NCBI RefSeq assembly: GCF_001426185.1
Contig: NZ_LMRP01000003.1
Coordinates: 124,001-188,000 of the forward strand
Direction of reading: 5' to 3'
Origin: Rhodococcus sp. Leaf247
GTDB taxonomy: Bacteria > Actinomycetota > Actinomycetes > Mycobacteriales > Mycobacteriaceae
Length of the DNA: 64,000 nucleotides
The first letter of the stretch is position 1. Each line of letters starts with the position of its first letter. Both the position numbers and the translations under genes were made by a program. Below, piece by piece: positions 1 through 64,000 of this stretch. The notes under the pieces are model-generated. The model worked only from the letters and a program-made list of their open reading frames with translations. It was not told the origin of the DNA and did no database searches.

Positions 1-771
1 TCGTCCGATGTCGACAGCGCACTGTCGTGGGCGGATACATCGAACAGTGACGCCGGCGCGCTGCGCGACGTCGCCCGTGCCGTGCACCGCACCCTCGATG
101 CGTGCGGACTCCCGGCCGACACGAACAACGCCGTCGCGGCCAGCCCCCGGTTCTCCCGCTCCGCCCGCGAGTGGCGCACCGCGGCGCGGGGGTGGCTCGA
201 CGACCCACTCGGTGACCGCGGCATCGTCATGTCGTCGTTGATGGTCGACGGACGCGTCGTCTGGGGCGACCCCGGGCTGCACACGGTGCCCGACGCCTAT
301 TCGACGATGGCGGCCGACTACCCGGACGCGCTCCGCCTCCAACTGCGCGACGCGCTGGGAACCCGCGCACGGGTCCGATCCCTGAAGGACGTGCTCGCTC
401 GGCGGGGCACCACGGTGGATCTCAAGTCGCATGCCGTGTCGGCGATCGTGAACCTCGCGCGGTGGGGAGGGTTGAGCGTCGGAGTCGCCTGCGCGTCGAC
501 GCCCGCGCGGCTTCGCGCCGCGGCGGGCAACGGCCTGCTGTCGGAGCGCGACGTGTCGGGGCTGACGGACGTGTTCGACCGCCTCCAGCATCTTCGCCTC
601 GACCACCAGGTCTCCATGATCGTCGACGGACGGACACCGACGGACGTGGTGGTGCTCCAGGAGCTGACGCCGCTCGAACGCAGCCTGGTGATGGACGCGA
701 TCCGAGAGATCGCGGCAGTGCAGCGGCGCGTAGGACACGTGGCGGCCACCGTCGGACTGCCCGGTCTGTGA
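1..771 (+). CDS. DUF294-type nucleotidyltransferase-like protein, 3' part
   Basis: The reading frame is open at the left edge, so the true start and any N-terminal CBS or cyclic-nucleotide-binding domains lie outside the window. The visible 256 residues begin with DVDSALSWAD, which fits the second metal-binding aspartate region of GlnD-like nucleotidyltransferases. The segment CGLPADTNNAVAASPRF followed by WLDDP and MVDGRVVWGDPGL matches the DUF294 layout. The C-terminal helical half (from about residue 105) fits the DUF294_C domain. Family members are thought to be signalling nucleotidyltransferases; the substrate is unknown. It ends 25 bases before the IclR gene. Confidence 0.75.
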   Translation, partial: SSDVDSALSWADTSNSDAGALRDVARAVHRTLDACGLPADTNNAVAASPRFSRSAREWRTAARGWLDDPLGDRGIVMSSLMVDGRVVWGDPGLHTVPDAYSTMAADYPDALRLQLRDALGTRARVRSLKDVLARRGTTVDLKSHAVSAIVNLARWGGLSVGVACASTPARLRAAAGNGLLSERDVSGLTDVFDRLQHLRLDHQVSMIVDGRTPTDVVVLQELTPLERSLVMDAIREIAAVQRRVGHVAATVGLPGL

Positions 772-795
772 CAGACGATAGAATCGGACACCATC

Positions 796-1584
796 ATGGC
801 GAAGACGAGCGATCCCGGTAAGAGTGCCGTCCAGTCGGTGGATCGAGCGCTCGAGGTTCTCGAGATCATCGCCCGTCACGGAAGCGCCGGTGTCACGGCC
901 ATCGCCGACGAACTCGGGGTGCACAAGTCCACCGTGTCCCGCCTGGTCGGCGTCCTCGACGCCCGTGGGTACGTCGAGCAGGTCGGCGAGCGGGGCAAGT
1001 TCCGACTCGGGTTCTCGATCGTGCGCCTTGCGGGATCTGCCACCGCGGAGAGAGACCTGTCGAAGGCGTCGCAGGACATCTGTGACCGCCTCGCCGAGAA
1101 GGTCGGGGAGACGACCAACCTTGCCGTTCTCGACGGTGATCGCGCGGTGAACATCGTGAAGGCGAGATCCGAGTCCGAAGTGGCACTGCGGACCTGGGTC
1201 GGTCAGGGAAGCCCTGTCCACGCCACGTCGAGCGGCAAGATTTTGCTGAGCGAGCTGGCGGCGGACGATCGTCGCGATCGCCTCCCGACACGACTGGAGT
1301 CGTTCACGGACACGACGGTGACGTCGTTGTCGGCCCTCGAAGCGGAGCTGGCGGCCGTTCGCGAGGTCGGATGGGCGTCGGTGCGCGAGGAACTCGAGGT
1401 GGGGCTCAACGCCGTGTCCGCCCCTGTTCGGGACCACACCGGAACAGTGGTCGCCGCGCTCAGCGTGTCCGGTCCGGCCTATCGACTGGAGCCGGAGGAT
1501 TTCGCCGCGGTGGCAGCGGATGCCATGACCGCGGCGATGGATATCAGCCGTCGATTGGGGTACGCGGGCTCACAGTCCTCGTGA
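796..1584 (+). CDS. IclR family transcriptional regulator
   Basis: A 262-residue DNA-binding regulator of normal IclR length. Residues about 10-70 form the winged helix-turn-helix (LGVHKSTVSRLVGVLDARGYV), and residues about 85-255 form the IclR effector domain (SPVHATSSGKILLSE; GWASVREELEVGLNAVSAPV is the conserved domain core). IclR proteins repress or activate catabolic operons in response to small carboxylic or aromatic effectors. No catabolic operon is adjacent, so the target and effector cannot be named. The start is ATG, 24 bases after the upstream stop. Confidence 0.93.
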   Translation: MAKTSDPGKSAVQSVDRALEVLEIIARHGSAGVTAIADELGVHKSTVSRLVGVLDARGYVEQVGERGKFRLGFSIVRLAGSATAERDLSKASQDICDRLAEKVGETTNLAVLDGDRAVNIVKARSESEVALRTWVGQGSPVHATSSGKILLSELAADDRRDRLPTRLESFTDTTVTSLSALEAELAAVREVGWASVREELEVGLNAVSAPVRDHTGTVVAALSVSGPAYRLEPEDFAAVAADAMTAAMDISRRLGYAGSQSS

Positions 1585-1692
1585 GTGATAACAAGGTTCG
1601 CGGCGGGTGAACCGGGCCTGAACATACTCCCGGTACGCTTTCGGAGTCCTTGACCTGATGGCCGACCGGTTCGGCAGTGGGTGGTGCCCTGT

Positions 1693-2442
1693 ATGTCCGC
1701 TCCAACTCCCTTCGAAATCGCCGATGTCCGGCCCGCGTCGCGCGGTGTCGCGCTCTCCCGGGCGTCCGTCGTGGATGCCGTCGACCGCATCGCCCGTGTC
1801 GCTCCGGCATCCGCGGCCTTCGTCTCCGGGTCCGACTCCATCACGTACGGAGAACTCGTCGTCGCCGTGCACAACCGCGGCGCTGCCCTCGCTCGAGCAC
1901 ACGCAGGGGATCGCACCGGTCGGGCTCCGTTGGCCGTGGTCTCGGACGGAAGCGTCGACTCGGTCATCTCTATGATCGGCGTCCTCGCGTCCGGGCACCC
2001 ACTGTTCGCCGTCGACGGTGATCTTCCTCTCGTCGCGAGGAATGCTCTCGTCGCGGCAGCCGGCGCGGTGCCCGCAGCATCGGTCATGTTCGAGGACACA
2101 CCCGTACCGTCCGCTACGGATGACGGCGTCTGGTGGGAGTCGCCCGCATGGGACCGCGGAATGACCGAAGGAGGCAGCCCCACCGCCCTCGACAGCTGGC
2201 GTCCCGCTCTCGTCGTGATCGGGCCTGGAACGTCCGGTCGTGTGACGGTCACGCAGGAGGAGCTGATGCTCGCTGCCACCGACCTCGGGATGCGCGTGGG
2301 CCTCGCGCCGGGAACCGGATACGACATGTCGCGTCCGGCGTCCACGATCGCGGGATTCGTCTCCCTCGTCGCCGGTCTCGTCACCGGCTCCACGGTCGGC
2401 GCGATGCACGACGGCACCGGTGGGGGCACACTGTTGCGGTGA
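1693..2442 (+). CDS. degenerate AMP-binding (adenylation) domain-like protein
   Basis: This 249-residue protein resembles only the N-terminal part of acyl-CoA synthetase or NRPS adenylation domains. ITYGELVVAVHNRGAALARA (about residues 45-65) resembles the usual TYxEL helix, and a segment ending in GVLASGHPLFAVD resembles the AvLkaGaayvPld region. Where the ATP-binding TSGTTGxPKG loop should be, the protein reads GPGTSGRVTVT (about residue 175), lacking the conserved lysine. The ATP/acyl core and C-terminal lid are absent, so adenylation activity is unlikely. The stop overlaps the GTG of the glucosidase gene by 4 bases. A start at GTG 1681 is also possible. It is intact, with no internal stop. 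Confidence 0.6.
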   Translation: MSAPTPFEIADVRPASRGVALSRASVVDAVDRIARVAPASAAFVSGSDSITYGELVVAVHNRGAALARAHAGDRTGRAPLAVVSDGSVDSVISMIGVLASGHPLFAVDGDLPLVARNALVAAAGAVPAASVMFEDTPVPSATDDGVWWESPAWDRGMTEGGSPTALDSWRPALVVIGPGTSGRVTVTQEELMLAATDLGMRVGLAPGTGYDMSRPASTIAGFVSLVAGLVTGSTVGAMHDGTGGGTLLR

Positions 2443-5180
2443 CCGACGCCGCTCCACCGTTCAACGCACCAGACGTCGCAACGTCGCCGACCGATCCACC
2501 TCGTCATCCGACGGTGGAGCACTCCCGATTGGCGGAGTCGCCCGGAGCCCAGGGTGCGTGGCGCATCTGGGGGCCGTACCTCGCGGGTCGACAGTGGGGG
2601 ACCGTGCGGGAGGACTACTCCGAGGACGGCAACGCCTGGGAGTCGTTCCCCTTCGATCACGCCCGGTCGCGTGCCTACCGCTGGGGTGAGGACGGACTCG
2701 GCGGAATCTGCGACCGGTTCGGGTTCCTGAACTTCTCGGTGGCGCTGTGGAACCGTCGCGACCCGATACTCAAGGAACGGCTGTTCGGACTCACCAACGG
2801 TGAGGGCAACCACGGCGAGGACGCCAAGGAGTACTGGTGGGCCGTCGACGGGACACCTACCCACAGCTGGATGTCGTGGCTCTACCGCTACCCGCAGGCC
2901 GAGTACCCGTACGACGAACTGCGGGAACGAAGCCTCGCCCGCAGTCGTCTGGAGCGGGAATTCGAACTGGCCGACACCGGCATCCTGGACGAGAACCGGT
3001 TCTTCGACGTCTCCATCACCTACGCCAAGGCGTCACCGGAGGACGTCTGCATCGTCATCGACGTCACCAACCACGGGCCGGACGCGGCGTCGGTGGACGT
3101 CGTACCGCACCTCTGGCTGCGCAACACATGGTCTTGGGGTCGCGACGACCGGACGGCGTCGATCGTCGACATCACGCAGGACAGCATCCCCGGGCACCTG
3201 GCGGCCGTCCGTGCCGACCACGGTTTCCTCGGCCGGTACCACCTCGCGGCGGAGGGTACGCCACGAGTTCTGTTCTGCGACAACGAGACCAATGCGGTCG
3301 ATCTGTTCGGCGCCGAGAAGAACCTGTCGGAGTACACCAAGGACGGCATCGGTCGACGCATCGTCGACGGCGACGAGTCGGCCGTCAATCCCGACGGCAC
3401 CGGCACCAAGTGCGCCTTCTGGTATTCCCTCGACGACATCGAGCCGGGTGAGACGCGGCGGATCAAGCTGCGACTGGGCACGACCCTTCCCGACTCGTTC
3501 ACCTTCGGACCCGGGTACGACGCGGTGCTCGCCGACCGTGCGCAGGAGGCCGACCAGTTCTACGACCACGTGATCGGCCCCGACCTGTCCGACGAGGACC
3601 GGCATGTCGCGCGACGGGCCTACGCCGGCCTGCTGTGGTGTAAACAGCTCTACCGGTACGACGTTCGGGAGTGGGCGCAGGGAGACCCGGTGGGAGCGCC
3701 GGCGCCGGGATCGCGACTGGACGCATCGGCGCGTAACCATGCATGGTCACATTTCTCGCTCGCGGATGTCGTCTCGATGCCGGACGAATGGGAGTACCCG
3801 TGGTTCGCCGCGTGGGACCTGGCGTTCCACACCATTCCCCTCGCGCACGTCGACCCGGACTTCGCCAAGGAGCAGTTGGTCCTGATGTGTCGTGAGTGGG
3901 CGATGCATCCCAACGGCCAACTGCCGGCGTACGAGTGGGAGTTCGGTGACGTCAACCCACCCGTGCATGCATGGGCGGTGTGGCAGGTGTACCGCATCGA
4001 CGGGCACCGTGATCGCGAGTTCCTGGTACGAGTCTTCACCAAACTGCTGCTGAACTTCTCGTGGTGGGTCAACCGCAAGGATGCCGGGGGTTCCAACATC
4101 TTCGAGGGTGGATTCCTCGGAATGGACAACATCGGAATGTTCAACCGTTCCGAACCCTTGCCGCCCGGGTTCCGGTTGGAACAGTCGGACGCCACCAGCT
4201 GGATGGCCTTCTACTGCCAGCAGATGTTCAAGATCGCGATCGAGCTTGCCCGCTACGACTCCGCGTGGGACGACGTCGCCACCAAGTTCTTCGCACACTT
4301 CCTCTCCATCGCCGAGGCCGTGGGATCGTTCGGCTCCGCGCAGATGTCGCTGTGGCACGAGGAGGACGGCTTCTTCTACGACGTGCTCGCTCCGCCCCAC
4401 GGTGACGCGGTGCCGCTGCGCGTGCGGTCGATGGTGGGACTGCTGCCGATCCTGGGTGCCACGGAGATCCCGTCGTGGGTGCCGAAGGAATGTCCGGACC
4501 TGACGTCCCGGCTGCGTTGGCTGCAGCACCGCCGCCCCGACCTGGTCTCACCGATGATGTCCCGCAACGACAACGGGACCTGGCGCATGCTGCTGGCCCT
4601 CGTCGACCCGGACAGACTGCGCCGCATCCTCGAGCGCATGTTCGACTCGGAGGAGTTCCTGTCCTCGTTCGGTATCCGCTCCTTGTCCGCGTCGTACCGC
4701 GACGGCGTGAGCATGGACGTCGACGGACGATCGTTGTCCATCGAGTACGAACCCGGGGAGTCCCGAACCTCGATGTTCGGCGGAAACTCCAATTGGCGTG
4801 GGCCGGTGTGGTTCCCGGTGAACGTGCTGCTCGCCGACAAACTTCGGGCCTACGGCCGGTACTTCGGCGACACGTTCACCATCGAGATTCCCACCGGCTC
4901 CGGGAAGCAGCACACGCTGGTCGAGGCCGCCGCGATCATCGAGGGCGGACTGGCCGACCTGTTCCGCGCCGGGACGGGCACATCACCCGGTCGACCGTCG
5001 GACGGTGGCCGTATCGAATCGACCGACGATCCGTTGTGGTCGCAGCATCCGACGTTCAGCGAATACTTCGACGGGGACACCGGTGAGGGACTCGGCGCCA
5101 GTCACCAGACCGGGTGGACGGCGCTGGTAGCGCATCTTCTCAATCCCAGAGTGCCGAGGCCGCCGACGCCGCCGGGTTAA
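2439..5180 (+). CDS. MGH1/GH63-type glycoside hydrolase (glucosidase)
   Basis: A large soluble 913-residue (alpha/alpha)6-barrel hydrolase with no signal peptide, so probably cytosolic. An N-terminal beta-sandwich region (about 20-330, with GRQWGTVREDYSEDGNAWE) precedes the barrel. Barrel signatures are WFAAWDLAFHTIPLAHVD (about 455-472), QLPAYEWEFGDVNPPVHAW (about 495-515), NSNWRGPVWFPVNVLL (about 783-798) and a C-terminal SHQTGWTALVAHLL. The aspartate of AWDLAFH fits the general acid position of GH63-like enzymes. Relatives hydrolyse alpha-glucosides including glucosylglycerate-type compatible solutes; the exact substrate is not readable here. The GTG at 2439 overlaps the upstream stop (GTGA). 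A GTG about 75 bases downstream, at VEHSRLAE, is an alternative start. Confidence 0.85.
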   Translation: MTDAAPPFNAPDVATSPTDPPRHPTVEHSRLAESPGAQGAWRIWGPYLAGRQWGTVREDYSEDGNAWESFPFDHARSRAYRWGEDGLGGICDRFGFLNFSVALWNRRDPILKERLFGLTNGEGNHGEDAKEYWWAVDGTPTHSWMSWLYRYPQAEYPYDELRERSLARSRLEREFELADTGILDENRFFDVSITYAKASPEDVCIVIDVTNHGPDAASVDVVPHLWLRNTWSWGRDDRTASIVDITQDSIPGHLAAVRADHGFLGRYHLAAEGTPRVLFCDNETNAVDLFGAEKNLSEYTKDGIGRRIVDGDESAVNPDGTGTKCAFWYSLDDIEPGETRRIKLRLGTTLPDSFTFGPGYDAVLADRAQEADQFYDHVIGPDLSDEDRHVARRAYAGLLWCKQLYRYDVREWAQGDPVGAPAPGSRLDASARNHAWSHFSLADVVSMPDEWEYPWFAAWDLAFHTIPLAHVDPDFAKEQLVLMCREWAMHPNGQLPAYEWEFGDVNPPVHAWAVWQVYRIDGHRDREFLVRVFTKLLLNFSWWVNRKDAGGSNIFEGGFLGMDNIGMFNRSEPLPPGFRLEQSDATSWMAFYCQQMFKIAIELARYDSAWDDVATKFFAHFLSIAEAVGSFGSAQMSLWHEEDGFFYDVLAPPHGDAVPLRVRSMVGLLPILGATEIPSWVPKECPDLTSRLRWLQHRRPDLVSPMMSRNDNGTWRMLLALVDPDRLRRILERMFDSEEFLSSFGIRSLSASYRDGVSMDVDGRSLSIEYEPGESRTSMFGGNSNWRGPVWFPVNVLLADKLRAYGRYFGDTFTIEIPTGSGKQHTLVEAAAIIEGGLADLFRAGTGTSPGRPSDGGRIESTDDPLWSQHPTFSEYFDGDTGEGLGASHQTGWTALVAHLLNPRVPRPPTPPG

Positions 5181-5189
5181 CGTGACGGT

Positions 5190-7549
<2,360 letters not shown>

Positions 7550-7553
<4 letters not shown>

Positions 7554-8002
7554 CGCTGCTCCTGGTGGTGCACCATACGGTCTCGCCGCCGATGCACGAG
7601 ATGCTCGAGGCGGTCCTGGCCGGGGCGCGGGATCCCGAGATCGACGGAGTCGACGTTCGAGTCCGCCCGGCGCTCGGGGCGACCGTCGGTGACGTCCTCG
7701 ATGCCGACGCGTTCCTGTTCGGTACGCCGGCCAACTTCGGCTACATGTCCGGTGCACTGAAGCATTTCCTGGATTCCGTCTACTACCCGACACTGGGCGC
7801 CGTCGACGGGAAACCCTGGGGCGCTTGGGTCTACGGGAACAACGACACGGTGGGCGCGGTGCGGGCGCTGACATCCATCGTGAGCGGCTGGGGTCTCGAG
7901 CAGGCCGCTGCCCCCGTCGACCTGACGGCGTTCGATGCGACGTCTCGAGAGCGGCTCGTCGACCTCGGCGGCACCCTCGCGGCGACGATCATGCCTGCCT
8001 GA
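7550..8002 (+). CDS. flavodoxin-like/NAD(P)H-dependent oxidoreductase family protein
   Basis: A 150-residue flavodoxin-fold protein. The FMN phosphate loop region is VVHHTVSPPMHEML, and AFLFGTPANFGYMSGALKHF is the typical substrate/FMN loop of WrbA-like and iron-sulfur flavoproteins, followed by GAWVYGNNDTV. It probably binds FMN and moves electrons; the partner is unknown. GTG start overlapping the upstream stop. Its stop at 8002 directly abuts the convergent stop codon of the next gene, with no intergenic base. Confidence 0.85.
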
Positions 8003-8656
8003 TCATTCCGGAAGGGTCAGCGGCGACGCGGGATCCGGCGGGCCTTCGACGAACGGCGGCGGGTTCAGCGTGTCGAACGTGGAGGGCAGTGTCGCGCACG
8101 TAGCGCCGGGTTCCGGGAACGTGTTCGGGTTCAGACGAAGTGCCGAGATGAACTGGTCGATGCGCTCGTCGTCCGCGCTGTCCACGGCCAATCGGTGTCC
8201 CCAGGACTGCAGCGAGATGGTGCGGTCCATTCCGGGATACGGCGACAGCATCGTGTAAGGCGCGCCGTCGACCCTGTCGGCGAGTGCCGCGACCTGCTGG
8301 TCGTCGAGAGCGTCGGGGTCGTAGGCGATCCAGACGGCGCCGTGCTCGAGGGAGTGGACCATGTTCTCGGTCCGCACGGGTTCCGGGTACACGATCCCGG
8401 TACACGTGGCCCACGCGGCGTCGTGCCGGCCGCCCATCGGGGGTGAATAGTTATACGCCACACGGTAGTTCGCGAGCGCGTGGAACGCGGGCGGGTACTG
8501 CACCACCTCGATACCGTCCAGGGCGAGGGACGGGTCGGGATTCTCGGCGGTGGGCACCCACTCGCCGGCCGTGGGGCGCCCCTCGATCGTCGATCCGCAG
8601 GCCGCGCCGAGAAGGGCGGCCGACAGGATCAGGGGAACGAGCCTCGACCGATGCAT
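8003..8656 (-). CDS. DUF3105 lipoprotein
   Basis: A 217-residue exported protein. Starting at the ATG whose complement is at 8654-8656, it has a signal peptide (RSRLVPLILSAALLGAAC) ending in a LGAAC lipobox, so it should be a lipid-anchored envelope protein. The DUF3105 core is visible: GGRHDAAWATCTG, ENMVHSLEHGAVWIAYDP and SPYPGMDRTISLQSWGHRLAV. Function unknown; conserved histidines in HSLEHG suggest possible metal binding (inference). A longer frame begins at 8737 but places the signal peptide internally. Confidence 0.88.
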   Translation of the reverse strand: MHRSRLVPLILSAALLGAACGSTIEGRPTAGEWVPTAENPDPSLALDGIEVVQYPPAFHALANYRVAYNYSPPMGGRHDAAWATCTGIVYPEPVRTENMVHSLEHGAVWIAYDPDALDDQQVAALADRVDGAPYTMLSPYPGMDRTISLQSWGHRLAVDSADDERIDQFISALRLNPNTFPEPGATCATLPSTFDTLNPPPFVEGPPDPASPLTLPE

Positions 8657-8705
8657 GACCCGAGAGTATCCGTCCGGCCGGACGACCCTGCCGTTCAGCC
8701 GGTGA

Positions 8706-8783
8706 GTGGTGTTTTTGCTCCCCTCGCGCCCGAACACCGCGGGTTCCCGCCGATATCCGGTGTGAGAGGAGCAGAAACACCAC
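8706..8783. repeat. nested inverted repeat (cruciform) in a divergent intergenic region
   Basis: The left arm 8706-8725 (GTGGTGTTTTTGCTCCCCTC) pairs with 8764-8783 at 18 of 20 positions. A nested pair, ACACCG at 8734-8739 and CGGTGT at 8758-8763, abuts the inner edge of the right arm. It lies in the 202-base region between the divergent DUF3105 and AlkX-like genes, so it is not a terminator for either. It could be an operator pair, an mRNA leader structure or a dispersed repeat copy. No other copy was noticed in the window. Confidence 0.7.
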
Positions 8784-8858
8784 CGGGCGATCCAGCAGCG
8801 ACCTCTGTCACGGGTACCGTCCTGACGGTGAAGACCTGCTGCGAGAGGGCCGTTCCCG

Positions 8859-10088
8859 ATGCGTGAGCTGTCCGCCGCCGCCGCGCGTCGTACTGCCGTC
8901 GCGGCACAGGGATTCGGTCGCCCGCGGTCCGGCGCGGTGTCGGGGAGGCGAGCGGTGGCGGGTGTCGTGCGCTCGACGAAGCTCCTGCAGATCGATTCGG
9001 TGTCCGCGGCGGTGCGCGCGCACTATGCGCCGGTCTTCAGTCGGATCGGACCCTATGACCGGCAGGCACTGGACGACGCGGCGTGGACCGACACGGCGCG
9101 ATCACCGCGACTGCTCGTCGAGTACTGGGCGCACGAGGCAGCGTTCCTCCCCGTTGCGGACTGGCCGCTGATGCGGTGGCGGATGGACCAGTACGAGCAC
9201 GGCCGGTGGGGCGGCGCTGCCCGGGTGGCCGAGCGTAACCCCGGGCTGGTGGACGAGGTGCTGGACGCGATCCGCGACCAGGGGCCCGTGACCGCGCGCG
9301 ACCTCGAGGACCTGTTGGACCGTCGTCGACCGGGTCCGAAGGGTCCGTGGTGGGACCACAGCGACGTCAAGGTGGTGTGCGAGCAACTGTTCGCCGGCGG
9401 TGTGTTGTCCGTACCGCGGCGGGAGCGGTTCACGAGGCTGTACGACCTCGCCGAGCGAGTGCTGCCGGCCGACGTCGTGGGGCGGCGGGTGGACGAGGTG
9501 GATGCCGTCCGACAGCTCGTCGAGAAGTCGGCCGAGGCGATGGGCGTCGCCACTGCGGCGGACCTGCGCGATCACTATCGCCTGTCGTCGGTGCAGACCA
9601 CCCGTGCCGTCGCCGATCTGGTGGACGCGGGTGTCCTCGTGCCCGTCACGGTGACCGGCTGGCGGGATCAGGCCTACCTGCACCGCGACACCCGAGTACC
9701 GCGGTCGGTCGAGACGGCAGCTCTGCTGTGTCCGTTCGACCCGTTGATCTTCGGGCGGCCCCGCACCGAACGGCTCTTCGACTTCCACTACCGCATCGAG
9801 ATCTACACGCCCGAACCGAAGAGAGCGTACGGGTACTACGTCTTCCCGTTCCTGCTGAACGACGAACTCGTCGGGCGTGTGGACATCCGGGTGGACCGCG
9901 CCGCCGGAGTCCTCACCGTTCCGGGTGCCTTCTCCGAACCGTCCGTCGACGCCCGAGGAAGACGCGCCGAGGTCACGACGGCCCTCTCGGCGTCGATACG
10001 TGAGATGGCGGACTGGCTGGGTGTCGACGATGTCGTCGTCGGCGATCGGGGGGATCTCGCGTCCGATCTCGCTCGCGCGAGCGAATAG
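8859..10088 (+). CDS. AlkX/YcaQ-type winged-helix DNA glycosylase
   Basis: A 409-residue protein of the HTH_42 (formerly DUF1006) family, whose characterised members excise alkylated bases and open interstrand crosslinks. The family's catalytic Q-x-D motif is visible as LQIDSV near residue 45, the AlkX form rather than the QxQ of AlkZ. Other family landmarks are LVEYWAHEAAFLP (about 87-99), GPWWDHSDVK (about 161-170), LLCPFDPLIFGRPRTERLFDF (split, about 288-308) and YGYYVFPFLL. The role in crosslink repair is inferred from family. The start is ATG 8859, and the upstream region holds a cruciform. thyX starts 9 bases after its stop. Confidence 0.87.
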   Translation: MRELSAAAARRTAVAAQGFGRPRSGAVSGRRAVAGVVRSTKLLQIDSVSAAVRAHYAPVFSRIGPYDRQALDDAAWTDTARSPRLLVEYWAHEAAFLPVADWPLMRWRMDQYEHGRWGGAARVAERNPGLVDEVLDAIRDQGPVTARDLEDLLDRRRPGPKGPWWDHSDVKVVCEQLFAGGVLSVPRRERFTRLYDLAERVLPADVVGRRVDEVDAVRQLVEKSAEAMGVATAADLRDHYRLSSVQTTRAVADLVDAGVLVPVTVTGWRDQAYLHRDTRVPRSVETAALLCPFDPLIFGRPRTERLFDFHYRIEIYTPEPKRAYGYYVFPFLLNDELVGRVDIRVDRAAGVLTVPGAFSEPSVDARGRRAEVTTALSASIREMADWLGVDDVVVGDRGDLASDLARASE

Positions 10089-10097
10089 TCTTCGGGG

Positions 10098-10844
10098 GTG
10101 CAGAAAGCTCCGCTGTCCGTTCGGCTGATCGCCGCCACCTCGTTCGTGCCGCCACCGGACGTGCCGTGGGAGACCGACGCCGACGGGGGACAGGCCCTGG
10201 TCGAATTCGCCGGCCGTGCCTGCTACCAGAGCTGGTCGAAGCCCAATCCGCGCACCGCGACCAACGCCGGGTACCTCAACCATCTGCTGGCCGTCGGCAA
10301 CTACTCGGTGCTCGAACATGCTTCGGCCAGCGTCTACGTCACCGGTATCTCCCGCTCGTGCAGTCACGAACTGATCCGGCACCGGCACTTCTCGTTCTCG
10401 CAGCTCTCGCAACGGTCGGTGTCCGAACGTGACGCGCGGATGGTCGTTCCCCCGGCTCTCGAAGCCGACCCGACGCTGAGTGACTTGTTCCAGAATGCGA
10501 CCGACAGTTCCCGTGCCGCGTACGACGCGTTGTTGACCGCGCTGGAGAACGTGAGCGGTCCCGACGCGCCCGCCGTCGTGGCGGGCAAGCAAGCGCGTCA
10601 GGCTGCGCGGTCCGTGCTTCCCAACGCCGTCGAGACGCGTCTGGTGATGACGGGCAACTACCGCTCCTGGCGGCATTTCGTCGTCATGAGGGCGTCCGAG
10701 CACGCCGATCTCGAGATCCGTCGCCTCGCGGTCGAGTGCTTGCGACGCCTGAAGGATGTCGCTCCCGACGTCTTCGCGGACTTCGAGATCGAGACTCTGC
10801 CCGACGGCACCGAAGTGGCGCGGAGCTCGTACCCCGGAGAATGA
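10098..10844 (+). CDS. thyX: flavin-dependent thymidylate synthase
   Basis: ThyX methylates dUMP to dTMP using methylenetetrahydrofolate and NADPH through FAD, as a homotetramer. The protein is 248 residues, of normal length. The ThyX signature [14 protein letters not shown] is near residue 93, preceded by [19 protein letters not shown]. The C-terminal [12 protein letters not shown] is also typical. The GTG start follows the glycosylase stop by 9 bases. The thyX-dapA-RNase J order is common in actinobacteria. Confidence 0.97.
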
Positions 10845-13924
<3,080 letters not shown>

Positions 13925-13932
13925 TCCACCCG

Positions 13933-13968
13933 CTGACGCGGCCTCCGAATCATCGGAGGCCGCGTCAG
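13933..13968. terminator. bidirectional hairpin terminator
   Basis: A perfect 16-bp stem (CTGACGCGGCCTCCGA and its complement) with an ATCA tetraloop lies between the convergent RNase J and TauE genes and overlaps the TauE stop codon. There is no clear U-tract, as is common in actinobacteria. Confidence 0.85.
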
Positions 13969-14750
13969 GCGAGCAGGTTGTACAGGCCGATCAGGCCCAG
14001 CGCGACGATGCACAGACGCAGTACCCCCGGCGAGAGCCGACGGCCGTACCGCGCACCGACGGCGCCGCCGACCAGCGAGCTGACGGCTATCAATCCGACT
14101 GCGGCCCAACTGATCCGGTCCGACGCGAAGATGATGAACGACGCCGCGGCGACGATGTTGACGACGAGCGACAGAACATTCTTGGCGGCATTCATCCGCT
14201 GGATGTTCTCCGGCAGCAGGGCGCCCATGACGCCCATCAGCAGAATTCCCTGTGCGGCGGTGAAGTATCCGCCGTAGACGCCGACCGCGAACGTGCCGAT
14301 GACCAGCAGGACGAATCGGCCGCGGCCGAGCCCCGCCGACGACTCGGACGTCTCCGACGTCTCCGAGGACGACCGCTTCTGGGCCCAGGCCTGGATACGA
14401 GGTCCGGTGACGACGAGAACCAGCGCCAGAATTAGTAGCACGGGAACCACTGCGGTGAACGTCTTCTCGGGCAGATGCTGGAGGAGCCACGCACCCAGCA
14501 GTCCACCGAGCAGGGAACCGGGGAGCTGCCATCGCAGGCGCGGCCACTGTCCCCGAAGTTCTCGGCGATAACCCCAGGCGCCCGACGCGCTGCCCGCGAC
14601 GAGGCCGATGGCATTGCTCATGGTTGCCGTGACCGGCGGATACCCGAAGGCGATGAGGGTGGGGAACGTGATCAGCGTTCCCGATCCGACGATGGCATTG
14701 ATGCCTCCCGCGGCGAAGCCCGCCAGCAGGATCAGCAGTATTTCGGTCAC
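13965..14750 (-). CDS. TauE/SafE-family anion exporter
   Basis: A 261-residue polytopic membrane protein with about eight hydrophobic segments arranged as two homologous halves, typical of the sulfite/organosulfonate permease family. The first half starts LLILLAGFAAGGINAIVGSG, and the second carries VGVYGGYFTAAQGILLMGV, the family's G-x-Y-G-G-Y-F repeat motif. The two halves are joined by a charged Ser/Glu-rich cytosolic loop near residues 130-145. The substrate is unknown. GTG 14750 matches the family N-terminus; an ATG at 14795 would add 15 unlikely residues and overlap the divergent gene. Confidence 0.88.
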   Translation of the reverse strand: MTEILLILLAGFAAGGINAIVGSGTLITFPTLIAFGYPPVTATMSNAIGLVAGSASGAWGYRRELRGQWPRLRWQLPGSLLGGLLGAWLLQHLPEKTFTAVVPVLLILALVLVVTGPRIQAWAQKRSSSETSETSESSAGLGRGRFVLLVIGTFAVGVYGGYFTAAQGILLMGVMGALLPENIQRMNAAKNVLSLVVNIVAAASFIIFASDRISWAAVGLIAVSSLVGGAVGARYGRRLSPGVLRLCIVALGLIGLYNLLA

Positions 14751-14793
14751 GGGCACACCGGCGACCGTACGACAGACGCTAGATTCGTATCTC

Positions 14794-15423
14794 ATGAGCC
14801 TCGCACACGACGAACGTCTGGACCTCGCGGACACCATGGCGGAGGTCGGACCCGATGCCCCGACACTGTGCGGCGACTGGACGGTGCGCGATCTGGCGGC
14901 GCACCTCGTCATCCGCGAACGACGGCTCGACGCCGCGCCGGGCATCTTCCTGCCGCCGTTGGCCGGGTACACGCGCAAGGTCCAGGACGGTGTCGCCGCG
15001 GGGGAGTGGGTGTCGCTGGTCGACGACGTCCGCACCGGTCCTCCCGTGTGGTCCCCGTACAAGTTGCTCGACGCGCAGGTGAACCTGGGCGAGATGTTCG
15101 TCCACCACGAGGACATCAGGCGCGCCGGCACGGCGGCGCCGAGCCCTCGGGAGTTGAGCCCCGAGATGCAGAGTGCGCTGTGGGGTCTGCTGGGACTGCT
15201 CGGCCGCATCGCCTACCGGAGTGCTCCGGTCAGGGTGGCGGTCGAGACCCCGGACGGTCGGCGCCGAGCGTTCGGCAAGAAGTCGGCGTCGCGGACCGTG
15301 ACGCTGCGCGGCGAACCGGCGGAATTGGTGCTCCACGCCTTCGGGCGCGACGCGGTCGTGCTGGAGTTCGACGGTGAAGCGGAGGACATCGCGTCGGTGA
15401 AGGGTCTCGACCGAGGCGTGTGA
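14794..15423 (+). CDS. TIGR03085-family putative metal-binding protein
   Basis: A 209-residue member of the DinB/mycothiol maleylpyruvate isomerase-like four-helix superfamily. ERLDLADTMAEVGPDAPTLC and GDWTVRDLAAHLVIRERRLDA carry the N-terminal helix pair and one conserved histidine. FVHHEDIRRA supplies further potential metal-ligand histidines. Relatives bind a divalent metal and may use mycothiol as a thiol cofactor; the reaction is unknown. It is divergent from the TauE-like gene, with only about 43 bases between the starts. Confidence 0.85.
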   Translation: MSLAHDERLDLADTMAEVGPDAPTLCGDWTVRDLAAHLVIRERRLDAAPGIFLPPLAGYTRKVQDGVAAGEWVSLVDDVRTGPPVWSPYKLLDAQVNLGEMFVHHEDIRRAGTAAPSPRELSPEMQSALWGLLGLLGRIAYRSAPVRVAVETPDGRRRAFGKKSASRTVTLRGEPAELVLHAFGRDAVVLEFDGEAEDIASVKGLDRGV

Positions 15424-15494
15424 CACCGACCCGGGCTCGGTGTTACTGGTGTTGCGGATGGTCCTGATGGTGTCGACCGACTAGCCTGACGGTC

Positions 15495-18203
15495 ATGGCA
15501 GGCAAGACGAGTACGCGCGCGTCCCGATCCGGGAGTACCGGATCGACCAGGGCAGGCACAGGCAAGAGCAGTGCCACGTCGACAGGACGCGGGCGGACGG
15601 TCACCACGCCGCGCAAGCCCACCGCACCACGGCAGTCCGGTGCCCGGCAGTCGGCTCCTCGCACCTCGTCGGGGACGCGGGCGCGGCCCGCCGCCAAGCG
15701 GTCGTCCGTATCGCCGGGCATGGCTGCGCTGAACTCGATGGGTCGCGGTGTCGGCAAGGGCTGGTCACTCGCTGCCCGCGGACTCGGAGCCACCACGCGC
15801 ACCGTCGGCAAAGCAGCGGACATCGAGCACGGACACCGTCGGGACGGGCTCGCGCTGGGCGCTCTCGCCGTGAGCGTCGTCGTCGCGGCCGGACTGTGGT
15901 TCTCCGCAGGTGGGCCCGTCGGAGAGTGGATCGAGATCGGGTTGCGCGCCGTGGTCGGCAGCGCAGCCGTCGTTCTGCCCCTGCTCGGTATCGCCGTCGC
16001 CGTGGCGCTGATGCGCACCGAGCCCAAGCCGGACACCCGGCCACGTCTCGTACTCGGTTCCGTCCTCGTCGGACTTCCCATGCTCGGGTTGTGGCATCTG
16101 GGCGCAGGATCTCCCGACGACGCCACCGGACGCGCGTCGGGCGGTGGTTTCGTCGGATTCGTCGTCGGTGGACCTCTCAGCAGTGGTGTCACGGTGTGGT
16201 TGGCGGTGCCGCTGCTGCTCCTCGCAATCCTGTTCGGAGTCCTGCTTCTCACCGGTACGACAGTCCGCGACATCCCCGCGCGGCTGCGGACGCTGTTCGG
16301 CACTCGCGACCGCGGTGACGAGTACGGCGAGTACGACGCTCGCTATGACGAGGGTTACGACGACGAGTTCGCACCCGACGGCTACGACCGGTCCTACGAC
16401 TCCTACGGTTCGGACGACAGCCGGGACGACTACGACCCGGCGCTGTTCGACGCCGACGGATACCCGGTGGACGAGAAGCCGAAGACTCGGCGCCGTCGAG
16501 GTGCTGCTCCGGTCGATCCCGACGCTGCCTATCCGGTCGACGAGCCGACCGAGTACGTTCCCGTGGCGCCGCCTGCTGCGAAGGCGAAGCCCGTACCGGC
16601 CCCGACACCCCCTCCGGCCCCGAAGCCGAAACCCGCACCGGTCGTCGCGGCCACGCCGCCGAAGCCCGCGGACGAGGACAAGCTGGTCGTCGACCGGGTC
16701 GTCGACGGCGACTACGTCCTTCCGTCGCTGTCGCTGCTCATCGCCGGGGATCCGCCCAAGACTCGGAGCCAGGCCAACGACACGATGATCGAGGCCATCT
16801 CCGAGGTTCTCGAGCAGTTCAAGATCGACGCGGCCGTCACCGGGTTCACCCGTGGACCCACGGTCACCCGGTACGAGGTCGAGCTCGGCCCCGGCGTCAA
16901 GGTCGAGAAGATCACCGCCCTGGCGCGCAACATCGCCTACGCCGTGGCCACCGACAACGTCCGACTCCTCGCCCCGATCCCCGGCAAGTCGGCCGTGGGC
17001 ATCGAGGTGCCCAACTCGGACCGCGAGATGGTGCGCCTGGCGGACGTGCTGACCGCGTCGTCGACGCGCAAGGATCATCACCCCCTGGTCATCGGCCTCG
17101 GCAAGGACATCGAGGGCAACTTCGTCAGTGCGAACCTGGCGAAGATGCCGCACCTGCTGGTCGCCGGCTCGACGGGCTCGGGTAAGTCGAGCTTCGTCAA
17201 CTCGATGCTCGTGTCGCTGTTGGCGCGCGCGACGCCGGAAGAGGTCAGGATGATCCTGATCGACCCGAAGATGGTGGAGCTCACGCCGTACGAGGGCATT
17301 CCGCACCTCATCACCCCGATCATCACGCAGCCCAAGAAGGCCGCCGCGGCCCTGGCGTGGTTGGTCGAGGAGATGGAGCAGCGCTACCAGGACATGCAGG
17401 CCAATCGGGTTCGGCATGTCGACGACTTCAACAAGAAGGTGAAGTCGGGGGAGATCACCGCACCGCTCGGCAGTGAGCGTGTCTACAAGCCCTACCCGTA
17501 CATCCTCGCGATCGTCGACGAGCTCGCCGACCTGATGATGACGGCGCCTCGCGACGTCGAGGAAGCGATCGTGCGGATCACGCAGAAGGCCCGCGCGGCC
17601 GGTATCCACCTGGTTCTGGCGACGCAGCGACCGTCGGTCGACGTGGTGACGGGCCTGATCAAGACCAACGTGCCCTCGCGCCTGGCGTTCGCGACGTCGT
17701 CGCTGACCGACTCGCGCGTGATCCTGGATCAGCAGGGCGCCGAGAAGCTGATCGGCATGGGTGACGCGTTGTTCCTGCCGATGGGCGCCGGCAAGCCCAC
17801 CCGTCTGCAGGGTGCGTTCATCACCGACGAGGAGATCACGGCCGTCGTCGACTTCGCCAAGAACCAGGCGGAGCCGGAGTACCAGGAGGGTGTGACCGCG
17901 CAGAAGGCCGCGGAGAAGAAGGACGTCGACGCCGACATCGGCGACGATCTCGACGTGCTGCTCCAGGCTGTCGAGCTGGTGGTCACCAGCCAGTTCGGGT
18001 CGACGTCGATGTTGCAGCGCAAGCTGCGGGTGGGTTTCGCGAAGGCCGGCCGTCTGATGGACCTGATGGAGACCCGAGGCGTCGTCGGGCCCAGCGAGGG
18101 ATCGAAGGCTCGTGATGTTCTGGTCAAGCCGGACGAGCTGGACGGCTTGTTGTGGTCGATCAAGGGCGGAAATCCTGCCGAATCGGACAACCCGGACGAA
18201 TGA
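15495..18203 (+). CDS. ftsK: DNA translocase FtsK
   Basis: FtsK is a septal ATPase pumping chromosomal DNA during division and activating dimer resolution. The 902-residue protein has a basic Ser/Thr/Arg-rich N-terminus, membrane segments between about 110 and 255, and an acidic Tyr/Asp then Pro/Ala-rich linker (about 270-390). The RecA-like motor has Walker [10 protein letters not shown] near residue 560 and the signature [16 protein letters not shown]. The C-terminal gamma winged helix ([19 protein letters not shown]) reads polar DNA motifs. The ATG start lies 71 bases after the TIGR03085 gene. Confidence 0.97.
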
Positions 18204-18302
18204 TTGTGGTCTGATGTGAATTGACTCTCAGACTGCCTGAGTTTTACCTGTGCATTACCTTCAGGGGGCGCAAATCGCTGCTCGGCTGTGGCACTCTTGT
18301 CC

Positions 18303-18464
18303 ACAGGAGGGGAGTATCCCCAGCTTGCGAAGGACCCGTCAGCACGATCGAGCCCTGCCTCGATCCGGGTCATCGGCAGTATCGACGGTCACGAGACATC
18401 ACCGTTCGACACTGTGGGAGAGACCTCCGGAGCCCAACCATGGACTACCGGAGGTAGTTGCCAC
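18303..18464 (+). promoter_or_regulatory. yybP-ykoY family manganese riboswitch with RBS-sequestering platform
   Basis: The 260-base gap before terC contains the conserved L1 element GGGGAGTA (18309-18316) and the L3-side element TGTGGGAGAGACC (18413-18425). Between them lie stacked helices: GACCCG 18333-18338 with CGGGTC 18366-18371, GATCGAG with CTCGATC inside that, CAGT 18377-18380 with ACTG 18411-18414, and ACGGT/ACCGT. P1 is GGAGG 18306-18310 with CCTCC 18424-18428. The same CCTCCGG (18424-18430) is perfectly complementary to CCGGAGG (18448-18454), which contains the terC ribosome binding site. This predicts translational control: ligand-stabilised P1 would free the RBS. The Mn2+ ligand comes from knowledge of the family, which commonly controls TerC/Alx exporters. 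Confidence 0.9.
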
Positions 18465-19571
18465 ATGAATGTCTCACCCACAGTCTGGATCGTCACCATC
18501 GTGGTGATTCTCGGACTTTTCGTCTTCGACTTCTTCGCTCACGTGAAGACGCCCCACGAGCCGACCTTCAAGGAATCGGCGACGTGGTCCGTCGTCTACA
18601 TCACGATCGCCATCATCTTCGGCGGCATCGTGTTCTGGCAGTACGGCGCAACCTTCGGCGGTGAGTACTTCGCCGGGTACGTCACCGAGAAGGCGCTCAG
18701 CGTCGACAACCTGTTCGTCTTCCTCATCATCATGACGACGTTCGCCGTGCCGCGTCAGTACCAGCAGAAGGTGCTGCTCATCGGCATCGTGATGGCACTC
18801 GTCATGCGCGGTGGCTTCATCGCCCTCGGTGCCGCGGCCATCAACAACTTCAGCTGGGTCTTCTACCTCTTCGGTGCATTCCTCATCTACACGGCCTACA
18901 AGCTCATCAAGGAAGCCGGGGAAGAGGAGGAGAACGAAGTCCAGCAGGACACCAAGATCATGAAGTTCGCCAAGAAGATCCTCCCCACCACGGACGAGTA
19001 CCACGGTGATCGTCTGACGGTGAAGATCGACGGCAAGCGCGTGGTCACCCCGATGCTGCTGGCCCTGGTCGTCATCGGCTTCACCGACATCCTGTTCGCG
19101 CTCGACTCGATCCCGGCCATCTACGGCCTGACCACCGAGCCTTACATCGTCTTCACCGCCAACGCGTTCGCACTGATGGGTCTGCGTCAGCTGTACTTCC
19201 TCATCGGCGGACTGCTCGATCGCCTGGTGTACCTGTCCTACGGTCTGTCGCTGGTCCTCGCGTTCATCGGTGTGAAGCTGGTGCTGCACGCCCTGCACGA
19301 GAACGAGCTCGGCTTCATCAACGGCGGCGAGAACCTGAAGGTGCCCGAGATCAGCACCGGCCTCTCGCTCAGTGTCATCATGGGCATCCTGATCGTCACC
19401 ACCGTGGCTAGCCTGCTCAAGACCCGCGGCGATGCGAAGCCCGCGGCGAAGGGCGACCAGACCGGAAGCCCGGTCCTCGGCGACGACGACACCACGGCCG
19501 CCTCGACCGGCACGACGTCGACCGGCACCACGTCGACCAGTGTCACGGACACCGAGCGCGACTCGCGCTGA
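18465..19571 (+). CDS. TerC family integral membrane protein (putative Mn2+ exporter)
   Basis: A 368-residue protein with about nine transmembrane segments. The hallmark metal-site motifs are ALSVDNLFVFLIIM and GFTDILFALDSIPAIYG, with paired Asp/Asn residues in the membrane. TerC/Alx-type proteins export manganese or assist metalation of exported proteins; the upstream manganese riboswitch supports a metal role. The C-terminus (from about 325) is a hydrophilic Thr/Ser-rich tail. ATG 18465 follows GGAGG by 10 bases. Earlier in-frame starts would lie inside the riboswitch and are rejected. Confidence 0.93.
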   Translation: MNVSPTVWIVTIVVILGLFVFDFFAHVKTPHEPTFKESATWSVVYITIAIIFGGIVFWQYGATFGGEYFAGYVTEKALSVDNLFVFLIIMTTFAVPRQYQQKVLLIGIVMALVMRGGFIALGAAAINNFSWVFYLFGAFLIYTAYKLIKEAGEEEENEVQQDTKIMKFAKKILPTTDEYHGDRLTVKIDGKRVVTPMLLALVVIGFTDILFALDSIPAIYGLTTEPYIVFTANAFALMGLRQLYFLIGGLLDRLVYLSYGLSLVLAFIGVKLVLHALHENELGFINGGENLKVPEISTGLSLSVIMGILIVTTVASLLKTRGDAKPAAKGDQTGSPVLGDDDTTAASTGTTSTGTTSTSVTDTERDSR

Positions 19572-19589
19572 TCCGTCCCGCACGACGAC

Positions 19590-19615
19590 AGCCCGGCACC
19601 GAGAGGTGCCGGGCT
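19590..19615. terminator. bidirectional hairpin terminator
   Basis: A perfect 11-bp stem (AGCCCGGCACC and its complement) with a GAGA tetraloop, 18 bases after the terC stop and 31 bases before the end of the convergent YciI gene. Confidence 0.85.
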
Positions 19616-19646
19616 GTTCGCGTATCCGGTGGGTGCGGGGCTCGGG

Positions 19647-19931
19647 TCACTCCGCGAGGACGCCCATCACCGGCTTCCACTCCTGGATCGCCACGGCGTC
19701 GACGAGCTTCTCCACCGCGAACGGGTCCTCGGCGAACAGCGTGCCCACCTGGTCCGCGCTCTCACCCTTGACGATGATGGTGGCGCCGCTGTCGTCCGCG
19801 TACGGCCCCGCCACCACCACGATGTCGCGAGCGAGCAGATCCCGCAGCCAGTCGCGGTGCTCGGCACGGACGCGGTCGCGTCCCTCGGCAGTGGCCGACG
19901 AGTACGTGTAGTTGACGAGGAAGTGGGCCAT
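19647..19931 (-). CDS. YciI family protein
   Basis: A 94-residue small alpha/beta-barrel (ferredoxin-like) protein. It shows the family features: an N-terminal strand HFLVNYTY, the RAEHRDWLRDL helix with the conserved histidine, DDSGATIIVKGES, and the AEDPFAVEKLVD helix. YciI-like domains are often dimeric, with a possible His/Asp catalytic pair; no reaction is established for most. It lies 39 bases after the acetyltransferase stop on the same strand, so probably co-transcribed. Confidence 0.88.
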   Translation of the reverse strand: MAHFLVNYTYSSATAEGRDRVRAEHRDWLRDLLARDIVVVAGPYADDSGATIIVKGESADQVGTLFAEDPFAVEKLVDAVAIQEWKPVMGVLAE

Positions 19932-19970
19932 CGATGTTCTCCTGCGGTGTGTGATCGGGTGGTGGGGGAA

Positions 19971-20567
19971 CTAGAGCGTGAGCAGCATGCGAGTGTTGCC
20001 GAGGGTGTTCGGTTTGACGTAACTGAGGTCGAGGAACTCCGCGACACCGGTGTCGTAGGACCGGCACATCTCCGCGTACACCTCGGCCGTGACCGGAGTG
20101 CCGTCGATCTCGGAGAATCCGTGGCGTGCGAAGAACGGAACCTCGAAGGTGAGGACGAAGATCCGGGACAGCTGGAGTTCGCGCGCGACGTCGACCAAGG
20201 TCGACACGATGAGGTGGCCGACTCCGTGTCCCTTGACCGACGGGTCCACCGCGACGGTGCGGATCTCGCCGAGGTCCGCCCACAGCACATGCAGCGCGCC
20301 GCACCCGGCGACGACACCGTCGACCTCGGCGACCCAGAACTCCTGGACCGCCTCGTAGAGGGTCACCAGGTTCTTCTCGAGCAGGATGCGACCGGCGTAG
20401 ATGTCGATCAGCCGTTTGATCTCCGGGATGTCGGAGGTGCGCGCTCGACGCAGGTGTACGCGATCGGTGGCCGCTGCAGGGGCGTCGCTGACGTCGTCGT
20501 GGTCGTGCGCCGCCCGTGAGTCCGTGTCCGGATCGAGGTCGGAAGTCATGGGGTGAACAGTAGTCAT
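19971..20567 (-). CDS. argA: ArgA-type amino-acid N-acetyltransferase (GNAT)
   Basis: A 198-residue GNAT enzyme resembling the short mycobacterial N-acetylglutamate synthase that acetylates glutamate or glutamine to begin arginine synthesis. The acetyl-CoA loop is VDPSVKGHGVGHLI, preceded by GCGALHVLWADLGEIRTVAV and followed by FEVPFFARHGFSEID, all typical of this subtype. It lacks the amino-acid kinase domain of classical ArgA. The first 35 residues are acidic and His/Asp-rich. An internal ATG at 20549 is an alternative start; neither has a clear RBS. Confidence 0.85.
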   Translation of the reverse strand: MTTVHPMTSDLDPDTDSRAAHDHDDVSDAPAAATDRVHLRRARTSDIPEIKRLIDIYAGRILLEKNLVTLYEAVQEFWVAEVDGVVAGCGALHVLWADLGEIRTVAVDPSVKGHGVGHLIVSTLVDVARELQLSRIFVLTFEVPFFARHGFSEIDGTPVTAEVYAEMCRSYDTGVAEFLDLSYVKPNTLGNTRMLLTL

Positions 20568-20641
20568 CGGACGTACCGATATTGTGACCGTGTGTCGCGC
20601 GCCGGTTACTCACATCACGCCTCCCGAGCGGACGCGTCGAC

Positions 20642-21292
20642 GTGAGCGCGCAGTACGACGTCGGTCGTGGTCCCGGTGACGCGTCGGCTCCCGGTGCAGA
20701 TGCCGTGGTCGGGTCCAGCCCGGTGGGTGCGGCCCCGCTGCTCAATATCGCCAACGTTCTGACCGTGCTGAGGATCGCGCTCGTCCCGGTGTTCCTGTGG
20801 GCGCTGTTCGCCGACGGAGGCCACGACACGCGGTGGCGGTTGGCCGCCTTCGGAATCTTCGTCGTCGCGGCGATCACCGACCGCGTCGACGGTCAGCTGG
20901 CGCGCAAGCACGGGTTGGTCACCGAGTTCGGCAAGATGGCCGATCCCATCGCGGACAAGGCGCTCATCGGTGCTGCTCTCGTCGGTCTCTCGCTGTTGGG
21001 CGACCTGCCCTGGTGGATCACCGTGGTCATCGCTGTCCGCGAGATCGGGATCACACTCCTACGGTTCGCGGTGCTGCGGCACGGCGTCATCCCTGCCGGT
21101 CGCGGCGGCAAACTCAAGACGTTGGTGCAGAGTGTCGCGATCGGCATCATCGTGCTGCCGCTTCCGGACGCGGTGATGCCGGCCGCGATGGTCGTCATGA
21201 TCGTGGCCGTGGTGCTCACGGTCGTGACCGGGCTCGACTATCTCGTGCAGGCCGCGCGTCCCCGTGTCCGGTCGACTCACGACGGCCGATGA
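20642..21292 (+). CDS. pgsA: CDP-diacylglycerol--glycerol-3-phosphate 3-phosphatidyltransferase
   Basis: A membrane CDP-alcohol phosphotransferase making phosphatidylglycerol phosphate. The eight-residue family motif is complete: D-x2-D-G-x2-A-R-x8-G-x3-D-x3-D in TDRVDGQLARKHG followed by EFGKMADPIAD (about residues 79-104). Four to five further hydrophobic helices follow. 216 residues with a Gly/Ala-rich N-terminal extension before LLNIANVLTVLRI. GTG start. In many relatives cinA follows; here it is absent and the clgR leader region comes next. Confidence 0.95.
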   Translation: MSAQYDVGRGPGDASAPGADAVVGSSPVGAAPLLNIANVLTVLRIALVPVFLWALFADGGHDTRWRLAAFGIFVVAAITDRVDGQLARKHGLVTEFGKMADPIADKALIGAALVGLSLLGDLPWWITVVIAVREIGITLLRFAVLRHGVIPAGRGGKLKTLVQSVAIGIIVLPLPDAVMPAAMVVMIVAVVLTVVTGLDYLVQAARPRVRSTHDGR

Positions 21293-21320
21293 CCGATCCG
21301 CTGTCGCGGGTCCGAATCCC

Positions 21321-21428
21321 ATGACGATGCGGATGTGGGAACCGTTCGTACCGGGTACACGATCCGAACGGCTCGGGGCGGCCGTGTCGGACGTCCTACG
21401 GCGCGTGCGGGTCGCGCGAGCGGGTTAG
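21321..21428 (+). CDS. possible 35-residue small ORF upstream of clgR
   Basis: An ATG whose ATGA overlaps the end of an 11-codon ORF (21289-21324), which itself overlaps the pgsA stop by ATGA, giving a chain of coupled mini-ORFs. The product (MTMRMWEPFVPGT at its start, then a basic helix LRRVRVARAG) matches nothing I recognise. It may be translated by coupling, may be a relic, or may not be real. Confidence 0.25.
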   Translation: MTMRMWEPFVPGTRSERLGAAVSDVLRRVRVARAG

Positions 21429-21471
21429 GGTGCTTCCACCGGTGACGGTGAGGGAATCTCTTTCCGTCGCG

Positions 21472-21497
21472 GGAACCGATCGGGTCCGCTCGGCGTT
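21472..21497 (+). promoter_or_regulatory. putative ECF sigma (SigE/SigH-like) promoter for clgR
   Basis: GGAACC (21472-21477), a 16-base spacer, then CGTT (21494-21497). This fits the GGAAC-N15-17-CGTT pattern of actinobacterial stress ECF sigma factors. In mycobacteria clgR is known to be driven by SigE. It lies about 95 bases before the clgR start in a 300-base region without a firm gene (21293-21592). Confidence 0.55.
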
Positions 21498-21509
21498 GTA
21501 GTCACTGAT

Positions 21510-21576
21510 GGAACAGCACGTCTCGAAGGAACAGCACGTCTGGATGGCACGACACGTCCCGACACGTTGGGACACG
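21510..21576 (+). repeat. two direct-repeat arrays in the clgR leader
   Basis: GGAACAGCACGTCT occurs exactly twice (21510-21523 and 21528-21541, period 18). It is followed by three GACACG units at 21551, 21561 and 21571, with an exact period of 10. The array ends just before the clgR RBS (AGGAGG 21581-21586). Ten-base phasing puts the units on one face of the helix, suggesting cooperative protein binding; an RNA-level role is also possible. Confidence 0.75.
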
Positions 21577-21592
21577 ATGAAGGAGGGGCCAC

Positions 21593-21955
21593 ATGGCGCT
21601 GCTTTTGCGTGAGGCACTCGGCGACAGTCTTCGCCGCACGCGGGTCGCTCAGAGCCGCACGCTGCGTGAGGTCTCCCATACCGCCCGGGTGAGTCTCGGT
21701 TATCTGTCGGAGGTCGAACGCGGCCGCAAGGAGGCGTCGAGCGAACTGCTCAACGCGATCTGTGACGCGCTCGCGGTTCCTCTGTCGACCGTTCTGTTCG
21801 ACGTGAGCGAGTCGCTGACCGACACCATGGCGGGATCTGCGGGTGCAGTGGACGCCGCACCGGCGCGCGACGCCGCCTCGTCTGCCACCCACATCTCCGA
21901 CGACACTCGTGTGGTCATTCCGGCTCCGAGCGCTCGGGCACTGGCCGCAGCCTGA
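21593..21955 (+). CDS. clgR: ClgR, XRE-family regulator of clp and stress genes
   Basis: A 120-residue helix-turn-helix activator. The HTH (about residues 20-70) reads [22 protein letters not shown] then [19 protein letters not shown], characteristic of ClgR. It activates clpP, clpC and, in mycobacteria, the phage-shock genes. The C-terminus ends ARALAAA, resembling the ssrA-type ALAA degron, consistent with proteolytic control by ClpP as known for ClgR. ATG 21593 has a strong AGGAGG 7 bases upstream. pspA follows after 152 bases. Confidence 0.93.
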
Positions 21956-22107
21956 TCGGATATGCCGTACCGGTCGGACTGTCCGGTTCGATAGAGCACC
22001 ATTACGGGTACCGAGTACAGACACACTCTCTCGACACGAACTACCGGCGGTGACGGTCGCCAGCCGGGTCGCGTAGGCGGCGTATCTCATGGAGGCAGGA
22101 AGAACCG

Positions 22108-22917
22108 ATGGCCAATCCTTTCGTCAAGGGCTGGAAGTATCTGATGGCTCTGTTCAACTCGAAGATCGACGAGAAGGCGGACCCCCAGGTCCAGATCCAG
22201 CAGGCCATCGAGGATGCGCAGCGCCAGCACCAGGCTCTGTCGCAGCAGGCCGCCTCCGTCATCGGAAACCAGCGTCAGCTCGAGATGAAGCTCAGCCGCC
22301 AGCTCGACGAGGTGGAGAAGCTGAACGCCAACGCGCGTCAGGCCGTCACCCTCGCCGACCAGGCCAACGCGGCAGCCGACGTCGAGAAGGCCACCCAGTA
22401 CACCAATGCCGCCGAGGCATTCGCCGCCCAGCTCGTCACGGCCGAGCAGAGCGTCGAGGACCTCAAGGTGCTCCACGACCAGGCGCTCCAGGCCGCGACG
22501 CAGGCCAAGAAGGCTGTCGAGCAGAACGCGATGACGCTGCAGGCGAAGGTCGCCGAGCGCACCAAGCTCCTCAGTCAGCTCGAGCAGGCCAAGATGCAGG
22601 AGCGCGTCAGCGAGTCGCTGCGGTCGATGGATTCCACGCTGTCCGCGCCGGGCAACACGCCCAGCCTCGACGCTGTCCGGGACAAGATCGAACGTCGGTA
22701 CGCCAACGCGCTCGGGTCCGCTGAACTCGCCCAGAACTCGGTCCAGGGCCGCATGATGGAAGTGCAGCAGGCCAGCGTCCAGATGGCGGGTCACAGCCGT
22801 CTCGAGCAGATCCGCGCCTCGATGAAGGGCGACTCGCTGACCTCCGGCGACACCGCGTCCCTGCAGAAGAACGCCGCGCCCTCGCAGGCGATCCCCGAAC
22901 CTCCTCAGGCCAACTGA
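22108..22917 (+). CDS. pspA: PspA/IM30 family phage-shock protein
   Basis: A 269-residue ESCRT-III-like coiled-coil protein that coats and stabilises the stressed inner face of the membrane. The N-terminal amphipathic helix ([20 protein letters not shown]) and the long Gln/Ala-rich coiled coil (about 25-215) are typical; the tail after about 240 is disordered and Pro-rich. ATG 22108 has a GGAGG/AGGAAG RBS. It sits between clgR and pspM as in mycobacteria, where PspA also binds and restrains ClgR. Confidence 0.95.
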
Positions 22918-22941
22918 GTCGGCTGTCGGGGCCGATCAGCT

Positions 22942-23775
22942 ATGTCCGGGCACCGTTTCCAGCATCCGTGGGTGACGCAGGCTGCCGACGCTGCGTCCTC
23001 CCGGGTCTCCCGTTCGGGTTCTCGTGGTGCCCGTGCGCTCGGTGCGATCGAGGCCACGCGTCCCATCCTCGACGCGGCTCGGTCATGGAACGACCCGCGT
23101 CGTAAAGCGGAACGCAAGCGTCGCCGGGTACGTCGACGAGCACGAATCTTCGGCGCTGCCTCGGGCTCGACCGGTGTCGCGACCATGACGGTGGCGGCGA
23201 CGTCCGCTCCGGACTGGCTGATCGTGGGCGGTACGGGCACCACTGTTCTTCTCGGGATACCGGCGGTGGCTGCCGTGGCGGCCTACCGACGGCTACGCAC
23301 CACTCCGCTTCCCCCGTCGGCGCCGGCGCGTCGCGCGTTGCCACCGGTCGGGTCGGCCGCTCGCGCACCGGTCGAACGTCTTGCCGCGTCGGAGCGAAGC
23401 CTGCACGAACTTCTCGGGATACTCACCCGGTCGGGTGTGGTCGCAGCCGAGGACGTCGACGACACCGCACGTATCGCGGCTGCGGCCTCGGCGTCGCTCA
23501 CCGCCGTGGCCCACGACATCGTTGCGATGGAACGAGCCGCGGTGGGCAGTACCGGCGCTGCCGTCCACCTGTCGACGTCCATATCGTCCACGGCCGCGAG
23601 GTTGGCCGACGGCGTGCAGCAGTACGACGGCCTGGTCGCCGCTGCCGCCCTTCTCACGACGCCCGGTGCATCGGGGTCGCTGTCCGCCCTCGACTCGCGC
23701 CGCGACGCCTTGCAGTTCGCCTCGGACCGCCTCGAGGGTTGGGCCTACGGCCTCGAGCGTCTCCAGCGCCCCTGA
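22942..23775 (+). CDS. pspM: phage shock envelope stress response protein PspM
   Basis: A 277-residue membrane protein at the position of mycobacterial Rv2743c. A very basic stretch (about 50-72, KAERKRRRVRRRAR) precedes two hydrophobic segments (about 73-93 and 95-118), then a cytosolic alpha-helical Ala-rich domain. In mycobacteria PspM is the integral-membrane partner that recruits PspA. It starts 24 bases after pspA, so same operon. Identity rests on context, topology and the conserved N-terminal HPWVTQAADAA. Confidence 0.85.
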   Translation: MSGHRFQHPWVTQAADAASSRVSRSGSRGARALGAIEATRPILDAARSWNDPRRKAERKRRRVRRRARIFGAASGSTGVATMTVAATSAPDWLIVGGTGTTVLLGIPAVAAVAAYRRLRTTPLPPSAPARRALPPVGSAARAPVERLAASERSLHELLGILTRSGVVAAEDVDDTARIAAAASASLTAVAHDIVAMERAAVGSTGAAVHLSTSISSTAARLADGVQQYDGLVAAAALLTTPGASGSLSALDSRRDALQFASDRLEGWAYGLERLQRP

Positions 23776-23935
23776 CCACACCCTGAACCGTCTCGGGGTG
23801 CACCCTGGTATCGACCCTGAAGTTGTTGCCGGAAGCGTGTTTTCGACGATCTGCTCTGGCACTGTCGGAATCACCGGTGCACGGTCGGCGAGAACGCCGA
23901 GACGTCGTGACACCGTCGTCGATCAGGAGAAGCCC

Positions 23936-24109
23936 ATGTTCTGGAAAGTTCTCGGAGTCATCATCGCGGTGTGGATCGCCGTCATCGTCCTCGGCGCGAT
24001 CGTCAAGGCACTGTTCCCGCTGCTGGCCCTCGCTGTCGTCGGCACCGCCGCCTATTTCCTCTTTCGCGCCATCTCCGGTGACCGGGACTCTGCGAAGTCC
24101 ACCTTCTGA
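23936..24109 (+). CDS. 57-residue small membrane protein
   Basis: MFWKVLGVIIAVWIAVIVLG is one hydrophobic segment and a second follows (ALFPLLALAVVGTAAYFLF), giving a two-helix hairpin with a short charged tail (SGDRDSAKSTF). ATG 23936 is preceded by CAGGAGAAG at good spacing, supporting translation. It lies 160 bases after pspM and 30 bases before the glycosyltransferase. Function unknown; position suggests a membrane-stress accessory (inference). Confidence 0.7.
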   Translation: MFWKVLGVIIAVWIAVIVLGAIVKALFPLLALAVVGTAAYFLFRAISGDRDSAKSTF

Positions 24110-24139
24110 CGTCCCGCAGCCCTGACATAGGGTCGTGCG

Positions 24140-25303
24140 ATGCGAGTGGCGGTAGTGGCAGGACCTGACGCCGGGCATGCGTTTCCCGCCATCGCCCTCG
24201 CCCGGGCACTGGCCGCCGCAGGCGACGACGCGGTGGTCTACACCGGCCGCCGCTGGCTCGACGCAGCGCGCGACGCGGGCGTCGACACCCGGTCGTTGCC
24301 CGGACTCGAACCACGGCCCGAGGACGACGACGCGGACGCCGGACGGCGCATCCACGAACGCGCTGCGTACATGTCGACCCAGCTCGTGCCCGTCCTGTCC
24401 GACCTGGGACCGGACCTCGTCGTCTCGGACATCCTGACCGCCGGAGGGTCGCTGGCAGCGGAACGCCTCGGTGTGCCGTGGGTCGAACTGGCCCCGCACC
24501 CGCTCTATCGACCGTCTCGGTCGCTGCCCCCGATCGGGAGTGGACTGGCGCCCGGCACCGGGATCCGCGGGAGGTTGCGCGACACGGTCATGCGCGCCTT
24601 GACCGCTCGATCGGTGCGGGCCGGGCTCGAGCAGCGTTCACGGGCGCGGGAATCGGTGGGACTCCCGTCCGTCGACCCGGGTCCGGCTCGTCGACTCGTC
24701 GCCACGATCCCGGCTCTGGAGGTGCCGCGTGTCGACTGGCCGGCGGAAGCGCACGTCGTCGGGCCGTTGCTGTGGGAGCCCACGTCGGCGGTCCTGGAAC
24801 CCCCTGTCGGGGACGACCCACTGGTGATGCTGGCGCCGTCGACGGCTGCGACGGGCGCCGTCTCGATGATGGACGCCACGCTGGATGCGCTGGCTCTGTC
24901 GCGAGAGAGCGGTGCACCGTGCCGCCTGGCGATCAGCACCGTCGATGACGTGCCCGCGGACCTGCCACCGTGGGCCGTCGGCGGCCTGGGACGGCAGGAC
25001 GAACTACTGCGTCATGCGTCCGTCGTCGTGTGCGGCGGAGGTCACGGCATGCTGGCCAAAGCGCTGCTCGCGGGTGTGCCCGTCGTGGTGGTTCCGGGCG
25101 GCGGAGACCAATGGGAGTTGGCCAACCGGGCGGCACGGCAGGGGAGTGCCGTCATCGTGCGGCCGGTGTCGGCGGATGCGATATCGGACGCCGTGCGGAC
25201 CGTGTTGAGTGATCCGGCCTACGCCGCGGCGGCCACGAGGGCGGCCGACGGTGCACGGGCAGTGGACGACCCGGTCGCGGTCTGTCGAGGAACCTTCGCC
25301 TGA
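24140..25303 (+). CDS. GT1/MurG-like glycosyltransferase
   Basis: A 387-residue GT-B fold transferase. The N-terminal acceptor domain starts AVVAGPDAGHAFPAIALARAL, whose GH-x-FP loop is typical of MGT/UGT-type enzymes. The C-terminal donor domain has VVVCGGGHGMLAKALLAGVPVV near residue 295 and PGGGDQWELANRAA near 320, the UDP-sugar signature. Mycobacteria have a homologous gene at the same place upstream of DUF3046-recA. Acceptor and sugar are unknown. Confidence 0.87.
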   Translation: MRVAVVAGPDAGHAFPAIALARALAAAGDDAVVYTGRRWLDAARDAGVDTRSLPGLEPRPEDDDADAGRRIHERAAYMSTQLVPVLSDLGPDLVVSDILTAGGSLAAERLGVPWVELAPHPLYRPSRSLPPIGSGLAPGTGIRGRLRDTVMRALTARSVRAGLEQRSRARESVGLPSVDPGPARRLVATIPALEVPRVDWPAEAHVVGPLLWEPTSAVLEPPVGDDPLVMLAPSTAATGAVSMMDATLDALALSRESGAPCRLAISTVDDVPADLPPWAVGGLGRQDELLRHASVVVCGGGHGMLAKALLAGVPVVVVPGGGDQWELANRAARQGSAVIVRPVSADAISDAVRTVLSDPAYAAAATRAADGARAVDDPVAVCRGTFA

Positions 25304-25358
25304 TTCACCGACAGGCGGCCGGATACGGCCGTGGGAGATGTCCGGTTACGGTGGACAG

Positions 25359-25553
25359 GTGCGCCTGACCGACTTCCACGAACGAATCGCCCAGCAGTTC
25401 GGAACGGTGACCGGCGACTCGATGCTGGTCGACCATCTCCTGCTGAGCCTGGGCAACCGCACCGCCGCACAGGCCATCGAGGACGGCGAGGATCCGCGCG
25501 ATGTCTGGCGCGCTCTGTGCGCAGAATTCGACGTGCCGCGCTCTCTCTGGTGA
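25359..25553 (+). CDS. DUF3046 protein
   Basis: A 64-residue protein with family features LTDFHERIAQQFG, DHLLLSLGNRTAAQAIEDG and DPRDVWRALCAEFDVP. It is found upstream of recA throughout Mycobacteriales. GTG 25359 gives the usual length; an earlier ATG (about 25338) would add an unlikely leader. Function unknown. Confidence 0.9.
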   Translation: MRLTDFHERIAQQFGTVTGDSMLVDHLLLSLGNRTAAQAIEDGEDPRDVWRALCAEFDVPRSLW

Positions 25554-25575
25554 CCGCGCGGCGTGTCGCCCACTC

Positions 25576-25598
25576 TCGAACACCTGTTCGCTTATAGT
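25576..25598 (+). promoter_or_regulatory. LexA (SOS) box and -10 element of recA
   Basis: TCGAAC-ACCT-GTTCGC (25576-25591) matches the actinobacterial SOS box TCGAAC-N4-GTTCGA at 11 of 12 positions. TATAGT (25593-25598) directly follows as a -10 box, so LexA would occlude this promoter. The recA start is 106 bases downstream. Confidence 0.9.
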
Positions 25599-25633
25599 CG
25601 ACCCAGAGACGAGGAGAACCGCCGCGGCGGTTC

Positions 25634-25656
25634 TTGTCGGTACCCCCCTCTACCTT
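25634..25656 (+). promoter_or_regulatory. LexA-independent DNA-damage promoter (RecA-NDp/PafBC type) of recA
   Basis: TTGTCGGTA (25634-25642), exactly 8 bases, then TACCTT (25651-25656). The known motif is tTGTCRGTG-N8-TAnnnT, so only the last base of the upstream element differs. This would be a second damage-inducible start for recA, controlled by the PafBC activator rather than LexA. Confidence 0.75.
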
Positions 25657-25703
25657 GGCGGCAGACAAGCAGGGGACAAGAACTTTTCGAGAAGGAGACC
25701 ATC

Positions 25704-26753
25704 ATGGCTGCAGCTGCATACGATCGGGACAAGGCGCTCGATCTCGCGCTCGCGCAGATCGACAAGAACTTCGGCAAGGGATCGGTCATGCGCCTCGGCG
25801 ACGAGGCCCGTGTGCCCATCGCCGTCATTCCCACGGGCTCCATCGCGCTGGATGTCGCACTCGGCATCGGTGGGCTCCCGCGTGGACGCATCGTCGAGGT
25901 CTACGGCCCGGAATCATCGGGTAAGACCACCGTCGCGCTGCATGCTGTCGCGAACGCGCAGGCTGCCGGCGGAATCGCCGCCTTCATCGACGCCGAGCAC
26001 GCGCTCGACCCCGACTACGCCGCCAAGCTGGGCGTCGACACCGACGCGCTGCTGGTGTCCCAGCCCGACACCGGTGAGCAGGCTCTCGAGATCGCGGACA
26101 TGCTGATCCGCTCCGGTGCCATCGACATCCTGGTGGTCGACTCCGTGGCCGCCCTGGTTCCCCGCGCCGAGATCGAGGGCGAGATGGGTGACAGCCACGT
26201 CGGTCTGCAGGCCCGCCTCATGAGCCAGGCGCTGCGCAAGATCACCGGTGCCATCAGCTCGTCCGGCACCACGGTGATCTTCATCAACCAGCTGCGCGAG
26301 AAGATCGGCGTCATGTTCGGCTCGCCCGAAACCACCACGGGCGGTAAAGCTCTCAAGTTCTACGCCTCCGTTCGCCTCGACATCCGTCGCATCGAGACGC
26401 TGAAGGACGGCACCGACGCAGTCGGTAACCGCACACGCGTCAAGGTGGTCAAGAACAAGGTGTCGCCGCCGTTCAAGCAGGCCGAGTTCGACATCCTGTA
26501 CGGCAAGGGCATCAGCAAGGAAGGCTCGCTCATCGACATGGGTGTCGAGCACGGCTTCGTGCGCAAGTCCGGCTCGTGGTTCACCTACGAGGGTGACCAG
26601 CTGGGACAGGGCAAGGAGAACGCTCGCAAGTTCCTGCTCGAGAACACCGATATCCGCGACGAGATCGAGAAGAAGATCAAGGAGAAGCTCGGCATCGGCG
26701 CCGACGTCCGTTCCACCGACGAGGCTGCCGCAGCAGCTCCGGTCGAATTCTGA
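25704..26753 (+). CDS. recA: recombinase RecA
   Basis: The strand-exchange ATPase and SOS co-protease. 349 residues with Walker [10 protein letters not shown] (about 68-76), Walker [11 protein letters not shown], the L2 region ([21 protein letters not shown]) and an acidic Ala/Glu-rich C-terminus. No intein is present, unlike in some mycobacteria. ATG 25704 has GAAGGAGA upstream. Two damage promoters lie in the 150-base leader. recX follows after 2 bases. Confidence 0.99.
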
Positions 26754-26755
26754 CA

Positions 26756-27400
26756 GTGAACGGCAGGGAGTCGTCGGACTCACGTGAACCGGGCGCCCGA
26801 CGACAGTCGGGCGCCCGGTCCCGTTCCGGAGAGCGGTCGAGGAAGCCCGCGGAGCAGCCGGGCGGCGGCACCGCCGTCCAAGCCAAGGATGCGGCGCTCC
26901 GGCTGCTCACCGATCGTGCGCGGAGCCGCGCCGAACTCGAGCAGCGTCTGACCGCGAAGGGTTTCACCGAGGACATCATCGCCTCGGTGCTCGATCGACT
27001 GACCGAGATCAGGCTGGTCGACGATCGCGACTTCGCGCATCAATGGGTGCAGTCACGGCACACGTATTCGGGACGCGGCAAGCAGGCGTTGCGCACCGAA
27101 CTCCGAACCAAGGGAATCGAACCCGGTATCGCCGCCGAAGCGCTGGACACCATCGAGCCGGAGGACGAGCGTGAGCGCGCCCGCGACCTGGTGGTCAAGA
27201 AGCTGCGGGCTCCGGCTCTGCGGTCGAGTCTCGGCGACGACATCGAGGACCCGCGGGAACGCCGTGCACAGCGGGACAAGGTAGTTCGCAAGCTCGTGTC
27301 GATGTTGGCGCGCCGAGGCTTCGCCCAGGGAATGGCGTTCGAGGTGGTCAAGAACGAACTCGAGGCCCTCGGAAACGATTCCGAAGGCCTCGAGTACTAG
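26756..27400 (+). CDS. recX: RecA regulator RecX
   Basis: RecX binds RecA filaments and limits their growth. 214 residues: a basic, disordered first 45 residues, then three-helix repeats beginning AKDAALRLLTDRARSRAELEQRL and DRLTEIRLVDDRDFAHQWVQSR. GTG start 2 bases after the recA stop (translational coupling). Its 3' end is part of a terminator hairpin facing gluD. Confidence 0.95.
   Translation: MNGRESSDSREPGARRQSGARSRSGERSRKPAEQPGGGTAVQAKDAALRLLTDRARSRAELEQRLTAKGFTEDIIASVLDRLTEIRLVDDRDFAHQWVQSRHTYSGRGKQALRTELRTKGIEPGIAAEALDTIEPEDERERARDLVVKKLRAPALRSSLGDDIEDPRERRAQRDKVVRKLVSMLARRGFAQGMAFEVVKNELEALGNDSEGLEY
27359..27394. terminator. hairpin at the recX/gluD convergence
   Basis: A 16-bp stem (CTCGAGGCCCTCGGAA against 27379-27394) with one mismatch and an ACGA loop. 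It lies inside the last codons of recX, 4-45 bases from the gluD stop, and could end transcription from both sides. Confidence 0.75.
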
Positions 27401-27404
27401 AACG

Positions 27405-28328
27405 TCAGATCGTCGCGCCACCCATGGCGGCGCCCTGATCGACAGGTACCGGACTCTTCTTCGCCCGGCGTAGTCGCTTCTCGACCTTCGTGGCCAGGTA
27501 GGTCAACAACGAGTTCAGGATGATCATGATGATCGCGACGATGATCAGCGCCGGCAGGAAGTTGCCGTAGAAGGCACCGACCTGCTGTCCCGACCGGACC
27601 ACCTCGACGTAGCCGATGATGTACCCGAGCGCGGAGTCCTTCAACGCCACCACCATCTGCGAGATGATCGCCGGCAACATCGCCGTGACCGCCTGTGGAA
27701 GCAGGATCATGCGCATGATCTGCCCCTTGCGCAGACCGATCGCCATGGCGGCCTCGGTCTGCCCCTTGGGCAGCGACTTGATGCCGGATCGCACGATCTC
27801 CGCGATCACGGAACCGTTGTAGAGCGTCAAGCCGGTCACCACTGCAGCCAGAGCGAGGTAGCGGGACTTGAACACCTGGTACTCGGCGAAGAACTGGTAC
27901 AGGAAGATCATCAGGATCAGCACCGGGATGGCGCGGAACAACTCGACGAAGAATCCCGCGACCAGTCGCACCGGCCGGTGGTCGGACAGGCGAGCGATGC
28001 CCAGGACCGCGCCGAGGATCAGCGCGAACACGATGGACAGGAACGCGGCGATCAGCGTCCCCTGGATGCCGGGGATCAGATATGTCGTCCAGGTCGAGGA
28101 CTCGGTGAAGGGGCTCCACTTCTCCGACGTCAACTGGCCCTTCTCGTCCAGCTTCGCGTAGATCACGTAGGCGACCAGCAACACCAGGACCGCTACCACC
28201 GCGGAAATGATGTGGTTGCGGACCTTCGCGCGTGGGCCGGGCGCGTCGTACAGAACGGTCGCGCGTTCGGCCGAGGCCACCTTCTTGGGGGGAGCCTCCG
28301 TACTCAGAGGTGCGTTCGCTGTGGTCAT
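27405..28328 (-). CDS. gluD: glutamate ABC transporter permease GluD
   Basis: A 307-residue inner-membrane permease of the polar amino-acid (HisMQ) type, with about five to six helices. The ABC-coupling EAA motif is [21 protein letters not shown]. The N-terminal helix is preceded by a 35-residue cytosolic stretch, and the tail is basic. Its ATG overlaps the gluC stop by 4 bases. With GluC it forms the channel for glutamate import. Confidence 0.93.
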
Positions 28329-29005
28329 CGGGCAACCGCCAATCGCTTACCGAGGTAGCCGAAGAAAAGGCCGGTGGGGAAGGTCAGGATGACGAATCCG
28401 AGGGCGAAGATGCCGCCGACGACGAAGATCGCCGCCTCGTTCTCGATCATCTCCTTCATCAGGATCGCCGCTTCGAGCACGCCGATCGCCGCGGCGACCG
28501 TCGTGTTCTTCGTCAGAGCGATCAGCACGCTGCCGAGGGGTCCGATGACTGCCCGGAACGCCTGAGGCAGCACGATGAAGCGCAGGTTCTGCGAGAACGT
28601 CAGACCGAGCGACCGTCCGGCCTCCGCCTGGCCGACGTTCACAGTGTTGATGCCGGACCGCAGCGACTCGCACACGAACGAGGCCGTGTAGATGCTCAAG
28701 CCGAGGACGGCGAGTCGGAAGTTGTTGTCCGCCTGCCCCGTCGGCGACGCCTGATCCGCCAGCGAGATGCCGAGGGTCTGGTAGAGCCCGAACGCGCAGA
28801 ACAGCAGGATCAGCGTGAGGGGGGTGTTGCGGAAGATGGTGACGTAGGTGGCACCGATCCATCGTGCGACGGGAACGGGGGAGACCCGCATCGCCGCGAG
28901 CAGGGTGCCGAGGACGAGAGAACCGACGGCGGAGAGCACCGTCAGCTTGATCGTCATCCAGAACGCGTCGAGGAGGTCGGGCGCGTAGTCACTCAGTATG
29001 TCCAC
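28325..29005 (-). CDS. gluC: glutamate ABC transporter permease GluC
   Basis: A 226-residue HisMQ-family permease with five hydrophobic segments; the coupling loop is [21 protein letters not shown]. It forms a heterodimer with GluD. The gene lies downstream of gluB beyond an 89-base gap holding a strong hairpin, and overlaps gluD. Confidence 0.93.
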
Positions 29006-29036
29006 CGGTGACTCCTTCCGGGAGCGGTGACGAGTC

Positions 29037-29070
29037 GAACGGGCGGTTCACCGGTGTGAACCGCCCGTTC
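29037..29070 (-). terminator. 15-bp intra-operon hairpin between gluB and gluC
   Basis: A perfect 15-bp stem (GAACGGGCGGTTCAC and its complement) with a CGGT loop, 25 bases after the gluB stop and without a U-tract. In binding-protein-dependent operons such structures protect the upstream mRNA and reduce downstream expression, giving excess binding protein (known principle; inference here). Confidence 0.8.
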
Positions 29071-29094
29071 GGGTCTCGAGGAAAGAGAAGAGAA

Positions 29095-29928
29095 TCAGTA
29101 GCGATCGACGGTCGGGGTTGCCGGCAGCGGGTAGCCGGACGGTCCGACGGTGTCCTCGAACGCCTTCTGCCACGAGCCGTCGTCGATCATGGCCTGGATG
29201 GCGTCGTTGATCTTGGTGCGCGTCTCGTCGTCGCCCTTGGCCAGGCCGATGCCGTAGCGCTCCTCGGTGAACGGCTCGCCGACCACCTTGAGCTCACCGG
29301 GGTACTGCGCTGCGTAACCGGCGAGAATGATGTCGTCGGTCGTGACAGCGTCGACAGCGCCGTTGCGCAGAGCCTCGACGCAGGCGGAGTAGGTGTCGAA
29401 TTCCTGGAGCTGGACGTCCTGCGCGTACTGGTCCTTGACCTTCTGCGCGGGGGTGGATCCGGACACCGAGCACAGGCGCTTGCCGCCGCTGAGCGACTCG
29501 GGGCCGGTGATGTCGGTGTTGGCGTCGGCGACGAGAAGCGACTGTCCGGCGACGAAGTACGGTCCGGCGAAGTCCACCTTCTCCTTACGGGCATCGGTGA
29601 TCGAGTAGGTCGCGACGACGTAGTCGACTTCGCCGTTCTCGATCAGCGTCTCGCGCTGGGCGGACGGCGACTCCTTGAACGTGATGTTCTCGGGCGTCAC
29701 GCCGAGCTTGCCGGCGACGTACTTGGCCACCTCGACGTCGAAGCCGGTGAACGAGCCGTCCGGGGTGCGCAGACCCAGACCCGGCTGATCGAACTTGATG
29801 CCGACGGTCAGCTTGCCGCTCTCGGCGCTGGACGATGCGCTGGTGGCCTCGTCGCCGCCACACGCGGTGGCGGCGAAGGCGAGCGCGAGTGCGGCGACGC
29901 CGACACGGGCGGTACGGGTGATTCTCAT
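29095..29928 (-). CDS. gluB: glutamate-binding lipoprotein GluB
   Basis: A 277-residue substrate-binding protein of SBP family 3. The signal peptide ends VAALALAFAATAC, a lipobox, so it is lipid-anchored outside the membrane. TVGIKFDQPGLGLRTPDGSF then GFDVEVAKYVAGKLGV is the first lobe; VSGSTPAQKVK and DAVTTDDIILAGYA carry ligand contacts. It captures glutamate for GluCD. The start lies 37 bases after gluA. Confidence 0.94.
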   Translation of the reverse strand: MRITRTARVGVAALALAFAATACGGDEATSASSSAESGKLTVGIKFDQPGLGLRTPDGSFTGFDVEVAKYVAGKLGVTPENITFKESPSAQRETLIENGEVDYVVATYSITDARKEKVDFAGPYFVAGQSLLVADANTDITGPESLSGGKRLCSVSGSTPAQKVKDQYAQDVQLQEFDTYSACVEALRNGAVDAVTTDDIILAGYAAQYPGELKVVGEPFTEERYGIGLAKGDDETRTKINDAIQAMIDDGSWQKAFEDTVGPSGYPLPATPTVDRY

Positions 29929-29965
29929 CGAGATCCTCCAGAAGTTGTGACGAGCGGGTGGGAGA

Positions 29966-30751
29966 TCAGTGACTCAGGATCTTGCCGAGGAAGTCCTTGG
30001 CGCGATCGGACTTCGGTGTGGTGAAGAAGGTTTCGGGATCGGTGTCCTCGACGATCTGACCGTCGGCCATGAAGATGACGCGGTCGCCGGCGCGGCGGGC
30101 GAAGCCCATCTCGTGGGTCACCACGACCATGGTCATTCCCTCCTTGGCCAGCGAGGTCATGACGTCGAGCACCTCGTTGACCATCTCGGGGTCGAGGGCG
30201 GACGTCGGCTCGTCGAAGAGCATGACCTTGGGATTCATCGCGAGGGCACGAGCGATGGCGACGCGCTGCTGCTGGCCGCCGGAGAGCTGTGCGGGGTACT
30301 TGTCCGCCTGGTTGGCGATGCCGACGCGCTCGAGCAGACGCTGCGCTGTCTTCTCGGCCTCGTCCTTCTTCATCTTGCGGACCTTCGTCGGTCCGAGCAT
30401 GACGTTCTCTCGAATCGTCTTGTGCGCGAAGAGGTTGAAGGACTGGAACACCATGCCGACGTCGGCACGCAACGCGGCGAGCGACTTGCCCTCGGAGGGG
30501 AGGGCCTTGCCGTCGACCTCGATGGTGCCCTCGTCGACGGGCTCGAGCCGGTTGATGGTGCGGCACAACGTCGATTTACCCGACCCGGAGGGGCCGAGGA
30601 CGATGACGACCTGGCCGCTGGGAACGTCGAGTTCGATGTCCTTGAGGACGTGCAGATCACCGAAGTGCTTCTGCACGCCGTGCATCGCGATCATGGGGGC
30701 AGACGATGCTGTGGACGAGCGATGTTCGCGCTCGCCGTCAGGGTGGGTCAT
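29966..30751 (-). CDS. gluA: glutamate ABC transporter ATP-binding protein GluA
   Basis: The ATPase of the glutamate importer. Walker [11 protein letters not shown], signature LSGGQQQR, Walker [16 protein letters not shown] and the H-loop VVTHEMGF are all present; the C-terminal [14 protein letters not shown] matches the Corynebacterium GluA closely. The start is uncertain: ATG 30751 gives 261 residues, ATG 30784 gives 272, and an internal MIAMHGVQ matches where shorter homologues begin. First gene of gluABCD, divergent from miaB. Confidence 0.95.
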
Positions 30752-30852
30752 GGCGATGACCCTAGAGGTAGTTTCCACCGCCATCGTTCGTTTCGGTCGC
30801 GGGACCGCAGATATGTAATGGAAACTTTACTCGGACCGCTCGGTCGGGCCAG

Positions 30853-32400
30853 GTGAGCTGCCGCCGTACCCTGGAGGTCGTGGACACGATCGACCTCGTT
30901 ACTCGGCGCACCTACGACGTGCGCACCTACGGCTGCCAGATGAACGTGCACGACTCCGAACGACTGTCCGGGCTCCTGGAGGAAGCGGGCTACTCGAAGG
31001 CTCCTTCCGGTACGGCGCCCGATCTCGTCGTCTTCAACACGTGCGCCGTGCGCGAGAACGCGGACAACAAGCTCTACGGGAACCTCGGTCAGCTGCGGCC
31101 CGCCAAGGACGACAACCCGGACATGCAGATCGCCGTGGGTGGATGCCTCGCGCAGAAGGACCGCGACACGGTGGTGAAGAAGGCGCCGTGGGTGGACGTC
31201 GTGTTCGGAACGCACAACATCGGCTCCCTCCCGGCTCTGCTGGATCGGGCGCGGCACAACCAGCGCGCCGAGGTCGAGATCCTGGAGTCGCTCGAGGCGT
31301 TCCCGTCGACGCTCCCGGCGAAGCGCGACTCCGCCTACTCGGGGTGGGTGTCCATCTCCGTGGGGTGCAACAACACGTGCACGTTCTGCATCGTGCCCGC
31401 GCTGCGCGGGAAGGAAGTGGACCGCCGGCCGGGCGACATCCTCGCCGAGGTGCAGGCGCTGGTCGACGAGGGCGTCCTCGAGGTGACCCTCCTCGGCCAG
31501 AACGTCAACGCCTACGGGGCGTCGTTCGCCGATCCGGAGCAGCCGCGTGACCGCGGAGCCTTCGCCTCTCTGCTGCGCGCGTGCGGAGAGATCGACGGGC
31601 TCGAACGCGTCCGCTTCACCTCGCCGCACCCGGCCGAGTTCACCGACGACGTGATCGAGGCCATGGCGTCGACACCCAACGTCTGCCCGACGCTGCACAT
31701 GCCGCTGCAGTCGGGTTCCGATCGCATTCTTCGGGCGATGAAGCGTTCGTACCGCAAGGAGAAGTTCCTCGGCATCATCGAGCGTGTGCGCACCGCGATT
31801 CCGCACGCGTCGCTCACCACCGACATCATCGTCGGCTTCCCCGGCGAGACCGAAGAGGATTTCCAGGAGACCCTGGATGTGGTGCGCCGCGCCCGCTTCA
31901 GCAGCGCGTACACGTTCCAGTACTCCAAGCGTCCCGGAACCCCCGCCGCGGACATGGCCGATCAGGTGCCCAAAGCCGTCGTGCAGGAACGCTACGAGCG
32001 GCTCGCCGCTCTGCAGGAGGAGATCTCCCACGAGGAGAACCGCCGCGTCGTGGGCACCGAGGTGGAACTGCTCGTCGCCGACGGCGCCGGCCGGAAGAAT
32101 GCGGCCACCGAGCGGATGAGCGGTCGGACCCGAGACGGTCGGCTCGTCCACTTCCTTCCGACCGGAGCCGTCGACAGGTCGATCCGTCCCGGAGACATCG
32201 TCGTCACGACCGTGACCGACGCCAAGCCGTACCACCTCGTGGCGGATGTACCCGTGCGTGTCCACCGCCGCACCACGGCGGGAGATCGCCACGAAGCGGG
32301 CACCATGCCCAAGACAGCACCGGTCGGAGTCGGGTTGGGGTTGCCGTCCATCGGCGCGCCCGCGGCCGAGCCGGTCACGACGATGGGATGTTCACTGTGA
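30853..32400 (+). CDS. miaB: tRNA-2-methylthio-N6-dimethylallyladenosine synthase
   Basis: A radical-SAM methylthiotransferase modifying A37 of tRNAs already prenylated by MiaA (gene at 35.3 kb). The N-terminal UPF0004 domain has cysteines in [15 protein letters not shown] and GGCLAQKD for the auxiliary 4Fe-4S cluster. The radical-SAM motif is CNNTCTFC near residue 171, and a TRAM domain closes the core. The last 40 residues are an actinobacterial extension. GTG 30853 is used; GTG 30880 is possible but too near GGAGG. Confidence 0.95.
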
Positions 32401-32969
32401 GTACAGATCCGACAGTCGGGTCCGATACGGCCGCCGCGGAGAAGAAGATCTCCGGGCGCATCGATCCCGGTGTCCGCGCGGTCGTCGTGGCCGTCGTCGT
32501 GCTGTTGCTGCTGCTGTCCTTCGCCCTGCCGCACACCGGCGCCGCGAACGCGTGGGACGTACTCGTCCACGACGACGACGCGGTCGCCGAGTCGGTGGCG
32601 CTGCCCTCACGCATCTTCGTGTGGCTGACCCTGGTCTTCGCGGTCGGCTTCTCCGCTCTGGCGCTGGTCACGCAGCGATGGGCGCTGGCCTGGGTAGCGC
32701 TCTACGGCTCGGGAGTCGCCACGGTGCTCGGTGTTCTCGCCATCTGGTCACGGCAGACGGTGCCGGCCACGGTAGTCGGTGCGGGACCCGGAATCGGCCT
32801 GGTGCTGGGCTGGCTGCTCGTCATCGTGCTCGCGTTCCACTGGTTCAAGGTGGTGTGGAACCGGTCCAACGCTCAGTGGGCTGCTGCGGCTGCGCGACGT
32901 GACGCCGCCGTCATGGACGACGCGCGGCGCGAGAACGTGCTGGACACGTCCCGGCGCCGCGCCGACTGA
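32397..32969 (+). CDS. four-helix integral membrane protein
   Basis: A 190-residue protein with hydrophobic segments near residues 26-43, 75-95, 100-117 and 128-150, and a charged C-terminal helix ([17 protein letters not shown]). The GTG overlaps the miaB stop (GTGA), so it is coupled to miaB; ATG 32388 is an alternative. Mycobacteria have a comparable membrane protein after miaB. Function unknown. Confidence 0.8.
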
Positions 32970-32976
32970 TCGTCCG

Positions 32977-34440
32977 TCAGAGTTCGCCGAGTGCGCCCTC
33001 TGCGGCGTCCGCCCATTCCTGCCACTGGCGAGCCTGGGCGCGAGCCTTCTCGGCGTCCTTCGCCTTGCCCGCTGCCTCCGCCTTCTGGGCCTGCTCCTCG
33101 AACTGCGCCACGCGCTCCGTGAACTGAGCTGCGCGGGCCATCGCCTCGGGATCGGTGCGCCGCCATTCCGAGTCCGCGGCGTCGCGCACACGCTTCTCGA
33201 TCGCCCGCAGCTTGCCCTCGAGGTCGTGCATCTTCTCGCGCGGGACCTTGCCGATGGCGTCCCACTTGTCCTGCAGGGTGCGCAGAGCGGCCTTCGCGGC
33301 GTCCATGTCCTTGGCCGGATCGATGTGCCCGGACTCCGCGAGCAACCGCTCCTTCGCCTCGGCGTTGGCCTCGAATTCGGCGTTCTGCTCGGACTGAGCT
33401 GCGTTGCGCGCAGCGAAGAAGACATCCTGTGCGCCCTTGAATTTCTGCCACAGCGTGTCGTCGGCGTCGCGCGGCGCACGTCCGGCCGCCTTCCACTCCG
33501 TCAACAGATCGCGGAACACCTGCGCCGTACCCACCCAGTCGGTGGACGACGACAACTCCTCGGCCTTGGCGACGAGCTCTTCCTTGCGCACCTTCGCGGA
33601 GCCGCGCTCGCGATCGAGATCCGCGAAGTGCGCACCGCGACGGCGGTTGAACGCCTCGCGGGCCTTCGAGTACCTCTTCCACAGGACGTCGTCGACCTTG
33701 CGGTCGACGCCGCGGATGGTCTTCCACTCCTCGAGGATCAGGCGCAGCCGATCTCCGGCGGCCTTCCACTGCGTGGACTCGTTACCGATCGTCTCGGCCT
33801 CCGCAGCGAGAGCCTCCTTGCGCGCGGTCGACTCGGTGCGCTCGGTGTCCTTGCGCTTGCGGTGCTCCACGGCGACGAGGTCGGCGTGCTCGATGACCGC
33901 CTGCAGCCGAGCCGCCAAGGCATCGATGTCGCCGATCACCGCAGCCGTCGGCAACGTCTCGGCCAGCGACACCGCGGCCGACTTCGTCTTCTTGGCATCG
34001 CCCGCGCCGGACGTGAGCCGCGCTTCGAGAAGAGCTACCTCGGTGGCGAGGTCGTCGTATCGCCGACCGAAGTGAGCGAGGCCCTCCGCGGCGTCGCCGG
34101 CCTGCCACGACCCGACGGTGCGCTCGCCGTCCGCGGTGCGGACCCACGCCGAGCCGTCCTCGTCGACGCGACCCCACCTGGCGGGGTCCGTCACGACGGG
34201 GGTGACGACGGGATGCGGCGCGTGGTGTGCGGGCACGTGAGGGGTGGGGTGAGACGGAGACGACTCGGTGCCGGAGGACCCGGGGCCCGACGAGTCCGCT
34301 GCCGGTTCGGTGCGGGGCGTCGCCGGTCGGGGTGCACCACCGGGGCGTGGTCCCGGTCGCGGGCCGGGCCTGGGCGCGGCCGACGGTGTCGCGCCCGTGG
34401 TGTCGGACGTCGCGGGCTCGGGTGAATTCGTGTCGGTCAT
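32977..34440 (-). CDS. DUF349 coiled-coil protein
   Basis: A 487-residue cytosolic protein. The first 75 residues are Pro/Gly/Ser-rich and disordered; the rest is helical, with repeated DUF349 units marked by W-K/D-x-x-[34 protein letters not shown] and [18 protein letters not shown]. The C-terminus is a Glu/Ala/Lys-rich coiled coil. DUF349 proteins are implicated in RNA or stress functions in some bacteria, but no activity can be assigned. Convergent with the preceding membrane protein gene, with a 7-base gap. Confidence 0.9.
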
Positions 34441-34624
34441 GGTGTTCTCCGTCTCTGCCGCGCGTCACGGCTGCCTGGTACGCATGTCATCGGATGGCCG
34501 GCGAAGACCTCCGACGAGGTCGGCGGCGTGTCGACTCGCCCCCATTCAACCCCCTCGACGCCGGGACGACCATCGAAACACTGTCGACGGCGACAAAACG
34601 GCCGCCCGAGACCGGTCGACTACC

Positions 34625-35347
34625 GTGGCGTCCGTGCTGTCCGCCGTTGCCGTCGTCCCCTCGACTCCACTGTTGTCCGAGGCCCTCGCGGGCGCTGCGA
34701 GCGCCGAACTCGCCGATCTCCGCGCGGCGGTGCGAGCTGCCGGCGACGAGCTCCGGAGCGCATCGCAGACGTGGATCGCCGTCGGGTCGGCCGCGGCGAC
34801 GTCGGTCGTGGATGCGTCGTCCGTCGGAACGTACGTCGGTTTCGGTGTGGACGTGGTGGTCTCGCTGTCGCCGGCGCAGGGCGAGCCGGATCGATCGATG
34901 GAGCTCGCTGCCCTCACTGCGGGACTGGTGCGCGGTCGGTGCGCTCCGGATCGGTCCGTCCCGACGTACCTCGTCGCGGTCGATGCGGACGCCGAGGAGT
35001 GCGCTCGCGTCGCGGCGTCGGTCCGCGCGGCGATCGACGAGGCACCGGGTCCGGTGGGCCTGTTGGTGATCGCCGACGGCTCGACGATGTTGACGGACAA
35101 GGCACCCGGTGCTTTCGACGACCGTGCCGAGGGCCTGCAACGCGTGATCGACGACGCCGTGGCGACAGCGGACACCGCGGCGCTGGGCGCTCTCGATATC
35201 GAGCTCTGCCGCGAGCTGGGGGTGGCAGGACGAGCAGCGTTGCAGGTCGCGGCCGCCGTCGTCGGGTCCACCTCCGCGACGGCCCGCACGCTTTACCGTG
35301 ATGCGCCGTACGGCGTCGGCTACCACGTCGCGGTGTGGGCGGCGTGA
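34625..35347 (+). CDS. class III extradiol dioxygenase-like protein
   Basis: A 240-residue protein with the LigB-like fold pattern AVVPSTPLL at the N-terminus and [23 protein letters not shown] mid-protein, equivalent to the conserved alanine-rich protein next to miaA in mycobacteria. The expected iron-ligand histidines of true extradiol dioxygenases are largely missing, so catalytic activity is doubtful. Start GTG 34625 or 34634. It overlaps miaA by GTGA. The 184 bases upstream contain no gene I can support. Confidence 0.75.
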
Positions 35348-36261
35348 CGGCGCCGGTCGCGGTGATCGGCCCGACGGCGACGGGAAAGTCCGCGCTGGCG
35401 CTCGATCTCGCCGAGCACCTGGGCGGACACATCGTCAATGTGGATGCGATGCAACAGTATCGGGGTATGGACATCGGTACGGCCAAGACTGCCGTCGCGG
35501 AGCGGCGAGGGATCCCGCACCACCTCCTCGACGTTCTGTCCGTCACCGAGACCGCCACGGTGGCGGGGTACCAGGACGCCGCCGTGAGCCGGATCGAGGA
35601 TCTGCTCTCTCGCGGCATCGTGCCGGTGATCGTCGGCGGTTCCATGATGTACGTGCAGGCCCTGGTGGATCAGTGGCAGTTCCCGGCAACGGATGCAACG
35701 CTCCGAGCGTCCCTCGAGGAGCGGCTCGCCGCCGAGGGTGTGACCGCCCTGCACGACGCGCTCGCACTCGTCGATCCTGCTGCGGCGTCGTCCATCCTCC
35801 CGACGGACGGTCGGCGGATCGTGCGGGCGCTCGAGGTGGTCGAGCTGACCGGGCAGCCCTTCGCCGCGTCGGCACCCGTCATCGGTGCGCCGCCGCGGTG
35901 GGGCACGGTCCTGCTCGGGATCGACCGCGAGACCGAGGAATTGGACGCACGTATCGCTCGACGCACCGACGAGATGTTCGCCGAGGGATTCGTGGCGGAG
36001 GTGGAATCGCTGGTGGACTCCGGTCTCCGCGAGGGTGTGACGGCTCGCCGCGCGATCGGCTACTCCCAGATACTCGACCTCCTGGACGGCGCGATCGACA
36101 TCGATCGGGCACGCGAACTGACGTTCGTCGGTACCCGACGCTATGTTCGGCGCCAACGGTCCTGGTTCCATCGGGACCCGCGCATCACGTGGTTGCGCGG
36201 AGGCGACGCCGATCTGCTCGGCGCGGCATTGGGGCACATCGGAAGGTCGGAAAATGCATGA
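35344..36261 (+). CDS. miaA: tRNA dimethylallyltransferase
   Basis: MiaA prenylates N6 of A37 in tRNAs reading UNN codons, the substrate step for MiaB. 305 residues: P-loop [12 protein letters not shown] (about 9-20), [28 protein letters not shown], and [15 protein letters not shown] near the C-terminus. GTG 35344 overlaps the upstream stop (GTGA). Overlaps the methyltransferase gene by ATGA. Confidence 0.97.
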
Positions 36262-37088
36262 GTGACTCGGTGGTCATGTCGCGTGGAGCACGGTTCCAGC
36301 AGTGGCAGTCCTACCTCGTGACGCGGAGCAAGCGGTCGAAGGCGGGGGTCTTCCTCGTGCAGGGAGTGCGCCCGATCACCGTGGCGGTCGAGCAGGACTG
36401 GCCGCTGGAATCGGTGCTGTACCGATCGGGCGGGTCGTTGTCGGCGTGGGCGACCGCGACCGTGGACACGTGCCGCGCCGCCGGTGCGGACGCCGTCGCC
36501 GTGGCTCCCGAACTCATGGCCGAGTTGGGGGAGCGGCCGGACCAGCCGCCCGAGGTGCTCCTCGTCGCGCACTCCCGGCTCGAGGACCTCGCCCGGTGGA
36601 CACCCGACGGTGACGCTCCCGTCGTCGTGGCGTTCGACAGACCGTCGTCACCCGGCAACCTCGGCACCCTCATCAGATCATCCGACGCGTTCTCCGCGGC
36701 CGGAGTGCTGGTCAGCGGCCACGCGGCCGATCCTTTCGATCCCGCCTGCGTCCGCGCGACCACAGGATCGCTGTTCGCGATGCCCGTCGCATCGGTCCAG
36801 AGCCCGGACGAGGTGCTCGCCTTCGTCCGACGGCTCCGCGACAGGGGCACCCCGATGACCGTCGTCGGGACCGACGAGAGCGGTGAGGTCGCGATCGACG
36901 AGCACGACTTCACCGGAGGCACCGTTCTGGTGGTCGGGAACGAGACGCGGGGGATGAGTGCCGCATGGCGCGACGCGTGCGACGTCGTGGTGTCCATCCC
37001 CATCGGTGGGTCGGCGAGTTCGCTCGGCGCGCCGTCCGCCGGCGCGGTGGGCCTGTACGAGATCGCCCGGCAGCGCCTTCGGCGCTGA
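36258..37088 (+). CDS. TrmH/SpoU-family RNA 2'-O-methyltransferase
   Basis: A 276-residue protein: an N-terminal substrate-binding segment ([23 protein letters not shown]) and a C-terminal SPOUT knot domain. Motif 1 is [18 protein letters not shown], motif 2 [11 protein letters not shown], motif 3 [19 protein letters not shown]. The arginine of motif 1 is kept, but the usual asparagines of motif 1 (N-P-G-N) and motif 3 (S-L-N-V-S) are replaced by Ser and Gly. It likely methylates rRNA or tRNA ribose; the site is unknown and the altered residues leave activity open. Coupled to miaA. Confidence 0.87.
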
Positions 37089-37108
37089 CCTGATGGGAGA
37101 CTGGACGC

Positions 37109-37981
37109 ATGCAGTTCACCAAGGGACACGGGACGCAGAACGACTTCGTCGTGCTGCCGGACCCGGATGCGCTCCTCGATCTGACCGTTCGTCGTGTCGC
37201 GACACTGTGTGACCGTCCTGCGGGCATCGGAGCGGACGGTGTCCTCCGGGTCGCACGCAGCGGCGCGTTGGTCGAGCGCGGAATCCTCGATGCGCTGCCC
37301 GACGGTGTCTCGTCCGACGACTGGTTCATGGACTACCGCAACGGCGACGGATCGATCGCGGAGATGTGCGGCAACGGTGTGCGGGTCTTCTCGCACTACG
37401 TGCGCGCATCGGGTCTGGTCACCTCCGACCGGTTCGTGGTGGGTTCGCGAGCCGGCGGGAAGCCGGCGGTCGTGCATTCCCACGACGCCACCGACGCCGA
37501 GGTGACGGTCGAGATGGGCGCCGTGCGGGTGTTCGAGTCCTCGGAGGCCGTCGTCGGCGAGCGGACGTTCACGGGCCTGGGAGTCGACGTCGGGAACCCC
37601 CACCTGGTTTGTGTGTCCGCGGACCTGGAGGGCGACGCGCTCGGATCGCTGGATCTGAGCCGTCAGCCCGGTTTCGACGAAGCCGTCTACCCGCACGGTG
37701 TGAACATCGAGTTCGTCACCGTCCCGAAGGACGGCCACGTGAGCATGCGAGTCCACGAGCGAGGCGTCGGAGAGACCCGGTCGTGCGGGACCGGAATAGT
37801 CGCCGCAGCGGTGGCGGCCCTGCGCCACGACGGGTCGGGCGACGGAGAGCTGACCGTGCACGTCCCCGGGGGGACGGTGTCGGTGCGCGTCTCGGACGGA
37901 GCGGCGTGGATGCGCGGTCCGTCGGTTCTGGTGGCCTCGGGCGAGATTTCCGACTCGTGGTGGGTAGGCCTCGAACAATGA
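37109..37981 (+). CDS. dapF: diaminopimelate epimerase
   Basis: DapF converts LL- to meso-diaminopimelate, for lysine and the meso-DAP peptidoglycan of this group. 290 residues with two pseudo-symmetric halves: the first catalytic cysteine in [10 protein letters not shown], the second in [16 protein letters not shown] start 20 bases after the methyltransferase gene. Confidence 0.97.
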
Positions 37982-38021
37982 CAGTGCGCAACGGGGGTTT
38001 TTCGTGGATCATGGATCTCGT

Positions 38022-39488
38022 ATGACGACAACGAATGCATCGGCCCCGAAGTCCGACACGACAGCGGCCGACACGACAGAACCCCATTCCGAGCACGACG
38101 CCGAGTGGTCCACCGGCGACATGCAGCTCGACGACCGCAGCGCGCTCAGACGCGTAGCAGGTCTCTCCACCGAACTCACCGACGTCACCGAGGTCGAATA
38201 CCGCCAGCTGCGCCTCGAGCGCGTCGTGCTGGTCGGTGTGTGGACCAGCGGTTCCGCCGAAGAGGCGGAGTCGAGCATGACCGAACTCGCAGCACTGGCC
38301 GAGACCGCAGGGTCCGAGGTGCTCGAGGGACTCGTCCAACGACGCGACCGCCCCGATGCGTCCACCTACATCGGTTCGGGCAAAGCGAAGGAACTGCGCG
38401 AGGTAGTCATCGCTACCGGCGCCGACACCGTCGTCTGCGACGGTGAGCTGACCCCCGCGCAGCTGACGGCGCTGGAGAAGATCGTCAAGGTCAAGGTCAT
38501 CGACCGGACTGCACTGATCCTCGACATCTTCGCTCAGCACGCGTCGTCCCGTGAGGGCAAGGCGCAGGTCGCTCTCGCTCAGATGGAGTACATGCTTCCC
38601 CGACTCCGAGGCTGGGGTGAGTCGATGTCGCGCCAGGCGGGTGGTCGCGCCGGCAGCAACGGCGGCGTGGGTCTGCGTGGTCCCGGTGAAACGAAGATCG
38701 AGACCGACCGACGACGCATTCGTGAGCGCATGGCCAAGCTGCGTCGGGAGATCCGCGGGATGAAGCAGGCGCGCGACACCAAGCGTGAGCGTCGGCTGAC
38801 CAGCAACGTGCCGTCCATTGCCATCGTGGGGTACACGAACGCGGGCAAGTCCTCGCTGCTGAACTCGCTCACCGGGTCCGGTGTGCTGGTGCAGAACGCG
38901 CTCTTCGCCACGCTCGATCCGACCACTCGCAAGGCCACCCTGGAGGACGGACGCGAGTGCGTCCTCACCGACACCGTCGGATTCGTGCGGCATCTGCCGA
39001 CGCAACTGGTCGAAGCGTTCCGGTCGACCTTGGAAGAGGTCACCGACGCCGACCTGCTGCTCCACGTCGTCGACGGTTCCGATCCTCTGCCGGTGGGTCA
39101 GATCGAAGCGGTGCGGGAGGTGATCGTCTCCGTCGTGCGCGAGCAGAACACGGTTGCTCCGGAGGAGCTGATCGTGGTCAACAAGATCGACGCCGCCGAT
39201 CCGGTGACGCTCACTCAGCTCCGCGGGCTGCTTCCCGGCGCGGTGTTCGTGTCGGCGAAGACCGGTGAGGGCATCGAGGAGCTGCGCACACGTCTCGGTG
39301 AGCTGGTGCGTCCGCCCGAGGTCTCGGTCAGCGTGCTGGTCCCGTACGACCGGGGTGACCTGGTGTCGCGGATCCACGCGGACGGCCGCATCGCGAGCAC
39401 GACCCACGAGGACGGAGGCACACGCATCGATGCGACCGTGCCGACGGCTCTGGCGTCGCAGCTCACGAGCTTCGCGTACAGCGCTTGA
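38022..39488 (+). CDS. hflX: ribosome-associated GTPase HflX
   Basis: HflX splits stalled or hibernating 70S ribosomes under stress. 488 residues: an acidic N-terminal extension, the HflX domain (GSGKAKELREVV; GGRAGSNGGVGLRGPGETKI is the conserved linker), a basic coiled coil, and the G domain with G1 GYTNAGKSSLLNSL, G3 DTVGF and G4 NKID. ATG 38022 or 38004 may be used. dapF-hflX adjacency is typical. Confidence 0.95.
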   Translation: MTTTNASAPKSDTTAADTTEPHSEHDAEWSTGDMQLDDRSALRRVAGLSTELTDVTEVEYRQLRLERVVLVGVWTSGSAEEAESSMTELAALAETAGSEVLEGLVQRRDRPDASTYIGSGKAKELREVVIATGADTVVCDGELTPAQLTALEKIVKVKVIDRTALILDIFAQHASSREGKAQVALAQMEYMLPRLRGWGESMSRQAGGRAGSNGGVGLRGPGETKIETDRRRIRERMAKLRREIRGMKQARDTKRERRLTSNVPSIAIVGYTNAGKSSLLNSLTGSGVLVQNALFATLDPTTRKATLEDGRECVLTDTVGFVRHLPTQLVEAFRSTLEEVTDADLLLHVVDGSDPLPVGQIEAVREVIVSVVREQNTVAPEELIVVNKIDAADPVTLTQLRGLLPGAVFVSAKTGEGIEELRTRLGELVRPPEVSVSVLVPYDRGDLVSRIHADGRIASTTHEDGGTRIDATVPTALASQLTSFAYSA

Positions 39489-40537
39489 CGCCCCGCGTCG
39501 TCCCCGTCCTGTGCGCGGCGGCAGTGACGCTGCTCGTGGCGTCCCCGGCCGCGGCGCAGACGGATGACGGCGGCGCCGAGCAGTACTGTCTCCCCACCGA
39601 TCCGGGTCTGTCGGAGCTGTCCGGTCTGACCGTTCTCGACGGGTCGCTGTACGGCATCGGCGACAGCGGCGCGGACGATCGCGTCGCCCGGATGGATGCC
39701 GAGTGCGCTGTGGCCCAGTGGCTTCCGAACCCCGTCGATCCCTACGACGTGGAGGATCTCTCCTCCCACGACGGGTCGCTGTGGCTGGCCGACATCGGCG
39801 ACAACGACCGACGTCGTGACGCTGTGGCGTTGACGCGCATGGATCCGGCGCAGGGCGGTGCGGGTGAACTCCACCGCCTGACCTATCCGGACGGGGCGCA
39901 CGACGCCGAAGCGTTGCTCATCGGTGGCGACGGCCGACCCGTCGTCGTCACCAAGGACGGTCTCGGTACCGGCGGTGTCTACACCACGGACACGCGGGTG
40001 TCGGATCTCGCGAGTCCCGGCCCCACCCCCTTGCGACGCGTCGCGGACTTCGCCCCGGCCGCCACCACCAGCCCCGGCGGCCCGCCGCTTCTCGACGGCA
40101 GTCGACTGGTGACAGGTGGCGCCGTGAGTTCCGACGGGACGGTCGCCGCGGTGCGTACCTACACCGATCTCTACCTGTGGCCGGTGTCCGACGGCGATGT
40201 CGCACAAGCTCTGTCGACAGCACCGTCGTCCGTGACCGCGCTCCCGCCGCAGCCGCAGGGTGAGGCCCTCGCATTCACCGAGGACGGCGACCTGCTGCTC
40301 GGCTCGGAGCAGGGTGTCGACACGGCAGCGGCGCTGCCCGCGGTGCTCTTCGTCAGGGACGCGGTGTCCCTGGCCGGATCCGCCACGTCTGCCTCCGACC
40401 CAGAGCAGATGTCGACGGACGCCCCCGCCGAACCCACCGGGTCCATCCTGATCCCGTTGATCGCCGCTGCCGCGTCGGTAGGCGTCGTCGTGCTGGTCAC
40501 GGCCCTGCTGGTACGTCGCCTCTTCCGGTCCCGCTGA
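39485..40537 (+). CDS. exported, C-terminally anchored beta-propeller-like protein
   Basis: A 350-residue protein starting with TTG (TTGA overlap with the hflX stop). It has a signal peptide ending ASPAAAQ, an extracytoplasmic domain with repeated short Asp/Gly-rich blades (LSELSGLTVLDGSLYGIGDSG; DVEDLSSHDGSLWLADIGDND; EALAFTEDGDLLLGSEQ) and a C-terminal membrane helix with an Arg-rich stop (RRLFRSR). The pattern suggests a propeller of the SdiA-regulated or phytase-like type. No catalytic residues recognised; function unknown. Confidence 0.8.
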   Translation: MTPRVVPVLCAAAVTLLVASPAAAQTDDGGAEQYCLPTDPGLSELSGLTVLDGSLYGIGDSGADDRVARMDAECAVAQWLPNPVDPYDVEDLSSHDGSLWLADIGDNDRRRDAVALTRMDPAQGGAGELHRLTYPDGAHDAEALLIGGDGRPVVVTKDGLGTGGVYTTDTRVSDLASPGPTPLRRVADFAPAATTSPGGPPLLDGSRLVTGGAVSSDGTVAAVRTYTDLYLWPVSDGDVAQALSTAPSSVTALPPQPQGEALAFTEDGDLLLGSEQGVDTAAALPAVLFVRDAVSLAGSATSASDPEQMSTDAPAEPTGSILIPLIAAAASVGVVVLVTALLVRRLFRSR

Positions 40538-40540
40538 CAG

Positions 40541-40580
40541 CAGTCGAGCCCCACTCCGGGTTCGGAGTGGGGCTCGGCTG
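40541..40580. terminator. bidirectional hairpin terminator
   Basis: An 18-bp stem with one G-U pair (14-bp perfect core CGAGCCCCACTCCG) and a GGTT loop, lying 4 bases after the anchored-protein stop and 15 bases before the end of convergent ptsH. Confidence 0.88.
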
Positions 40581-40594
40581 CTGTGCCGGTGAGG

Positions 40595-40852
40595 TCAGGC
40601 GTCGAGATCCGAGGCGACGAGGCCCGCGATCTTGTCCAACGTCGCCTGGTCGTCACTGGTGATCGTCACCTCGGTGCCCTTGGTGGCTCCGAGCGTCATG
40701 ATCATCAGTGCCGATCCTCCGTCGACGGCCTCTTCGCCGTCGACCTCGAGGGTGACGTCGACACCGGAATCGGCGACTGCTTCGGCGATGACGGCGGCGG
40801 GGCGAGCGTGCAGGCCGATGGCGGATCCGACTGCGACCGTGGTGCTGGGCAT
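40595..40852 (-). CDS. ptsH: phosphocarrier protein HPr
   Basis: HPr carries phosphate from enzyme I to sugar EIIA. 85 residues: the phospho-histidine lies in GLHARPA (about residue 15), and a serine occurs near position 47 in GGSALMIMTLGATKG, where the HPr kinase site lies in other phyla (no such kinase is expected here). Last gene of the fruR-fruK-fruA-ptsH cluster, 73 bases after fruA. Confidence 0.97.
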   Translation of the reverse strand: MPSTTVAVGSAIGLHARPAAVIAEAVADSGVDVTLEVDGEEAVDGGSALMIMTLGATKGTEVTITSDDQATLDKIAGLVASDLDA

Positions 40853-40925
40853 CGTGGTGATCTCCTTCTTCGTCTGGTGAGTGCTGCTGTCGATAGTGCC
40901 AGCTGCGAGGGTGCTGACGTGGGTG

Positions 40926-42962
40926 TCAGGCTGCGACGGCGACCGGCTCGTCGATGATCTCGGCGGGCTTCTTGCCGGCGAACTGCTTGGCGGCAGTGAT
41001 CAGGGCCGCGGAAACCGCGGTGCCGATCGCCAGTGCCAGCAGGAACAGGAAGAAGTTGTTCATGGCGAAGAACACGAGCAGTCCGCCGTGGGGCGCGCTG
41101 AGCGTGGTGCCGAAGGACATGATCAGCGCACCGGTCACGGCACCGCCGGCCATCATCGAGGGGATGACGCGCAGCGGGTCGGTCGCGGCGAACGGGATCG
41201 CACCTTCGGAGATGAACGCAGCTCCGAGAAGCCATGCAGCCTTGCCGTTCTCACGCTCGGCCTCGCTGTAGAGTTTCGGACGCAGGGTGGACGACAGAGC
41301 CATGGCGAGTGGGGGAACCATGCCGGCAGCCATGACGGCGGCCATGATGCGCAGCGATGCCTCGTTGTCGACGCTGAGGCCGGCGGTGGCGAAGGCGTAG
41401 GCGGCCTTGTTCACGGGTCCACCGAGGTCGAAGCACATCATGAGACCCAGGATGATGCCCAGGATGATGACCGACGAGCCCGAGAGACCGTTGAGGAAGT
41501 TGGTCAGGCCGGTGGTGATGGCGGCGAGCGGGCGACCCAGTACGAGGAACATCAGACCGCCGACGACGAGGGTCGCTCCCAGCGGGATGATGACGACGGG
41601 CATCAGGCCACGCAGCCACGGCGGCACCGCGATCCGGCTGATCCAGAGTGCGACGAAGCCGGCGATGAGACCACCGACGAGGCCACCGATGAAGCCGGCG
41701 CCGACGAACAGGGCCACCGCACCGGCAGTGAAGCCGGGGGCGATACCGGGACGATCCGCGATGGCGAAGGCGATGTAGCCGGACAGGGCCGGGACCAGGA
41801 AGCCGAAGGCCAAGCCGCCGAGCTGGAACAGCACCGCGCCGATGAAGATGCGGAGTCCACCGTCGGGCAGGTTGGTCAGGCTGTTGTTGGTCATGATGTC
41901 CTCGGCGACACCCTTGATCTCGTATCCACCGAGAAGGAAGCCGAGGGCGATGAGGAGTCCGCCGGCAGCGACGAACGGAATCATGTAGCTGACACCGGTC
42001 AGCAGGATCTGGCGCAACCGGGTGCCCCAGCCGAGACCACCGGCAGCGGCGGCAGCCGACGCTCCCGGTGCGGTGCCCGAGACACGTGCGGCATTCGGGT
42101 CACCGCCGGCGCGCAGAGCCTCGGCGACCATCTTGTCGGGCTCGTTGATCGCGCGCTTGACGCCGGATTCGATGACGGGCTTGCCCGCGAAACGCTCGCG
42201 ACCCTTCACGCCCACGTCGGTGGCGAAGATGACGGCCTCGGCGGAGGCGATGAGTGCCGGGTCCAGAGCAGTGGAGCCGCTCGAGCCCTGCGTCTCGACG
42301 TGCACGGTGACGCCCGCACGGTCGCCGGCGTCCTTGAGGGAGTCGGCAGCCATGTAGGTGTGAGCGATGCCGGTGGGGCATGCGGTGATCGCGACGATGT
42401 GCTTGGCAGCGTCCGCCGTGGCGGTCGGAGCGGGAGGCGCGGTCTTCGTGGTGGTTACGGGGGCAGCGGCCTTCGGGGCTTTCGGGGCCAGGACGCCCTC
42501 GACCAGTGCGACGACGTCGGCGGGGGTGGCGGCCTCGCGCAACGACGTCACGAACGCCGGCTTGACCAGGGCGCGTGCCAGCGAGGACAGCAGCTTCATG
42601 TGTTCCGCGCCTGCGCCGTCCGGTGCGGCGATGAGGAAGACGAGGTCTGCGTCGCCGTCGGGTGCGCCGAACTCGACCTTCGGGTTCAGTCGGGCGAAGC
42701 CCAGCGATGCCGTGGTGACGGCGGCGGACCGGCAGTGCGGGATCGCGATGCCGCCGGGCAGGCCGGTGGCCGACTGCGCCTCACGAGCCATCGCGGCGTC
42801 GCGCAGGGCGTCGGCATCCGATGCACGGCCCGCATCGGTGAGGACGCGAGCGAGGCGGGCGATGACATCGTCCTTCGTCGAGCCGAGATCGGCGTCGAGC
42901 AGGATGAGGTCCTCGGCGATGATGCCGGGCTTGGCATCGTGAGCCGTGGTGGGACTGGACAT
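40926..42962 (-). CDS. fruA: fructose-specific PTS EIIABC
   Basis: A 678-residue transporter that imports fructose as fructose 1-phosphate. EIIA (1-150) has His76 in GIAIPHCRS. After a Pro/Ala-rich linker, EIIB (about 188-285) has Cys195 in TACPTGIAHTYMA. EIIC (about 325-670) has about ten helices with GLMMCFDLGGPVNKAAYAF. ATG 42962 has AGAGGAAA upstream; a longer frame to 43244 would overlap fruK and is rejected. Confidence 0.96.
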   Translation of the reverse strand: MSSPTTAHDAKPGIIAEDLILLDADLGSTKDDVIARLARVLTDAGRASDADALRDAAMAREAQSATGLPGGIAIPHCRSAAVTTASLGFARLNPKVEFGAPDGDADLVFLIAAPDGAGAEHMKLLSSLARALVKPAFVTSLREAATPADVVALVEGVLAPKAPKAAAPVTTTKTAPPAPTATADAAKHIVAITACPTGIAHTYMAADSLKDAGDRAGVTVHVETQGSSGSTALDPALIASAEAVIFATDVGVKGRERFAGKPVIESGVKRAINEPDKMVAEALRAGGDPNAARVSGTAPGASAAAAAGGLGWGTRLRQILLTGVSYMIPFVAAGGLLIALGFLLGGYEIKGVAEDIMTNNSLTNLPDGGLRIFIGAVLFQLGGLAFGFLVPALSGYIAFAIADRPGIAPGFTAGAVALFVGAGFIGGLVGGLIAGFVALWISRIAVPPWLRGLMPVVIIPLGATLVVGGLMFLVLGRPLAAITTGLTNFLNGLSGSSVIILGIILGLMMCFDLGGPVNKAAYAFATAGLSVDNEASLRIMAAVMAAGMVPPLAMALSSTLRPKLYSEAERENGKAAWLLGAAFISEGAIPFAATDPLRVIPSMMAGGAVTGALIMSFGTTLSAPHGGLLVFFAMNNFFLFLLALAIGTAVSAALITAAKQFAGKKPAEIIDEPVAVAA

Positions 42963-42997
42963 GTCGTTTCCTCTGTAGGTGAAGTGGAGCGGCGGGA

Positions 42998-43981
42998 TCA
43001 GGACTGGGGTACGGCGGGTGACGAGTCGAGGGTGTGAACGGGAACGGCGGTGATGTCGACGTCGGACGGCGTCGGCAATCGGGTGCCGGGTAGGGCCGCG
43101 GCTGCGGATCCGTAGGCGACGGCCCGGGCGAGTCGACCGGCACCGTCCTCGCCGTCGAGATCGGCCAGGATGTATCCGGCCAACGACGAGTCGCCCGCGC
43201 CGACGGTGCTTCGCGGGGTGATCGGGGGAGGGGTGGCGAACCACGACCCTGTCGCGGTGACCAGAACGGCCCCGGACCCACCGAGTGTCGCCAGGACGGC
43301 AGCCACTCCGCGGTCGACGAGCACGCGCGCGGCCTCGACGGTGGGGTACGGGTCACCTTGTGCGGCACTGGCTTCGAGCATGGCGCCGTCGTGACCGGTG
43401 AGGTGCGCGAGTTCTTCCGCGTTCGGCTTGATCAGATCGGGTGCCGTCGACGGGAAGCCGGCGGCGAGCGCGGTGAGGGGATCGTCGGAGGTGTCCACGG
43501 CAACCTTCGCCGACACCTCGCGAAGCGCGGTGACCAGGCGGCCGTACCAGGTGGCGTCGACTCCCGGCGGAATCGAGCCCGACAGGACCACCCAGTCCGC
43601 ACGCTGCGCCAGATCGAGTACCGACGCCATGAGCGCGTCGACGGTTTCGGGAGCGAGGCCGGCGCCCGGCTCGTTGATCTTGGTCGTCGTGCCGTCGGGC
43701 TCGCTGATGGTCAGGTTGGTGCGTGCGATACCCGAGGTGGGCACCGCGTGGTAACGCACGCCCAGGATGCCGAGAGCTCCGAGCAGCGGATCGGTCCCGC
43801 TGCACGGCAGCACGGCCGTGGCCGTTCGACCGGCGGACGTGACGACTCGCGCGACGTTGACGCCCTTACCGCCGGGTTCCGTCGTGGTCGTCGCGCTGCG
43901 GTGCACGGAGCCGCGCACGAGCGGAGCGTCGAGAGTGACCGTGCGGTCCATGCTGGGGTTGGCCGTCAGGGTGAGGATCAT
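42998..43981 (-). CDS. fruK: 1-phosphofructokinase
   Basis: A PfkB-family kinase making fructose 1,6-bisphosphate from the FruA product. 327 residues: TLTANPSMDRTV at the start, the GGKGVNVARV sugar-binding motif near residue 37, and the anion-hole/base motif VGAGDSSLAGY near 255. Its ATG overlaps the fruR stop; fruA starts 35 bases after it. Confidence 0.95.
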   Translation of the reverse strand: MILTLTANPSMDRTVTLDAPLVRGSVHRSATTTTEPGGKGVNVARVVTSAGRTATAVLPCSGTDPLLGALGILGVRYHAVPTSGIARTNLTISEPDGTTTKINEPGAGLAPETVDALMASVLDLAQRADWVVLSGSIPPGVDATWYGRLVTALREVSAKVAVDTSDDPLTALAAGFPSTAPDLIKPNAEELAHLTGHDGAMLEASAAQGDPYPTVEAARVLVDRGVAAVLATLGGSGAVLVTATGSWFATPPPITPRSTVGAGDSSLAGYILADLDGEDGAGRLARAVAYGSAAAALPGTRLPTPSDVDITAVPVHTLDSSPAVPQS

Positions 43982-44754
43982 GCGACCACCACCTCCAATC
44001 CGTGTTGCTGCAGACGGGTGCAGTCGGTGTCGGTGATGCCGTCGTCGGTGACGAGGACGTCCACACAGTCCAGTGCGGCGAAGGACATGAAGAACTGGAG
44101 GCCGATCTTGGCCGAGTCGGTGACGACGACGACGCGATCCGCGGACCCGACCATCGCGCGCTTGACGGCGGCCTCGTCGGTGTCGGGGGTGGAGAGGCCG
44201 TGCGCGACGCTGATCGCGTTGGTGCCCATGAAGGCGACGTCGACGCGAACGGTTCCGAGGACGCGGAGTGTGTCCTCGCCGACGGTGGCCTGGGTGACGC
44301 CGCGGACCCGACCACCGAGCAGGTGCAGGTCCAGCGAGGGCACCGCGGCGAGTCGGGTCGCGATGGGCAGCGAGTTGGTGACGACGGTCAGGTCCGAGTC
44401 GACCGGGATCAGCGCGGCCAGACGGCCCGTCGTAGTGCCCGCGTCGAGGGCGATGGACCCACCCGCGGGCGGAAGGAACGCGACGGCTGCAGCAGCGATG
44501 CGGTCCTTCTCCCTGGTGCGGGTGTGCTCGCGCTCGGCCATACCGGGCTCGACGGCGGTGACCGACGTGGCGGGAACTGCGCCCCCGTGGACGCGGCGTA
44601 CGACACCCATGCGGTCGAGCGAGGCCAGGTCGCGACGCACCGTCTCGGTGGTCACCCCGAAGGTGTCGGCCAGGTCGGCAACGGAGACGCGGCCGCGTTG
44701 ACCGATGAGGCCGGCGATGGCGTTCTGGCGTTCCTCTGCGTACATCGTGTTCAC
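43978..44754 (-). CDS. fruR: DeoR-family repressor of the fructose PTS
   Basis: A 258-residue regulator: DeoR helix-turn-helix (RVSVADLADTFGVTTETVRRDLASLDRMGVV, split, about 20-50) and a C-terminal phosphosugar sensor (DAGTTTGRLAALIP; TNSLPIATRLA; FMGTNAISVAHGLSTPD). It probably responds to fructose 1-phosphate or 1,6-bisphosphate. It is the first gene of the operon, divergent from ptsI, with phased repeats between them. Confidence 0.93.
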   Translation of the reverse strand: MNTMYAEERQNAIAGLIGQRGRVSVADLADTFGVTTETVRRDLASLDRMGVVRRVHGGAVPATSVTAVEPGMAEREHTRTREKDRIAAAAVAFLPPAGGSIALDAGTTTGRLAALIPVDSDLTVVTNSLPIATRLAAVPSLDLHLLGGRVRGVTQATVGEDTLRVLGTVRVDVAFMGTNAISVAHGLSTPDTDEAAVKRAMVGSADRVVVVTDSAKIGLQFFMSFAALDCVDVLVTDDGITDTDCTRLQQHGLEVVVA

Positions 44755-44772
44755 CGCCCCTCCGTCCGACCC

Positions 44773-44801
44773 GTTGTTTCACTGTTGGTTTATGTTGTTT
44801 T
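44773..44801. promoter_or_regulatory. helically phased direct repeats, candidate FruR operator
   Basis: GTTGTTT at 44773, GTTGGTTT at 44784 and GTTGTTTT at 44794 (AAAC-A-AAC type on the minus strand) begin 11 and 10 bases apart. DeoR-family proteins often bind such direct repeats. They lie just upstream of fruR (start 44754). Confidence 0.65.
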
Positions 44802-44814
44802 ACGCCCGTCTCTG

Positions 44815-44842
44815 TTGACATGTCAAGAGGTTCGAGTAATCT
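44815..44842 (+). promoter_or_regulatory. ptsI promoter with a palindrome over the -35 box
   Basis: TTGACA (44815-44820), a 16-base spacer, then TAATCT (44837-44842) is a good housekeeping promoter. The -35 box is half of the perfect 12-bp palindrome TTGACATGTCAA (44815-44826), a possible regulator site. Confidence 0.7.
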
Positions 44843-44926
44843 GAATCACAGAAGTTGTCGCGGGAGACGCGACACACAGCGGTCGGCGAGACGCCCCCGC
44901 ACCCACTCGGTAGCAGGAGGAACCAG

Positions 44927-46618
44927 ATGACGGGATCGGTCACCGTGAACGACGCACAGCCGACGGCGCACGTGCAGGGAACGCCGGTCGTGCCCGGGGT
45001 CGGATACGGGCCCGTCGTCCGCCCGGCACCGCGACCCTCGCGGCCCGACACGGCTACCGAGATCGCCGAGGACGCACGCGACGCGGAGAAGGAGCGCTTC
45101 CGTGCCGCGGCAGCCGAGGTCGGCCGACGCCTGCAGGCTCGCGCTGCGCTGGCGACAGGATCGGCCTCCGAGGTACTCGCCGCCAACGCCGCGATGGCCG
45201 AGGACCGCGGGTGGATCGGCGCCGGCGTCAAAGCCATCGGCAAGGGCTCGGACGCCGCCTTCGCCGCTGTCACCGCGACGGATCAGTTCGTCGCGATGTT
45301 CGCCAAGCTCGGTGGCCGGATGGCCGAGCGCATCACCGACCTCATGGACATCTGCGACCGCGTGATCGCCGAACTGTCCGACCTCCCCGAGCCGGGCATC
45401 CCCACCCCGTCCCAGCCGTCCGTGCTCCTGGCGGACGACCTCGCGCCCGCCGACACCGCCGGTCTCGACGCGTCTCTCGTCGTCGGACTGGCGACCTCGC
45501 TCGGCGGCCCCACCAGTCACACCGCGATCATCGCCCGCCAGCTCGGTATTCCGTGCATCGTCGCGGCGACCGGCCTCGACGACGTCGCCGTCGGAACGCT
45601 CGTCATGGTCGACGGCACCACCGGGCGCATCGACATCGAGCCCGATCCGTCGACAGCGCGTGCCGCCGTACAAGATTCGTCCGTGCACCTCGCCGAGGTC
45701 GCCGGCTGGAGCGGTCCCGGACAGACCTCCGACGGCCACCGCGTCGACATCCTCGCCAACGTGCAGGACGGCGCGGGAGCACGAGCGGCCCGGTCCACCG
45801 CCGCCGACGGTGTGGGCCTGTTCCGCACCGAGCTCAGCTTCCTCGACCGCGACGTCGAGCCCACCGTCGACGAGCAGGCCTCCATCTACGCCGAGGTACT
45901 CGACGCCTTCGACGGATCGAAAGTGGTCGTCCGCACGCTCGACGCCGGTTCCGACAAGCCGCTGCGCTTCGCGAACCACGCTGACGAGGCCAACCCGGCG
46001 CTCGGCGTCCGCGGCATCCGGATCGCCGAGGGCAACCGCGGCATCCTGCATCGCCAACTCGACGCCATCGCGGCCGCCGCGGCGTCGACGGCGTCCTCCC
46101 CGTGGGTGATGGCCCCGATGATCGCCACGTCCGCCGAGGCGCAGGCCTTCGCCGCCGACGTGCGCGAGCGCGGACTCACTCCCGGCGTCATGATCGAGGT
46201 CCCCGCCGCAGCGCTACTCGCGGACCGCATCCTCGATCACGTCGACTTCCTGTCCATCGGCACCAACGACCTCGCGCAGTACACGATGGCAGCCGACCGG
46301 ATGTCCGCCGATCTCGCGGCGCTGACCGACCCGTGGCAGCCCGCTGTTCTCACGCTGGTCGCGCACGCAGCGAAAGCCGGTGCAGCAGTGAACAAGCCCG
46401 TCGGGGTCTGCGGTGAGGCCGCAGCCGACCCGCTTCTCGCCTGCGTCCTCGTCGGCTTCGGGGTCACCTCGCTCTCGGCAGCGTCGGCCGCCGTCGCCGG
46501 TGTCGGTGCGAAGCTCGGCACGGTCACCCTCGACCAGTGCCGCGCGGCGGCCGAGGCCGTTCTGTCCACCTCGAGCCCCGCCGAAGCACGTCAGATCGCG
46601 TCCAGCCTGCTGGGGTGA
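44927..46618 (+). CDS. ptsI: PTS enzyme I (PEP-protein phosphotransferase)
   Basis: Enzyme I transfers phosphate from PEP to HPr. 563 residues: the phospho-histidine is about residue 198 in GGPTSHTAIIAR, the PEP-binding domain carries GVGLFRTELSFLDRD and DKPLRF, and the C-terminal catalytic cysteine is in VGVCGEAAADP near 494. ATG 44927 has an excellent AGGAGG. Divergent from fruRKA-ptsH. Confidence 0.97.
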   Translation: MTGSVTVNDAQPTAHVQGTPVVPGVGYGPVVRPAPRPSRPDTATEIAEDARDAEKERFRAAAAEVGRRLQARAALATGSASEVLAANAAMAEDRGWIGAGVKAIGKGSDAAFAAVTATDQFVAMFAKLGGRMAERITDLMDICDRVIAELSDLPEPGIPTPSQPSVLLADDLAPADTAGLDASLVVGLATSLGGPTSHTAIIARQLGIPCIVAATGLDDVAVGTLVMVDGTTGRIDIEPDPSTARAAVQDSSVHLAEVAGWSGPGQTSDGHRVDILANVQDGAGARAARSTAADGVGLFRTELSFLDRDVEPTVDEQASIYAEVLDAFDGSKVVVRTLDAGSDKPLRFANHADEANPALGVRGIRIAEGNRGILHRQLDAIAAAAASTASSPWVMAPMIATSAEAQAFAADVRERGLTPGVMIEVPAAALLADRILDHVDFLSIGTNDLAQYTMAADRMSADLAALTDPWQPAVLTLVAHAAKAGAAVNKPVGVCGEAAADPLLACVLVGFGVTSLSAASAAVAGVGAKLGTVTLDQCRAAAEAVLSTSSPAEARQIASSLLG

Positions 46619-46675
46619 CGAGGCCCGACCCCCTTCGACCGGCCTCCGGCCTTCCCGCGTGACATCATTTCCGCC

Positions 46676-47959
46676 GTGACGACAACTCGATCCAGGCAGT
46701 TCTTCCCTCGCTGGTCCGTCCATGGCGACGGTCGCACCGTGGCACCCGACGCCGTGGTCGCACCGGACGAGCGGTTGTCCTGGCCGCGCACGGTGGGAAT
46801 CGGGATGCAGCACGTCGTCGCGATGTTCGGCGCCACTCTGCTGGTTCCGACGATCACCGGGTTCCCGGTCACGACGACGCTGTTCTTCTCCGGACTCGGT
46901 ACCGCCCTGTTCCTGCTGATCACACGCGGCCGGCTGCCCAGCTACCTCGGGTCGTCGTTCGCCTTCATCGCACCGCTCGCCGCCACGGCGGGCGACGGTG
47001 CTGCCGTGCAACTCGGCGCAGTCCTGGTGGTCGGCGTCGCGCTGGCCGCCGTGGGCGTCGTCGTCAAGATCGCGGGCAGCAAAGCCCTCGACGCTGTGAT
47101 GCCTCCGTTGGTCACCGGCGCCATCGTCGCGCTGATCGGCTTCAACCTCGCGTCCACCGCCACGACGTCGTACGAAGCTCAGCCGCTGGTGGCCACCGTG
47201 ACGCTGGTCGTCGTCCTGTTGGTGACCGTCGCGGTTCCGGGGCTCATCGGGCGCCTCGGCATCCTGGTCGGCGTCGTCGTGGGGTGGGTGTTCGGAGCAC
47301 TGACCGGTGCGGTGGACCCCCTGCGGATGGATGCCCTGCGCGAGGCGTCGTGGTTCGGTGCTCCCGAGTTCACCGGCCCGACCTTCCAGCTCTCGGCCAT
47401 CCTGGTCGCGTTGCCCGTCGTCGTGGTGCTGGTTGCCGAGAACGTCGGACACGTCAAGGCCGTCGCCGCGATGACCGGCAGGCCTCTCGACGACGTCGCC
47501 GGCGACGCCCTGATCGCGGACGGTGTCGCCACGGCGCTCGCCGGAGCAGGTGGCGGATCAGGCACCACGACCTACGCGGAAAACATCGGCGTCATGGCCG
47601 CGACGCGCGTGTACTCGACCGCCGCCTACTGGGTTGCTGCGATCACCGCGCTGGTCCTGGCGTTCTCGCCGAAGTTCGGCGCCCTCATCTTCACCGTCCC
47701 CAGCGGAGTCATCGGCGGCGCGACATTGGTGCTGTACGGCTTGATCGGCCTTCTCGGCGTCCGCATCTGGCAGGAGGCGGGCATCGACTTCACCAAACCC
47801 GTCAACCTCATGGTCGCGGCCGCAGCACTCGTCGCCGGTGTCGGTGACCTGACGTTGACCATCGGGTCCGTCGAACTCGGCGGAATCGTGTGGGGCTCGC
47901 TCGGCATCCTCGTCGCCTACCCACTGCTGCGTGTGCTGTCGGAGCGCCGACGAGACTGA
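46676..47959 (+). CDS. uracil/xanthine:cation symporter (NCS2 family)
   Basis: A 427-residue membrane transporter with about 12-14 helices. Family landmarks are QHVVAMFGATLLVP at the first helix, GSSFAFIAP, the QN/E-rich VVLVAENVGHVKAVAAMTGRPL near residue 245, and GSGTTTYAENIGVMAATRVYS. The last motif resembles UraA/PyrP uracil permeases more than xanthine carriers. GTG start. The 57 bases before it have no regulatory element I recognise. Confidence 0.92.
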   Translation: MTTTRSRQFFPRWSVHGDGRTVAPDAVVAPDERLSWPRTVGIGMQHVVAMFGATLLVPTITGFPVTTTLFFSGLGTALFLLITRGRLPSYLGSSFAFIAPLAATAGDGAAVQLGAVLVVGVALAAVGVVVKIAGSKALDAVMPPLVTGAIVALIGFNLASTATTSYEAQPLVATVTLVVVLLVTVAVPGLIGRLGILVGVVVGWVFGALTGAVDPLRMDALREASWFGAPEFTGPTFQLSAILVALPVVVVLVAENVGHVKAVAAMTGRPLDDVAGDALIADGVATALAGAGGGSGTTTYAENIGVMAATRVYSTAAYWVAAITALVLAFSPKFGALIFTVPSGVIGGATLVLYGLIGLLGVRIWQEAGIDFTKPVNLMVAAAALVAGVGDLTLTIGSVELGGIVWGSLGILVAYPLLRVLSERRRD

Positions 47960-47979
47960 TCGGTCCGTGAGACGCTGAG

Positions 47980-48417
47980 GTGGTGAGTCACCCGCCGCTG
48001 GAGCCCATGCGCCCCGTCAGTGTGGCGCCCGACCAGTGGCAGTCCGTGCCTGCGTGGAAGACACTGCTGGTCCTCGCAGTGTCTGCCTCGGCAGCCGCGT
48101 CAACGCTCGCGCTCCCGAATACTGCTGCGCGAGTGACCGTTGCGGCTGTTGCCGTGATCGTCGCCGTGGTTCTCGCCGTTGCGTCGACGAGGCGGACGGT
48201 GCGAGAGAGCGGTGACCAGCGCATCTTTTGGTTGCGAGGGCCTGCGGTGCGTCGCCGTGACGTCGATCTGCTGCAAAGCTGCAGTGGATCTGCTCTGTTC
48301 GTCGGAGCCTTGGCGCTGAATGCCGTTCCGGGTTGGTACTGGTGGGTGACCGCGACGGTCGTCGTCTGGGTTCTGCCGCCTCTCGTCCTGCAGGCCCGCC
48401 ACAACCGTCGGATCTAG
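47980..48417 (+). CDS. small membrane protein of unknown function
   Basis: A 145-residue protein with hydrophobic segments near residues 28-46, 50-68, 103-115 and 119-137, and a basic cytosolic middle (STRRTVRESGDQRIFWLRG). Starts at GTG 47980, GTG 47983 or ATG 48007 are all possible. It follows the permease by 20 bases. No family recognised. Confidence 0.6.
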   Translation: MVSHPPLEPMRPVSVAPDQWQSVPAWKTLLVLAVSASAAASTLALPNTAARVTVAAVAVIVAVVLAVASTRRTVRESGDQRIFWLRGPAVRRRDVDLLQSCSGSALFVGALALNAVPGWYWWVTATVVVWVLPPLVLQARHNRRI

Positions 48418-48426
48418 GCTGCCTTC

Positions 48427-49050
48427 GTGCCGCACACCCTCGTCTCGCCCCGACCCGTCGATGCGGAAACGGTGATCGAACGGAGCCGGTTCCTCGCCCG
48501 TGTGGTCGCTGTCCGCACGGAGTCCGCGGCGCTCGAGGTGGTCGCCGCGGTGACTGCAGAGTTCCCCGACGCCGGCCACCACTGCTGGGCCTTCGTCGTC
48601 GGCCCAGATCAGGAGCACCGCCGTCAGCGCGCATCGGACGACGGTGAACCCGGTGGCACGGCGGGCGTTCCGATGCTCGGCGTGCTGACCGGCCGCGATC
48701 TCGTCGATGTGGTGGCTGTCGTCAGCCGCTGGTTCGGGGGAGTCAAGCTGGGGGCCGGTGGGTTGGTGCGCGCGTACTCGGGTGCGGTGAGTGCGGCGCT
48801 CGACCGTGCGGAGGTGGGCGAGCTCGCGCGTGTCGACGTTCTCGAGATGGCCTTGTCCCATGCGGACGCCGGTCGGGTGGAGGGCGTTCTGCGCGTGCAC
48901 GGATTCGTCATCGACGACGTCGCCTACGGGTCCGACGTGCGCCTGCGGGTGATCGGGGACGGTGACCGGCTCGACGGTGTCCTCGCGTCGGCGACCAGCG
49001 GAAGTGTCGTCGCCGAGCGCGTCGGGCACCGGTGGGTGCTCGAGTTCTGA
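48427..49050 (+). CDS. YigZ/IMPACT family protein
   Basis: A 207-residue protein with the UPF0029 N-terminal domain: ERSRFLARVVAV, PDAGHHCWAFVVG, DDGEPGGTAGVPML and VVSRWFGGVKLGAGGLVRAYSGA, all diagnostic, followed by the DUF1949 ferredoxin-like C-terminal domain. IMPACT proteins are linked to translation and stress control; the bacterial function is unclear. GTG start 9 bases after the upstream gene. Confidence 0.92.
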   Translation: MPHTLVSPRPVDAETVIERSRFLARVVAVRTESAALEVVAAVTAEFPDAGHHCWAFVVGPDQEHRRQRASDDGEPGGTAGVPMLGVLTGRDLVDVVAVVSRWFGGVKLGAGGLVRAYSGAVSAALDRAEVGELARVDVLEMALSHADAGRVEGVLRVHGFVIDDVAYGSDVRLRVIGDGDRLDGVLASATSGSVVAERVGHRWVLEF

Positions 49051-49213
49051 GGCCGCAGGGTGCGCTGAGCCGCGGATACCGCGGCTCACCGCACCGAACT
49101 CCGCCCGGCGACGGCACCGCAGTCACCGAACGTGCTCGCACTGGTCATCGACCCAGCGTGCACTCGGGTTCTACTCTCGAGTGAGATCCGCCGTACGCCT
49201 AACGAGGAGAACC

Positions 49214-50356
49214 ATGAAGCGCACGTTGTTCGAGGCCGAGCACGACCTCTTCCGCAGCTCGTACAAGAAATTTCTCGAGCAGCATGTCGCGCCGCACCAC
49301 GCCGAGTGGGAGACCCAGAACATCGTCGACCGCGGCGTGTGGGTCGAGGCCGGTAAGCAGGGCTTCCTGGGCATGGCCGTGCCGGAGGAGTTCGGCGGCG
49401 GCGGGGTCAAGGACTTCCGCTACAACGCCATCGTCACCGAGGAGACCACGGCCGGTGGCTACAGCGGCATCGGGTTCACGCTGCACAACGACGTCGTCGC
49501 TCCGTACCTCATCGAGCTGACGAACGACGAGCAGAAGCAGCGCTGGCTGCCCGGGTTCTGCTCCGGTGAGCTGATCACCGCGATCGCGATGACCGAGCCG
49601 GGTACCGGTAGCGACCTGCAGGGCATCAAGACCAAGGCCGTCCGTGACGGTGACGACTGGGTGCTCAACGGCTCGAAGACGTTCATCACCAACGGCATCA
49701 ATGCCGATATCATCATCGTGGTGGCGTGCACCGACCCCGAGAAGGGCGCGCAGGGCTTCAGTCTGTTCGTCGTCGAGCGCGACATGCCCGGATTCGAGCG
49801 CGGCCGCAACCTCGACAAGATCGGTATGAAGGCGCAGGACACCGCGGAGCTCAGCTTCACCGACGTCCGCATTCCCGCCGCCAACATGCTCGGCGAGGAG
49901 GGCATGGGCTTCATCTACCTGATGCAGAACCTGCCTCAGGAGCGTCTGTCGATCGCCGTCGTCGCGGCTGCCGCGATGGAGTCGGCGCTGGCGATGACGA
50001 TCCAGTACTGCAAGGACCGCAAGGCGTTCGGGAAGCCGATCGGCAAGTTCCAGAACACGCGCTTCGTGCTCGCCGAGTGCGCGACCGAGACGACCGCCGT
50101 CCGCATCATGGTGGACAAGTACATCGAGCAGCTCAACGCGAACGAGCTGTCGGTGCAGGAAGCTGCCATGGCCAAGTGGTGGACCACCGAGAACCAGGTC
50201 AAGCTCATCGACCGGTGCCTGCAGCTGCACGGTGGCTACGGCTACATGAAGGAATACCCGATCGCCAAGGCGTACATGGACTCTCGTGTGCAGACCATCT
50301 ACGGCGGTACGACGGAGATCATGAAGGAGATCATCGGTCGCGGGTTGGATCTGTAA
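49214..50356 (+). CDS. acyl-CoA dehydrogenase (FadE20-like)
   Basis: A 380-residue FAD enzyme introducing the alpha-beta double bond in acyl-CoA beta-oxidation. AIAMTEPGTGSDLQGIKTKA binds FAD and substrate (about 123-142), VLNGSKTFITNG follows, and QLHGGYGYMKEYPIAKAYMD with YGGTTEIMKEIIGR closes the FAD site. The position near hflX/lexA matches mycobacterial fadE20. ATG 49214 has a GAGGAG RBS; longer frames are rejected. Chain-length preference is not deducible. Confidence 0.94.
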   Translation: MKRTLFEAEHDLFRSSYKKFLEQHVAPHHAEWETQNIVDRGVWVEAGKQGFLGMAVPEEFGGGGVKDFRYNAIVTEETTAGGYSGIGFTLHNDVVAPYLIELTNDEQKQRWLPGFCSGELITAIAMTEPGTGSDLQGIKTKAVRDGDDWVLNGSKTFITNGINADIIIVVACTDPEKGAQGFSLFVVERDMPGFERGRNLDKIGMKAQDTAELSFTDVRIPAANMLGEEGMGFIYLMQNLPQERLSIAVVAAAAMESALAMTIQYCKDRKAFGKPIGKFQNTRFVLAECATETTAVRIMVDKYIEQLNANELSVQEAAMAKWWTTENQVKLIDRCLQLHGGYGYMKEYPIAKAYMDSRVQTIYGGTTEIMKEIIGRGLDL

Positions 50357-50373
50357 CCACACCGAACACGACG

Positions 50374-50404
50374 AAGCCGGCGCTGGATGTCCAGCGCCGG
50401 CTTT
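50374..50404. terminator. bidirectional hairpin terminator
   Basis: A perfect 13-bp stem (AAGCCGGCGCTGG and complement) with an ATGT loop and a short T run, between the convergent acyl-CoA dehydrogenase and lexA genes. Confidence 0.9.
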
Positions 50405-50417
50405 CGTCTGTCGTGGA

Positions 50418-51197
50418 TCAGAGCTTGCGCATCACCGTGACGACCTTGCCCAGGACCACGGCATCGTTACCGGGAATGGGTTCGAACAGGTCATTGTGGG
50501 GGAGCAGCCACACGTCGCCACCGGTGCGCTTGAACGTCTTGACCGTGGCTTCGCCGTCGATCATGGCGGCCACGATGTCGCCGTTGTCCGCGACGTTCTG
50601 CTGGCGGACCACGACCCAGTCGCCGTCGCAGATCGCCGCGTCGATCATCGACTCACCGACGACGCGCAGCAGGAACAGAGAGCCGGACCCGACGAGCTCG
50701 CGCGGCAACGGGAAGACGTCTTCCACAGCCTGCTCGGCAAGGATCGGACCGCCGGCGGCGATCCGGCCGAGGACGGGAACGAACGTCGGCACGGGTAGAC
50801 GGTCGTCGTCACCGTTCGACGTGGACGTGTCGAGGTGGTTGGTGGTGTCCGACGCGACCATGTCGTCCTGCGCGACGGCAGGTGCAGTCTCGGGCCGCCC
50901 GTTCTCGCCGGGCAATCGCACGTCGACTGCACGGGGACGGTTGGGATCGCGTCGAAGGAAGCCCTTACGCTCGAGAGTGCGGAGCTGATGGGCGACCGAC
51001 GACGTGGACGTCAGGCCGACGGCATCGCCGATCTCGCGGATGCTGGGCGGATACCCGCGCTCGGTGACGGACGCACGGATCACCTCGAGAACGCGCCGCT
51101 GACGTTCGGTGAGACCCGAGTCTGTGTCGGCCGTGGTGGGGGAACCGCCAGCGGTCGTGCGCCCTCCAGCCGAGCCGGATGAGCTGTCGTCCTTCAT
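50418..51197 (-). CDS. lexA: LexA repressor
   Basis: The SOS repressor, cleaved when RecA filaments form. 259 residues: Ser/Thr/Gly-rich N-terminus, winged HTH (about 28-92, with [20 protein letters not shown]), an acidic linker, and the S24 peptidase domain with the cleavage site Ala148-Gly149 (RIAAGGP), Ser183 (VGESM) and Lys220 (ATVKTF). ATG 51197 has GGAGG upstream. It is autoregulated by the LexA box at 51310. Confidence 0.98.
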
Positions 51198-51284
51198 CGA
51201 GATACCTCCATCGGTGGATGCGGGTGGAACAACCAGCTCCGTGGTGCAGATGATGCTGGTGTCACGTCCGTGGTGCGTGTGTCG

Positions 51285-51325
51285 AACCTAAACCGAAACA
51301 CCCTTCGGATCAAACACCTGTTCGA
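51285..51325 (-). promoter_or_regulatory. lexA promoter with overlapping SOS box
   Basis: On the minus strand TTGATC (complement of 51308-51313), a 17-base spacer and TAGGTT (complement of 51285-51290) form a good promoter. The SOS box TCAAAC-ACCT-GTTCGA (51310-51325) covers its -35 element, explaining autorepression. Confidence 0.85.
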
Positions 51326-51349
51326 TTCGTGTCGCGTGTTCGATGCACT

Positions 51350-51388
51350 TTGTCGGTGGGCCCTGCTATACATCGAACATGCGTTCAT
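51350..51388 (+). promoter_or_regulatory. dual damage control of the divS-like gene: PafBC-type promoter plus a second SOS-like box
   Basis: TTGTCGGTG (51350-51358), exactly 8 bases, then TATACA (51367-51372) matches the RecA-NDp motif except for the last -10 base. An SOS-like box TCGAAC-ATGC-GTTCAT (51373-51388, right half degenerate) directly follows the -10. Confidence 0.75.
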
Positions 51389-51474
51389 TCGAACGCGTGG
51401 TCGAGTGCGACGTTCGAACACTTCGGTGGGAGAGCGTCGCGGAGGCCACCGGCTATCCACGAGGAGTGGTTGCA

Positions 51475-51891
51475 GTGACTCGTAGTGACGTTCTGACCAT
51501 CGACACCGCACGGTCCATCGATCTCGATTCTCCCGTCTCCGATCGCTGGACCTGCGACGACGAGTCCTACTGGGGCCAGGTGCCCGCCCGGACGCACGGT
51601 GCGTCGACGCAGACCCGTGGCCGCACACCGGTTCGTCGCCGGACCGCTCCGCGGGATTCGAGCCGTCCCGACGCGGGCGCGACGGACTACCGGCGTCGTT
51701 CGCCGGGCGTGTCGCAGGTCGAACACCGCACCCGTCGGTCGCACGGATTCGCGTCGATGGTTGCTGTGGCGCTGATCACAGCGGTGTCCGCTCTGGGGCT
51801 CGTGGGGCTCGCGAACATGCGATCGGCAGACGCGCCGACGCAGCCGTCCGTCTCCCAGCAGATCGACGCGGGCGTCGTCGCCGGACGGTGA
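51475..51891 (+). CDS. divS: DivS-like SOS-induced cell division suppressor
   Basis: A 138-residue protein divergent from lexA, the position of corynebacterial divS and mycobacterial Rv2719c/chiZ. It has a polar Arg-rich cytosolic N-terminal half, one membrane helix ([20 protein letters not shown], about 100-120) and a short outside tail. The LysM domain of the mycobacterial relative is absent. GTG 51475 has GAGGAG 8 bases upstream; ATG 51379 would give a longer, leaderless product. It should delay septation during DNA damage (inference from context). No homology claim beyond this. Confidence 0.7.
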
Positions 51892-52001
51892 CGACGCTGG
51901 GGTACGCGGCGACTTCGCGGTCTGCTCCTGGCGGTATCCTCGACAGGTCGGATGCCGACACGGCGTCCGAGTTGTCCGTGCTACCGAGGGGTCGCTTACC
52001 C

Positions 52002-52484
52002 ATGCACTGCCCGTTCTGCCGCCACCCCGACTCGCGCGTCGTCGATTCGCGCGAAGCGGAAGAAGGCCAGGCGATCCGGCGGCGCCGATCCTGCCCCGAA
52101 TGCGGTCGACGCTTCACGACGGTCGAGACCGCTGTGCTGTCCGTGGTCAAGCGCAGCGGCGTCAGTGAGCCGTTCAGTCGCGACAAGGTCATCAAGGGTG
52201 TCCGTCGTGCCTGCCAGGGTCGCCAGGTGGACAACGACGCGTTGGTGCTTCTTGCCCAGCAGGTCGAGGACACCGTGCGGGCGTCCGGGTCCGCCGAGAT
52301 CCCCAGCAACGAGGTAGGGCTCGCCATCCTCGGCCCGCTGAGAGACCTCGACGAGGTGGCGTACCTGCGCTTCGCGTCGGTCTACCGCTCGTTCAGCAGT
52401 GCCGACGACTTCGAGCGAGAGATCGACGATCTCCGTCGGCACCGTGCCGGTCTGGACGTCCCCGAAGCCGAGCCCGCAACCTAG
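52002..52484 (+). CDS. nrdR: transcriptional repressor NrdR
   Basis: NrdR represses ribonucleotide reductase genes in response to (d)ATP. 160 residues: zinc ribbon with Cys3, Cys6, Cys31 and Cys34, then an ATP-cone domain ([24 protein letters not shown]). ATG 52002 gives the canonical MHCPFC start. Its TAG shares the CTAG palindrome with the stop codon of convergent hrpA. Confidence 0.97.
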
Positions 52485-55400
52485 CGTCCGGCTGCGCGCC
52501 GAACGTCCGCAATGGTCTTGCGGACACGCTTCTCGCTCACCGGGTACGCGGTTCCCAGAGTCTGAGCGAACAGATTGACTCGCAGTTCCTCGATCATCCA
52601 CGCGATGTCGCGCACCGCATCGCTACGGGCGACGGAGTCCGATACGGCTTCGAGGAGCGCGTCGTAGTCGGCGTAGACACGATCGAGGGCATCCATGCCG
52701 GCGGCGTCCCGAGTGGCGCTCGACGGAAGGGCTCTCAGTCGGCGTTCCGCACCCTGTAGGTAGCGGGGGACATGCGGCAGATGGGACTCGCCCGTCTCGA
52801 AGACGAAACCGGGGAAGATCAGACCTTCCAGCTGCTGACGGACATCGTCGGCTGCGTCTCCTCGAGCTCCGTCGAGTGCGAGTCGGACCTGCGCAGCCGC
52901 AGCCAGGCACGGCTCGGCGAGGCGGAGAACCGCCGCGGTTCGTCCGGCCAGTTCGCCCCGGACCGCTTTCTCCAGCGCCGCGAAGGCATCAGGGCTCGAT
53001 ACCGGTCCGCCGTGCTTCATCATCAGTTCGTCCGCCGCGAGTGTGCGGCAGTCGTCGATGAACGCCTCGATGCTGCCATGGGGATTCTGGCCGAGGGCCA
53101 GTCGCTGCGCGGGGGAGCGGCCGGTCAGGAGGTTCTTGCCCGCCACCGGGATCGCGTCGAGAAGCAGTCGGCGGGTGCCGTTCCGCATGGCCGCGCGCTG
53201 TTCGGCCGCCGATCCGAGGACCCGCACCGCGACGCCACCCTTCTCCGCGACCAACGCCGGGTACCCGGTGACCGTCTGCGCGTTGACAGTCCGTGTCACG
53301 GTGGGTTCGAGTGTGCCGATGGTCTCGGAGGTCCACCGGGTCGCGGGGGCTCGCTCGGAATCCTTCGCCGCCGCTCCTACCGCGGCGGCGGCAGCAGAAC
53401 CCAGCCGTGCGCGCAGGGCGGTCAGGGATGTGTCCTTGCCCAGACGGGTGCCCGCGTCGTCCACGGCGACGAACGTCATCTTCAGGTGTCGCGGCAGAGC
53501 GGACGGATCGAAGTCGGCCGGCCGGATCGGTACGGCGCCCATGCGGGTGAGCTCACGCGAGAGCGCAGCCAGCAACGGCTCCGTGCGGGGACGCATCGCC
53601 GCGACTGCCGCCGCCGCATGATCCGGAGCGGGAACGACGTTGCGCCGCAGCTCTTTCGGGAGTGTCTTGATCAGGGCGGTGATGAGTTCCACGCGCATGC
53701 CGGGAACGAGCCAGTCGAATCCGACGTCCGCTACCTGCGGTAGCAGAGCGATCGGAATGGTGATGGTGACGCCGTCGTCCTCACGTCCGGGTTCGAACTG
53801 ATACGTGAGCGGGAACTGCAACTCACCCTGGCGCCACGCGTCCGGGTAGTCGCCGCCCAGGACGGCAGCCGCCGCCGGGTTGACGACGGTCGTCCGATCG
53901 AAGTCGAGCAGAGCTGGTGTCGTCCGCGACGTCTTCTTCCACCACCGGTCGAAGTGACGTGCCGAGACGACGGTGGCCGGGATCCTCTCGTCGTAGAACG
54001 CGAACAGCGTGTCGTCGTCGACGACGATGTCGCGGCGACGAGCACGCGACTCCAGTTCCTCTGCATCGCTGCGCATCTCCTGGTTCGCGTGGAAGAAGCG
54101 GTGGTGCGTGCGCCACTCGCCCTGCACGAGGGCGTGCCGGATGAACAGATCCCGCGAGATCTCGGGATCGATCGAGCTGAACGTGACCGGGCGGCGAGCA
54201 GCGAGCGGAATCCCGTACAGCGTGACGCGCTCGTAGGCCATCGCGACTTCGCGCTTCGTCGACCAGTGCGGCTCCGAGTACTGCCGTTTGATCAGGTGCG
54301 GCGCCAACTTCTCGGCCCACTCGGGCTCGATGCGCGCACCCATGCGCGCCCACAGTCGACTCGTCTCCACGAGTTCGGCCGCCATGATCCACCGCGGAGG
54401 CTTACGGAACAGCGACGAGCCGGGGAACACGGCGAACGACGACCCGCGCGCTCCGAGGAAGTCCTTCTTGTCGCCCTCGCGAACACCGATGTGGGACAGC
54501 AGTCCCGGCAACAGTGACTGATGAATCACGGCGTGGTCAGGCTCGGAGGAGTCGCTCGCGTCGGGCATCGTCCATCCCAGGCCGCGCGTGATCTGCCGCA
54601 GCTGTCCGTGTAGGTCCTGCCATTCGCGGATGCGGAGGTAGTGCAGGAATTCCGAGCGGCACATACGACGGAACTGGTTCGAGGACAGGTCTCGTCGCTG
54701 CTCGCGGAGATATGTCCACAACTCCCAGAGCGCCAGGAAGTCGGAACCGTCGACGACGAAACGCTTGTGCATCTCGTCCGCCGCCTGCTGATGCTCGGCG
54801 GGGCGTTCGCGCACGTCCTGGATGGACAGTGCGGACACGATGACGAGCACCTCCCGCAGGCATCCGTTGCGATTGGCCTCGACCAACATGCGCGCCATAC
54901 GCGGGTCGACCGGGAGGCCGGCGAGCTCCTTGCCGAGAGCGGTCAGGACCGGCCCGTCCTCGCCTTGCGACTCGAGAGCGCCGAGTTCGTCGAGCAGGCC
55001 CAGGCCGTCACGGATGCTGCGCGGGTCGGGGGCTTCGACGAACGGGAACGCGTCGATACGGCCCAGTCCCAGCGAGGCCATCTGCAGGATGACGGATGCG
55101 AGATTCGTGCGCAGGATCTCGGGGTCGGTGTACTCGGGGCGGGCGTCGAAATCCTCCTCCGAGTACAGGCGGATGCAGATCCCGTCCGCGACACGTCCGC
55201 AGCGGCCGGCGCGCTGTCGAGCCGAGGCCTGCGAGATCGGTTCGATCGGCAGACGCTGCACCTTGGTGCGGAGCGAGTAGCGCGAGATGCGCGCCGTTCC
55301 GGGGTCGACGACGTACCGGATGCCGGGCACGGTGAGCGACGTCTCGGCGACGTTGGTGGACAACACCACTCGTCGCCCGGTGTGGCCGGTGAAGACGCGG

Positions 55401-56407
55401 TGCTGCTCTGCCGCGGACAGCCGGGCGTAGAGCGGGAGAATCTCGACGTTGCGCAGTCGGCGATCCTTCAACGCGTCCGCAGTGTCGCGGATCTCGCGCT
55501 CGCCCGACAGGAACACCAACACGTCGCCCTCGGGTTCGGTGAGCAGTTCCTCGACGGCGTCGCACGTGGCGTCGACAGGGTCGAGTTCGATGGTCTGCTC
55601 GCCGTTCTCGACCGTGAGCGGCCGATACCGGACCTCGACGGGGAACGTCCGGCCCGATACCTCGACGATCGGCGCGTCGACGCCGTTCACCGCGAAATGG
55701 TGCGCGAAGCGGCCCGGGTCGATGGTGGCGGAGGTGACGATGACCTTCAGATCGGGACGCTGCGGCAGGAGGCGCGCGAGGTAGCCGAGGATGAAGTCGA
55801 TGTTGAGGCTGCGCTCGTGAGCCTCGTCGATGATGATCGTGTCGTAGCGGCGCAACAGCCGGTCGCGCTGGATCTCGGCCAGCAGGATGCCGTCGGTCAT
55901 CAGCTTGACCAGCGTGTTGTCGCTGGAGTGGTCGGTGAAGCGGACCGTGTAACCGACAGCGTCGCCGATCTCCTGACCGAGCTCGTCGGCGATACGTTCC
56001 GCGACGGTCCTGGCCGCCAGTCGCCGGGGCTGCGTGTGTCCGATGACTCCCTGGACGCCGCGACCGAGTTCGAGACAGATCTTGGGAATCTGCGTCGTCT
56101 TTCCCGATCCCGTCTCTCCGGCGACGATGACCACCTGGTTCTCGGCTATCGCGGCGGCGATGTCGTCCTTGCGCGCGGAGACGGGCAGCGCCTCCGGGTA
56201 GGTGATCGCGGGAACGGATGCGCGACGCGATGCGATCGTGGCCTCGGCGCGGTCTATCTCGGCAGCGATCGACTCGAGTTCGGCGGGCTTACGGCTGCGG
56301 TCGAGACGACGGCGCAGCCTGTGGGCATCACGGAAGGTGAGGTCGGACAGGCGGGCCGTCAGGTCGCGGCGGGTGTGTCCGGAGGACGGGGGAGCAGATG
56401 TCGACAT
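52481..56407 (-). CDS. hrpA: ATP-dependent RNA helicase HrpA
   Basis: A 1308-residue DEAH-box helicase, full length for HrpA. Walker [14 protein letters not shown] is near residue 96, the DEAH box in [15 protein letters not shown] near 195, and motif [10 protein letters not shown] near 395; then the ratchet/OB domains and the large DUF3418 C-terminal domain. HrpA resolves stalled ribosomes or processes mRNA in other bacteria. Convergent with nrdR, sharing 4 bases. map lies 20 bases upstream on the same strand. Confidence 0.97.
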
Positions 56408-56427
56408 GGCTCACGCCAGTTTATCCG

Positions 56428-57195
56428 TCACCGCTGGGTCAGGATGCGTGGCCCGTCGTCCGTGATCGCGATGGTGTGCTCGGAGTGGGCGGTCATGGTT
56501 CCGTCGGCCGACCGGAGGGTCCATCCGTCCGGGTCCATGACGAGCTTCGCCGTTCCGCGCGACCACCACGGTTCCAGCGCGAGGGTCATCCCGGCCCTGA
56601 GTCTCAATCCCGATCCCGCACGACCGACGTTGGCCACGTGCGGGTCCTCGTGCATCGTCCGGCCCAGGCCGTGACCACCGAAATCTGTATTGACCTGCTT
56701 TCCGGTCTCGCGGGCGACGTTCTCGATCGCCGCCGAGATGTCCCCGAGTCGCCCACCGACGACGGCCGCGGCGATGCCGGCATCCAGCGCGCGCCGGGTG
56801 CTCTCGATCAGTTCGACATCCGCAGGATCAGGGTTGTCGCCGACGACGACGGTCAGTGCCGAGTCGGCGACCCATCCGTCGATGGACACTGCGAAGTCCA
56901 GACTGAGGACGTCACCTGCCGCGAGCGTGTGGTCGAACGGGAGGCCGTGCAGCACACGGTCGTTGACCGACAGGCAGATGACGTTGCGGAACGGCCCGTT
57001 GCCGAACTCGGGGGCGTAGTCCCAGTAGCAGGACACTGCGCCGCGGGTGGCGACGAGGTCGCGGCAGTGATGTTCGAGATCCATCAGGTTCACGCCGGGC
57101 TGCGCCTGCTCCGACAGCGTCGTCAGTGTCTCGGCCACGAATGCGCCGGTCACCGCCATCTTGTCGATTTCGGCAGGGCCCTTGAGCTCGATCAT
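56428..57195 (-). CDS. map: type I methionine aminopeptidase
   Basis: Removes N-terminal methionine from nascent proteins. 255 residues with the five metal ligands: Asp in LSLDFAVSID, Asp in VADSALTV, His in GGHGLGR, Glu in TLALEPWWS and Glu in HSEHTIAI. It lacks the N-terminal SH3-binding extension of some actinobacterial Map paralogues. A palindrome lies 20 bases upstream of its start, shared with the divergent HTH gene. Confidence 0.96.
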   Translation of the reverse strand: MIELKGPAEIDKMAVTGAFVAETLTTLSEQAQPGVNLMDLEHHCRDLVATRGAVSCYWDYAPEFGNGPFRNVICLSVNDRVLHGLPFDHTLAAGDVLSLDFAVSIDGWVADSALTVVVGDNPDPADVELIESTRRALDAGIAAAVVGGRLGDISAAIENVARETGKQVNTDFGGHGLGRTMHEDPHVANVGRAGSGLRLRAGMTLALEPWWSRGTAKLVMDPDGWTLRSADGTMTAHSEHTIAITDDGPRILTQR

Positions 57196-57214
57196 CCGTC
57201 CATCGCTTCCTGTC

Positions 57215-57268
57215 GGTATTTCAATACCAACGAACGGTAGCAGACCGGTACAGGAATACCGCTATGCT
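57215..57268. promoter_or_regulatory. two operator palindromes and a leaderless -10 between map and the HTH gene
   Basis: GGTATT-TC-AATACC (57215-57228) and CGGTA-N6-TACCG (57246-57261) share GGTA/TACC half-sites. TATGCT (57263-57268) is a -10 box ending 6 bases before the GTG of the HTH gene, the spacing of leaderless actinobacterial mRNAs. The sites could serve both divergent promoters. Confidence 0.7.
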
Positions 57269-57274
57269 GACCCT

Positions 57275-57541
57275 GTGGTCCGCATTCCTCTGAGTCCCGA
57301 GCAGGTCGAGGCCGGTCGTCGCCTCGGCGCAGTCCTGCGTGCCGCACGGGCGGGACGAGACCCCGAGATCGTCGCCCGTGACGCCCGCATCTCACCCGAG
57401 ACGCTCCGCAAGATCGAGGTGGGGCGGATTGCGAGCCCCAGCTTCGGGACTGTGCTGCAGATCTGTGCGGCACTGGGACTGCCGGTGTCCGACGCGGTGG
57501 ACGCGTGGCAGGGCGACAGGGAGCACCGCGTCGCGATCTAG
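57275..57541 (+). CDS. small XRE-type helix-turn-helix regulator
   Basis: An 88-residue protein that is almost entirely a HTH domain: RRLGAVLRAARAG, VARDARISPETLRKIEVGRI and PSFGTVLQICAALGLPVSD. GTG 57275, 6 bases after a -10 box, suggests leaderless translation; no RBS is seen. It probably binds the palindromes in front of it and may control itself and map (inference). Confidence 0.85.
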   Translation: MVRIPLSPEQVEAGRRLGAVLRAARAGRDPEIVARDARISPETLRKIEVGRIASPSFGTVLQICAALGLPVSDAVDAWQGDREHRVAI

Positions 57542-57589
57542 TGTTCCGTTGCTCGGCGCGGAGGACCGCGCTCGTGTGAGGATCGCTTC

Positions 57590-58246
57590 ATGACCTCGCC
57601 GGACGCTCGCGTCGACACCCCGGTCGCGCTGCGTGTATTCCGTGTCGTCGCCGCTCTGCTCGGGCTGGCCGCGCTGATCTGGATCCCTGTCCGGTCCGCG
57701 GACGTCGCCGGGTTCTCGCTCGCCAACTTCTTCAGCTACTTCACCGTGCTGAGCAACGTGCTGGCTGTCGTGGTCTTCCTGGTCGGCGGGGTCGTCGATC
57801 CCCGTTCCGAGACCTTCGACAAGGTCCGCGGGGCGGCCACGACCTACATGGTGATCACCGGGATCGTGTACGCGGTGTTGCTGTCGAACGTCGACGTGCA
57901 GATCCAGGACGCGTGGACCAATGCGGTCCTGCACCGGATCGTCCCCGTCCTCATCGTCGTCGATTGGGTCCTCGACCCACCACGGCGTCGGAACAGTGAG
58001 TTCGCACCGCTGGTGTGGTTGGTGTTCCCCGTGGTCTACGGCGTCTACAGCCTGATCCGTGGCCCCATCGTCGACTGGTACCCGTACCCGTTCCTCGACC
58101 CCCGCGGAAGCGGGTACGTCCCTCTCGCCATCGGGCTCGTCGTTCTCGTCGTGGCGTTCCTGCTGATCGCGCTCGCGGTGGATCGGGTGGGGGAGTTGGC
58201 GACCTCCCGCCGGTCGGGAATCCGCGCGTCCCGTGGCCTAGTCTGA
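57590..58246 (+). CDS. Pr6Pr family membrane protein
   Basis: A 218-residue protein with six hydrophobic segments and conserved polar motifs: LANFFSYFTVLSN near residue 45, LHRIVPVLIVVDWVLDPPR near 115, and YSLIRGPIVDWYPYPFLDP near 152. These fit the FAR-17a/AIG1-like Pr6Pr family. Some eukaryotic relatives are fatty-acid-ester hydrolases; the bacterial role is unknown. Confidence 0.85.
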   Translation: MTSPDARVDTPVALRVFRVVAALLGLAALIWIPVRSADVAGFSLANFFSYFTVLSNVLAVVVFLVGGVVDPRSETFDKVRGAATTYMVITGIVYAVLLSNVDVQIQDAWTNAVLHRIVPVLIVVDWVLDPPRRRNSEFAPLVWLVFPVVYGVYSLIRGPIVDWYPYPFLDPRGSGYVPLAIGLVVLVVAFLLIALAVDRVGELATSRRSGIRASRGLV

Positions 58247-58252
58247 TCCCTC

Positions 58253-59509
58253 GTGACCTCGCCACAGCACACGTCATCCGCCTTCTGGCACGGATTCGCC
58301 GATATGCACACCGTCGAGTCGGGGGGACGCTTCGTCGTCGCTCGCGGCGACGGTGCGTCCATCTGGGACGACAAGGGCACCCGGTATCTCGACGGGACCG
58401 CGGGACTGTGGTTCACCAACGTCGGTCACGGCCGGACGGCCATCGCCGACGCCGTGGCTCGGCAACTGTCCACCCTCGCGCACTACTCCACGTTCGGTGA
58501 CGTCGTTCCCGACGTGACGCTCGAGCTCGCCGACCGTCTCGCCGCCATCGCACCCGTCGCCGGTAGCAAGATCTTCTTCACCTCGGGTGGATCGGACTCC
58601 ATCGACACCGCGGCGAAGCTGGCTCGCCGCTACTGGCACCAGGTGGGCAAGCCCGGCAAGACCATCGTCGTCGGCCGACAGAAGGCGTACCACGGTATGC
58701 ACGTCGCCGGAACGGCTCTGTCGGGACTTCCGCTGAACCGCGAGAACTACGGCGAGCTCATGTCGGACGCCCGCACGGTTGCCTGGGACGAGGGCAAAGC
58801 ACTCCTCGAACTGATCGAGAAGGAAGGTGCCGACACCATCGCCGCCTTCTTCGCGGAGCCGATCATCGGCGCCGGTGGGGTCTACCTGCCGCCCGAGGGA
58901 TATCTGCACGAGGTGCGCCAGATCTGCCGCGACCACGACATCCTGTTCGTTGCCGACGAGGTCGTGACGGGCTTCGGCCGCATCGGCGGAGCGTGGTTCG
59001 CGTCGGCGAAGTTCGATCTCGAGCCCGACATGATGTGCACTGCCAAGGGACTCACGTCCGGGTACGTACCGATGGGAGCCGTCTTCGTCAGCCCTCGTGT
59101 CGCCGCACCCTTCTACGAGGGTGGCGCATGGTGGCGCCACGGCTACACCTACGGCGGACATGCGGGCGCGGCCGCAGCCGCGATGGCGAACCTCGACATC
59201 ATCGAGGACGAAGACCTGCTGACACATGCCTCTCGGCTCGAAGCGTCTCTGCACCAGCATCTCTCACCCCTGGCAGATCACGATCTGATCAGCGAGGTGC
59301 GCAGCGGCATGGGCGTCGTTGCGGCGGTGCAGTTCGCCGACCCGACCTACGCGATGCCGTTCGTCAAGACGCTGCGCCGTGAGGGCGTGTCCGCCCGAGC
59401 GGCGGGCAACGGCGCGATCCAGTTCTCGCCCGCGTTCGTCATGACCGACGACGAGGTCGAGCAGATGGCAGCGTCCATGTCGCGGGCTCTGGACGCTACC
59501 GCGAGCTGA
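58253..59509 (+). CDS. class III aminotransferase (omega-amino acid type)
   Basis: A 418-residue PLP enzyme. TSGGSDSIDTAAKLARRYW binds the PLP phosphate, VADEVVTGFGRIG carries the ring-contacting aspartate, and the Schiff-base lysine is near residue 264 in TAKGLTSGYVPMGAV. THEYGGHAG-like (TYGGHAGAAAA) completes the site. Likely an omega-amino acid:pyruvate or beta-alanine type transaminase; the substrate is not certain. GTG start 6 bases after Pr6Pr. Confidence 0.92.
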   Translation: MTSPQHTSSAFWHGFADMHTVESGGRFVVARGDGASIWDDKGTRYLDGTAGLWFTNVGHGRTAIADAVARQLSTLAHYSTFGDVVPDVTLELADRLAAIAPVAGSKIFFTSGGSDSIDTAAKLARRYWHQVGKPGKTIVVGRQKAYHGMHVAGTALSGLPLNRENYGELMSDARTVAWDEGKALLELIEKEGADTIAAFFAEPIIGAGGVYLPPEGYLHEVRQICRDHDILFVADEVVTGFGRIGGAWFASAKFDLEPDMMCTAKGLTSGYVPMGAVFVSPRVAAPFYEGGAWWRHGYTYGGHAGAAAAAMANLDIIEDEDLLTHASRLEASLHQHLSPLADHDLISEVRSGMGVVAAVQFADPTYAMPFVKTLRREGVSARAAGNGAIQFSPAFVMTDDEVEQMAASMSRALDATAS

Positions 59510-59510
59510 C

Positions 59511-59858
59511 ATGGCCGTACCCGATCACTGGATCCCGCACGGCCGTGACGACGGCGAGGTGATCGGGTGGATCGACATGCAGTCACAGGCACCTGATCTG
59601 GTGCCGGTCGACCGGCTCGGCCGAACGTTGGCCGCGGTATCGGAGTGGCCGGAGGCCGAAGTGGCGCTCGAGCGCCGCGGCCTCCGATTCCTGATGGACA
59701 AGTTCACCTATCAGGGTCGAGAAGTGCGGATCCGGACCGTCGACGATCACCGCATCGTCGTGACCACGGCAGTCTCGGACGCGGTCGGTGACGTGGGTGA
59801 AGAGGTCGTCCTCGCCTTCCCTGCAGGGCCCGAGCTACACGAAGGTCCTACTCGCTGA
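59511..59858 (+). CDS. hypothetical protein, 115 residues
   Basis: Begins 1 base after the aminotransferase stop, so probably same transcript. Soluble, acidic, with strands such as GEVIGWIDMQ and REVRIRTVDDHRIVVTTAV. No family recognised and no catalytic motif visible. Convergent with the MarR gene. Confidence 0.7.
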   Translation: MAVPDHWIPHGRDDGEVIGWIDMQSQAPDLVPVDRLGRTLAAVSEWPEAEVALERRGLRFLMDKFTYQGREVRIRTVDDHRIVVTTAVSDAVGDVGEEVVLAFPAGPELHEGPTR

Positions 59859-59868
59859 GGCGCTACCG

Positions 59869-60336
59869 TCACTCCGCAGAGATCGCCGTGTTCACGTCGG
59901 TGAGAAATCTGTCGACGACTCTGCGGTCGGATGGTGACAGGGACTTCATCGACACCACTGCGCGACCGATCGCATCACCGAAGAACGACTCACCCAGCGT
60001 TCTCGCGGTGGACGTCACCTCGAGCAGCACGCGTCGTCGGTCCACGGTGTCCCGTGTCCTGGACACCAAGTCACGTGATTGCATCCGGTCGACCAACGCT
60101 GTCGTCGATGCCGAGTTTACGCCGAGCGCACTCCCGAGCCACCCTGGAGTCGCAGGGTGGCCGGCGCGCTCGGCGTCGAGAAGGAGAATCAGCGCGCGCA
60201 CATCAGTCGGGTGCAGATCGTGTACGCGCGCGAACCGGGCGCCGAGCAAGTCGAGGCTGACCACGACCTCCCTCAATTTGTGGATCAGCACGTGAGGGTC
60301 CGAACCAGCATCGTTCGTCCGAGGTTCCTGCGCCAT
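59869..60336 (-). CDS. MarR family transcriptional regulator
   Basis: A 155-residue winged-helix protein: DLHPTDVRALILLLDAE, the recognition region GWLGSALGVNSASTTALVDRMQSRDLV, and the wing TRDTVDRRRVLLEVT. MarR proteins release DNA on binding phenolics, lipids or oxidants. Start ATG 60336; longer frames run into the operator. Divergent from the hydrolase, with palindromic sites between. Confidence 0.92.
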   Translation of the reverse strand: MAQEPRTNDAGSDPHVLIHKLREVVVSLDLLGARFARVHDLHPTDVRALILLLDAERAGHPATPGWLGSALGVNSASTTALVDRMQSRDLVSRTRDTVDRRRVLLEVTSTARTLGESFFGDAIGRAVVSMKSLSPSDRRVVDRFLTDVNTAISAE

Positions 60337-60346
60337 TGGACAAGCA

Positions 60347-60381
60347 TATCTCGCTGATCTAGTGTCTCGATGATCGAGATA
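60347..60381. promoter_or_regulatory. MarR operator between divergent genes
   Basis: A perfect 15-bp palindrome TCTCGAT-G-ATCGAGA (60365-60379) lies inside a larger pairing of TATCTCG (60347-60353) with CGAGATA (60375-60381). It ends 13 bases before the hydrolase start and lies 10 bases from the MarR start. Confidence 0.75.
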
Positions 60382-60394
60382 AAGTGAGGGTGCC

Positions 60395-61288
60395 ATGAGC
60401 AGGCAGACCATTCGACAGTTCGCAGACTCGTCCGCGGGTGAGCGCTTTTTCGATGCATACGACTCGCTGCTCGAACACTGGCCACCGGACACGGAGACGC
60501 GCGACGTGCTGACAGAGCACGGAACCACACGTGTGAACGTGTGCGGATCGCCGAACGGCCGCCCCGTGATCCTGCTCCCCGGTGCCGGCGCAACCTCGGC
60601 CGTATTCGGTTCTCTGGCTGGGCGATTGGGACGCACGCACCGAGTATTTGCGATCGACCTGATGGGCGACGTCGGCCGAAGTGTTCCCCACGCGGATCGC
60701 ATTGCGTCGATCGCAGAGCTTCACGGGTGGTTCGACGCAGTGATCGGTGCTCTGGGTGTGCACGATGTCGATGTTGTCGCCCATTCGTACGGAGCGATGG
60801 TGGCCGCTTCCAGGGCTGTCGCACCGGGTAGCGGAATTGCACGTCTGATCCTCGTGGATCCCACGTCGGTATTCACGGGACTGAGCGCTTCGTATCTCCT
60901 GCGTGCGGTCCCGCTACTCACGATGCCGACAGAACGTCGACAACGTGCGTTCGTCGAGTGGGAGTGCGCCGGCATCGGCGTTGATCCGATGTGGATGTCC
61001 GTCCTTACCATCGGAGCTGCACATTTCCCACGGCAGCGTCCGGTCGTACCGAAGAAGCTTTCGAAGGTCGAATTCGCTGCGATCACAGCTGATGTGAGCG
61101 TCGTCCTGGCAGGCCGGAGCAAGGCTCACTCGGCGTCGAACGTGGCTCGCAAGGTCCACGAGGTTCTACCGCGAGCGCGGGTGGTCGTCCTCGACAGTGC
61201 ATCTCACCACAGTCTTCCTCTCGAACCGGCCGACGATGTGGCCAGAACTGTCATCGACTGCCTTGCGCACCCGCGTCGGAGCGGATGA
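60395..61288 (+). CDS. alpha/beta hydrolase
   Basis: A 297-residue hydrolase: oxyanion loop LLPGAGATSAVFGSLAGRL, nucleophile Ser131 in VAHSYGAMVA (an A-H-S-Y-G elbow, with Ala for the first Gly) and the catalytic histidine in SASHHSLPLE near residue 272. Substrate unknown; divergence from a MarR regulator suggests induction by a small organic molecule. Its last 38 bases overlap the convergent ZapE-type gene. Confidence 0.88.
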   Translation: MSRQTIRQFADSSAGERFFDAYDSLLEHWPPDTETRDVLTEHGTTRVNVCGSPNGRPVILLPGAGATSAVFGSLAGRLGRTHRVFAIDLMGDVGRSVPHADRIASIAELHGWFDAVIGALGVHDVDVVAHSYGAMVAASRAVAPGSGIARLILVDPTSVFTGLSASYLLRAVPLLTMPTERRQRAFVEWECAGIGVDPMWMSVLTIGAAHFPRQRPVVPKKLSKVEFAAITADVSVVLAGRSKAHSASNVARKVHEVLPRARVVVLDSASHHSLPLEPADDVARTVIDCLAHPRRSG

Positions 61289-62276
61289 CCGAACCCAGCC
61301 GGCTGGCCATGCGACTGGCGTCGATGGGCAAATGTCGACTGCCGAGGAATTCCTTCAGTGGGACATCCGCTAGGAAGTCCGTTCGGATGGACGCGTCGTA
61401 CAGGACGTCGACGAGAGAGCCGAAACGATGAGCAGCGTCGCGGCCGAGTCGGGACGGCCCCGGAATGCCGTCGATCACCCACCGAGGGAAACGTTCTGCC
61501 AGGGCGAGAAAGTCTGTCGGGGCGTGAGGCCGGACGCATAACGAGTCGAAGGTGAACCACACCAGGTCTGCGCGCACGGCGAGTGCCTCGACGGTTCGGC
61601 CGCCGATCGTGAGACGCTCGGCCTCCCGAGGTTCGGGAGACTTCAACCCGCTGGGGTCCGGCTCCCGGAGAATGATCCATCGACCTGCAGCGAATCCCGT
61701 GCGTGTCGACGTGGGATCCACCGTGCGGTAATCGATCGGTCCGTCGACGCACACGACTGACATCGACCGCTCGATGAGCCGTATGGCCGGCTCGAACATG
61801 CCGTGGAACAACGGGTTCGGGAGCAGGCCGCTGGGTGGGTAGTTCGACGTCGCAACGACAACCGTCGAACGCTCGAACAGCGCTGTCAGGAGTCGACTGA
61901 CGAAGATCGCGTCCGCTGGATCGTGGACGTGCAGTTCGTCGAAGCACAGGACATCGACGTCACCGACGAGACGGTCCAGTGCGGCAGCCAGGTCGTGGCC
62001 GTTCTTGTGAAGAACCGTATGGAGGTCGGCGAGAAAGCTATGGAAGTGAGTGCGCACTTTCCGGTCGGTCGACGCCAGAGCGGAATAGGTGTCCATCAAC
62101 CACGTCTTGCCGCGACCGGGCGGACCCCACAGGTAGACGCCGCAATGTCGAAGCTGTTCGAGCGCGTCGGCCGCGGCGAGTTGATACATGTCCAGGGTGA
62201 GGCCGTCGGCGTGCGCGGCCGCACGGATCGCCCCGGGGGCGATTAGGTTGTTTCGAACAGATCGACGAAGCCGCAC
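61251..62276 (-). CDS. zapE: ZapE/AFG1-family ATPase
   Basis: A 341-residue AAA-like ATPase related to ZapE, which acts at the division ring, and to mitochondrial AFG1. Walker A is LWGPPGRGKTWLMD (near residue 50) and Walker B VLCFDELHVHDPADA; SNYPPSGLLPNPLFH and FEPAIRLIERSMSVV are family-typical. The start is uncertain: GTG 62276 fits the family N-terminus, GTG 62351 is possible, and no clear RBS is seen. The 3' end overlaps the hydrolase gene by 38 bases. Confidence 0.87.
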   Translation of the reverse strand: MRLRRSVRNNLIAPGAIRAAAHADGLTLDMYQLAAADALEQLRHCGVYLWGPPGRGKTWLMDTYSALASTDRKVRTHFHSFLADLHTVLHKNGHDLAAALDRLVGDVDVLCFDELHVHDPADAIFVSRLLTALFERSTVVVATSNYPPSGLLPNPLFHGMFEPAIRLIERSMSVVCVDGPIDYRTVDPTSTRTGFAAGRWIILREPDPSGLKSPEPREAERLTIGGRTVEALAVRADLVWFTFDSLCVRPHAPTDFLALAERFPRWVIDGIPGPSRLGRDAAHRFGSLVDVLYDASIRTDFLADVPLKEFLGSRHLPIDASRMASRLGSVIRSDAGAQGSR

Positions 62277-62502
62277 CGCTAGACCGTACGAAACTCCTGC
62301 ACGTCGGGATACGTGTGTTCGAACACGTAGTACTCGTGCACTTTTCGGCACCCGATCGTCGGAAATTCTGCCAATCGGCACAATTGACCACGATCGGGTG
62401 GCATGAGGTGCGGCCAGGGACCTGCACTCACTGCGGAAATGGGTCGCACGCGGGGCCGTCGAGCACCTACCGTGCAAGGGCCGACCGAAAGGGGATTCAC
62501 CC

Positions 62503-63084
62503 ATGCGCGATGTGACGTACTACGTGGCGACGAGTCTCGACGGATTCATCGCGGCTCCCGACGGCACCTGGAGCGCGTTCCTCGACGAGGGCGACCATAT
62601 GGAAGTGCTCGTGGACGAGTTCGCGGACACGCTTCCCGGACACGTGCAGGATGCGCTCGGGATCCATTCGGACGCAATGATGTTCGACACGGTGATCATG
62701 GGGTGGACGACATACTCCGCGGCCCTGGACGTGGGAATCGTCAGCCCCTATCCGCACCTGCGGCAGTTCGTGGCGTCCCGGCACCGCCGATCCGAGTCCG
62801 ACGACGTGACCGTCACGAACGATCCGGCAGCCACCCTCGACCGACTTCGTGGGGAGGACGGCGCCGGGATCTGGCTGGCAGGTGGGGGAGCGCTGGCGGG
62901 TGACCTCGTCGACCGGATCGACCGACTCGTCCTGAAGATCAACCCGGTGGTTCTCGGTGACGGTGTGCGCCTGTTCGCCGGTGCTCGATACGCTGACCGG
63001 CCGTTCGAGCGCACCCGACTGCGGGCGTTCGACTCCGGAGTCGTCATCGCCGAGTACACCCGTCGAGCGGGGGTCGGATCATGA
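62503..63084 (+). CDS. dihydrofolate reductase/RibD C-terminal family protein
   Basis: A 193-residue DHFR-fold reductase: YYVATSLDGFIAAPDGTWSAF, the cofactor region DTVIMGWTTYSA, and IWLAGGGALAGDLVDRIDRLVLKINPVVLGDG. Probably uses NADPH; the substrate is unknown and true folate activity is unlikely. ATG 62503 has an AGGGG-type RBS. Coupled to the SDR gene by ATGA. Confidence 0.9.
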   Translation: MRDVTYYVATSLDGFIAAPDGTWSAFLDEGDHMEVLVDEFADTLPGHVQDALGIHSDAMMFDTVIMGWTTYSAALDVGIVSPYPHLRQFVASRHRRSESDDVTVTNDPAATLDRLRGEDGAGIWLAGGGALAGDLVDRIDRLVLKINPVVLGDGVRLFAGARYADRPFERTRLRAFDSGVVIAEYTRRAGVGS

Positions 63085-63920
63085 GCGGCCGGGTATGGCT
63101 GATCACCGGTGCGAGTCGAGGGCTCGGTCGCGCGCTGGTGGACCGTGTGCTCGACGTGGGGGACACCGTGATCGCGACCGTGAGGAGCGAGGCAGACCTT
63201 CCCGCTCACGAGCGACTCGTCGTCGATCACCTGGACGTGCGCGATCGCGGCGCGGCGCGGGCGGTCGTCTCCTCCGTCGTCGAGAAGTTCGGCCGCCTCG
63301 ACGTACTGGTCGACAACGCGGGTCACGGGGCGGTGGGTGCCATCGAGGAGACGACGGAGCATGAGGCCCGCGACATCGTCGACACGAACTTCTTCGGTGC
63401 GCTCTGGCTCAGTCAGGCAGCCGTCGAGGTCATGCGGCCTCGGCGGTCCGGCCACATCGTGCAGATCTCGACCGTCGGAGCCGTCGGCACGATGCCCACC
63501 CTGGGCCTGTACGCCGCGTCGAAGTGGGCGCTCGAAGCCTTCAGTGAGGCGATGGCAGCCGAGGTGAAGGATTTCGGGATTCGCGTGAGCATCGCGGAGC
63601 TCGGCGCGGTCGATACCCAGTGGGGCACACGAAGCATGCGATTCAGCGCTCCGTCTCCCGACTACGACGATCTGCGGACCGCGGTGTTCGGCACCCCCGA
63701 CGTACCGTGGCCGCGGGAGGGGACGGGCGGCGGAACGGCGCCTGCGGATGCTGCGGCGGTGATCGTCGACCATGTCCGCAGCCCGGACGACGACAGGCTG
63801 CGACTGTTGGTGGGCGATGACGCGCCCGGACAGGTTGCCGAGGCGCTCGCGCGCCGACTGCGGGACTACCGGCGCGACCAGCGGTTCCGCGCAGCACCGG
63901 ACGAGGAGAGCGCCTCGTGA
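63081..63920 (+). CDS. short-chain dehydrogenase/reductase
   Basis: A 279-residue Rossmann enzyme: cofactor loop TGASRGLGRAL (about 9-19), DHLDVRD, NAG motif LVDNAGHG (about 77-84), and catalytic YAASK (about 145). The C-terminal extension beyond 240 suits the 'extended classical' SDRs acting on alcohols or ketones. ATG overlaps the upstream stop; its stop overlaps the OsmC gene by GTGA. Confidence 0.93.
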   Translation: MSGRVWLITGASRGLGRALVDRVLDVGDTVIATVRSEADLPAHERLVVDHLDVRDRGAARAVVSSVVEKFGRLDVLVDNAGHGAVGAIEETTEHEARDIVDTNFFGALWLSQAAVEVMRPRRSGHIVQISTVGAVGTMPTLGLYAASKWALEAFSEAMAAEVKDFGIRVSIAELGAVDTQWGTRSMRFSAPSPDYDDLRTAVFGTPDVPWPREGTGGGTAPADAAAVIVDHVRSPDDDRLRLLVGDDAPGQVAEALARRLRDYRRDQRFRAAPDEESAS

Positions 63921-64000
63921 CCAGCATTCGCCACGAGTACGAGATCGCTGTCACCTGGACCGGAAACACCGGCGCGGGAACCGCGTCCCTTCGCGAGTAC
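63917..64000 (+). CDS. OsmC family protein, 5' part
   Basis: Only 28 residues are in the window: after GTG, the segment YEIAVTWTGNTGAGTASLRE matches the start of OsmC-like thiol peroxidases that reduce organic hydroperoxides. The catalytic cysteines lie beyond the right edge. Coupled to the SDR gene by GTGA. Confidence 0.75.
   Translation, partial: MTSIRHEYEIAVTWTGNTGAGTASLREY

Follow-up and report, generated by a model that had tools for sequence, protein, structure and literature searches.

The terC locus and its leader

The window, by which we mean the whole 64,000-nt stretch of DNA that was analysed, carries terC at 18465-19571 on the plus strand, with an ATG start at 18465. Its translation is an integral membrane protein of 368 amino acids that matches the Pfam TerC family (E 3.6e-53), and its nearest TerC relative, from Rhodococcus sp. 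UNC23MFCrub1.1, shows 96% identity, in keeping with a Rhodococcoides/Rhodococcus-type genome as the origin of the window. Gene ftsK (15495-18203) is directly upstream, and the RNA element reported here is located inside the 260-nt gap between the two genes (Table 1). The first-pass annotation had placed the element before terC; the assignment of that gene stands, and the context is conserved. An open reading frame of 427 amino acids that begins at GTG 18288 and shares the terC frame is unsupported, since a conserved structured RNA occupies the leader and the ATG at 18465 has a proper Shine-Dalgarno (SD) sequence. The terC leader contains no consensus match to a sigma-70-type promoter; an actinobacterial -10 immediately 5' of 18306 is possible. 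No intrinsic terminator is present from the aptamer to the terC start codon, which rules out this type of expression platform, and the sole terminator-like site, 18227-18241, is upstream of the aptamer. A mini-ORF, ATG GAC TAC CGG AGG TAG (18440-18457), overlaps the SD; in same-genus relatives its start at 18440 is ATG, TTG or CTG, other relatives do not have it, and the SD helix described below probably gives rise to it as a by-product.

Table 1. Parts of the terC leader and of its proposed expression platform.
Element	Positions	Strand	Pairing and basis
P1.1 5' strand, GGAGG	18306-18310	+	pairs with 18424-18428; helix checked pair by pair
L1 5' strand, GGAGUA	18311-18316	+	GGGGAGUA motif spans 18309-18316; matches X. 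oryzae L1 (PMC6754395)
P1.2 5' strand, UCCC	18317-18320	+	pairs with 18416-18419
Junction linker, 7 nt, replacing helix P2	18321-18327	+	linker of 4-10 nt in 60/60 homologues
P3.1 5' strand	18328-18338 (18328-18330 and 18333-18338)	+	pairs with 18366-18375; strong covariation
L3 bulge, UCAGCAC, 7 nt	18339-18345	+	7-mers compared with PMC6754395
P3.2 hairpin	18346-18365 (helix 18346-18352/18359-18365)	+	covariation, pair check
P3.1 3' strand	18366-18375	+	covariation, pair check
P4 hairpin	18376-18415	+	helix base covaries; predicted fold
P1.2 3' strand, GGGA	18416-18419	+	two-sided changes
L1 3' strand, GAGA	18420-18423	+	GAGACC in 57/60 homologues, GAGACU in 3/60
P1.1 3' strand, CCUCC	18424-18428	+	CCUCCGG is 18424-18430; covariation, pair check
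Anti-SD strand, ACCUCCGG	18423-18430	+	overlaps P1.1 3' strand; 8-bp perfect helix with 18448-18455
SD-holding strand, CCGGAGGU	18448-18455	+	CCGGAGG 18448-18454; SD core GGAGG 18450-18454, 10 nt before ATG

A probable aptamer of the alx type

The motif GGAGGGGAGUAUCCCC...CGUCARCACG...GGGAGAGACCUCCGG precedes terC in Rhodococcus, Rhodococcoides, Prescottella, Williamsia, Gordonia and Aeromicrobium and is conserved 5' of the gene in 26 aligned sequences. A covariance model, R1, was built on 23 actinobacterial leaders; three members with a long P3, which were misaligned in the alignment, were excluded from it and served as held-out tests. R1 finds these three Williamsia/Gordonia leaders (E 4e-9 to 3e-12), recovers, with E values of 5e-4 to 2e-6, five of the six actinobacterial loci flagged by RF00080 or by the motif (L110, the remaining one, scores E 0.05), and picks up the leader of Escherichia coli alx, aligned in register, at 41.6 bits and E 3.9e-7; the R1 search does not find E. 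coli mntP. Among the 26 close relatives 95.4% of cells are paired, with a covariation score of 0.306 versus 0.156 in shuffled and at most 0.105 in slid controls. In an alignment of 60 homologues, which was made to the model and leans towards the structure, 95.9% are paired, two-sided cells number 327 versus 79.5 after shuffling, and the covariation score is 0.516 versus 0.183 shuffled and at most 0.123 slid. None of 500 shuffles reached the observed aptamer covariation score. Two-sided changes are found in all five aptamer helices across the 60 sequences, including P1.1 (GC/AU/UA, with 17 such changes at one pair) and all four pairs of P1.2, whose variants are UCCC/GGGA, UUCC/GGAA, GCCC/GGGC and, in alx, ACUU/AAGU. 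The yybP-ykoY L1, L3 and nested helices recognised in the first-pass annotation are confirmed by pair-by-pair inspection, covariation and homology to alx. A longer P1 drawn from CCACAG (18301-18306) and CUGUGG (18412-18417) was rejected; it clashes with P1.2 and is missing in relatives.

The core features of the Mn2+ (yybP-ykoY) riboswitch class are present in the terC leader. L1, with GGGGAGUA on its 5' side and GAGA-CC on its 3' side, lies between P1.1 and P1.2, and its 5' motif recurs in 58 of the 60 homologues, E. coli alx among them. The 7-nt L3 bulge has adenine as its third residue, as does the 7-mer of the crystal structures, in which this residue senses Mn2+ (ACA48UACU in Xanthomonas oryzae, UCA41AUUC in Lactococcus lactis; PMC6754395); A18341 would accordingly occupy the position of A41 and A48. 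The 7-mer is UCAGCAC in the window, UCAUUAC in alx and UCANNAC in nearly all homologues, with A in third place wherever the 7-mers align in register, and L1, GAGACC and the L3 7-mer all agree with the crystal-structure elements. Genes of Mn homeostasis (TerC, P-type ATPase, GDT1/UPF0016) are found downstream. Helix P2 and the four-way junction are absent from 60 of 60 aligned members, alx included, and since alx is an accepted member without P2, this helix is not required for membership.

The first-pass annotation had called for a scan with the Rfam yybP-ykoY model and would have given up its proposal if no covariance model matched. RF00080 (Rfam 15) indeed gives no match in the window at the gathering score, none on the terC leader at E<=10 and none on the terC leaders of eleven relatives, and in 299 genomes of the order its cut-off is never exceeded, but the model is blind to the alx-like subtype. 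As a control on the E. coli K-12 loci L112:3873-4000 and L113:2962-3058, RF00080 fails to find the E. coli alx leader at E<=1 and gives E. coli mntP 41.6 bits, under the gathering score of 45; the leaders of both genes are published Mn2+ riboswitches (PMC9603457). Since RF00080 misses alx, the missing match is no argument against membership and was dropped as a refutation. What it reflects is the threshold of the model, and it says nothing about the structure that defines the family; RF00080 seems to lack the 3' part of L1/P1.

Among the closest known counterparts is alx, which shares with the terC leader the L1 pair GGGGAGUA/GAGACC, P1.2 in register, an L3 of UCANNAC followed by G-C, a short linker without P2, the P3 and P4 arms and a downstream gene of the TerC family. 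It differs in P1.1, which is AAAGG/CCUU in alx and GGAGG/CCUCC in Rhodococcus, and in its longer expression platform; in the Rhodococcus leader an 8-bp helix joins the P1.1 3' strand directly to the SD strand. Members of RF00080 with an L3 of the X. oryzae type have the same L1 motif, GAGACC and P3 arm with a 7-nt L3 and A third, but the Rhodococcus L3 is UCARYAC and not ACAUACU, P2 is absent, and Rfam 15 gives no match. In Corynebacterium glutamicum, an RF00080 leader of terC (cg2157) was predicted with an older Rfam at 49.13 bits and the transcript was seen by RNA-seq (PMC3890552); compared by description, it likewise places a riboswitch before terC, in another genus. The E. coli mntP leader is also a Mn2+ riboswitch that frees the ribosome-binding site (RBS) with Mn (PMC11647493), but it has a different downstream gene and is not matched by R1.

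A second riboswitch is present in the same genome at C2:1231078-1231207 (L115:1501-1630, minus strand), with an R1 match at E 1.2e-7 and no RF00080 match at the cut-off. Its L3 is ACAUACU, of the X. oryzae type, and it precedes a gene for a GDT1/UPF0016 divalent cation antiporter (E 4.8e-44), a family that includes the Mn exporter MneA (PMC13274385). In a pattern search of the 4.53-Mb genome, GAGACC stood 85-115 nt after L1 at two sites, each of them before a Mn-related gene; the reversed control had no such site.

Pairing with the Shine-Dalgarno strand and the proposed switch

The P1.1 3' strand, when extended to ACCUCCGG, pairs perfectly with the SD-holding CCGGAGGU. Both pairings claimed for CCTCC in the first-pass annotation, with GGAGG at 18306 or, as CCTCCGG, with CCGGAGG at 18448-18454, were recovered and are conserved in most relatives. 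In most relatives with readable downstream sequence, the SD lies in a strand that pairs with the extended P1.1 3' strand, often over 8-11 bp (for example CCUCCGGUAG/CUACCGGAGG and CCUCCGGCAG/CUGCCGGAGG). In 34 of 56 leaders the SD helix is better than with shuffled downstream sequence (p<=0.05). A GGAGG/CCUCC P1.1 automatically gives some complementarity to any SD. The three strands involved read GGAGG/CCUCC/GGAGG in most members, GAAGG/CCUUC/GAAGG in L137 and GAGAG/CUUUC/GAAAG in L133 and L140; P1.1 and SD strands that change in step are what mutually exclusive pairing predicts. Covariation of the SD helix is weak within the close clade because its strands hardly vary there, and three members (L143, L128 and L142) have no clear SD helix, indicating that the platform is not universal.

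Folding predictions describe the competition between these pairings. In the free leader the SD is predicted to be paired with a probability of about 1, and when the aptamer core is kept folded, the predicted energies of the P1.1 and SD-helix states differ by about 1 kcal/mol at most, which in the model is a poised switch. Nearest-neighbour folding of the whole leader, whose energies take no account of the L1 motif, of docking or of metal, predicts an OFF state favoured by about 10 kcal/mol, in which a local L1 hairpin displaces P1.1/P1.2; switching would then need to be kinetic or paid for by docking, and on this model the default state is probably OFF and the switching kinetic. The 5' strand of L1 and P1.2, GGGGAGUAUCCCC (18309-18321), is able to form the local hairpin, with 5 pairs possible in 40 of the 60 homologues and no pairs in 16. 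In Rhodococcoides an imperfect palindrome, ACUACC-GGA-GGUAGU (18443-18458), surrounds the SD, and its hairpin could keep some of the SD covered when the switch is ON.

On sequence grounds the terC leader is very likely a member of the known Mn2+ riboswitch class, of the alx L3 type and without P2, and Mn2+ binding is expected. That it acts as a translational ON switch of this type is a reading we hold with considerable confidence, and control through exclusion between P1.1 and the SD helix is the likely means; ligand, switching direction and level of control are what we infer. Without Mn2+, the anti-SD strand (18423-18430) would pair with the SD-holding strand (18448-18455) and hide the SD. 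Binding of Mn2+ between L1 and L3 would dock the two arms and stabilise P1.1 (GGAGG/CCUCC), thereby withdrawing CCUCC from the SD strand and allowing TerC to be made. A corresponding behaviour is known for E. coli mntP, the RBS of which is inaccessible without Mn and freed with it (PMC11647493). The description of a simple translational ON switch in the first-pass annotation holds as to the switch, for which conserved P1.1/SD exclusion, homology and gene context speak; "simple" was optimistic, since local L1 and SD hairpins compete.

Several other readings were weighed against this translational switch. Control by the Mn2+ riboswitch might be mainly transcriptional, with Rho truncating the untranslated leader, or terC RNA in its early part, as long as the SD is hidden; Rho- and riboswitch-dependent control has been reported for E. 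coli mntP (PMC11647493), and the aptamer is not followed by an intrinsic terminator before the start codon, the only terminator-like site being upstream. We regard such a mainly transcriptional mode as unlikely, though worth keeping in mind, because in most leaders conservation of the SD-sequestering helix reaches as far as the SD, a pattern for which translational control alone accounts, and Rho action would add to SD sequestration rather than replace it. A rather doubtful elaboration treats the actinobacterial terC leaders as a distinct P2-less subtype with a three-way switch in the 5' strand: in the OFF state the GGGGAGUAUCCCC hairpin would dismantle L1, P1.1 and P1.2 while CCUCCGG hides the SD, and Mn2+, perhaps together with alkaline pH as in alx, would have to act during transcription.

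The conserved fold might also answer another signal, such as pH or another divalent metal, given that the alx riboswitch responds to alkaline pH as well (PMC9603457) and that the terC leader is divergent enough to escape Rfam. This is improbable in view of the retained L1, L3 and position of the sensing adenine and of downstream genes from Mn-associated families; in Vibrio, Mn induces both GDT1/MneA and TerC under a riboswitch of this class (PMC13274385). Chance resemblance, with a GC-rich hairpin covering the SD of an otherwise ordinary leader, would fit the lack of an Rfam match and a high GC content that makes CCTCC/GGAGG complementarity common, but it is scarcely credible, being already refuted by the R1 match to alx (E 3.9e-7) and by covariation; the pattern moreover occurs twice in the genome, 5' of Mn genes both times, and never in the control.

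Spread and loss among Actinomycetota

R1 matches at E<=0.1 occur in at least 54 of 396 sampled Actinomycetota genomes, a lower bound with 8 candidates scored per genome, and RF00080 exceeds its cut-off in one of the 396. Thirty loci from the phylum search and the genome itself are followed by TerC (23), a P-type cation ATPase (5), GDT1 (1) or the contig end (1). Three loci with an ACAUACU-like L3 in other families of the order (L085, L086 and L110) have Na/Ca-exchanger-family proteins downstream, a family that includes YrbG. YrbG is listed under a Mn2+ riboswitch in a Vibrio (PMC13274385).

Nocardia and the R. erythropolis clade retain terC without the riboswitch: none of their 23 terC loci tested has a match at E<0.05, and the best score among them, 17.7 bits, falls on the minus strand of L032, far from the leader. 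Nocardia terC loci (L009, L014, L018, L026, L032, L033, L044 and others) share a block resembling GGACAAATCGGGCATGATGG-N4-CATGA about 25-60 nt before the terC start, a candidate promoter or operator. In the R. erythropolis/globerulus/qingshengii clade (L017, L022, L031, L035, L040 and L042) the ftsK-terC gap has shrunk, the riboswitch is gone and only a CGGAGG-type SD is left before terC.

The kind of riboswitch is already known; what is useful is the unrecognised subtype and its spread. Rfam 15 overlooks the whole alx-like L3 subtype, an annotation blind spot whose recognition is the added value of this work, and a corrected model would bring many Mn-regulated genes into annotation. With the three-way changes of P1.1 and SD, translational switching in high-GC Gram-positives can be tested cleanly. 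For Rhodococcus-type bacteria the leader would link TerC to direct Mn2+ sensing, and by the census the same putative link may extend to TerC and P-type ATPases across Actinomycetota.
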